From NCBI GenBank assembly GCA_028292285.1, contig JAQGMP010000397.1:1-39053 (forward strand): a stretch of 39,053 bases of DNA. The letters run 5' to 3'. A program made the translations under genes and the position numbers. The stretch is from Variovorax sp. GTDB taxonomy: Bacteria > Pseudomonadota > Gammaproteobacteria > Burkholderiales > Burkholderiaceae_C. Shown one piece after another: positions 1 to 39,053 of the stretch. The stretch's first letter is position 1; each line of letters starts with the position of its first letter. The notes beneath the pieces are model-generated. The model did no database searches. It was not told the origin of the DNA and was given only the letters and a program-made list of their open reading frames with translations.

Positions 1-1
1 C

Positions 2-292
2 TCAGGCGCTATTCTCCGACTCAAGATCCTCAGACAGCAGCCGCATCTCCTCGGCGAGCGCCAGCAGCCGGGAAAGCTGCCGTTGGATGACATCGCGAGA
101 CTCCGTGTCGAGCGCCATATCTTCACCCGGCGAGCACATCAGCTCCAGGGCCGTAGCGATGGTGCCAATCGGTGTTCGCAGATCGTGACTCAGTCGCGCA
201 GCCCGTGCTGCGAAGGCTTCTAACCTGTTGTTCACATAGCCCTCCCATTGGTATCGCAGTCCCCTCGGGCTGCTCGCGGCGGACTCGGACAT
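2..292 (-). CDS. HisKA-domain-only protein (truncated or split sensor kinase)
   Basis: A protein of about 96 residues whose central part carries the H-box of sensor histidine kinases (LSHDLRTPIGTIATALEL), followed by a second helix typical of the HisKA dimerisation and phosphotransfer domain. No HATPase_c domain follows, because a TGA stop lies at the extreme left edge. I chose the ATG at 292 rather than the track's start at 328 because it overlaps the stop of the upstream phosphatase gene as TGATG, a classic translational-coupling arrangement. The N-terminal stretch has no transmembrane segment. By itself it could dimerise and carry a phospho-histidine but could not bind ATP. It may be a genuine stand-alone phosphotransfer or dimerisation protein, or the front part of a kinase broken by a frameshift whose ATPase half lies outside the window. 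Confidence 0.75.
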   Translation of the reverse strand: MSESAASSPRGLRYQWEGYVNNRLEAFAARAARLSHDLRTPIGTIATALELMCSPGEDMALDTESRDVIQRQLSRLLALAEEMRLLSEDLESENSA

Positions 293-1011
293 CAAGCGAC
301 CGAGCGGCCGAGCAGCGACGCCTCCCACGAACGAAGAAGATCTGCGGGGTCATCGTAAATCTCGCACTGTTCCCCAAACTGATCGTCGCTCCACCATCCG
401 CCGCAGCGCAGCGTGACGGCTCGAACTCCCGCGGCGTTGGCCGCCTGTACGTCGTACGGAGTGTCTCCTACCATGATGGCTTGCGCCGGCCGCACGCCTG
501 CTTTGCGTAGCGCCGCCTGGACGATATCGTCGTCGGGCTTGGAGCGGCGGGCATCTTCCGATGTGGCGCTCAGTTCAACCAGATCGGCGACGCAGGCGTG
601 CTGCAGCAGTGCGTGAAGTTCGTCCCCCGCCGACGTTGCCACCACGGGCTTCAAACCGGCGGCAAGAACTTTTTCCACCAGCGCGCGGGCCCCCCGGGTG
701 GGCTTCAGCCCAGGCAAGTACTTCTCAAGGAACAGGGACCCACGCTCGGCGGCGATGGCTTTCCCCTCGGCGGAATCGTGCGGCAGGTCCAGCAGCAACG
801 GCAGAAGCTTGTCGCCGCCCATGCCGATCAGCTGACGCACGTCCGCATAGTCCCTGACGTGGCCGTGCCCTGCCAGTACCTCGATCCAGCAGCGCGCGTG
901 TGCATCGTTGCTGTCCAGCAGCGTGCCATCAACGTCCAGCAGCACGACACGCAAATCCGTACGCGGGTTCTGCGTCCGGGCGGAATCGCGATCGGGTGAC
1001 AAATCATTCAT
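292..1011 (-). CDS. HAD-superfamily hydrolase (phosphoglycolate phosphatase-like)
   Basis: About 239 residues. It has the HAD motif I nucleophile loop VVLLDVDGTLLDSN, the motif II threonine/serine region (PVVATSAG), a motif III lysine (RRSKPDDDIV) and the motif IV acidic pair in MVGDTPYDVQAA. The helical cap inserted after motif I makes it a subfamily I phosphatase of the PGP/Gph or beta-phosphoglucomutase type. The likely activity is Mg-dependent hydrolysis of a small phosphomonoester in the cytoplasm; the exact substrate cannot be read from the sequence. The start at 1011 (MNDLSPDRD) has an AGGA ribosome-binding site; the longer track ORF begins with an arginine-rich stretch that looks untranslated. 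It sits 8 bp behind the DUF2934 gene and overlaps the HisKA-only gene, so the three probably form one operon. Confidence 0.85.
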   Translation of the reverse strand: MNDLSPDRDSARTQNPRTDLRVVLLDVDGTLLDSNDAHARCWIEVLAGHGHVRDYADVRQLIGMGGDKLLPLLLDLPHDSAEGKAIAAERGSLFLEKYLPGLKPTRGARALVEKVLAAGLKPVVATSAGDELHALLQHACVADLVELSATSEDARRSKPDDDIVQAALRKAGVRPAQAIMVGDTPYDVQAANAAGVRAVTLRCGGWWSDDQFGEQCEIYDDPADLLRSWEASLLGRSVA

Positions 1012-1019
1012 CCAGGATC

Positions 1020-1286
1020 CTAAACTGCGGCGAAAGGCCGCGATGAATTGGCGAGCAACCCGCGTGCATTGGCGCGCCAGACGTCGACTTCGTCGCCCGC
1101 TTGCGATCCACGCCACTGGTAAGCCGCACAGGCCGCTTTGCTGATCAGCGTGCGGCGCTGGTCAGAGTCTGCGACGGCGGGCGCTTCCGGGCTCCACGAC
1201 AAGTTTCCCGAACGTCTCGGCCCGCGCAGTCCGCGCGCCGTTCGGCAGGCTGCGGCGCATGCGGCCGGATCTTCTACAGCTTTCAT
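1020..1286 (-). CDS. DUF2934 domain small protein
   Basis: About 88 residues. The C-terminal half (ISKAACAAYQWRGSQAGDEVDVW) follows the DUF2934 pattern of an AAY..(R)RG..G.E.DDW helix pair, as in the second copy at 21.5 kb. The start at 1286 has a strong AAGGAG site seven bases upstream; the track's earlier start does not. The family has no established function. It is often found in stress-related neighbourhoods of proteobacteria, which I recall but cannot check here. This copy is divergent from the canonical motif (DVW instead of DDW). It is the first gene of a leftward operon with the HAD phosphatase. Confidence 0.7.
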   Translation of the reverse strand: MKAVEDPAACAAACRTARGLRGPRRSGNLSWSPEAPAVADSDQRRTLISKAACAAYQWRGSQAGDEVDVWRANARGLLANSSRPFAAV

Positions 1287-1481
1287 CACGGTCTCCTTGA
1301 GGCGATGCGACGCCGACGCAAACGCTAGGCACCCCCAACGGCGCACTCTGTCGGACGAGGTGCCGAAACCCGCAGGCGGATTCTCTGGAGCACTGGTAAT
1401 TCACATGCACGCGCCAATTCGCTCTCTCCTACATACACCCTCCGCGCTCGCGCCTAGGTTCATTCGATTTGGGAACTTGAT

Positions 1482-1652
1482 ATGGTCAAACCTCTTCGCC
1501 CGCCTCCCCCGCCCACGGTGCTGGTACCGGATCCGAATGCGCGCAAAGACGCGCAGAGTGATGAGGAACAGGAAAAAACGCAGAGCGCAGACGATCGAGT
1601 CGCCGCGGGGTTCCTGAAGAACGCGATCGACAAGCCCCGGCCGCAGGAGTGA
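1482..1652 (+). CDS. Small proline-rich/acidic hypothetical protein (56 aa)
   Basis: This ORF is below the size limit of the track. It starts MVKPLRPPPPPTVLVPDP, followed by a charged segment (KDAQSDEEQEKTQSADD) and ends KNAIDKPRPQE. The composition is protein-like and mostly GC at third positions. A weak GGGAAC stretch precedes the ATG. I do not recognise the family. It reads rightward, divergent from the DUF2934 operon, and is followed by another small gene. Confidence 0.45.
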   Translation: MVKPLRPPPPPTVLVPDPNARKDAQSDEEQEKTQSADDRVAAGFLKNAIDKPRPQE

Positions 1653-1701
1653 TGAAGGTTCGCTCTTTCTGCGGGTCGCACATTGGTTGAAGGGGGAGTG
1701 G

Positions 1702-1917
1702 ATGTTGGACGCACCACCAGGCTCGCATCGGGCTGCCTCATACGAACTTCGCTTCCGTTCGCTGTTCATAGAGGGGCGTGGCTTTGCTTTTCCGTGCGAC
1801 GCCCGGGGAGAGGTCAACATCGACGCCTTGAGCCCAGCGGCACGGGAGAACTACCTGTACGCGCTGTCGAGCGTCGGCCGCGAATTCGCAACGCCTGCCG
1901 TACAGCCGACCGGTTGA
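1702..1917 (+). CDS. Conserved small hypothetical protein (71 aa)
   Basis: The protein runs MLDAPPGSHRAASYELRF and then RSLFIEGRGFAFPCDARG, followed by an N.DALS...R.NYLYA segment. I recall small Burkholderiales proteins with this YELRF..LF.EGRG.AFPCD layout; their function is unknown. I chose the ATG at 1702 over the TTG at 1687 because AGGGGGAG lies five bases upstream of it. A single cysteine sits in the conserved FPCD motif. It has no membrane segment and is probably a cytoplasmic globular peptide. Confidence 0.65.
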   Translation: MLDAPPGSHRAASYELRFRSLFIEGRGFAFPCDARGEVNIDALSPAARENYLYALSSVGREFATPAVQPTG

Positions 1918-2336
1918 TCTCGGGATAGATGCCTCTGGCAAGCCCCTTGACGTGCATCCCTCAGGACACAAGCATGGGTTCAAACCCCGGCGTCCCGTCT
2001 TTGTTGATGGAACAACTGAAGCTGGCGAACGAAGGGTCGGTCGCTTTGCCGTACCGCACGATCGGTTCCTTCCCCGTCCTACGCAACACCGTTCTGGCCT
2101 GGCCCAGTGTTCCTGTTGAGTTGAAATCAGGCAGGGCCGCGTTGGCGCAGTCCAGCCTTGACGCTCCCCGGACATCCGATCGCGCTGAAGGAGGCCCGAT
2201 GAACAGCAGCGTGCCGGCCGTCCGGTGTGCACCCCTTCAGCAGGCCCGACCGCGTGAGCCGGAGTCCGGGAGCCAGGGGCGATGCAAGACGAAGCGGACC
2301 TGAGCCGTCCGCTGCTACTGAAGGAGTCGCACAGTC
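1918..2336. other. Spacer with no convincing gene
   Basis: 419 bases. I find no recognisable protein on either strand. The only notable element is a strong AAGGAGG followed by ATG at 2199, which opens a 34-codon reading frame listed separately. A tRNA T-loop-like string (GGTTCAAACCCC) near 1979 does not have a tRNA body around it. Confidence 0.5.
2199..2303 (+). CDS. Possible leader peptide upstream of the CheB-like gene
   Basis: A 34-codon frame (MNSSVPAVRCAPLQQ...) with a near-perfect GAAGGAGG ribosome-binding site five bases before the ATG. It ends 33 bases ahead of the CheB-like gene. The composition is arginine-rich and unremarkable, so the main support is the ribosome-binding site. It could be a small translated leader or a chance match. 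Confidence 0.25.
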   Translation: MNSSVPAVRCAPLQQARPREPESGSQGRCKTKRT

Positions 2337-2924
2337 ATGGAGCCAACGAGGAACGTCATTGTTATAGGAGCCGGACGCGGAGGCGTCGAGTCTTTGCGAA
2401 GAGTGCTGGCGTCCATGGCGCCGCCACTGCCTGCGGTCTTGCTTGGACTTGCCCACCAACCGGCGCCCGGAGCCGGGACCGCCGGCGGAATTCTTGGCGG
2501 TTCCACTCGCCTGCCGGTTTCCTATGCGACACAGGGAGGCAGCATTCACACTGGCGAGGTCTATCTTGCGCCGCCTGGCTGTCATCTGACGGTCGATGCC
2601 GAAGGCCGGACCAGCCTCGATGGGGGTGAAAGGCTCATGCGCATCGGAAGGCCCGCTATCGACTTGCTGTTTCAGTCCGCGGCCGCGGCTTTCGGCGGCC
2701 GGGTGATCGGGGTTGTGCTCAGCGGAGCGGACGGAGACGGCACCGATGGGCTTCGCGCCATCAAGGCCGCGGGCGGCCTCAGCGTGGTGCAAAGCCCCGC
2801 CGACGCCAGTGTGCCGGACATGCCGAGCAGTGCGTTGCTCGGCGACAACCCGGACCATTGCGTGCTGCTGGAGCAGATTGGGCCTCTGCTGCTACGGCTT
2901 GTGCGAAGCGATACCGCGAACTAG
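2337..2924 (+). CDS. CheB methylesterase-domain protein lacking the catalytic serine
   Basis: 195 residues, a stand-alone CheB-type methylesterase domain without the usual N-terminal receiver domain. Family CheB enzymes deamidate and demethylate glutamyl residues of chemoreceptors using a Ser-His-Asp triad. Here the histidine (GLAHQPA) and aspartate (LSGADGDGTDGL) positions are kept, as are the AP(P)..HL and VQ.P..A..PDMP.SA segments. However, the nucleophile loop reads IGAGRGGVESL where the family has IGASAGG, so the serine is glycine (residue 13). This looks like a pseudoenzyme or a protein that only binds a methylated or deamidated partner. The start has AAGGAG ten bases upstream. No chemotaxis or CheR genes are nearby. 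Confidence 0.85.
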   Translation: MEPTRNVIVIGAGRGGVESLRRVLASMAPPLPAVLLGLAHQPAPGAGTAGGILGGSTRLPVSYATQGGSIHTGEVYLAPPGCHLTVDAEGRTSLDGGERLMRIGRPAIDLLFQSAAAAFGGRVIGVVLSGADGDGTDGLRAIKAAGGLSVVQSPADASVPDMPSSALLGDNPDHCVLLEQIGPLLLRLVRSDTAN

Positions 2925-3537
2925 AAGCACAACCCCAGTGGGTGCCTGTCGTCTATCAGGGTGTGTCCGGCGCATGGCATTTGTGGCGTCTTCGGGGCCC
3001 GAAACTGCAACGATTCACCGGCCCGGCCATCTCACGCCGGCAAGCAGGTGCTTCTCGAGCATCGGGAGACGAAGTACGAGGGCCTTGTAAGTGCAACGAA
3101 CAAGCATGCGCCTGGCGCAGGCCGCGAAGTGTGCGCACAGCGCCGTGGCGTGACCTTTGGGTTCATGGGGACCACGACGGTGAAGCCAGGTGGAATCGCT
3201 CTTGAGCCCCGAGCGCGCCGACCAACGGTTTGTGGAGCCTGAAGGCCGTGATGCCACCGAGCGGCAGGGCATACCAGCGCACTCTGCCAGAACAGCTGGA
3301 ATCCCCCGCTGGAGCGTGGTGGGTCGTGGTCGGTCACCAGCAGCCCGCACCGATTGACGAGCCGCCCCGCTTTGAAGGCCAATCGACTTCGCGCAAGTTT
3401 CTCCTGCTTGCCGTGCACGTCAGCGTCGACAGCAGCAACCCGATGACGGCCTACAGGCGGAGCCCCCGGCGCAGTGCACCTTGATCCGCCCGAAAAAAAC
3501 GACTTGGGTAGACACACGCCCCAGGGAGATTCACAGC
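2925..3537. other. Long spacer without a recognisable gene
   Basis: About 610 bases. All three forward frames and the reverse frames are open for stretches, as expected in GC-rich DNA. None gives a recognisable motif or a start with a good ribosome-binding site. It may contain an eroded gene, but I cannot name one. Confidence 0.5.
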
Positions 3538-3807
3538 ATGGATGCCGCGACAGCCGTTATGCAGCCGCCCGATCACCCGGCGACGAGGCGCCCCGCGGCA
3601 CGCACGGCGCGGGCGAAAGCAATGGCCGTCATGCGGCGGCAGGGGGCAAGACGCCGGGGAAACCATGCGCGTTGGCAGCGGAACCGGCAAGATCATCAAG
3701 GGCTTCCGTGGCGTTTGACGCTCGGCATTCAAATGCGACCCCTCACCCTCGACCCCGCACCCGACACTGTTGCCGCCATCGTTGAGCGCGTCATGAGTGA
3801 TGTATGA
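3538..3807 (+). CDS. Hypothetical protein overlapping the permease start
   Basis: An 89-residue frame starting MDAATAVMQPPDHPATRR, arginine-rich in the middle and ending VAAIVERVMSDV. An AGGGAG sequence lies about nine bases before the ATG. Its stop codon overlaps the permease start as ATGA, an arrangement typical of translationally coupled genes. I do not recognise the protein, and the low-complexity middle is compatible with a chance ORF. If real, it would be co-translated with the transporter. Confidence 0.4.
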   Translation: MDAATAVMQPPDHPATRRPAARTARAKAMAVMRRQGARRRGNHARWQRNRQDHQGLPWRLTLGIQMRPLTLDPAPDTVAAIVERVMSDV

Positions 3808-5759
3808 ACTTCAAACGACTCTTCTTCGGCCCGGTGCTGCCCAATCGAGATGAGCGCGCAAGGAAGATAGGCGCGCTGGAAGGCGTGCCGGCCATGGGGC
3901 TGGACGGGCTGGGTTCATCGGCTTATGGACCCGAAGCGGCCCTCACAGTTCTGATTCCGCTAGGCGCAGCGGGAACGGGCTACGTGGAGCCCATCACGGC
4001 GGTCATCGTCGTATTGTTGGCGATCCTCTACCTCTCCTACCGGCAGACCATCCGCGCCTACCCGTCCAACGGTGGTGCTTACACGGTCGCCAAGGCGAAC
4101 CTCGGGCGCGAGGCGAGCTTGCTGGCCGCCGCCGCCCTCATGATCGACTACGTGCTGAACGTGGCCGTGGGGATCTCGGCCGGCGTCGCCGCCCTGATCT
4201 CAGCCATTCCCTCCTTGCAGCCCTACACGCTGTGGCTTTGCCTGTGCATCCTGGCCCTGGTGACCTTGATCAATCTTCGGGGCACGCTCGATGCAGGCCG
4301 GCTTTTTGCGTTGCCGACTTACACCTTTGCCGGCAGCTTTTTCATCCTGTTGGCCATCGGAATCTACAAAGCGGCGACGTCTGGACCGCCGCCCTCGGCG
4401 CCCCTCGCGCAAGTGGCCGGCACAGCGTCGGCCTGGGTACTGATGCACGCGTTCGCGAGCGGTTGCACGGCCATGACCGGCGTCGAAGCCGTCAGCAACG
4501 GGGTGGGTGCCTTTCGCGAACCGGCGGTCAAGTACGCACACCGCACTTTGACCGCCATCGTGCTCATCCTCGGAATTCTGCTCGCAGGGATTGCGTACTT
4601 GGCCAACGCATTCCATATCGCGGCCATGGACCAATCGCAAGCCGGCTACCAGAGCGTGCTGTCGCAGCTCGCGACGTCGGTGGTCGGGCGCGGCGCCTTC
4701 TACTACGTGGCGATCGGCAGCCTCCTGTGCGTGCTGGCGCTCTCGGCGAACACCAGCTTCACCGACTTCCCGCGCCTGTGCCGCACCATTGCTCAGGACG
4801 ATTTTCTGCCGCGTCCTTTCGCGGTGGTGGGCCGTCGACTCGTGTTCTCGGTCGGCATCGCTTACCTCGCGCTGACGGCCGGTCTGTTGCTGATCGTCTT
4901 CAACGGCATCACGGAGCATCTGATCCCGCTTTTTGCCATCGGTGCCTTCCTCACCTTCACTTTGTCTCAGGCGGGCATGGTGGTTCACTGGCGCCGTGAA
5001 TACGCCCGGGAGCCGTCGTCAACGGCGCGCGCGCGCATGGGGATCAACGCCGTCGGCGCGTTGGCGACGGGGGTCGCGTTCGTCATCATCCTGCTCGCGA
5101 AGTTCACCGCGGGCGCCTGGATCACGTTGCTGGTCATCCCGGCAGTCATGGTGCTGCTGCACTCGGTTAACCGCTACTACGCCGGCCTGAAGGAACAAAT
5201 GCGCGAGGAGGCGCCGTTGGCAATCGGCGCCATCGAGAGTCCGACGGTGCTGGTCGTCGTCGAGGAGTGGAGTCGGCTCACCGACAAAGCCCTGACCTTC
5301 GCCATGCATCTCTCCAAGGAGGTCATCGCCGTGCACCTGATGGCCCTTTCAGGGCCGGACGACGTTGGGAAGCGGCAAGCGCTGGAAGCGCGGTGGGCAG
5401 ATTTCGTGGAAGCTCCCGCGCGCGCGGCCGGGCATACCCCGCCGCGCTTGCTCGTGCTGCAAGCACAATACCGGCGCATGCACGAGCCGTTGATCCGGCT
5501 GCTGCGAAAGATCGAGACCAACCATCCGGGACGCCCCGTCGCCATCCTGATTCCAGAGTTGATCAAGCGCAAGTGGTGGCAGTACCCGCTGCATACGCAC
5601 CGCGCCCGTCGCCTGAGAACGAAGCTGCTTCAGTGCGGAAGCGAACAGGTCGTCGTCATCAACGTACCGTGGTTCCTGGAGCCGGTTGCCAGCGCAGCGA
5701 CTGTGGACAAAAAGGACGCGCGTGCTGGGACACTGCATGGCGCGAGCCGGCCTGCGTGA
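3804..5759 (+). CDS. APC-superfamily permease (KimA-like potassium/amino-acid transporter)
   Basis: 651 residues. The first ~460 form about twelve hydrophobic membrane helices; the last ~180 (from about KEQMREEAPL) form a soluble cytoplasmic domain with a Rossmann/Usp-like look (SPTVLVVVEEWSRL...). The N-terminal signature GLDGLGSSAYGPEAALTVL and the YPSNGGAYTVAKANLG stretch are typical of the family that includes Bacillus KimA, a proton-coupled potassium importer. Annotated relatives are usually called APC family permeases. The likely role is inner-membrane uptake of K+ or an amino acid; substrate is not decided by the sequence. The start overlaps the upstream small ORF by ATGA. No second transporter component is needed or seen. 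Confidence 0.9.
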   Translation: MNFKRLFFGPVLPNRDERARKIGALEGVPAMGLDGLGSSAYGPEAALTVLIPLGAAGTGYVEPITAVIVVLLAILYLSYRQTIRAYPSNGGAYTVAKANLGREASLLAAAALMIDYVLNVAVGISAGVAALISAIPSLQPYTLWLCLCILALVTLINLRGTLDAGRLFALPTYTFAGSFFILLAIGIYKAATSGPPPSAPLAQVAGTASAWVLMHAFASGCTAMTGVEAVSNGVGAFREPAVKYAHRTLTAIVLILGILLAGIAYLANAFHIAAMDQSQAGYQSVLSQLATSVVGRGAFYYVAIGSLLCVLALSANTSFTDFPRLCRTIAQDDFLPRPFAVVGRRLVFSVGIAYLALTAGLLLIVFNGITEHLIPLFAIGAFLTFTLSQAGMVVHWRREYAREPSSTARARMGINAVGALATGVAFVIILLAKFTAGAWITLLVIPAVMVLLHSVNRYYAGLKEQMREEAPLAIGAIESPTVLVVVEEWSRLTDKALTFAMHLSKEVIAVHLMALSGPDDVGKRQALEARWADFVEAPARAAGHTPPRLLVLQAQYRRMHEPLIRLLRKIETNHPGRPVAILIPELIKRKWWQYPLHTHRARRLRTKLLQCGSEQVVVINVPWFLEPVASAATVDKKDARAGTLHGASRPA

Positions 5760-6173
5760 TCCATTTGGATTTCGATGCGCCAGGGCTGAGCATGCCGAAC
5801 CTTTGATATCCGAGCTTCGATGCTCCGGGATCAGCCCGGCGGACACTCTCCCGGTGCCGAGTGCCTTGCGCAAAGTGAGCACGCGTCGAGAACGCGCGAG
5901 CCCCCGACTGCGCTTTTGCAAAGGCCAGATGCTGGCGGCGCCGTGCGCGGTTACGCTCGATTCCGTACGCTCAGACACAGCGGTAACCTCCGCAAAGCCG
6001 GATCTACCCGAGAGGCATGGAGCGCAATCGTTGCGACGTACCAGCGACGTTGCGCGCGGAAAAGCGGTCGCGAGCGAAGCCGCGAATCGCGGGCGAGAGA
6101 TCGAAAGCCTGTCGCGCGCATCCGGCTGCCTGCAATTCACTTCATCCAACAGGCGAGAGGCCGGGATCAATTC
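5760..6173. other. Spacer without a recognisable gene
   Basis: About 410 bases downstream of the permease. Several frames stay open across it, but they are arginine- and serine-rich, mutually overlapping and lack ribosome-binding sites. I see no repeat or RNA signature. Confidence 0.45.
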
Positions 6174-6320
6174 ATGGCGCGACCGCCAATCAAGTTTGCA
6201 CGAGGCACCGAAGACATCCGCACGGCGCAGGAGCCCGCGGCTGAGATTCCAAGAGACTCTCTTTTTGAGTTGTCGTCGCACCGGGATGCGGCGGAGCAAC
6301 TTGAATGCCGGGACACTTGA
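6174..6320 (+). CDS. Possible small acidic protein (48 aa)
   Basis: This frame encodes MARPPIKFARGTEDIRTA followed by an acidic helix-like tail ending QLECRDT. The amino-acid composition is more protein-like than in surrounding frames. The only ribosome-binding candidate is a weak purine stretch. The stop overlaps the promoter region of the next gene. I do not recognise it, and it may be a chance ORF. Confidence 0.27.
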   Translation: MARPPIKFARGTEDIRTAQEPAAEIPRDSLFELSSHRDAAEQLECRDT

Positions 6321-6329
6321 TCGTATAAA
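6301..6329 (+). promoter_or_regulatory. Sigma70-type promoter of the small paralogue gene
   Basis: TTGAAT (6301-6306), a 17-base spacer and TATAAA (6324-6329) match the sigma70 -35 and -10 elements well. It lies about 55 bases upstream of the ATG at 6384, in an AT-richer pocket of otherwise GC-rich DNA. Confidence 0.6.
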
Positions 6330-6383
6330 TATCGCACCTAGTTCGGTACACGTTTTCCGTTTCAACGTACTTCCAAGGAGTTG

Positions 6384-6626
6384 ATGATGGCTTCGCGATC
6401 GAGTCTTTCCTCATCGAACATTTCCCAGCATATCGGCAGCACTGCCGCAAGCTCTGGAGGTCGGAGGGCAATGAGCACAAGGGAGCTTCAAGCGTACCTT
6501 GCCGCGCGCGACACGCTGAGGCGCGTCCGGCGGACCTCTTCCCTTTTCATACCGCCGCGGGGCGACACCCTTCATTTCGTCGTGCGATGCCGCGCCGATC
6601 TTCCGCCGCGAGACGTTGACGCGTGA
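6384..6626 (+). CDS. Small protein, paralogue of the 31.0-kb gene
   Basis: About 80 residues. The core GRRAMSTRELQAYLAARDTL followed by RRVRR aligns with GRPVMSEKQIEAYLIARDAL then RAMRR of the gene at 31013. The N-terminus is serine-rich in both and the C-terminus differs. Both genes share the leader AAGGAGTTGATxATG. The ribosome-binding site AAGGAG sits three bases before ATG 6384 and six before the next ATG at 6387, so either may be used. A sigma70 promoter lies upstream. I do not recognise the family; the conserved core looks like one amphipathic, basic helix pair that might bind nucleic acid or a protein partner (inference only). Confidence 0.7.
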   Translation: MMASRSSLSSSNISQHIGSTAASSGGRRAMSTRELQAYLAARDTLRRVRRTSSLFIPPRGDTLHFVVRCRADLPPRDVDA

Positions 6627-6887
6627 GCCGGGACGAGCCCGACGGAGCGAATGCCGCTCCGTTGGCCTCTCTCCCTTTTATCTCTCTCTCGAGCCCCGTG
6701 GCGCGCCAGTGGGTGCGTGTTTTTCGCGCCAACGACGTCGTCGAACGGAGTGGGGTTTCGACCTGTACGGCCTGCCCGCGCCGGCAGCGCAAGGGGCGGC
6801 CGCCCAGCCGCGGCTAGACTGAGTGCAGTGCCCTTTGACGTGGTAAGTTGCCGCAAGAACCGTCGCGGTTTGCGGCGAACGTCGATC

Positions 6888-7352
6888 TCACTGCCGGGGA
6901 TCGTCGCGTTGCAAGTCCACGTCACTCAACTCGTCGTCCAGGGCGCGTTGCATCAGCCTGTTCTCGAATAGAACGAAGGAGGCCGCCAGCACAACGAGCG
7001 CCAACCCAACGATCGAGAAGCACGCAGCCACGGGCGGCAGGATATCGTTTGGCGCCACCACGTTGACCGCACCGATGATCAGCGTGAAGATCAGCAGCAT
7101 GGCCGAGACCACGCCGATGTTCGTCGCCCTGCGCATGCACGCACAACGTCGCTGGTAGAGAAGAATCTGTCGGCGGACACTCTGGTGCCGCGAGCTGTTC
7201 GTTTGCTTTCGGTACTCATCCAGCAGCTCTCTGAATCGCACCGCCGCGGCCTCGTATCGAGTCTGAAGATAGCTGAGAAAAATCCATGCAGCGAAGACCA
7301 GACTGGCCGTTGGACCGATGGTCTGCAGCAACTCTTTGAGATCGATGGACAA
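6888..7352 (-). CDS. DUF2721-like membrane protein
   Basis: About 154 residues. An N-terminal hydrophobic segment (TIGPTASLVFAAWIFLSYL), a charged ~60-residue cytoplasmic helix (RYEAAAVRFRELLDEYRKQT... RQILLYQRRC) and two closely spaced C-terminal transmembrane segments match the DUF2721 layout. I chose the TTG at 7352 because AGGAGT lies five bases upstream (residues LSIDLKELLQTIGP follow); no ATG or GTG is well placed. Function is unknown. The position on the reverse strand is isolated, with convergent neighbours on the left. Confidence 0.75.
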   Translation of the reverse strand: MSIDLKELLQTIGPTASLVFAAWIFLSYLQTRYEAAAVRFRELLDEYRKQTNSSRHQSVRRQILLYQRRCACMRRATNIGVVSAMLLIFTLIIGAVNVVAPNDILPPVAACFSIVGLALVVLAASFVLFENRLMQRALDDELSDVDLQRDDPRQ

Positions 7353-8009
7353 CGTGACTCCTGGTGAATTGGACTTCTGACGAGGTGCCCGCATCAGTCA
7401 ATGCGACTTACCGGGTGGCTGGGCCGTGCGCATCGAACATTGCCGGCGGTTCATCAGAACGGCGCTCAGACGACGTGAGACAAATGGAAGTCGTGCGCAA
7501 AGCATGCGATAGAGCGCTTGCGTCGCTACCCGTCGGATCCGGCGGCGACCCGCCCGGGCCTGATGGACCCGCCCGGCTTGGCAATCCGGACCAGGACGGA
7601 CGTCGACGGCAACACACTGCTTACCAACCGGGCAATTGCGAGCAAGCCGCCAAGCGTGACTGCGAGCTTGGCGTGAAAGAGGAAAGGCTTCGTGCCGACC
7701 AGGGCTTCGGCATGTTGGCTGGAACTGGAGGATGTCACCGACGGCTCCGATAGATGTAGCCCTGAGGATCACCATTGCCGAATGCAGGCACGACGGCGTA
7801 ATGCGCGGCCGCTCGTAGGCAAAGCACAGACACGAGCGCCTTGGCGGTTTGCCCTCCTGAGGTCGCGACAGGCGCGTCGGTGAGCGACGACACGAGCGCA
7901 GCGGCTCCTCGCGCGCCGAACTGCTACTGGCGGCACGTTGATTGCCCGCAGCAGGCGGCGCGACGAGTCGCCACCGAAGACCCACATCCAGCAACCAGCC
8001 GAGGCCGCC
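7353..8009. other. Spacer, possibly with one small membrane peptide
   Basis: About 650 bases between the DUF2721-like gene and the S9 peptidase. Long reverse frames here lack family features. The only candidate is the short reverse ORF at 7526-7738, listed separately. Confidence 0.4.
7526..7738 (-). CDS. Possible small membrane protein (70 aa, GTG start)
   Basis: The frame starts at a GTG with GGAG about seven bases upstream. It has a serine-rich N-terminus and one hydrophobic stretch (FHAKLAVTLGGLLAIARLV), followed by SSVLP and a basic, glycine-rich tail. The hydrophobic helix is the main reason to keep it. I do not recognise a family, and it could equally be a fragment of an eroded gene or a chance ORF. 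Confidence 0.25.
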   Translation of the reverse strand: MTSSSSSQHAEALVGTKPFLFHAKLAVTLGGLLAIARLVSSVLPSTSVLVRIAKPGGSIRPGRVAAGSDG

Positions 8010-10013
8010 ATGCGTCAACCCTTCCAAGTAGCAGACCTTTATCTTCATCAAAAGATCACGGAGATCGAATGTGCCCAGGGGCTTGGCATCGCCGCGTGCA
8101 CGGTTCGTTCCGTCGACCGGGAGCAGGACGGATACAGCTCCTGCATCTGGTCGTACGAGCTGACCGGCCCGTCCGCCCGTCAGCTGACCCGCGGAGGCGC
8201 ACGAGATGAGGCTCCCCGTTGGTCGCCCACCGCGGACCGGCTCGCGTTCCTGTCAGACCGGGGTGGCGGATCTCCGCAGGTCTATCTCATGCCGCGCGAC
8301 GGTGGCGAGGCCCGGCAGCTGGGGCAGTTTGACGAGAGCGTGACCAACCTGCGCTGGACCCCGCACGGCAGGTCGCTCATGGTCGCGAGTGCGATCGCGG
8401 TAGATCCCGAGTTGCGCGGCCAGCCTTCCTTTGGAAAGGCGCCCAAGCGCAAGACGTCCGCGCCCGAAGTTGCTTGGCGACTCCCGTACAAGGAGGACGG
8501 GGTGGGTTATCTCCTGCAGCGCCAGATCCACCTTTTCGCGCTGGATGCAGACACCGGAGAGCACACGCAGCTGACATCGGGTGCGTTCGACGTGATGGCC
8601 TTCGACATCTCCGCCGACAGCGAGCACATTGCCTACTCCCGCACTCGCGACGGCAAGTTCGCCCATGCCACGGACCTGTGGATTTGCGACACCGAAGGTC
8701 ATAACCAACGACAGTTGACCCACCGCCACGCGGTCGTTATGCAGCCGGTATGGTCGCCCGACGGGCGGTACATCGCCTTCACGGGTTCCATCGAGGAAGG
8801 GGACGCAGAACCCAAGCTTTGGCTGCTGGACGTCGCGACGGAAAACGTCCGGATGCTGGCCGACGAGTCGGTGGACGTGGCCGACGCCGCCTCGCTCCAC
8901 TGGGCGCGCGACGGGTCCGAGATCTTCTTTTCCCGCGCGCATCGAGGTTGCCACGTAGTCTGCGCGATTTCCGTCCCGAGCGGCACGCTGCGCGTCATCG
9001 TTCCAGGCGAGCGACAGCTCGGCGCCCTTGGCTGTACCGAGAGGGACTTCGTGTACACGGTGGAGCATCCTTCCCAACCCAGCGAACTGTGGGCGATTGA
9101 CCGCGATGGTGGAGAGGAACGCCAGATCAGCGATTTGAACGCATGGTGGAAAGAACGCCTGCCGATCGAGGCCAAGTTGCGTGCCTTCGAGGTGCCAGAC
9201 GGATGCGGCGGCACCGAGGCTGTGAGCGGCTGGCTCATCAGAATGCCTGGTTCTGCCTTGCCCGGTCCCCTCCTCAACGACGTCCACGGCGGCCCCGCGA
9301 GTTATGCGTTGCTCGACTTCGATACCAATGTTTTCTGGCAGGTCCTTTGTGCACGAGGGTGGTCCGTCCTCGCGCTGAACGCGGTGGGCTCGTCCAGTTA
9401 CGGGCGCGAATTCTGCCAGCGCTTGGCGGGCCACTGGGGCCACTACGACTTGCCACAGCACATCGCCGCGGTCGAACAGTTGCAAAGCGAAGGCATCGTT
9501 GACGAGCGCGTCGCCATCTCTGGCAAATCCTACGGCGGGTATCTGAGTGCCTGGGCCACCGGGCACACCATGCTCTTTCGCGGCGCCGTGGTCATGGCGC
9601 CGGTCGGCAATATCGAAACGCATTACGGCACCTCTGATGGTGGCTACTACGCGGACCCTTTCTATATCGCCACGAGTCCGGCCTTCGATCGCGCGAAGGC
9701 GCGGGAAATGTCGCCGCTGCAGCATGTTGAAAAATCGAAGACGCCGACCCTTTTCCTCCAAGGCAAGGAAGATGAGCGCTGCCCCAAGTGCCAGTCGGAG
9801 GAACTCTTCGTGTCCTTGGCTCGAGCGGGGGACACACCGACGGAGCTGGTCTTGTACCCGGGCGAGCACCACAGCTTTCTCGGGGAAGGCGCGCCATCTT
9901 GCCGGGAAGATGCGGCCAACCGGATTCTCAGCTGGCTGGACCGCTATGTGGTCGAGGCGATGGAGGCACCCGGCGCAACGGGCGACAAGCAACGAGAGGT
10001 GCTGGGCAGCTAG
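8010..10013 (+). CDS. S9-family (prolyl oligopeptidase-type) serine peptidase
   Basis: 667 residues. The N-terminal ~390 residues contain repeated WD40/PD40-like blades (RWSPTADRLAFLSDR, PVWSPDGRYIAFTG), the beta-propeller that gates access in this family. The C-terminal alpha/beta hydrolase has the nucleophile motif GKSYGGY (Ser about 507), an acid in GKEDERCP (Asp about 588) and the histidine in GEHHSF (about 620). An HGGP oxyanion-region motif (DVHGGPASY) is present. It probably cleaves short peptides in the cytoplasm, acylaminoacyl peptidase or DPP-like; I see no signal peptide. I moved the start from 7938 to the ATG at 8010, where the propeller-like sequence begins after a GAGG site. It has no obvious operon partner; the patatin gene follows after 84 bp. 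Confidence 0.9.
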   Translation: MRQPFQVADLYLHQKITEIECAQGLGIAACTVRSVDREQDGYSSCIWSYELTGPSARQLTRGGARDEAPRWSPTADRLAFLSDRGGGSPQVYLMPRDGGEARQLGQFDESVTNLRWTPHGRSLMVASAIAVDPELRGQPSFGKAPKRKTSAPEVAWRLPYKEDGVGYLLQRQIHLFALDADTGEHTQLTSGAFDVMAFDISADSEHIAYSRTRDGKFAHATDLWICDTEGHNQRQLTHRHAVVMQPVWSPDGRYIAFTGSIEEGDAEPKLWLLDVATENVRMLADESVDVADAASLHWARDGSEIFFSRAHRGCHVVCAISVPSGTLRVIVPGERQLGALGCTERDFVYTVEHPSQPSELWAIDRDGGEERQISDLNAWWKERLPIEAKLRAFEVPDGCGGTEAVSGWLIRMPGSALPGPLLNDVHGGPASYALLDFDTNVFWQVLCARGWSVLALNAVGSSSYGREFCQRLAGHWGHYDLPQHIAAVEQLQSEGIVDERVAISGKSYGGYLSAWATGHTMLFRGAVVMAPVGNIETHYGTSDGGYYADPFYIATSPAFDRAKAREMSPLQHVEKSKTPTLFLQGKEDERCPKCQSEELFVSLARAGDTPTELVLYPGEHHSFLGEGAPSCREDAANRILSWLDRYVVEAMEAPGATGDKQREVLGS

Positions 10014-10097
10014 GCCCACGCATCGCGGGCATTCACCGGCGCCGAAGGCCGACAAAGCGCGCCAGTGGTGGATGCCCCCGGTGCGAAGGAGTTTCCA

Positions 10098-11171
10098 ATG
10101 AGCCGAGATTCGCAAAGTGGCGACAAGCCCGTCGTCAATCTGGCTTTGCAAGGCGGGGGCGCGAACGGCGCGTTCACCTGGGGCGCGCTGGAGTGCCTCC
10201 TTGACCAGGAAGACATCCGCATCGGCCGCGTGAGCGGGGCGAGCGCCGGTGCGCTGAATGGCGCAGCGCTTGTCACGGGCTTGTTGAAAGGCGGCCGAAC
10301 CGGAGCGAAGGAGAACCTGGCGCTGCTCTGGCGGAAAGTTGCTGAGGTCGGCGCGCCGTTCACGTTTCTGTCCAGCCCGCTGAGAAAACCGGGATTGGGC
10401 ATCTGGGACGACGCGCTGCCGTTGCTCTCGCCCTACCAGACCAATCCATTTGCAATTCAGCCGCTTCGGCACATCGTCGAAGCCTTCACCGACACTGAGT
10501 CGCTTCGCATCGGCGGGCTGAACGCCCTGTTCGTCAATGCCGTGAATGTCCACAGCGGACGCTCACGAGTGTTCGGCCCGGCCGACCTGTCAACTGACGC
10601 TTTGATCGCTTCGGCCTGCGCGCCTTTCATGTTCCAGGCCGTGCAGATCGATGGGGAGCCGTATTGGGATGGCAGCTACGCGGCCAACCCGATGCTGTGG
10701 CCACTGTACGAGAGCTCGCTGGACTCTGACATTTTCATGGTGGAGCTCACGCCGCAGCAAAGAGCGGAGACGCCCACCACAGCGAAAAACATCCTCAACC
10801 GGATCAATGAGATCGCATCAATCAATGGATTGATTTCCGAACTTCGCTCGCTGCACGCGATCAATCGCCATGTTTCGGGCGCCGACTTGCGCATGCACGT
10901 GCTCAGCCTGCCCGACGTCGGGCGCGACGGCGCGATCGAACCCTCAGTCAAGCGCACCGTCGGCCCGCTGCTCTTCGATTCCTTGCGAAGGCACGGGTAC
11001 GACGCATGCCGGGCGTGGCTGGCCGAGTTCCGGCATGACCTGGGTGTCAGGTCAACGGTCGATGTGGCCGCGCGGTACCTTGACAGCCAGCATGCGCACG
11101 GAGTCAGGGACGATATCCCGCAGGCTGTGCAATCAGGGCAGCGCGATCTCGGCGGCGACCGTCGTCGGTAA
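10098..11171 (+). CDS. Patatin-like phospholipase
   Basis: 357 residues. It has all patatin hallmarks: an oxyanion glycine loop LALQGGGANGAF near residue 20, the nucleophile elbow GASAG (Ser49) and the second catalytic residue in WDGSYAANP (Asp about 191). The family uses a Ser-Asp dyad to hydrolyse acyl-glycerophospholipids or related esters; bacterial cytoplasmic members of this length are common. No signal peptide or membrane anchor is seen. The start at 10098 follows AAGGAG by seven bases, better than the track start at 10065. Its 3' end overlaps the convergent cysteine-hydrolase gene by 39 bases, so the last ~13 residues (ending GGDRRR) are encoded opposite that gene. Confidence 0.9.
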   Translation: MSRDSQSGDKPVVNLALQGGGANGAFTWGALECLLDQEDIRIGRVSGASAGALNGAALVTGLLKGGRTGAKENLALLWRKVAEVGAPFTFLSSPLRKPGLGIWDDALPLLSPYQTNPFAIQPLRHIVEAFTDTESLRIGGLNALFVNAVNVHSGRSRVFGPADLSTDALIASACAPFMFQAVQIDGEPYWDGSYAANPMLWPLYESSLDSDIFMVELTPQQRAETPTTAKNILNRINEIASINGLISELRSLHAINRHVSGADLRMHVLSLPDVGRDGAIEPSVKRTVGPLLFDSLRRHGYDACRAWLAEFRHDLGVRSTVDVAARYLDSQHAHGVRDDIPQAVQSGQRDLGGDRRR

Positions 11172-11720
11172 TTTGTACGACTGACGGAACTGCAAAAGCG
11201 CCGCATCGTTGCGCTCCTTTGACTGGGATGCGACGCAGTCGCTCGCGACCACCACATCGAAGTCACGCATCCTCGCTTCGGCGACGGTGACGAGAATGCA
11301 CTGATCGCTCGACACGCCCGTCACGATGACGCGTCGGGCTCGAAGGTGCGAGAGCAGCAATTCCAGCGGGGTGGAAAAAAAAGCGGAGTGCTTGGGCTTG
11401 AGGACAAAAAAATCCTCGTGGTCCGGCATCAGGGCCTGGGTGATGTCGGCGCCGCGCCCCTGCGAGGCAGACGATTGGGAAACCAAGTGGCGGAAATCGG
11501 ATCGCCAGCGCCCGCTGTTGTCGTTGCAGTAGATCGCAGGAACGCCTTCGCGCCGGCAGCGCTGCTTGAGCAGGGCGATGTTGCGGTAAATCGTTGTTGC
11601 GCCGTCCAGCACGGCGTCGGCGTCCGGAAAATCCCAGCAACTGATCATGTCGATGATCAGCAGTGCTGTGCCCGATGTGTCGCCTTCGTGCGCCAGCGAG
11701 GCGTCTGGTTTGCTGCTCAC
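11133..11720 (-). CDS. Isochorismatase-family cysteine hydrolase
   Basis: About 195 residues. The catalytic triad of the family is visible: Asp in TALLIIDMI, Lys in FFVLKPKHSAF and Cys in GVSSDQCILVTVAEA. The likely reaction is amidase or hydrolase chemistry on a small cytoplasmic amide, as in nicotinamidase or N-carbamoyl hydrolases; the substrate is not readable. I placed the start at a GTG (11720) 17 bases after the stop of the upstream flavin oxidoreductase, with CAGGA as ribosome-binding site; the long track ORF runs into that neighbouring gene. It is therefore probably the second gene of a two-gene operon, and its end overlaps the convergent patatin gene. Confidence 0.85.
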   Translation of the reverse strand: MSSKPDASLAHEGDTSGTALLIIDMISCWDFPDADAVLDGATTIYRNIALLKQRCRREGVPAIYCNDNSGRWRSDFRHLVSQSSASQGRGADITQALMPDHEDFFVLKPKHSAFFSTPLELLLSHLRARRVIVTGVSSDQCILVTVAEARMRDFDVVVASDCVASQSKERNDAALLQFRQSYKLPTTVAAEIALP

Positions 11721-11736
11721 GGCAAGATCGTCCTGG

Positions 11737-12729
11737 TCATACGGTGATTCGAGTTCTTTCGTGCGTGCGCAAGCCCGGCAGCACCATGCGCCCGAACACA
11801 TCGATGAAGTCCGCCTGATTCCGGCCCACTTGGTGCAGGTCAATGCCTTGCACTCCGAGTGCCATGCAAGCGGCCAGGTGGTCCGCATGGGCATGCAGGT
11901 CGGCCGAGACGAAAACGCGCTCGCGCATCGCCTCGGGCGAGATGTGGCGACTGGCGATCTCGAAGTCCTCAGGCTGGCGAAGTTCGCCCTGCTTCTCGTC
12001 CACCGCATTGAACCGCCACTGCTGATGCGCTTCGCGCAAGGCCTCCTCCTCGGTTTCAGCCCAGCTCAGGTCGACCTTGATGTAGACGGGCTTTCCGGCG
12101 CCGCCGCCACGGCGAAAGGCGGCGATGCGATCTCGCAACGCCGGAATTCCCGGTCCGATCGTGAGCAGCCCATCGGCCCAGCTGCCGAGCCACTCCGCCG
12201 TGGCTTCGCTCGTGGCGGCCCCTATCAGCTGGGGCACCGCCGGGGGCTTGCACCAGAGACGCGCGTCCCGCACCGCCGGCGGCCCCTCAGCGATCACGCG
12301 GTGTCCCTGCAAAAGCGATTTCATCGACCTCGCGCCGTGCAGCAGGCGGCGGTTGCGCTCTGCCTTGTTCGGCCACGCCGGGCCGAGTGCCGCCTCGTTG
12401 AGTGCTTCGCCGCTACCCAGCGCGATCCAGGGCATGCGACCCGGGTACATCGTGGCCAGCGTGCCTGCCGCCTGGGCCAACACGACGGGCGAATACCGCC
12501 AACCGCCTGGCACCGAGATCGTGGCGAAGGTGAGCCGCTGCGTTGCCTGCATTGCAGCGCCGAGCCACGACCAGGTGAAGGCGGACTGACCTTGCGCCGG
12601 CGCCCAGGGCTGCAAATGGTCCGACGTGAAGGCGGCGTCGAACCCGGCGTGCTCCGCGCGCACGACCCAGCGCAGCAACTGCTGCGGCGCAAACTGTTCC
12701 TGCGAGGCGTGGTAGCTGAAAAGCGTCAT
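11737..12729 (-). CDS. LLM-class (luciferase-like) flavin-dependent oxidoreductase
   Basis: 330 residues, starting MTLFSYHASQEQFAPQQLL. It shows the bacterial-luciferase TIM-barrel pattern: AEHAGFDAAFTSDHLQPW near the N-terminus, the SPVVLAQAAGTLATMYPGR helix, LGSGEALNE, and WADGLLTIGPG in the middle. It resembles the group annotated as probable non-F420 flavinoid oxidoreductases (TIGR03885, from memory). It probably uses FMN or FADH2 and an unknown substrate. The ATG at 12729 is chosen because family similarity begins there; the upstream extension overlaps the DksA-like gene. The cysteine hydrolase follows directly and may act on its product. Confidence 0.87.
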   Translation of the reverse strand: MTLFSYHASQEQFAPQQLLRWVVRAEHAGFDAAFTSDHLQPWAPAQGQSAFTWSWLGAAMQATQRLTFATISVPGGWRYSPVVLAQAAGTLATMYPGRMPWIALGSGEALNEAALGPAWPNKAERNRRLLHGARSMKSLLQGHRVIAEGPPAVRDARLWCKPPAVPQLIGAATSEATAEWLGSWADGLLTIGPGIPALRDRIAAFRRGGGAGKPVYIKVDLSWAETEEEALREAHQQWRFNAVDEKQGELRQPEDFEIASRHISPEAMRERVFVSADLHAHADHLAACMALGVQGIDLHQVGRNQADFIDVFGRMVLPGLRTHERTRITV

Positions 12730-12763
12730 GGCGTGCTGCGGGCGAGGTGCGGGCAACGGCCGG

Positions 12764-13189
12764 TCACAGTGACACGCCAATGCGCACGCCGTTCGGGTGC
12801 GTGGCTTCGAATTTCTCCTGACAGGGCACGCAGCGCTCACTGAAGGGCTGGACCTTCAGGCGCGCCAGCGGGATAACCACGCCGCAGTCCGTGCACAAGC
12901 CGTAGCTGCCTTGCTGAATGCGTTCCAGCGCGACGGCGATCTGGCGCAGCTCCGTCATGTCGCGCTCCTGTTCGGCGCGTCGTATCGCCCCCCGGATGCG
13001 CGCTTCTCCCTGGTCCCCCGCATCACCCACCTCGACGTGCGGCTGCCGGCTGGAGGTCTCGGCAGCTTCTTCGTCGACCTCGCGCACCTGGATGACCAGC
13101 TGCGCCTTGCGCGCGTGGAGCCGCGCCGCCATCGCGTCCAGCTGGGAGGAGGAAAGAGGTGTCGATGCCATCGCGCGTCCGGTTGTCAT
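12764..13189 (-). CDS. DksA/TraR-type C4 zinc-finger protein
   Basis: 141 residues. A long N-terminal coiled-coil region (QLDAMAARLHARKAQLVIQV... RRAEQERDMTELRQIAVALERI) is followed by GSYGLCTDCG and CVPCQEKFE. Together these form an intact four-cysteine zinc finger (C-x2-C-x17-C-x2-C). Family members bind the RNA polymerase secondary channel and modify initiation, often with ppGpp. The coiled-coil tip lacks an obvious DksA-type DxxDxA motif, so it may be a paralogue with a different effect. The start could be 13189 or the ATG at 13171; neither has a good ribosome-binding site. It sits 34 bases upstream of the flavin oxidoreductase start. Confidence 0.87.
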   Translation of the reverse strand: MTTGRAMASTPLSSSQLDAMAARLHARKAQLVIQVREVDEEAAETSSRQPHVEVGDAGDQGEARIRGAIRRAEQERDMTELRQIAVALERIQQGSYGLCTDCGVVIPLARLKVQPFSERCVPCQEKFEATHPNGVRIGVSL

Positions 13190-13875
13190 GGATGCCTGGA
13201 GGCAACGCGCATGCCCAAGACCCGTCGTGGCGCAAGAACCTTCGTCCCCGTTTTGGGCGGCGGCTGATGGTTGCTCGCCCCCGGAGGGCGTGCGCCGCGC
13301 GCGTCGCCTTTGCGCGCCGAAACCTGTTCCCGAGGTCCGGTGCCGATGTTCTGTCTGTCATGCCGGCGCTACGGCGCGCGCCGACCTTGACTCGTCCGCG
13401 AAGCCGCCTTGTTTCCGGTCCTGTCGATCGTTCAGACCTTACCTGTCTGGAGCTCCCTTCGACCGGCAAGGGGTCTGGCGGGGTCAGGAGCAACGGGTGG
13501 TCCGCCGGAGCCGCCGACCTCACCCCGTTCCGGATGCTGTCGCGTGACTGCTCGCCGCGTAAGAATTCCTGCTTCTTGCTCATGCTCCTCGTTTGGTCAC
13601 CTTGCGGCCGAACAAACGGCGCGCCGCTCAGCACTCCTCAGCGCCATATGCCACCCCAGGGACCTTGAACCCGCGCAAGCACTGCCGCAAACAATGCCGA
13701 AGGAGGGTAGGTCTTACAAGACTTCGGGGTGCCAGTCGCAGCCGCTTGCCATCCGTCCCCGAGGGAGCAAGTCGACCGGCTCGCGGCGAGCTTTGCGGGC
13801 CTCTCGACAAGGCGCCGTAGCCGCTGTGCCCGGCACGCCGGTTGCCGAACGGCGACGAGAACCGTTGAAAGAACA
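13190..13875. other. Long spacer without a recognisable gene
   Basis: About 690 bases. The frames that stay open on either strand are arginine/proline/serine-rich and show no family motif or well-placed ribosome-binding site. I see no RNA gene. Confidence 0.45.
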
Positions 13876-14151
13876 ATGTCTATATCCCTCCTTCGGAAAG
13901 TTGCAGCCTCCCGGCTGCCGTTGAACGTCTCGGACACCGACCAGATCGACGAACTGATCGTGTTGATGCAAGCCGGATTGATCGCTGCCCTGCGTGTCCG
14001 CGACGAGAGTGACCGGTCGAGTCTCGGGCGTCGCATGGTGCGAGTGCTCGCAGTCACGCGAGATGGTCGGCGCTTGCTGTGCCGCGCCGAAGCGGTCAGG
14101 GCAGCTGATTGCATTGAAGAACGTGTGATTGCAGTCGCCGAAAGACGGTAG
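13876..14151 (+). CDS. Conserved-looking small hypothetical protein (91 aa)
   Basis: The protein begins MSISLLRKVAASRLPLNVSD, continues with a helical DELIVLMQAGLIAALRVRDE segment and then RRMVRVLAVTRDGRRLL. The layout (short N-terminal helix, a leucine-rich helix, a beta-strand pair ending in a TRDGR turn) looks like a small winged-helix-like fold. Burkholderiales have many such unannotated small proteins. The ribosome-binding site is weak (GAAAGAA). The ATG at 13876 is chosen because upstream codons in the track ORF are low-complexity. Function unknown. Confidence 0.6.
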   Translation: MSISLLRKVAASRLPLNVSDTDQIDELIVLMQAGLIAALRVRDESDRSSLGRRMVRVLAVTRDGRRLLCRAEAVRAADCIEERVIAVAERR

Positions 14152-14317
14152 CCCGGGGTTTTGTGAGCGCTGCGGCCGAAGACGCCCCATCAGCGCCGAA
14201 GATGGCTCTCGCCAGGAGCTGACGCGTCGGTATCTTCGTCTAGCCTTCCGTGCCGGCAGGGCTCTGCGGCACTGCTCGCATTGCAGCAAGCCATTGAGCA
14301 GCATTGGTCAGGCGCCT

Positions 14318-15247
14318 TCAGCGCAGCGGCTCAAGCCGCCGGTGCATGGCCGAGGCTGCTATAGCGGCGGCGCCCGTCGCCACCACGATCTGATTCAATC
14401 CCTGCGCGACGTCGCCCGCCGCGTACAGGCCTTCCACGGAGGTCTGATGATGTTCGTCCACGACAAGATAGCCAGTCTCGTCGCATTGCGCACCCAGCAG
14501 GCGCCCCAGTCCCGCATGCACGCGCACGCCCAGCGCACAATAGAGAGACTCGCAGGTTGTCTCGGAGTCGCCATGGGCAACCGTGACCCCGCCGGCTCCT
14601 GCTGCGATGCTGCGCACCGGATCGTTGAAGCATCGGATCCCCGCCTCGGCGAGCCGCTGGCGGTCGGCGCCCGCCAACCCAGCGGCCCCTTCTTGCACGA
14701 AGAGCGTAAGGTGAGGCGTGAAGTGCCGCAGGTAAATCGCCTCCGCCACGCCGGCGCTGCCAGTGCCATAAACACCCACCTTGCGCCCAATCACCTCGTA
14801 AGCGTCACAGACAGGGCAGTAGCGCAAGGCGCCCGCTTGCAAGGCCGCCAGCACGTGCGGCATCGCGGGCGGGATGTCGTCGACGCCTGTCGCGAGCAAC
14901 AACAGCTTGCCACGCGCGGAGCCCGTCGGCCATTGGAGACCGAAGCCCTCCGCGTCGTGCCATGCGTGCTCGACCGTGGCTTCGACACGGCACGCGTCAT
15001 AGGCACCGAGCTGCCGGCGCAGGGCGTCGAGTAGGGAGTTGCCGGCGATGCCCTCGGCGAAGCCCGGGTAGTTGTGCGTGCGCGGGATCTTGGCGACGCG
15101 GCTGTGCATCGCGTCCAGCAGCACCACCGAGCGGCGAAAGCGAGCCAGGTAGATGGCGGCGGTGAGACCGGCCGCTCCGCCGCCGACGATCAACACGTCC
15201 GCCACGCCGTCGGCGGTGGGGCGTCCACGCACGCTGCTCGGGTTCAT
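14318..15247 (-). CDS. Thioredoxin-reductase-like FAD/NAD(P) oxidoreductase
   Basis: 309 residues. It carries the FAD-binding GGGAAGLTAAIYLARF Rossmann motif near the N-terminus, a CPVC redox-active pair in YCPVCDAYE, an NAD(P)-binding glycine motif (VGVYGTGSAGVAEAIYL) and the C-terminal GLYAAGDVAQGLNQ FAD motif. This order is that of low-molecular-weight thioredoxin reductases; the CPVC in place of CATC, the short length and HNYPGF mark it as a relative rather than TrxB itself. It likely transfers electrons from NAD(P)H to a disulfide partner. The ATG at 15247 is used because upstream residues in the track ORF have no homology. No thioredoxin gene is adjacent. Confidence 0.87.
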   Translation of the reverse strand: MNPSSVRGRPTADGVADVLIVGGGAAGLTAAIYLARFRRSVVLLDAMHSRVAKIPRTHNYPGFAEGIAGNSLLDALRRQLGAYDACRVEATVEHAWHDAEGFGLQWPTGSARGKLLLLATGVDDIPPAMPHVLAALQAGALRYCPVCDAYEVIGRKVGVYGTGSAGVAEAIYLRHFTPHLTLFVQEGAAGLAGADRQRLAEAGIRCFNDPVRSIAAGAGGVTVAHGDSETTCESLYCALGVRVHAGLGRLLGAQCDETGYLVVDEHHQTSVEGLYAAGDVAQGLNQIVVATGAAAIAASAMHRRLEPLR

Positions 15248-15272
15248 TTCGACTTTCAGTGCAGCTGGGCCG

Positions 15273-15716
15273 CTAGCGCAGCAATCCGAGCGCCCGGTTG
15301 AACTCGGATGCGAAGCGCCGGCGTTCCATGGCTGTGAGATGGCGACCCACCTCAAGCCGGCTCCGGCCGCTGCAAAGGTGCAACGCACCACCGCGCTGCT
15401 CGAGGCGCGTCCATCGGGGATCGAGGCGCGCCACGCGGGTGGTCAAGCCGCGGTGGATCTTCACGTCCAGAGTGTCCCGCGCAAGATCCAGCTCCTCGCC
15501 GTCCACCGCGTGCAGCCCATAAAACAATGCTGCAGCGTCCAGCCCGACAGCTTGAACACCGCAGCACGCGGTCACCAGTGGGTAGCCCACGCACCCGAAC
15601 GCGATCCCAATCGCCAGGTTCGCGGCCGCCAACAATCCGACGTTCAGCAGGAAGGCGCGCGGCGACAGCGCACAACGGCGCATGAGCTTCCAACGTGCGG
15701 GCGGGTCGAACGGCAT
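15273..15716 (-). CDS. DUF2244 membrane protein
   Basis: About 147 residues. Two transmembrane segments (SPRAFLLNVGLLAAANLAI and a following VGYPLVTACCGVQAVGLDAA) precede a soluble beta-rich tail with DTLDVKI, RLDPRWTRLE and LEVGRHL, the DUF2244 layout. Members are commonly encoded near cytochrome c oxidase genes and are suspected to help its assembly (family knowledge, not proven). Here the gene is divergent from a ctaD gene about 140 bases away, which supports that association. The start at 15716 is the ATG just before the first conserved region; 15658-15716 has no strong ribosome-binding site. It lies 25 bases upstream of the flavoprotein gene start. Confidence 0.75.
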   Translation of the reverse strand: MPFDPPARWKLMRRCALSPRAFLLNVGLLAAANLAIGIAFGCVGYPLVTACCGVQAVGLDAAALFYGLHAVDGEELDLARDTLDVKIHRGLTTRVARLDPRWTRLEQRGGALHLCSGRSRLEVGRHLTAMERRRFASEFNRALGLLR

Positions 15717-15853
15717 GGCAGGCAGCCGGCAAAGCACGTGCCGCGGGCGGGGCCGTGGGGTGCACCGGATCAAGCCCCGCTCGAACTCGCCGCCGCAGGC
15801 ACGAAGGCACGCCGTTTGCCATGCGAGCTGCCCACTCAGCAGGCCGCATTGCC

Positions 15854-17506
15854 ATGAACACGATTGCCTCCGACACCCTACCGTCACCTGTCGCCCGGCC
15901 AGCGGGGCTGGATGAGGGCCATGATGAATCTCATGTGATGCCCAACGGTTGGCGTCGCTGGCTGTACGCCACCGATCACAAGGACATTGGCACCATGTAC
16001 CTGCTATTCAGTCTCACCATGCTGATGGTGGGCGGGTTGCTGGCGATGTTCATACGCGCTGAGCTGTTCCAGCCGGGGCTGCAATTGTTCAACCCCGAGG
16101 TCTACAACCAATTCGTGACGATCCACGGGTTGGTGATGGTCTTCGGGGCCATCATGCCGGCCTTCGTGGGGTTCGCGAACTGGATGATTCCACTGCAGAT
16201 CGGAGCTTCCGACATGGCATTCGCGCGCCTCAACAACTTCAGCTTCTGGCTGCTGCCACCTGCCGGTCTTTTGCTTGTGGCGCCCTTCTTCATGGACATC
16301 GGCTCGATCGGCTCGGGTTGGACGCTTTATCCGCCGTTGAGCCTGCAGATGGGGCCGGCCATGGATTTCGCCATCTTTGCCGTTCACATCATGGGCGCGA
16401 GCTCGATCATGGGCTCCATCAACATCATTGTGACGGTGCTCAACATGCGCGCGCCACGAATGACGTTGATGAAGATGCCACTGTTTTGCTGGACGTGGCT
16501 GGTCACGGCCTATCTGTTGATAGCCGTGATGCCCGTGTTGGCAGGGGCGGTGACGATGACGTTAACGGACCGCCATTTCGGAACCACCTTCTTCGTCCCG
16601 TCGGGCGGCGGCGATCCCGTCCTGTTCCAGCACATCTTCTGGTTCTTCGGGCATCCGGAGGTCTACATCATGATCCTGCCGGCGTTCGGCATCATCAGCC
16701 AGGTGGTACCCGCGTTCTCGCGCAAGAGGCTCTTCGGGTACCAGTCAATGGTGTATGCGACGGGGGCCATCGCCCTGCTTTCGTTCATCGTCTGGGCCCA
16801 CCACATGTTCACCACCGCCATGCCGCTGACGGGCCAGCTGTTCTTCATGTATGCCACCATGCTGGTGGCCGTGCCCACCGCGGTGAAGGTCTTCAACTGG
16901 GTCGCCACCATGTGGCAGGGTTCCATCACCATGGAAACTCCCATGCTGTTCGCGGTCGGCTTCATCTTCGTGTTCAGCCTGGGCGGGTTCACCGGGCTGA
17001 TCCTGTCGATCGCTCCGATAGACATCCAGCTGCACGACACACACTATGTCGTCGCGCACTTTCACTACGTGCTTGTCGCGGACTCCCTGTTCGCGATGTT
17101 CTCCGGGTTCTACTACTGGGTGCCAAAGTGGACCGGAGTCATGTACCGCGAGCGGCGCGGGCAGGTGCACTTCTGGGTGTCTCTGGTGAGCTTTAATGTC
17201 GCGTTCTTCCCGCTGCACTTTCTTGGTCTCGCGGGGATGCCTAGGCGCTATGCCGACTATCCGATGCAGTTCGCCGACTTCAACATGGTCGCGAGCGTCG
17301 GCGCTTTCGCGTTCGGCTTGGCGCAGGTCTACTTCGTCCTGTTCATCGTCATTCCCGCGCTTCTTAAACGCGGGGAGAAAGCGCCAGCCAAGCCTTGGGA
17401 CGGGGCCGAAGGCCTGGAGTGGGAAGTGCCTTCGCCCGCGCCATTTCATACCTTCGAAGTGCCGCCGCGGCTCGACGCGACGGCCACTCGCATATTGGCG
17501 GATTAA
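15854..17506 (+). CDS. ctaD: Cytochrome c oxidase subunit I (aa3-type)
   Basis: 550 residues, about twelve transmembrane helices. All metal ligands are visible: the low-spin haem ligand in IHGLVMVFG, the CuB histidine and cross-linked tyrosine in GHPEVYIMI, the WAHHMFT pair and the haem ligands in VAHFHYVL. The D-channel aspartate (GASDMAF) and the E of GHPE are kept, so it should be a proton-pumping A-type oxidase subunit in the inner membrane. I start at the ATG at 15854 (MNTIASDTLP); the track's N-terminal extension is arginine-rich and overlaps the divergent gene. No subunit II, III or assembly genes are present in the window, which is unusual because ctaC-ctaD-ctaG-ctaE normally cluster. 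Confidence 0.95.
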   Translation: MNTIASDTLPSPVARPAGLDEGHDESHVMPNGWRRWLYATDHKDIGTMYLLFSLTMLMVGGLLAMFIRAELFQPGLQLFNPEVYNQFVTIHGLVMVFGAIMPAFVGFANWMIPLQIGASDMAFARLNNFSFWLLPPAGLLLVAPFFMDIGSIGSGWTLYPPLSLQMGPAMDFAIFAVHIMGASSIMGSINIIVTVLNMRAPRMTLMKMPLFCWTWLVTAYLLIAVMPVLAGAVTMTLTDRHFGTTFFVPSGGGDPVLFQHIFWFFGHPEVYIMILPAFGIISQVVPAFSRKRLFGYQSMVYATGAIALLSFIVWAHHMFTTAMPLTGQLFFMYATMLVAVPTAVKVFNWVATMWQGSITMETPMLFAVGFIFVFSLGGFTGLILSIAPIDIQLHDTHYVVAHFHYVLVADSLFAMFSGFYYWVPKWTGVMYRERRGQVHFWVSLVSFNVAFFPLHFLGLAGMPRRYADYPMQFADFNMVASVGAFAFGLAQVYFVLFIVIPALLKRGEKAPAKPWDGAEGLEWEVPSPAPFHTFEVPPRLDATATRILAD

Positions 17507-17508
17507 GA

Positions 17509-17539
17509 GGGGCCCCGACAGGAGAGAAAGTCGGGTCCC
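17509..17539 (+). terminator. Hairpin downstream of ctaD
   Basis: GGGGCCCCGAC and GTCGGGTCCC, ten bases apart, can pair with six consecutive base pairs plus three more beyond one mismatch, three bases after the ctaD stop. There is no T-run, so it is at best a weak or Rho-assisted terminator or an mRNA-stabilising stem. Confidence 0.4.
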
Positions 17540-17719
17540 GGCTGCCGAGTCCCGGCCGCCGATCGCCTCAGAGTCCCCGGCAGCCTGAAAGCCGCAATGC
17601 TAGCCCTCGCTCGCCGGCGCGTAGTCCATCGCCCAGACGCCGACGCCCACAAGGCCTTCGAGTCGACGCACCCCGCGGGCAGTGCCAGCGGGCGTCGCGG
17701 ACGCTCGCTCGGTCGGACG

Positions 17720-18298
17720 TCACATCTTGCTCATCGTGCGTGCGTGCTCCAAGTGGCCCTGCACGATGGGGAGCATCTTCGTTGCAAGCGCCTTGACCTC
17801 CAAATCCTTGGCTGTCGACTGCGTTTTTTGCAGTAACTTTGCCGTGGCTTCGTGGTCGCTCACTCCGGACTGTTTCACATACTGCGTATCGAAAGTCTTG
17901 CCGCTCAAGGCTTTCAGCTCGACGGCCATCGCTTTGTGCTTGATGTCAGGATCGTTGGGCGCTTCGAACCCTTTTGATTGCGCCAGCGCCTGCACGTCGC
18001 CAAGTCCCTTGGTATGGTCGTCCACCATCATCTGAGCGAATTTCTTGACATCCGCGTTCTGTGATTTCTCCAACGCCAGTTTGCCCGCCGCGATCTCCGC
18101 GGCGTTGGCCTGTGCGATGTCTTTGAGCATCCCCTCGTCCGCGCGGGACAACTTCAACGTCGCTCCGCTGTCGGCCTGCGCTCCGGACTTTGGCGCGGCC
18201 TGCGTCTGGGCGGTGGCGGTGCCGACACTCAGCGCGCATGCAGCGCCCAGCGCCGCAGCCGCGATCACAGTCATGGATCGATTCTTGATGGTATGCAT
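17720..18298 (-). CDS. DUF4142 periplasmic protein
   Basis: 192 residues. A signal peptide (MHTIKNRSMTVIAAAALGAA..., likely cleaved after TATAQ) is followed by a helical bundle with the DUF4142 features: DIAQANAAEIAAGKLALEKS, KKFAQMMVDDHTK and HLEHARTM. The family is a ferritin-like or helical-bundle periplasmic protein of unknown function, often abundant in soil proteobacteria. The start at 18298 has AGAGGAG seven bases upstream. It lies alone on the reverse strand. Confidence 0.9.
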   Translation of the reverse strand: MHTIKNRSMTVIAAAALGAACALSVGTATAQTQAAPKSGAQADSGATLKLSRADEGMLKDIAQANAAEIAAGKLALEKSQNADVKKFAQMMVDDHTKGLGDVQALAQSKGFEAPNDPDIKHKAMAVELKALSGKTFDTQYVKQSGVSDHEATAKLLQKTQSTAKDLEVKALATKMLPIVQGHLEHARTMSKM

Positions 18299-18877
18299 AA
18301 CGAACTCCTCTGTTAAAAAAGAAGAGTTGTGATTCGTTCTGGCGGCTTCTTTGTAAGACCTTTGCGCAAAAGCATGCACGCGCAGTGCTGTGCGCCCGAC
18401 TGGCGTACGCGGGAGGCCGCGAGCAACGCGCCTGCGGCGAGGACCGTGCCGGCGGAAGCCAGAAGCTCAGGGCAATGCGACTAGATTGCGCGCACAGGAA
18501 TGTGCTCCGTCGCACGAGGCATGGCCCGGGACCTTTGCGATCTCCAGGAGCACCCCCGTTAGAAATCCGAGGCCGTGCGCCTGCACTGACGTTCGCTTCG
18601 GTTGGTGGGCAACTGCGGCGTTGATCGTGGACTCCGATGGATTGCTATCGCAGCGCAATTTCCCACATCCGAAGTAAAACCCCGACGGGGCGCTCACGCT
18701 TTGTGGAAGCTGTCGCCCCGCGTTGAAGATGCTTTGGTTTGGGCAACGGCTTCGGCCCGGATGAAGTGGCAGGCATGAGCCAGCGGGCGGACGCAAGACC
18801 AAAGCCGGCGAAATCGAGCTGAATCGCCGGTCCCGTTCACTGCGATACGCACCTCGCTAACGGCCAGGGGTGCAGAA
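18299..18877. other. Spacer upstream of divergent genes
   Basis: About 580 bases between the DUF4142 gene and the kinase gene. I see no convincing ORF on either strand. It may contain promoters for both genes, but I find no clear -35/-10 pair. Confidence 0.45.
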
Positions 18878-20071
18878 GTGGTATTGGTACGATCGGTCAT
18901 GCGCAATCAGCGCATGTCACCCATCGAGGTTCGGATGCGACTGGCAGATTTCATTGAGCAGAACATCGAAGCGGTTGTGGACGGCGCGGAAGAATTCGCG
19001 CGCACGCTGGAGCCGGCCGCAAGGCATCTGGATGAGGAGGCTCTGCGCGACCACATGCCGATGATCCTGCAGGCCGTCGCGCTGGACCTGCGTTCGCAGC
19101 AATCGCCGCCGGCCAGGCGTCTGAAGTCGCTAGGCCAGCCGCCGCGCCCGCCTGGTGCGCCGGAGACGGCCGCGCAGACGCACGCCTTGCTGCGCGCGAA
19201 GGCGGGCTTCGAAATCGAGCAGCTGGTGGCCGAATACCGCGCATTGCGCGCCTCCGTGCTGCGCCTTTGGCTAGGCGACGCACAGCACTTCAGCGGTGAG
19301 GCGTCCGAGGACATCGTGCGTTTCAACGAAGCCATCGATCAGGCTGTTGCCGAGTCAGTGGCGTTTTACACAGCCGAGGTGGATCGATGGCGGCACGTGT
19401 TCCTGGGCGTGCTGGGACACGACCTGCGCGGACCGCTCAATGCCATCCTGTTGACGTCCGAACTGCTGTCGCGCATGACCACCCGGGAGCCACTTTCCCG
19501 CCACACCATGCGACTCATCCAGAGCGGCAAGCGCATGAAAACGCTGCTGGACGACCTGCTCGACTTCAGCAGGGCCTCGCTCGGGCTGGGCATCGGCGTG
19601 CGCAGAATGACCGCAGATCTTGCGGGCCCCTGCGAGGAAGAGGTCGACGTGCTGCGCGCCGCCCTGCCCGACACGCCGATCAGCTTTGATGTGGAGGGCG
19701 ACACATCGGGGACATTCGACGTCTCGCGCGTGCGCGAGGTGCTTGGCAATCTCGTAGGTAACGCGGCGAAATATGGCACGCCGGGCGCCACCGTAGCCGT
19801 CCGCCTGACGGGCGACGCCGACGGCGTGCAACTGTCCGTTGAGAATGCGGGCGACCCCATACCGGGAGACGCGGTCCCCCAACTTTTCGAGCCCTTGCGC
19901 CGGGGGGCGCCGTCCGAGCCACTGGGCGACCGCGCCAATTTGGGCCTCGGGCTGTTCATCGTGCGCGAGATCGCGCGAGCCCACGGCGGCGACATCGTCG
20001 CCGTGTCAGCGGAGGGCAAGACGCGATTCACCATGCGCCTGCCCCATACGTCCGACGCCCCAGACAGCTGA
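18878..20071 (+). CDS. Sensor histidine kinase with N-terminal RsbRD-like domain
   Basis: 397 residues. The N-terminal ~160 residues (RLADFIEQNIEAVVDGAEEF, LRDHMPMILQAVALDLRS) match the RsbRD N-terminal domain also found in stressosome proteins. There follow a HisKA domain (LGVLGHDLRGPLNAILLTSELL), an N-box (LGNLVGNAAKYGTPG) and the ATP-lid region with GLGLFIVREIARAHGG. The G1 box is the degenerate NAGDPIPGDAVP found in this subfamily. It has no transmembrane segment, so it is a cytoplasmic kinase. The start is ambiguous: GTG 18878 has AGGGG about nine bases upstream, while ATG 18899 and 18914 are also possible. No response regulator gene is adjacent. Confidence 0.88.
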   Translation: MVLVRSVMRNQRMSPIEVRMRLADFIEQNIEAVVDGAEEFARTLEPAARHLDEEALRDHMPMILQAVALDLRSQQSPPARRLKSLGQPPRPPGAPETAAQTHALLRAKAGFEIEQLVAEYRALRASVLRLWLGDAQHFSGEASEDIVRFNEAIDQAVAESVAFYTAEVDRWRHVFLGVLGHDLRGPLNAILLTSELLSRMTTREPLSRHTMRLIQSGKRMKTLLDDLLDFSRASLGLGIGVRRMTADLAGPCEEEVDVLRAALPDTPISFDVEGDTSGTFDVSRVREVLGNLVGNAAKYGTPGATVAVRLTGDADGVQLSVENAGDPIPGDAVPQLFEPLRRGAPSEPLGDRANLGLGLFIVREIARAHGGDIVAVSAEGKTRFTMRLPHTSDAPDS

Positions 20072-20278
20072 GTGGGCGCCCTTGGGCTCTCGGCTCTCGG
20101 CGCTCGTGGCGCCGGTGTGCCAGCTTGTCGGCTCGGCCCTGATGCTGGCAGCCACGCACGCCGCCGGGACACCTGTCGAAGTCTCTGATTCGGCGGCGTT
20201 GCTGGCGGCTCCAGCAACTCTCAGGCGCGCGGTGAGTCCGTAGCGACGGACCGGATACCAGGTCGCCCGAAGGGCCTC

Positions 20279-20776
20279 CTATACGGTGGCGCCGCTCAAC
20301 TCAGCCATCAACTCTTCCTTGCGTGTCTGCAGTTGGTCCCGCATCCCGACAAGATCCAACTTGCGGGCGGCGCGGGCCTTGGTGAAGATATCGCCCCGCT
20401 CCTCCTTGACATGGTGATCGATGTACTCACCCAGCACGGTCACCTTGGCGTCGAACTTGTCGTCGACATCCGTTGCTTCCTTGATCTGGGCGATCAGGTC
20501 CTTGGCGCTCGCGTGCTCGACCTCCGCCTCGTCCAGCAGATCGGTTTCCTTGATGGCCTCCCGCAGAGCGGGATAGAAGATTTCTTCCTCGATTTGCGCA
20601 TGCACCGTCAGCTCCGTGCATATCTGTTCAGCGAGGTCGCGCTTTTTCTGCGAAGCGCTTGCCGCCTTGGACTTGGTGAGCTCTTCGTAGTCCTTGAACA
20701 TCTTTTTGACCTTGCGGTGGTCCGCGTCAAGGAGGCTGCAGGCATCGGGCTGGCTTCGAGGGGTGGTGGCTGGCAT
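20279..20776 (-). CDS. Hemerythrin HHE-domain protein
   Basis: 165 residues. The four-helix hemerythrin ligands are visible: His in LLDADHRKV, HAQIEEEIFYP (HxxxE), EVEHAS and IDHHVKEERGDIF. Such proteins bind a di-iron centre and respond to O2, NO or reactive oxygen. The start at 20776 (MPATTPRSQPDACSL) is used because similarity begins there, and a CGGAG stretch lies about eight bases before it; the upstream extension is low-complexity. It is convergent with the histidine kinase gene. It may be a cytoplasmic O2 or stress sensor or iron store. Confidence 0.9.
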   Translation of the reverse strand: MPATTPRSQPDACSLLDADHRKVKKMFKDYEELTKSKAASASQKKRDLAEQICTELTVHAQIEEEIFYPALREAIKETDLLDEAEVEHASAKDLIAQIKEATDVDDKFDAKVTVLGEYIDHHVKEERGDIFTKARAARKLDLVGMRDQLQTRKEELMAELSGATV

Positions 20777-21480
20777 CGTGGGACTCCGGTTTGAACAATT
20801 AGCGGGAACACAACTTTTCGTCAGATGTTCCGGCGCGTCTGTAGGAAAGCGTCGCCATGAAGTTCCAGACAGCGCACGAAAGGCGCGCACACAGTTGCGG
20901 CATCCGCCGGGATACCTCCGGGTTCTCACTTCATGCTTTGCAGCTCGCTCTCATCCGCGTGTCGAGCAAGCCATGCGCATCGTTCGGCGATCCTGAATCG
21001 GCATTTGCATCGCGCGGGGTTTGTTGGGGTGGATCGTCTTGGATGGACCGTCACTGGGAGGGCGGGGCATGGCGTTCGTCGGGCAGGTGGGCGCTCAACT
21101 AAAAGTTCAAGGCATCCGCCGTCGGAGATGGCTCTGGCAGCATGAAGGTGCAAGGCACGCTGTGCCCGGAATCCGGGCGCGAGGCAGCCGGGATCTCGCC
21201 TCCGCACCGCGGCGGGCCGCGTTCAAGCGTGCGGCGCCCAACATGCCTTTGAATCGCGCTTGAGCCGCGCGCGAGGCTGCGCTTCAATGCAGGGAATCGA
21301 ACGGGCGACCAGCACGCGAGCTCCCGTGTGCGTCTGGCATTGGGCTATCAAGCCCGCCTGAACTCGCGGCCACGGCTGCAACGCTTCCAAATGCCTCGCG
21401 CCGGCCGACCGGTGTTGATGAAGAAGGCCTACGCCGCGGCCATGCCGCCGCCAAACACTGCTCGTTTTGAGGAGATCGTT
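20777..21480. other. Long spacer without a recognisable gene
   Basis: About 700 bases. Open frames on both strands are short, overlap and are rich in arginine, proline and serine. No family motif, RNA gene or repeat was found. Confidence 0.45.
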
Positions 21481-21768
21481 ATGCCCGCATCCGAGAAAAG
21501 CGCACCGGGCGACATCAACTTGTCGAAGCCCGCCGAAAGTGCGATGGACCAAACGTCCGAGGCTCCCAGTGGGATCGATGCCCAGATGGCACCGGGACCG
21601 CGCTCGCAAGGCGCGAAACCTTCCGATGTCGAGACTGATCCGCAGGGTCGAGAGCAAAGAATCCGGGAGGCCGCGTATGCGGCTTACGAGCGCCGCGGCC
21701 CGGGCCCCGGCAACGAGATCGACGACTGGCTCGAAGCTGAACGGTCGGTAGACACCCAGGCTTCCTGA
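21481..21768 (+). CDS. DUF2934 domain protein
   Basis: 95 residues. The C-terminal motif RIREAAYAAYERRGPGPGNE then IDDWLEAE is a canonical DUF2934 segment; the N-terminal half is disordered, rich in A/P/S. The start at 21481 has GAGGAG upstream. It is the second DUF2934 copy in the window and much closer to the family consensus than the one at 1.0 kb. Function is unknown. Confidence 0.85.
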   Translation: MPASEKSAPGDINLSKPAESAMDQTSEAPSGIDAQMAPGPRSQGAKPSDVETDPQGREQRIREAAYAAYERRGPGPGNEIDDWLEAERSVDTQAS

Positions 21769-22352
21769 GCATCCCGCGCCGCGTTAGGACGCGCGGGCAC
21801 ACGGGGCCCACGCTGGGCCGCGTTCGAATGTTCGCGTGCCCGACACTGGTACCGCAGAACCAAGTTTTTGCATGCGGCGCAGCCGCCTCCCGGCTAGCGA
21901 AAGAAGGGAGCCCCGTCGTGCAGCCCGATGGTCCGCAGGAGTCCCGTTAGCTGCTTGTCGAGGCGGCGAGCGCGGACGGCGCGTTCAGCGAACCCTTCGT
22001 CACGCGATCGCGCGCGACGGAGCGACGCGACGCAGAGGCGCGAAAACGCGAGCGACGCGCCCTCGCCCAATCTTGCAAGGTATGCCCGGGGCGTCTATGG
22101 GGTTCCGGGGCGCGCCTCGTGGCACCACGCATTGCTGATGAATGGGAGACACACACTCTCGCTCCAGGCTCGCCGTCGCGGGGTACCGATTCAGGTGACA
22201 CTACAGCAGGGTTCGTGGACCGATGCCTTTTCCTCCGCGCTTCGCGCGAAATTTAATCGCTTTTGGAAAGGTCGGCGAGGCTCGAAAATCCTTCCCTTGC
22301 CGCGGTGAGCCCGAGCGCAACGAGTCCCCCTTACCTTTCAGGAGAGCGCCAA
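21769..22352. other. Spacer without a recognisable gene
   Basis: About 580 bases. Forward ORFs here are arginine-rich low-complexity frames. It ends in the leader of the binding-protein gene, with an A/T-richer patch near 22250 that may hold its promoter; I could not assign boxes. Confidence 0.45.
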
Positions 22353-23246
22353 ATGAAATTTTCTTTTTCGATGTCCGTCGGCCTGGTTGCAGCCTTGGCT
22401 TGCTGCGCCGCGATCGCGCAAAACGACACCCTGGCAAAGATCAAGGCCAGCGGCACCGTGCAGATTGGTGGCCGCGACAGCCAGGTTCCGTTTTCGTACA
22501 AACCTGTCGGTGGCGGAGATCCGGTCGGCTTCACCAACGATATCTGCCTGAAGATCGTGGATGCCATCAAAGCCAAGCTCGACATGGCCGACATCAAGGT
22601 GAACTACACGATTCTGACCTCGACCAACCGCATTCCGCTGCTGACCAACGGCACGGTCGACCTCGATTGCGCCACCACGACCAACACTGTGCAACGCCAA
22701 CAGCAGGTGGCATTCGCTCCCAGTCACTTCGTCACGAACATCACCGCCGCCGTGAAGAAGACGTCGGGTATCAACACGCTGTCCGACCTCAGCGGCAAGA
22801 AAGTCTCGACGGTGTCCGGCAGCACCGGCGTGCAGCTTTTGCGTGGGTACCGAAAGAGCGAAAACATCGAAGTCGAGGAGCTGGCGGCCAAGGACACGGC
22901 CGATGGGTTCCTGCTCATGGCATCGGACCGCACCGTCGCGTATATCCTCGACGACGTGCAGTTGGCAGGGCTGATCGCGACCTCGCCGAACCCTGGCGAC
23001 TTCAAGATTCTGACAAAGGAATCACTGCGCCAGGAGCCATACGGAATCATGTACCGCAAGGACGATCCGCAGTTCAAGGAGCTGGTCGACAAAACGGTGA
23101 CAGACCTGATGAAATCCGGTGCGGTCGACCAGATCTATGCCAAGTGGTTCACCAAGCCGATTCCCCCGACCAACGCGAATTTGAACTTCCCGATGACGGA
23201 CGTCGTGAAGGAGCTCTACAGGAATCCAAACAACAAGGGCGTCTGA
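22353..23246 (+). CDS. Amino-acid ABC transporter substrate-binding protein (GltI-like)
   Basis: 297 residues. A Sec signal peptide (MKFSFSMSVGLVAALACCAAIAQ) is followed by a type II periplasmic binding fold of the SBP_bac_3 family. Segments include LAKIKASGTVQIGGRDSQVP, FTNDICLKIVDAI, NGTVDLDCATTTNT, LSDLSGKKVSTVSGSTG and GIMYRKDDPQFKELVDKTV. The DCATTTNT stretch is typical of the glutamate/aspartate (GltI) group. The start at 22353 has CAGGAG upstream; the N-terminal extension in the track ORF is not supported. No permease or ATPase gene follows; a LysR gene lies convergent 60 bases away, so it must use a transporter encoded elsewhere. Confidence 0.92.
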   Translation: MKFSFSMSVGLVAALACCAAIAQNDTLAKIKASGTVQIGGRDSQVPFSYKPVGGGDPVGFTNDICLKIVDAIKAKLDMADIKVNYTILTSTNRIPLLTNGTVDLDCATTTNTVQRQQQVAFAPSHFVTNITAAVKKTSGINTLSDLSGKKVSTVSGSTGVQLLRGYRKSENIEVEELAAKDTADGFLLMASDRTVAYILDDVQLAGLIATSPNPGDFKILTKESLRQEPYGIMYRKDDPQFKELVDKTVTDLMKSGAVDQIYAKWFTKPIPPTNANLNFPMTDVVKELYRNPNNKGV

Positions 23247-23306
23247 CCCGCGCCCCCGTCCAGCCCTCCTCCGGCCCTGTCGATGTCGATGGATGCAACG
23301 AACGCG

Positions 23307-24236
23307 TCAGCCTGCAGCCGCGCCATCACCTTCTTCGGCGGCCTGGAACATGCGCGTGAAGTCGCAGGACTCCTGTGCCAGCATGACGATCGACGCCAGC
23401 AGCGAACTGCGGTGCTCGCCCTTGTACATTGCCACATAGGTGACCGGTGGCAGCGCGGGGGTGACCTTGAGGACCTGCAGCGACCCGGCGTCGACCATGC
23501 CGCCGACCGCGCGCTTGGGCAGGTAGCTCACGCCCAGCCCGGCGATCGTCAGGCCGATCAATGCGACCAGGTTGTGAATGACGATCGGATGCGCGGGCTG
23601 CACCCCCAGATCCTTCATCCAGTTGTCATACAGCAACCCGGTGCCGGACCTGCTGCCCTGCAGCAGCATGCGATGACCGGCCAGTTCGTGCAGCCGGATC
23701 GGCCGCTCGCGTGGCAGGAAGCCCGGCTTGCACATCCAGGCGCTCTCGACCTTGCCGACGGCCTTGCTGGGAATACGCGTGTCGGCGAAGGCATCGGGCA
23801 CGACGATCAGGTCCAGCTCGTCGGCCAGCACCTTCTCGCGCAGGTTGACGCTGCTGTCGACATCAGGCTCCAGCGAGACCTTGGGGTAGTACAGCTGGAT
23901 GAGTTCGACCCAGCGTGGAAACCAGGTCATCGCCGTGAGCTCGGTGACGCCGATGCGCACGCGTCGCTCGACCACCTCCACGCGGCTGAACTGCTCGACC
24001 GCTGCGTCGCGCTGACCCAGCAGGCCCTTGGCCAGCAGGAACATCTCCTCTCCCTTGTCGGTCAGGCGCGCCGAGCGCTGCGTCCGGTCGAAGAGTTCGG
24101 TATCAAACACGAGTTCAAGTTCGTGCACCCGCTTGGACACAGCCGACTGGGAGGTGTGCAGCTTGTTGGCGGCGAGGGCGAAGCTGCCCAGCTGTCCGAT
24201 CCAGTACACAGCCTCGAGTTGCTTGAAAGTCATCAT
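23307..24236 (-). CDS. LysR-family transcriptional regulator
   Basis: 309 residues. The N-terminal winged helix (MMTFKQLEAVYWIGQLGSFA, SQSAVSKRVHELE) is followed by the LysR substrate-binding fold (RRVRIGVTELTAMTWFPRW..., ADELDLIVVPD, IAGLGVSYLP). It probably responds to a small ligand and regulates its divergent neighbour, the class-V aminotransferase gene, across the 138-bp intergenic region. It may also act on the convergent binding-protein gene. No specific effector can be read. Confidence 0.93.
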   Translation of the reverse strand: MMTFKQLEAVYWIGQLGSFALAANKLHTSQSAVSKRVHELELVFDTELFDRTQRSARLTDKGEEMFLLAKGLLGQRDAAVEQFSRVEVVERRVRIGVTELTAMTWFPRWVELIQLYYPKVSLEPDVDSSVNLREKVLADELDLIVVPDAFADTRIPSKAVGKVESAWMCKPGFLPRERPIRLHELAGHRMLLQGSRSGTGLLYDNWMKDLGVQPAHPIVIHNLVALIGLTIAGLGVSYLPKRAVGGMVDAGSLQVLKVTPALPPVTYVAMYKGEHRSSLLASIVMLAQESCDFTRMFQAAEEGDGAAAG

Positions 24237-24374
24237 GAAGAGGTGCGCACCGGACGCCTCGAAAAGGCACTTTTGTTCATCTGATCGTACATAGAAGTAT
24301 CGCTTTTGGATTATCGAAGCTGAACGGCGAAGGCTGCCGGAAGAGCCATCCGCCTACCAACACGGAACCTGACC

Positions 24375-25673
24375 ATGAATGCCAACAACGGCGAATTCTT
24401 CTCCGAGGCCTTGATGCGTGACATCAAGGACCGCTTCCATCACGTCGACCACGACATGACCGGCCGCGAGCGGCTGTACTTCGACAACGCAGGCGGTTCG
24501 TTTCGCCTGAAGGCGGCAACCGCGCAGTTCGCGCGCATCGACGCGGTGCCGGACAACCCCGAGCGCATCCACGAGGTCGCGCGTGTCCTGCAGGATGTCC
24601 AGGCGAGAGGTAGCGACGACTTCCGCGCCATCCTCAATGCGAGCGGCGGCAGCGTGTATGCATCGCTCACCGCGTCGGGCGGCATGTTCGACATGGTTCG
24701 CGCCATTGCCGATCACGTGCCGGGCACGAACATGGTGACGACGGCCCTGGAACACCCATCGTCGTTCGATGCGATGGCACTCTATGCCGAGCGCACGGGC
24801 AGAGAGCTTCGGGTCGCCGCGTCGAACCCGCTGACCGGCGGCGTCGATGTGGAGGCCATCGTCAGCCTGGTTGACCGGGACACCGCGCTGCTGAGCGTGA
24901 TCTACGCGTCCAACATTTCCGGGGCCAAGCTGGACGTCGAGCAGATCGTGAAAGAGGCGCGGCGCATCAAGCCGGACCTCTACATCGTGGTCGATGCGGT
25001 GCAGCATGCACCGCACGGTCTGGTCGACCTGCAGAAAACGCCGGTGGACGGCATCAACATCGCGCCTTATAAATTCTTCGGCTGCCGGGGTTCGGGCATG
25101 TCGTGGCTCTCGGAGCGCGCCTCGGTGCTGCCGCACCACAAGCTGGCCGGCAAGAACAAGGACTTCTGGGACCTGGGCAGCGCCGCAACGTGGCAGTTCG
25201 CAGTGGTGACGGAGATCGTCAATTACGTCTGCTGGCTCGGCGCGCAGTCGGTCTCCAACGCAGACAGGCGGGTGCTCTTCGCCAGCGGCATCCGGATGAT
25301 CGAACAACATGAGCGCGCACTCCTCGCGCGCATGCTCGATGGAGGCGAGAACATGCGGGGCCTGCGCCGCATGGAAGGCGTGCAGGTCTTTCTGGACAGC
25401 GAGGACCTGACCAGGCGCGACCTCATCCTCGCCATCGGCATCGAGGACCTGGAACATGCGCAGGCCGTTCGCGAATATGAAAAGCGCGGCGTCATCGTCT
25501 ATGAACGCGTGGCCACGAGCTTGTATTCCAAACGCATGCTGGACTCCTTCGGCCTTGCGGGCGCCGTGCGCGTCTCGCCGCTGCATTGCAATTCGGCGGC
25601 GGACGTGGACCGCTTCCTGGCGGTCACGGCGGAAATCATCCAGGCCGTGCGACACGTCGTCCCGTCCGCATGA
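24375..25673 (+). CDS. Aminotransferase class V-fold PLP-dependent enzyme
   Basis: 432 residues. The fold is that of class V aminotransferases and cysteine desulfurases: an N-terminal YFDNAGGSFRLK, HPSSFDA, a PLP-binding region VVDAVQHAPHGLVDLQ with the Schiff-base lysine most likely in IAPYKFFGCRG, and a C-terminal LHCNSAADVDRFL. The Lys context PYKFFG differs from the usual S.HK.. motif, suggesting an unusual subgroup; the substrate is unknown. The gene is divergent from a LysR regulator, typical of catabolic inducible units. The ATG at 24375 has only a weak GGAA before it. Confidence 0.9.
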   Translation: MNANNGEFFSEALMRDIKDRFHHVDHDMTGRERLYFDNAGGSFRLKAATAQFARIDAVPDNPERIHEVARVLQDVQARGSDDFRAILNASGGSVYASLTASGGMFDMVRAIADHVPGTNMVTTALEHPSSFDAMALYAERTGRELRVAASNPLTGGVDVEAIVSLVDRDTALLSVIYASNISGAKLDVEQIVKEARRIKPDLYIVVDAVQHAPHGLVDLQKTPVDGINIAPYKFFGCRGSGMSWLSERASVLPHHKLAGKNKDFWDLGSAATWQFAVVTEIVNYVCWLGAQSVSNADRRVLFASGIRMIEQHERALLARMLDGGENMRGLRRMEGVQVFLDSEDLTRRDLILAIGIEDLEHAQAVREYEKRGVIVYERVATSLYSKRMLDSFGLAGAVRVSPLHCNSAADVDRFLAVTAEIIQAVRHVVPSA

Positions 25674-25939
25674 GTTTTCGTCTGGCAGCGATGTGACCGG
25701 CTCATCGGCAACGTCGCGGCGTCGGCGCTGGCGCGCCGTCACGGCGTCCGACCGCAACGCGCGCCGGCAACGGCAACAACTTCTGCGATGCCGCCGAAGT
25801 TCTCTCGGGCCTGCGCCAAACGGTCAAGACTCTGTCACGCCACGCGGGCAGAGCCCCCGGCCCCGCAGTGGACCGCGGTGTGCGGCACACCGGTTGGCGG
25901 GTTGCGTGCACCTCGCCCTGCGCGATCGGTGGAATCCGT
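25674..25939. other. Non-coding region before the SOS-like promoter
   Basis: About 270 bases downstream of the aminotransferase gene, with no recognisable ORF. It leads into the promoter and LexA-type box listed below. Confidence 0.4.
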
Positions 25940-25969
25940 CTGACAGGGCGGTCCCTGTTTTTTTATACA
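25940..25969 (+). promoter_or_regulatory. Sigma70-type promoter overlapping a LexA-type box
   Basis: CTGACA (25940-25945), an 18-base spacer and TATACA (25964-25969) form a plausible -35/-10 pair. The -10 element lies inside the LexA-type palindrome, the usual geometry of SOS-repressed promoters. It precedes the DUF3072 gene by about 30 bases. Confidence 0.5.
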
Positions 25970-25970
25970 G
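25955..25970. promoter_or_regulatory. LexA (SOS) box, CTGT-N8-ACAG
   Basis: The sequence CTGTTTTTTTATACAG has the full CTGT-N8-ACAG frame and A/T-only centre of the E. coli-type LexA operator, which betaproteobacteria also use. It lies 32 bases before the GTG of the DUF3072 gene and over its -10 element. No other site in the window has an exact CTGT-N8-ACAG. Confidence 0.7.
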
Positions 25971-26001
25971 GATGTGCCCATCAACCCTCAAGGAGCACCG
26001 A

Positions 26002-26229
26002 GTGACCGACAAGACGACCCAGGCGCATGCCGCGCAAAGCAACATGGAAAAGGATCCCAAAGACTGGGTCACGGGCGATGAGCCGATGACCGGTGCCCAG
26101 CGCTCCTATCTCAAGACCCTGTCCGAAGAGGCCAAAGAGAAAGTCGATGACAACCTCACGAAGGCCGAGGCATCACGGCGCATCGAGGAGCTGCAAGCGG
26201 AGACAGGCCGCGGCAAAGAGGCGCGGTAG
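26002..26229 (+). CDS. DUF3072 domain protein
   Basis: 75 residues. The C-terminal MTGAQRSYLKTLSEEAKEKV then NLTKAEASRRIEELQ is the DUF3072 motif. It starts at GTG 26002, which has a strong AAGGAG seven bases upstream; the longer track frame has no good start. Function is unknown. A LexA-type box and promoter lie directly upstream, so it may be DNA-damage inducible. The VOC gene follows 54 bases downstream on the same strand, likely as an operon. Confidence 0.85.
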   Translation: MTDKTTQAHAAQSNMEKDPKDWVTGDEPMTGAQRSYLKTLSEEAKEKVDDNLTKAEASRRIEELQAETGRGKEAR

Positions 26230-26283
26230 CGCCGGCAGGCGCTGGACGCCCTACGGCGGCGGTCATTCGATGGCAAAGCAGCG

Positions 26284-26733
26284 ATGTACGCACACATCCA
26301 GCTCGGCGTGAGCAATCTTCGGGCCGCGTCCGCCTTTTATGACGCCGTGCTCGGGGAGTTGGGTCTGTCGCGCTTCACGGATCTCGACGCGGTCGGGCCC
26401 GCTGGCGTCATATGGCGCCAGCCCACATCCCGCTGGCCCCAGTTCGTTGTCAATCTTCCGCTGAACGGTGAGGCCGCCAACCCGGCAAACGGATCCCAGG
26501 TGAGTTTCCTCGCCACCACCACGGCGCAGGTCGACGCGGCCTGGGCGGCAGCGCTTGCCAACGGAGGAGTCGACGCGGGACGACCGGGCTTTCGTGAGCG
26601 CTATGCCCGCGACTTCTATGCGGCCTACTGCACGGACCCCGAAGGTCACAAGCTCTGCTTTGCGTGCACAGCCGGTGACCGAGTGGGGACCGAACGCCGC
26701 CGTCCGGGTGGGCGGGGCCCGTCTGTCATTTAA
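26284..26733 (+). CDS. VOC-family (glyoxalase/bleomycin-resistance-like) protein
   Basis: 149 residues. The start MYAHIQLGVSNLRAASAFYD and the C-terminal YAAYCTDPEGHKLCF fit the two beta-alpha-beta-beta-beta modules of the vicinal-oxygen-chelate fold. Metal-ligand candidates are His4 and Glu in DPEGHKL. The last ~20 residues are low-complexity basic. Family members are dioxygenases, lyases or antibiotic-binding proteins; the substrate is unknown. It follows the DUF3072 gene and probably shares its promoter. Confidence 0.85.
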   Translation: MYAHIQLGVSNLRAASAFYDAVLGELGLSRFTDLDAVGPAGVIWRQPTSRWPQFVVNLPLNGEAANPANGSQVSFLATTTAQVDAAWAAALANGGVDAGRPGFRERYARDFYAAYCTDPEGHKLCFACTAGDRVGTERRRPGGRGPSVI

Positions 26734-26819
26734 CGGGGTGGGCGAGGTGACGCAGACGGCGAGGAGTGGATCGAGACGGCGGCCGACGGTCCGTCGCGCG
26801 GCGTTCGGTGCGGCATGCG

Positions 26820-29408
26820 TCAGCGTCCCGGTTTGAACCCCAGCGCTTGCATCGGCCGGGACAGCGTCTGTTTGGCTTTCCAGTAGTCAGCCCATGGATC
26901 GATCTTCTGGAATGACAGATGTTCCCGCGCGGTGGCGATAGTCCACTGTGCACCGCCCTTGAGCTTTACGAGGTCATCCCAGGCAACCGGCATGGATACG
27001 CCCAGGCCCGGCCGGGCGCGCGCCGAGAAGGCCGCCGCGGTGGTGGCGCCGTGTCCGTTGCGCAGGTAGTCGACGAACAGCTTGCCGATCCGGTTGGCTG
27101 GACCGCTCTTGGCGACGAAGCGCGAAGGAATTGTCTGCGCCAGGTGCTGCACGATTGCCTTAGAGAACGCGTTGACGGTGTCGTAGCCGGTCCGCGGAGC
27201 CAGCGGCACCACGACGTGCAGTCCCTTGCCGCCGCTGGTCTTGAGCCAGGCTTGGAGACCCAAAGCCGAAAGCAAGGTGCGGGTGAGGCTGGCCGCTTCC
27301 TGGATGTGCTCCCAGGTGGTTCCCTCGCCGGGGTCCAGGTCGAAGATCATCCGGTCGGGTTTGTCGATGGCTTTCTTTGTCGAGTTCCATGTGTGGAATT
27401 CAATGACGTTGAGCTGCGCGGCGCCCGCCAGCGCCTGGGCGTTGCCGACCTCCAGCAGCGATGCATGGCCGGGCCACAGCGCGGCATCCAGTTCCGTGAT
27501 GCCGGGGATGCCGATCTTCTCTCCGTGCTTCTGGAAAAAGAGCTGGCCACCGACGCCTTGCGGGCCCCGCACCAGCGACACCGGCCGGCCCGTCAGGTGC
27601 GGCAGGATGAAGTCCGCCACAGACTCGTAGTAGCGCACCAGGTCCAATTTGGTCAGCCCGGATGCCGCATCGATCACGCGTTCGCCGTGACTGACCTTGA
27701 CGCCGCTCGACGTCCTGGCCGGAGCGCTCTTCCTTGACGCAACGTTGCCGACGTCTTTCGCGGTCTCGCGCACGATGAGGTCGGCCGCCTTGTCGGCGCG
27801 AAGGCTCAGGAACGACGCGTGGCGGATCTGGCCATCAGGCGTCCATTCCGCAAACGTGACCTCGGCCACCAGCACGGGTTGAACCCAGCGCTCCGCACTG
27901 GCGGCCCGCTTTGACCAGCGCCCTGGCCGGGACGGCCCCGCGGCGAAGGGTGCCTTCACGAGGTGCAGCGGCTCGAGCTTGAGCTTCAGTTCGTGCGCCG
28001 TGTCGGTGTCCCACCCGGTGCCGACGCTGCCCGCGGACACCAGTTGCCCGTCGGGCGCATGGACACCGAGCAGCAGGCTGCCAATCTGCGTGCTGTTGTC
28101 GCTGCGATCGGTGTAGCCGCAGACGACGAACTCCTGACGCAGCTTGCATTTCAGCTTGAGCCAGGCATCGGTGCGGCGCGAGGCATAGGGCGCATCGGCG
28201 CGCTTGGCGATCACGCCCTCCAGGTTCAGGCGGCAAGCAGACGACAGGATGGAGGCGGGGTCGGCTTCGAAGTCGGCGCTGAAGCGCACGTGCTCGGTCG
28301 ACTTCTGGTCGAGCAGGGCCTTCAGCAAGTGGCGCCGATCGCGTTGCGCGACGGCACGCAGGTCGTAGCCTTCGAAGAACGGAACGTCGAAGAGGAAGTA
28401 GACGATCTTCTCGGCACCGTGTCCGCGATCAAAGGCATTCTGAAGCGCATTGAAATCCGGCGTACCGTTCGCGCCGGGCACCACGATCTCGCCGTCCAGC
28501 CAGCCCGACTTCAGCCCCAGCTGCTCGAGTTCTTCGACGAGCGCGGGCATTTTGGCGGACCAGTCGTGGCCACCGCGGGTGATAAGTCGGGCCTTGCCCT
28601 TGTCGATCCGCGCCATGATGCGATAGCCATCGAACTTGATCTCGAAGATCCATTCGCCTTGCGAGGGCACGCCCGCCGCGAGCGTGGCCAGTTGCGGCGA
28701 GAGCTTCTCGGGCAGCATGGCCTTGACGGCACCCGTCGGTTTGGCATTGCCATCCGCCGCGGCCGCGCGCGACGCGCGGCCTGCGACGGGCGGATCCTCG
28801 AGGGCATCGGCGTTGCGCTTCGGCGCGCGCGTCAGCGCATCCTCATCGTGCTTCCTAATCACGCTGTCGGGCAGCGCACTGACGACGTCGTATTCGGACT
28901 TCGGCCGCGCGAACGCGTCGCGCTTCTTGAACAGGATCCATGGCTCCTGTTTCTCGCCCCCCTTGGCGATTCTCACCAGTTCCCATAGGCCCTGCAGTTT
29001 GTGGCCGTGGAGCTTGAAGAGAACCTTGCCGGCAGCCATTGCCAGCCGGGGGTCGCCGACGGGTTCCCAGGTTCCATGGTCCCAGACGATGACCTCGCCC
29101 GCACCGTACTGTCTGGGCGGGATCGTGCCTTCAAAGGAACCGTACGACAGTGGATGGTCTTCTACATGGATCGCCATGCGCTTGTCGAGCGGATCGAAGC
29201 TTGGCCCCTTGGGCAATGCCCAGGACACCAGCACGCCGCCAAGTTCCAGGCGGAAGTCGTAGTGCAGTCGGCTCGCCGCATGCTTCTGTATGACGAACGT
29301 GAGCGCGCGGTCCTTGACCCGGGCATCCTGGACTTGCTCGCCGCGCGGCTCGCGTGTGACCGCGAAATCGCGCATCGCCCGGTAGCGCGCCAGCGGCCCG
29401 TCAGTCAT
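26820..29408 (-). CDS. ligD: Multidomain ATP-dependent DNA ligase D
   Basis: 862 residues in the order phosphoesterase-ligase-polymerase. The N-terminal 3'-phosphoesterase domain has RLHYDFRLELGG and IHVEDHPLSYGSFEG. The ligase has the adenylation lysine in EIKFDGYRI (Lys about 258), FLFDVPFFEG, EGVIAKRADAPY and WLKLKC. The C-terminal primase/polymerase has IFDLDPGEGTTWEH and KTSGGKGLHVVVPL. LigD repairs double-strand breaks with Ku by non-homologous end joining. I chose the ATG at 29408 with GAGGG upstream; the long track ORF reads into the next gene. No Ku gene is present in the window. The gene follows DUF3606 after 35 bp. Confidence 0.96.
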   Translation of the reverse strand: MTDGPLARYRAMRDFAVTREPRGEQVQDARVKDRALTFVIQKHAASRLHYDFRLELGGVLVSWALPKGPSFDPLDKRMAIHVEDHPLSYGSFEGTIPPRQYGAGEVIVWDHGTWEPVGDPRLAMAAGKVLFKLHGHKLQGLWELVRIAKGGEKQEPWILFKKRDAFARPKSEYDVVSALPDSVIRKHDEDALTRAPKRNADALEDPPVAGRASRAAAADGNAKPTGAVKAMLPEKLSPQLATLAAGVPSQGEWIFEIKFDGYRIMARIDKGKARLITRGGHDWSAKMPALVEELEQLGLKSGWLDGEIVVPGANGTPDFNALQNAFDRGHGAEKIVYFLFDVPFFEGYDLRAVAQRDRRHLLKALLDQKSTEHVRFSADFEADPASILSSACRLNLEGVIAKRADAPYASRRTDAWLKLKCKLRQEFVVCGYTDRSDNSTQIGSLLLGVHAPDGQLVSAGSVGTGWDTDTAHELKLKLEPLHLVKAPFAAGPSRPGRWSKRAASAERWVQPVLVAEVTFAEWTPDGQIRHASFLSLRADKAADLIVRETAKDVGNVASRKSAPARTSSGVKVSHGERVIDAASGLTKLDLVRYYESVADFILPHLTGRPVSLVRGPQGVGGQLFFQKHGEKIGIPGITELDAALWPGHASLLEVGNAQALAGAAQLNVIEFHTWNSTKKAIDKPDRMIFDLDPGEGTTWEHIQEAASLTRTLLSALGLQAWLKTSGGKGLHVVVPLAPRTGYDTVNAFSKAIVQHLAQTIPSRFVAKSGPANRIGKLFVDYLRNGHGATTAAAFSARARPGLGVSMPVAWDDLVKLKGGAQWTIATAREHLSFQKIDPWADYWKAKQTLSRPMQALGFKPGR

Positions 29409-29443
29409 GGCTGCCCTCGGAAGAACCGGCCGCGAACGCCACC

Positions 29444-29620
29444 TTACTTCTTGCCGAGGTGTTTTCGCACGGCGTCGGCCGAGTTTCCTACGGCCTTGAC
29501 CGCCGCGCGCAATTGCTCTGGTGTGCAACCGAGGCTCTTGCACCAGTCGCGCAGCTCGTAGTCCTCTTTCAGGCTGATCAGCTTGCGGTCCTGTGCCGTC
29601 TTGCTGGTGTCGTCGCTCAT
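29444..29620 (-). CDS. DUF3606 small protein
   Basis: 58 residues, below the size limit of the track and hidden behind another frame. The protein runs MSDDTSKTAQDRKLISLKED, then YELRDWCKSLGCTPEQLRAA and a VKAVGNSADAVRKHL end. This is the DUF3606 pattern (a two-helix small protein). AAGGAG precedes the ATG by seven bases. It lies 35 bases upstream of ligD on the same strand, suggesting an operon. Function is unknown; the family often sits near repair or stress genes. Confidence 0.9.
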   Translation of the reverse strand: MSDDTSKTAQDRKLISLKEDYELRDWCKSLGCTPEQLRAAVKAVGNSADAVRKHLGKK

Positions 29621-29734
29621 CTCTGGCTCCTTTTTTGTGAATGCAAAGAAGCAACATAGCCAGCCGCGACGAGCCCGCTTGTAGGGCGATGCCCAAGAAA
29701 CAAGCAGCTTTCCGGCCAGGCTGGACGCACGTCG

Positions 29735-30505
29735 TCAGTTCCTGAGTTCGACCCACGCCGGGGCGTGATCGCTGCTGCCCTCCAGGCCGCGGACGGCGCG
29801 ATCCGCGCCCGCGCGCCGCATGCGCCGCGCCACGCTCGGGCTGAGAAGCAGGTGGTCGATGCGCATCCCGGCGTCACGCGGCCAGCGGTTGCGCAGATAG
29901 CTCCAGAACGTATAGATTGACTTGTGCGGCGACTGGCGATGCAGCGCGTCGGTCCATCCCGCCTCAAGCAGCTCCCGATAGGCCGCACGCGGCGCCGGCT
30001 GAAGCAACGCGTTATCGACGAAGGAGCGCGTGGCATAGATGTCCGCATCGGTCGGCACCACGTTGTAGTCTCCGGCCAGTACCGCCGGGTGGCCCGACGA
30101 GAGCAGCGTGGCTGCGTGCGCGTTGAACCGCTTGAACCAGTCGAGCTTGTAGGCGAACTTGGGACCGGGCTGCGGGTTGCCGTTGGGCATGTAGCAGCAG
30201 CCGATGACCACGCCCTGCACGGCCGCTTCCAGATACCGAGCTTCCTTGTCCGACGGATCGCCCGGCAGCCCGCGCCTCACTTCCAATGGCATCTCCCTGG
30301 CCAGAATGGCGACGCCGTTCCAGCTGGTCTGCCCCAGCACCAGCGCTTCGTAGCCCATGGAGCGGACCTCCTCATACGGGAATGCAGCGGAGGTGCACTT
30401 GAGCTCCTGCAAACACACGACGTCCGGGGACGTCACATCGAGCCACGCGCGCAACGTCTCGAGTCGCTTGCGGACATTGTTGATGTTGTACGTCGCGATG
30501 CGCAA
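29735..30505 (-). CDS. xthA: Exodeoxyribonuclease III
   Basis: 256 residues. All exonuclease-endonuclease-phosphatase motifs are present: MRIATYNINNVRKR, VVCLQELKCT, AGDYNVVPTDADIY, the MRIDHLLLS segment and SSDHAPAWVEL. It is an AP endonuclease/3'-5' exonuclease acting in base excision repair in the cytoplasm. It lies 115 bases downstream of DUF3606-ligD in the same orientation order, that is, upstream on the reverse strand. A possible small ORF begins the transcript. Confidence 0.95.
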   Translation of the reverse strand: MRIATYNINNVRKRLETLRAWLDVTSPDVVCLQELKCTSAAFPYEEVRSMGYEALVLGQTSWNGVAILAREMPLEVRRGLPGDPSDKEARYLEAAVQGVVIGCCYMPNGNPQPGPKFAYKLDWFKRFNAHAATLLSSGHPAVLAGDYNVVPTDADIYATRSFVDNALLQPAPRAAYRELLEAGWTDALHRQSPHKSIYTFWSYLRNRWPRDAGMRIDHLLLSPSVARRMRRAGADRAVRGLEGSSDHAPAWVELRN

Positions 30506-31012
30506 AGCGGCGCCTGCTCAGGGTCGCGCCGCCGGCTTCGCCAATGGCGCTTTTACCTTGGCGGTCAGGGCAACCCACGTCTGGTAGTCGAACAAGAGCA
30601 AGCACCTGCCTGAACCCGAGACAGTGGGCGCCTTGGTTGCGCGCCGCGTTTCGACACGCTGTGGCGGCAAGGCAAGATCGAGATGGGACTGACGCTCTTT
30701 TCTCATCCCCGAATCATCGTCGGAACGACCGGACGGTCCGTAGGTCGAAGCCGAATTTGGGCGCCAATCCCAGTGGTTGGCTGTCGACCGGCAACCGGCC
30801 GGTGGCGCTCATCTGGAACGCACGCGCGGCCACGGCAGGATGGTGGGCATCGATACAGGGAGGTGCATTGACGACGACCCAAACCATGAAACCGTGGACA
30901 GTTCAGCGCGCGCGTGGCTCGATGGCACTTGAAATCCGGCTCGCCTGCCGTAGATCGGGTCAGGGTTGCATTCTCCCTGCAGCCCCGCGGAACCCACAGA
31001 AAGGAGTTGATC
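30506..31012. other. Spacer with weak ORFs
   Basis: About 500 bases. On the reverse strand it contains a 62-codon frame listed separately. On the forward strand it holds a weak promoter-like pair (TTGAAA 30929-30934, 16-base spacer, TAGATC) upstream of the paralogue gene. Nothing else stands out. Confidence 0.4.
30518..30706 (-). CDS. Small hypothetical protein upstream of xthA
   Basis: A 62-residue frame ending 12 bases before the xthA start. The middle part CLLLFDYQTWVALTAKVKAP looks like a genuine short protein rather than a shadow. The N-terminus is basic. No ideal ribosome-binding site is visible for ATG 30706, so the true start may be elsewhere. It would be co-transcribed with xthA. 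I do not recognise a family with certainty. Confidence 0.45.
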   Translation of the reverse strand: MRKERQSHLDLALPPQRVETRRATKAPTVSGSGRCLLLFDYQTWVALTAKVKAPLAKPAARP

Positions 31013-31243
31013 ATGTCTTCAGGGTTTGTCTCTTCCCGCTCGCGGACCGAAGGACGGACTCGCACGGCGATGAGCCGAGGCGCCGGCAGGCCCGTCATGA
31101 GCGAAAAACAGATCGAGGCGTACCTTATCGCTCGTGATGCGCTGCGCGCTATGCGGCGGGCTCGTTGGTCCTCGCCGCGCGTCCAAGCATCCGGCTTCAT
31201 CGGAGGCACCCGAGGAAGTCATCGTCCATTCTTGCAGTCGTAA
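31013..31243 (+). CDS. Small protein, paralogue of the 6.4-kb gene
   Basis: 76 residues. The core GRPVMSEKQIEAYLIARDAL, then RAMRRARWSS, aligns with GRRAMSTRELQAYLAARDTL and RRVRRTSS of the gene at 6384. The serine-rich N-terminus and the AAAGGAGTTGATCATG leader (versus AAGGAGTTGATGATG) are also shared. A TTGAAA/TAGATC pair with 16-base spacing sits about 57 bases upstream, similar in layout to the promoter of the other copy but weaker. The function is unknown. Confidence 0.7.
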   Translation: MSSGFVSSRSRTEGRTRTAMSRGAGRPVMSEKQIEAYLIARDALRAMRRARWSSPRVQASGFIGGTRGSHRPFLQS

Positions 31244-31846
31244 GCGGCCACGTCAGCTGTCGACAGACCGGGGGCTCGCGCAAGGACTTCCATGATCGAC
31301 GCCGCAGCGCCGAGCTATGTCCGTGTGCCCGCTGACTTCGGCGCCTTCGGAGCGCGCCGCCGCCGACGACACGGCATGTACGACCGCCCAGCCCACAACG
31401 GTCTCACCAAGCGTCCAGCCTCATCGGACAACCGCGCGGTCGTCGGTGTTCTCGCACTGGCCCGACGAAGCCGCATCCTGGCGGATGGCATGACGGCCGC
31501 CAACGCCTCGGCTCGACCGACGCGGTTGCGGCGCGTGTCACGATCCGCACCGACACACGGTCGCTCCCTTCATCTCGAAAAGGTCACCATCGAGTTCAAG
31601 CCGGCCGCGCCAAGTCGCTCCATTGGGCGGGCAGACCCGCCATGCGAGTTGTCCTCGCTCCCACCGGCTCAAGGGCCACGCTGCCGGAGACGAGACCGCG
31701 CTGGAAAGACGCTGGCGCGCCTTCTCAGCGACCCCGGTGATTTGAGCCACCTGATCCGGCGACGCCCGCCTCGCGGCGCAAGCCCTGCTCCTCCCGCGCC
31801 GCGGTGGTGCCACGATGAACACAGTCCATGACGATGCAGGGCCGAG
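31244..31846. other. Spacer without a recognisable gene
   Basis: About 600 bases. A 179-codon forward frame (31292-31831) crosses it but is arginine- and proline-rich with no domain. I treat it as a GC-rich shadow. No RNA or repeat is visible. Confidence 0.4.
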
Positions 31847-32104
31847 TCAGGACCGGGTGGTGAACGCCGAGTCTGTCGGCGCTGTCCGCCGGTCGCCTTG
31901 GTGGTCGGAGCCTCGAGCCGGCACTGGCTTGATGTCCAGGGCGTCGAATCCGCCGACCCCATTGGATTTTGCGCGTCGCCGGCTCTCGGCTTCGTACATG
32001 TGCGCCATCCCGAGCGCCTTCTGGTTTCCCTGCAAAGCCTTCCCGCGCCAAACAATGGCTTTGACTTGGATTTCGTCGTCGGTCAGATCGTTAAGTGGAG
32101 TCAT
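31847..32104 (-). CDS. Conserved small hypothetical protein
   Basis: 85 residues. The N-terminal half MTPLNDLTDDEIQVKAIVWR, GKALQGNQKALGMAHMYEAE and RRR reads as a helix pair common in small Burkholderiales proteins that I recall but cannot name. The C-terminal third is low-complexity. No good ribosome-binding site is seen at ATG 32104. It lies immediately downstream of the autotransporter remnant on the same strand. Confidence 0.6.
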   Translation of the reverse strand: MTPLNDLTDDEIQVKAIVWRGKALQGNQKALGMAHMYEAESRRRAKSNGVGGFDALDIKPVPARGSDHQGDRRTAPTDSAFTTRS

Positions 32105-32284
32105 GGAAATATTGTCAGTGCCTGAGTCGTAGTACGAACTTTGAATGCGCGCAGCGGCTTGCCGATGAAGCGAACGAATTCACGCTGGTGTTCAGAGCTT
32201 TCGATTCCGACCAGAACGCGCAAGTCTGCCCTGTTGCTTTTCAGAATCTCAGACTCACGCCCAGTGAGCCCCGGACGGACGACT

Positions 32285-33545
32285 TCACAGGCGCCCGACC
32301 GCCGCCTTGGACAGCCGGCCGACTTCAGCGTAAACGCTCGCGGTGGCGGTCCGCGCCAGCGACGCGCCGGCGGCCACTTCCACCGACGTGTGGCCGATGC
32401 CGTTGGAGATCGTCGTCGAGCCCGCCGGGCCGATGAAGTTCGTGTGGTCCGTGCCGTTGAAGCCGTGCCAAGGTTCAGCCGCCACCCAGCGCGAAGCACT
32501 GACTGGTCTCGGCCGAAGCCGTCACGCTGTGGCCGTCGCCGCTGGCACGGGTTCCATCGGTGGCGTTGGCCGTGAGGTCTTGCCGCCTGTGCTGCAGCAC
32601 GAAGTCAGCGTACTGGCCTTGCAGGTTGGCATAGGCCGCGTAGCTGCCCAGGTAGACGGTGTCGGCGCGCAGGTTGCCCGCATGCGTGGCGGACGAATGG
32701 AGGCCATGCAAGCCGTCGATTCGTGCGTCGCTTCGCAGCTTGCCCCCATGCACGCCGGCACTCCAGGCGTCGCTGGCAAAGAGATCCACGCCGGCCTGAA
32801 CGCCGTCCATGCTGATGCGGCTGCTTGGTTCGGTCGGGCCCGACTGCGCGACCGTTGTGGTGCCGCCAAGGATGCGGCCCCAGGCGCGGCGGTTCGATGA
32901 AGAAGGCGCGGAGGCGTCATCGATCGACGCGCCTTCGTCCCCGCCGCGGCGGTGCAAGTCCGACAGCATCGCCAGATCGCTTTGACGCGGTCCCTGCGGC
33001 AAGGGCGCGTGCAAGGGCAGGTCGGCGCGGCAAGGCGGCCGGCTGGCAGCCATCGCCGATTCGCCGGACCGCCCGGGGTGGCGGCACCACCGGAAATGCA
33101 AAGATCGCCGGCGCATTGGTGCGCAGGAACCAGTCGTTGCCCGCGCCCGGGGCGTCGGCCGCGTATAGGCGTATCAGACGGCCCCGGTATCGACGTGACC
33201 CCCCAGCGTGAAGGCGACCTTGCCGGTCCGCGCGGCGTCACGGCGCCGTTCAACGCAGTGGCGACGCCCGGGCGTCGCAACGTCGATGTCGCAACAGAGC
33301 GTCGCGGAGTGTGCTGGCAGCGGCGTGCACAGGGCTGCGGCGAGCGACGCACTTGCCGTGAAAGCGAAGCGCGGCACCCCCCCCCTCAGAGTTGCTGGCT
33401 GCTGGCCATGGCGACCTTCCGAAAGCTCCGAACCGTTCGTCCCTGTCCTCTTATGCACCGCGGCTCCTCGCGCTCCAAGCGTCCGTTTCGAAGCGTCGGG
33501 TATCCCGGCAAGGCAAGCATCAGGTCGCCGAGCGAAGAGAACCAT
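32285..33545 (-). pseudogene. Decayed autotransporter (signal, passenger end and beta-barrel fragments)
   Basis: Four fragments of one autotransporter lie in order on the reverse strand but in different frames. Frame one (33545-33174) has a signal-like FTASASLAAALCTPLPAHSA followed by KVAFTLGGHVDTGA, a passenger-end motif. After a frameshift at about 33170 comes RLYAADAPGAGNDWFLRTN. After another shift, frame three (ending 32475) has RQSDLAMLSDLHRR..., RAWGRILGGTTTVAQSGP, GVQAGVDLFASDAWSAGV and SYAAYANLQGQYADFVLQ, a pertactin-type beta-barrel start. A stop directly after FALGGG is followed, in frame four, by GFNGTDHTNFIGPAG...ISNGIGHTSVEVAAGASL and SVYAEVGRLS, the barrel end. The passenger and about 100 barrel residues are missing. 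It encoded a surface protein; it is now non-functional. Confidence 0.8.
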
Positions 33546-33619
33546 GATTGCCCGACGTTGCGCGAGCCGCTATCCTGCTTTCAACCCGTCAATAGCCAAT
33601 TCTTGGCGCAAGGAAAAGC

Positions 33620-34630
33620 ATGGGATCGGTCGGCACCAATGTGCGAAGCTCGGAAGGCATGGCCACACAAGTAGCGGCCAGAAACCAGACCGTTGACGCG
33701 TTGAGGGTCATCTGTTTCGTCGGGGTGGTCGCAATTCATGTGAATGTGATGGGAATGTTCGGCGAACGCTCATTTCTTGGGTTCGTAACGACAGCGTTGG
33801 CTCGCGTTTCGGTTCCGATCTTTTTTATCGCAAGCGGCTGTTTCACCAGCTTCAGCGGCGATGTCATTGCGAAAAGCGCACGGCGGCTGCTCGTGCCCTA
33901 TGTTTTCTGGTTTGCGCTCTACAGTCATAGAGCCATCTTCGAGGCCCTCACGGATCCCCACGTTGGATCCGTCGTCAAAATCGCGGCGCACTTGGTGTTG
34001 ACCGGAGGACACGAGGGCTATCACCTCTGGTTTCTGCCCGCGCTGTTCATCGGCATCGCGATCGTGACTCTATGGTGCAGACACGGGCTCCCATATGCAG
34101 CCTGGATTTTTGGGACGCTGTATGCCGTCGCCGTGCTGCTCAATACGGGCGTCTACGGCGCAGGCCCGAGCATTCCTAACTTCGTATCGCAGAACGGACT
34201 GATGGAGGCGCCGATTTTCCTGATTATCGGCAACGCCTTTAAGACGATGGATCGCCAGCGGCTCGGATACGGACCAATTTTCGTGGTCGTTGCTTGTGGA
34301 CTGGCGCTCGACACGGTCGAAACCGTTCTGACGAACCCTTCGCTGGACGACGGTCCGAGCCTCACCTTTGGCGTGCTCATTGGCGCGACGGCGCTGTTCG
34401 CACTCGCGATCAAGGTGCAGGTTTCCGCGCCTTGGACGATCAGGCTTTCAAGAGTGATGATGGGCGCCTACTGCGTGCACTTGGCTATCGTGTACGCCTT
34501 TGCTCATTGGTTGACACCGATCGGTCGACCCTGGTTCGGCATTGTTGCGACCATCCTCATCGCGACGTTCAGCTACATGCTCGCCTTGCTTTTGAAGCAA
34601 ATCAAATACGTGTCTGCGCTTGTTCGATAG
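33620..34630 (+). CDS. Acyltransferase-3 family membrane protein
   Basis: 336 residues, about ten hydrophobic helices. The N-terminal motif TVDALRVICFVGVVAIHVNV, with the catalytic-region arginine and histidine, and VPIFFIASGCFTSF are characteristic of acyltransferase family 3 (OafA/WecH/NodX-like). Members transfer acetyl or other acyl groups to extracytoplasmic saccharides. A GYHLWFLPALFIGI segment and C-terminal helices complete the fold. The ATG at 33620 has AAGGAA seven bases upstream. The codon usage is AT-richer than its neighbours (many ttt, aat, cga codons), suggesting acquisition by transfer. No sugar-synthesis genes are adjacent. Confidence 0.88.
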   Translation: MGSVGTNVRSSEGMATQVAARNQTVDALRVICFVGVVAIHVNVMGMFGERSFLGFVTTALARVSVPIFFIASGCFTSFSGDVIAKSARRLLVPYVFWFALYSHRAIFEALTDPHVGSVVKIAAHLVLTGGHEGYHLWFLPALFIGIAIVTLWCRHGLPYAAWIFGTLYAVAVLLNTGVYGAGPSIPNFVSQNGLMEAPIFLIIGNAFKTMDRQRLGYGPIFVVVACGLALDTVETVLTNPSLDDGPSLTFGVLIGATALFALAIKVQVSAPWTIRLSRVMMGAYCVHLAIVYAFAHWLTPIGRPWFGIVATILIATFSYMLALLLKQIKYVSALVR

Positions 34631-34770
34631 CGAGTTCGGCTCTGGTCGATCGGATCGCTCGCAGAGCAGCATGGATTTCAGTTCGAGCTACGAACTTGCG
34701 GGCGTGCATGAAGGATTGAATCCAAGCAGAGCGCACGGAGGTGGGCCGCAGTCGTGGCGCCAGCGCGCGC

Positions 34771-34968
34771 TCAAGGCTGTCGAAGCACGAACGGTTCGGC
34801 CTTGCGCATCCAGTCTTCATGTAGCCGCTCGATCTCGGCGAGTTGCTGGTGCATGCGACCGGCGTTCAGAGGCTCGCCATGCATGACCGCTGACATCATC
34901 CGTTTGTGCTTGTCGGTGGCTGCTTTCCAAGCATCGTAGGCCGCATGAAATTCTTCTCTGGTGACCAT
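34771..34968 (-). CDS. Small hypothetical helical protein (65 aa)
   Basis: The protein runs MVTREEFHAAYDAWKAATDK, HKRMMSAVMHGEPLNAGRMH and QQLAEIERLHEDWMRKAEPF. It is an all-helical, charged protein. GAGGAG lies four bases before the ATG, and codon use is good. It lies just downstream of the SRAP gene in the same direction (gap 56 bases), so it may belong to the same transcript. Function unknown. Confidence 0.75.
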   Translation of the reverse strand: MVTREEFHAAYDAWKAATDKHKRMMSAVMHGEPLNAGRMHQQLAEIERLHEDWMRKAEPFVLRQP

Positions 34969-35024
34969 GGCTGCTCCTCAGGATGTTGACGCGGCTGCAT
35001 CGTAAAGGTCGCCGCCGCCGGCGC

Positions 35025-35732
35025 TCAAGGCGCCTCGTCGCTGTCGTTCGTTGCGACCAACGCCGCAGGCGGCACGATGGGCCCAGCGACGAACACCTCG
35101 ACAGGCGACAGCCGCAGCAACTGCTTCGCTTCCTCGACGGTGCCCGCCAGCCACTGGTCGACATCGCCCGCTTCGATCGGGATCACGCTGCGCTTGTCCT
35201 GGTCGTCCGGCCCGGCTTTCGGGTCGGGCTTGTGCATGCGGCGCATCAGCGCGTGGTCGTCGGCGTTGATCGTGAGCATCGTGTAGCTCTCGTGCACCTC
35301 GCCCGTGTCCCTGTTTGTCCAGACGTTCCACAGGCCCGCCAAGCCCCACGGCGCCCCGTCCGCCCGGCTGAACTGCCACCAGATGTTCTTGCCCGTTTCC
35401 CAGTTCGGCTCATCGAACGAGGCCGCGGGAATGATGCAGCGCTGCCCGCGCTTCCATGGGTCTTTGTAGCTGGCCTTCTCGGCCAGCTCTTCGCTGCGCG
35501 CGTTGTTGGTCGGGAATTTGAGCCTGGGCTCTCTGGCGAACCACGGGATCAAACCCCACTGGCCTACGACCAGCTCGCGCTCGTAGCCCGTCGAGTGCCG
35601 CGCACGGCGGATGAAAGGGCCGGGCGACCGAGGGAAGACCTGGCGCGCAAAGAGCGGCGGCTGGTTCGTCGGGCCGAGATGCCAGAAGCGCTCCATCTCG
35701 GCCTCGGCCGGCGTGACGTATCGATTGCACAT
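35025..35732 (-). CDS. SRAP-family protein (YedK/HMCES-type)
   Basis: 235 residues. The catalytic Cys2 follows the initiator Met (MCNRYV), the strand with FPTNNARSE carries the conserved asparagine/arginine pair and the FDEPNW segment holds the conserved glutamate. ALMRRMHKPDPK carries the active-site histidine. Family members form a thiazolidine crosslink with abasic sites in single-stranded DNA, shielding it during replication; the bacterial name, SOS response-associated peptidase, reflects genomic association with SOS genes. The gene lies 54 bases downstream of the unknown 144-residue gene, and a LexA-type box stands at the head of this cluster. Confidence 0.93.
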   Translation of the reverse strand: MCNRYVTPAEAEMERFWHLGPTNQPPLFARQVFPRSPGPFIRRARHSTGYERELVVGQWGLIPWFAREPRLKFPTNNARSEELAEKASYKDPWKRGQRCIIPAASFDEPNWETGKNIWWQFSRADGAPWGLAGLWNVWTNRDTGEVHESYTMLTINADDHALMRRMHKPDPKAGPDDQDKRSVIPIEAGDVDQWLAGTVEEAKQLLRLSPVEVFVAGPIVPPAALVATNDSDEAP

Positions 35733-35786
35733 GGGGGAGATTCTGCGGTGTGCCTGCCCCCATGTTCGTCGGACACCAGCGAGATT

Positions 35787-36221
35787 TCAGCATCCGCGCG
35801 GGTGCGAGTCGATACATGGCCATCTGGGCCCATTCCCTGTTTCACGCACACTTGCTTGCGAGCTCGAGTCCAGCGTGTCACCGAAGGCGATATCCACGAA
35901 CTCACCGCTGCCAAGATCGAGCGCCAGCTCGTTCAGCTCCCAGCGAAGTTCGTGGACGGCCGCAAGCTGCGCGCCGCGGTTGCCCAGAAACCACTCCTCA
36001 AAATCTCCGGTAGCGTCCGCCGCCCAATCCCGGGTCGCCAGCGATTCACCGTGGCGACAACGCCCTTCGACGATGCCGAGGGTGCTCTCCACGCCAGGCA
36101 TGCCCACCCTGGCGTCCAGACCCCCATGGTGCATCACGTCCCAAAGCTCCGCCGGTGTGGCTGTGTCGAGCCAACGCTCGCCACGGCATACAAGCTCCTC
36201 GTATTCATTCAGGGCGCTCAT
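35787..36221 (-). CDS. Hypothetical protein in SRAP operon (144 aa)
   Basis: The protein begins MSALNEYEELVCRGERWLDT and continues WDVMHHGGLDARVGMPGVES, then a TRDWAADATGDFEEWF region and LRWELNELALDLGSGEFV. It is acidic and mixed alpha/beta with no membrane segment. I do not recognise a family. GAGGAG stands nine bases upstream of the ATG at 36221. Its start overlaps the previous gene by 17 bases, so the two are co-translated or at least co-transcribed. The SRAP gene follows, suggesting a DNA-damage role, which is only inference. Confidence 0.75.
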   Translation of the reverse strand: MSALNEYEELVCRGERWLDTATPAELWDVMHHGGLDARVGMPGVESTLGIVEGRCRHGESLATRDWAADATGDFEEWFLGNRGAQLAAVHELRWELNELALDLGSGEFVDIAFGDTLDSSSQASVRETGNGPRWPCIDSHPRGC

Positions 36222-36414
36222 TTGGAGACTCCTCGCTTGTGACAGGTTTGAGCCACTCGGTCGCAGCGTCCGTCGGCGTCAGGCTGCGCAAGTGCTCGTC
36301 CCGCCATAGATCGCGCGCCAGCTCTTCGAGGACAGCCGCGTCGATCGTTCGCCAACGCTGGTGCAAGCGGTGCGCGCAAGCCCCAATCCAAACATCAGCG
36401 TTCAACGATTCCAT
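36205..36414 (-). CDS. Hypothetical protein, first gene of the SRAP operon (69 aa)
   Basis: The protein begins MESLNADVWIGACAHRLHQR, continues WRTIDAAVLEELARDLWRDE and ends in a TEWLKPV segment. The rhythm of W and R in helices suggests a small helical protein. It is unrecognised. The ATG at 36414 is chosen; the track's start at 36429 is a TTG. No ribosome-binding site is obvious. The LexA-type box at 36435-36450 ends about 20 bases before the ATG. It overlaps the next gene by 17 bases. Confidence 0.7.
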   Translation of the reverse strand: MESLNADVWIGACAHRLHQRWRTIDAAVLEELARDLWRDEHLRSLTPTDAATEWLKPVTSEESPNERPE

Positions 36415-36434
36415 ATCGACATCGTACAAAACAA

Positions 36435-36450
36435 CTGGATGTATGTACAG
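36435..36450. promoter_or_regulatory. LexA (SOS) box between dnaE2 and the SRAP operon
   Basis: CTGGATGTATGTACAG has the CTG-N10-CAG frame of a LexA operator, with one mismatch (CTGG instead of CTGT) to CTGT-N8-ACAG. It lies 34 bases before the dnaE2 start and 20 bases before the start of the divergent gene at 36414, the classic place for a shared operator. dnaE2 is LexA-regulated in characterised bacteria, which supports the call. Confidence 0.7.
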
Positions 36451-36484
36451 TAAATAGCCCTGATGCCGATGTCCGTGTTTTGTT

Positions 36485-39053
<2,569 letters not shown>

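Follow-up and report, generated by a model that had tools for sequence, protein, structure and literature searches.

The 69-residue protein encoded beside dnaE2 in this Variovorax genome, hereafter P1, is a member of a hitherto unclassified family of acidic, helical proteins of 60-70 residues whose genes would, judging from their operators, be controlled by LexA. We propose, with a probability of roughly 55%, that P1 acts on its own as an SOS effector, that SRAP and similar genes are expressed from its promoter as well, and that it is read here from a divergent SOS region. The window, meaning the whole stretch of 39,053 nucleotides that was analysed, is contig C258 of a fragmented genome that is 59% complete and that its relatives assign to Variovorax; the features of the locus are listed in Table 1.

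Table 1. Features of the P1 locus, with positions in the window.
Feature	Position	Strand	Remarks
P1 (69-aa gene)	36205-36414	-	small acidic helical protein of a family with predicted LexA control
144-aa open frame	35787-36221	-	orphan; gene or mere open insertion between P1 and SRAP
SRAP/YedK-family gene (235 aa)	35025-35732	-	Pfam PF02586
dnaE2 (error-prone DNA polymerase)	36485-39053	+	divergent; GTG start; cut by contig end
LexA operator CTGGATGTATGTACAG	36435-36450		between P1 and dnaE2
Predicted promoter -10 hexamer TACGAT	36421-36426	-	-12 to -7 before P1 ATG
GAGGAG, Shine-Dalgarno-like	36229-36234	-	7 nt before 144-aa ATG; read directly from the sequence

The initial annotation had described three leftward genes of 69, 144 and 235 residues with a LexA-type box at their head, and had suggested that they form an SOS operon. 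The three minus-strand frames, their 17-base overlap and their 54-base gap were all reproduced, and the box indeed heads the unit, 20 bp before the ATG of P1. On the other side of the box, at a distance of 34 bp from its GTG, starts dnaE2 (NCBIfam PRK05672, 1207 bits), a known SOS gene that was absent from that annotation.

The bare CTG-N10-CAG pattern is found 17 times in the window against 13.8 expected, and is therefore not significant; what makes the box at P1 significant is its AT-rich core, together with where it lies and how well it is conserved. AT-rich boxes have a background of 0.0024 per 60 bp; their density in DNA that is not near P1 genes is 0.039 per kb. Conservation in relatives is clear, as such a box is present upstream in 70 of the 81 named P1 copies, where chance would give about 0.2, and before P1 in 15 of 17 copies outside Variovorax. 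The distance from box to ATG at P1 copies is mostly 12-13 or 20-23 bp, which defines two main spacing classes. Two positive controls gave the expected result: lexA loci have two AT-rich boxes 19 bp apart in 11 Variovorax genomes, including the present one, and 11 of 11 recA loci of the genus have one or two. Both P1 and dnaE2 possess an operator of the host type near their start that is kept at orthologs, and we infer that the two genes would be repressed by LexA and induced by damage.

Among 61 unique P1 leaders, a -10-like hexamer is fixed at positions -12 to -7 before the ATG in both spacing classes, and it stays in place while the operator shifts by 8-9 bp from one class to the other. Transcription starting about 7 nt after this hexamer would fall on the AUG, which predicts a leaderless mRNA. 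A C is favoured at -1 of the ATG in both classes, and a Shine-Dalgarno-like 4-mer precedes only 1 of the 61 leaders' start codons as compared to 49 of 174 control genes. The P1 mRNA is thus probably leaderless and would start at its AUG.

Of 61 Variovorax genomes, 46 contain P1 relatives, at one to five copies per genome, and a profile search detected them in 22 of the 141 genera of the family, among them Variovorax, Xenophilus, Hydrogenophaga, Pseudacidovorax, Pseudorhodoferax, and Polaromonas. None was found beyond this bacterial family in 369 genomes of the class and 300 of the order, in a scan that scored about 20 candidates per genome at first pass and that distant members could escape. 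Synonymous change exceeds amino-acid change about four-fold (dN/dS ~0.25), indicating that P1 is translated. The alignment of 46 members contains 13 invariant columns, with the consensus MxxxPAxxWIAACAHRLQQxWRTVDPxELExVAxDLWRDERLRAMxPxxAAxxWLxP; all 46 have a net charge of -1 to -7 over their first 60 residues, and the last residues vary freely. The AlphaFold model (mean pLDDT 78, a moderate value) is all helix, with three main helices and a short one. As the 69-aa sequence has no uncharged stretch of at least 15 residues, it would contain no membrane-spanning helix.

In the PDB, neither a sequence-profile search nor a fold search with P1 gave a match below E 0.001; Pfam, NCBIfam, PHROGs, and PADLOC gave no usable match, and Rfam gave none. 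One member matched PKS_DE at 8e-5, yet the 45 others did not, and we consider this match due to chance. The best viral fold matches, to a 71-aa protein and to a 55-aa Pseudomonas phage protein, were not significant (E 0.25-0.44).

P1 also occurs on 35 viral or prophage contigs of IMG/VR, with the box in 34 of them, often beside endolysin, D12 methyltransferase or integrase genes and frequently with SRAP. The named phage genomes contained no P1, the viral copies being confined to IMG/VR contigs of prophage type. Within the genus, about 10-12 of 58 P1 loci look like prophages from shared DNA or markers, two of these calls resting on a rimO-like host gene at the insertion site. A single annotated plasmid copy was inspected, and its gene table, which is known to be incomplete, has no entry at this place.

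Proteins of the SRAP family shield abasic sites in single-stranded DNA by a crosslink through Cys2. The third gene was correctly assigned to this family (SRAP/YedK/HMCES, PF02586; 105.5 bits for a cut-off of 27.1): the 235-aa protein has Cys2 and the active-site Asn, Glu and His positions, its residues C2, N76/N77, E108, and H167 aligning with the active site of PDB 1zn6 (phmmer E 2e-33). The latter is a solved phage-related SRAP, whose active-site triad is given in a survey of the family (PMC3765255).

Among about 60 P1 loci in the genus, 19 have SRAP as the next gene and five have DUF72, the identity of DUF72 being confirmed by Pfam for one viral-contig copy. The end of P1 often overlaps the start of either gene by 29-41 nt, which suggests translational coupling. 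At the P1-SRAP loci, no box was detected within 150 bp of the SRAP start, so that SRAP would come under SOS control by way of the P1 promoter, and the two genes would be co-transcribed. By providing a predicted SOS promoter for SRAP in these bacteria, P1 may offer a naturally occurring example of an SRAP gene that responds directly to DNA damage. In the present genome the SRAP start lies 472 nt behind P1, with the 144-aa frame in the interval, and SRAP might here be served by a separate promoter. Most P1 copies have no adjacent SRAP, and in about ten genomes P1 stands alone at one chromosomal locus, between genes of 90 and 531 aa; many Variovorax SRAPs, in turn, have no P1.

What stands of the suggested SOS operon is the LexA-type promoter at its head and the P1-SRAP pair, which recurs in the genus and in prophages. 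The 144-aa protein, which had been put forward as a possible further repair partner, turned out to be an orphan: while the duo is conserved, the trio exists in the present genome only, and the frame is absent between P1 and SRAP in every relative. Searches of 100 relatives and of 399 genomes from the order brought up nothing related to it, nor did those of plasmids and viral contigs; a match of 29% (E 7e-4), located within an open frame of 743 aa, was taken as noise. The DNA inserted between P1 and SRAP likewise matched nothing among the sequences fetched, and in the nearest relative, whose SRAP is 92% identical (locus L035), the whole insertion is missing and P1 overlaps the SRAP start. A same-strand frame of equal length arises in 11.5% of shuffles of the region. 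This unremarkable length, together with the lack of conservation, weakens the case for a trio. The codon score of the frame is near 0 (neutral), but P1 is likewise atypical in codon usage, which makes the codon score alone weak evidence. The 144-aa frame is thus probably outside the conserved unit and may not be a gene, even if the GAGGAG ahead of its ATG would also fit a real orphan gene.

Broken copies of the locus were detected elsewhere in the same genome. A damaged copy of P1, fused to the first 36 residues of SRAP (89% identical), is found at L093 (2814-3081), and a separate piece of SRAP, 94% identical in DNA, at L094 (about 6091-6307), on contigs C180 and C80; contig C345 carries a piece of dnaE2 that is 97% identical. 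These suggest a decayed duplicate or a mixture of strains in the genome bin.

A dnaE2 gene is also divergent to a P1 homolog at four other loci (L145, L161, L168, and L197), and dnaE2 or umuDC is so placed at several. In the genus, close homologs of dnaE2 mostly carry a LexA box but lack P1, which makes the dnaE2-P1 pairing one of several arrangements; examples with the box at the start of dnaE2 are L261, L263-L265, L267, and L268. On the far side of P1 boxes we also observed divergent small genes that fall into several recurring families, none of them matched by Pfam (L036 5591-5836, L039 6144-6416, L083 6126-6554, L084 6169-6420, and L089 5614-5847), and these are possibly under predicted SOS control too. 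DUF3606-like frames adjoin some P1 genes.

Elsewhere in the window, a second AT-rich LexA-type box (CTGTTTTTTTATACAG, 25955-25970) lies 31 bp before a gene for a 75-aa DUF3072 protein (26002-26229, +). A similar box is present just upstream of this gene in three of three other Variovorax genomes that carry it (L329, L330, and L331), and DUF3072 may represent an unrecognised SOS gene. About 5 kb from SRAP is a cluster of genes for LigD, an end-joining ligase/polymerase (26820-29408, -), a small DUF3606 protein (29444-29620, -), and an exonuclease III-type enzyme (29735-30505, -).

In the explanation that we propose, the single LexA operator between the rightward dnaE2 and the leftward P1 would make up a divergent SOS promoter region. 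Removal of LexA by RecA-driven cleavage would allow the transcription of P1, probably without a leader from its AUG, and the genes behind it, most often SRAP, would ride on this transcript. SRAP could then form its Cys2 crosslink at abasic sites in single-stranded DNA and shield them. P1 itself would most likely bind and adjust a host replication, repair or SOS protein and would not be a subunit of SRAP, a preference that stems from its solo copies and its varied downstream genes. The effector role is a conjecture that draws no support from the AlphaFold model, which is only moderately confident and unlike any solved structure. A more far-reaching version, which we put forward tentatively and hold to be rather doubtful as a whole, is that P1 represents a new family of SOS effectors spread by prophages in Variovorax and its relatives, in which a leaderless LexA-controlled mRNA would encode a helical protein of 60 residues that has the SOS or replication machinery as its direct target, and whose promoter would serve as a repeated landing site for SRAP, DUF72 and other damage-tolerance genes.

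That P1 is repeatedly paired with SRAP, DUF72, dnaE2 and UmuDC might just as well mean that it is a partner of repair enzymes. The initial annotation had proposed that P1 could be a partner in processing abasic-site crosslinks or in translesion synthesis; in this reading it would bind SRAP or the polymerase at abasic sites and regulate crosslinking or bypass. The frequency of SRAP as next gene, a box that precedes P1 and not SRAP where P1 comes first, and the divergent dnaE2 or umuDC of several loci all agree with such a role, but they have to be set against the majority of P1 copies that have no neighbouring SRAP, including those kept solo at one chromosomal place, against the replacement of SRAP by DUF72, and against the many Variovorax SRAPs without P1. 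Moreover, in the Burkholderia phages KS9 and BgManors32 the LexA box lies directly before SRAP with no annotated P1-like gene between them. We therefore regard a working partnership with SRAP or the polymerases as rather unlikely. By analogy, P1 might instead modulate the SOS switch by binding LexA or RecA and tuning repression or recovery. A small, acidic, prophage-borne protein under predicted LexA control would be apt for this, such a function would suit both prophages and self-regulated solo copies, and there are precedents in gp7 of phage GIL01, which binds LexA and blocks its cleavage (PMC4551915), and in DdrR of Acinetobacter, an 81-aa corepressor encoded divergently to its repressor (PMC7273328). 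Family searches gave no similarity between P1 and either of them, and a switch modulator seems an unlikely identity for P1.

Two further readings were considered. P1 could be no more than a leader cistron close to the promoter, or belong to a regulatory RNA, with its translation driving the next gene and its peptide having no function of its own; the overlap with SRAP or DUF72 and the free variation of the last residues would be in line with this, yet the dN/dS value, the invariant residues, the retention of solo copies and the lack of an Rfam match make it very improbable. Finally, the box might serve dnaE2 alone, with the 69-aa, 144-aa and SRAP frames as constitutive neighbours. This would fit the status of dnaE2 as an SOS gene and its many homologs that have a box without P1, but P1 has its box at numerous loci where dnaE2 is not in the vicinity, and this reading has hardly any chance of holding. 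P1 is easy to test, thanks to its strong operator signature, its up to five copies per genome, its carriage by prophages, and its predicted leaderless start.

Several known systems share features with this locus. SOS gene neighbourhoods that combine SRAP with dnaE2 and umuDC are already known, and a leader gene of 60-70 aa before SRAP is not described in the excerpted text of the corresponding survey (PMC3765255). Phages KS9 and BgManors32 resemble the present unit in that SRAP, preceded by a LexA box, is located close to the end of the phage, in KS9 after spanin and DNA methyltransferase genes, and differ from it by having no P1 annotated between box and SRAP. GIL01 gp7 and DdrR are, like P1, small proteins tied to the SOS switch, the former phage-borne and the latter divergent from an SOS gene; they belong to different hosts, and no similarity to P1 was detectable by Pfam, NCBIfam, PHROGs, and PDB profile searches, without direct pairwise comparison. 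Among beta-Proteobacteria, LexA regulation has been predicted for the hypothetical genes hypA and hypB, in a study that included V. paradoxus (PMC3323433). Both encode uncharacterised proteins with predicted LexA sites, as P1 does, but hypB is described as restricted to Burkholderia and hypA as restricted to multi-chromosome species (PMC3323433), whereas P1 relatives are confined to their own family in the sampled genomes. HypA, whose locus tag is absent from the text of that study (PMC3323433), may nevertheless be equal to P1.

Annotation often overlooks small SOS proteins, yet the ones examined so far govern division, the stability of repressors or the membrane potential. Among them, SulA, SidA, DidA, and TisB are small, LexA-controlled and mostly stand-alone effectors. 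P1 differs from the membrane peptides SidA, DidA, and TisB in having no membrane-spanning hydrophobic stretch, and resembles all four in its small size, its LexA control as predicted from the operator, and its proposed stand-alone action.
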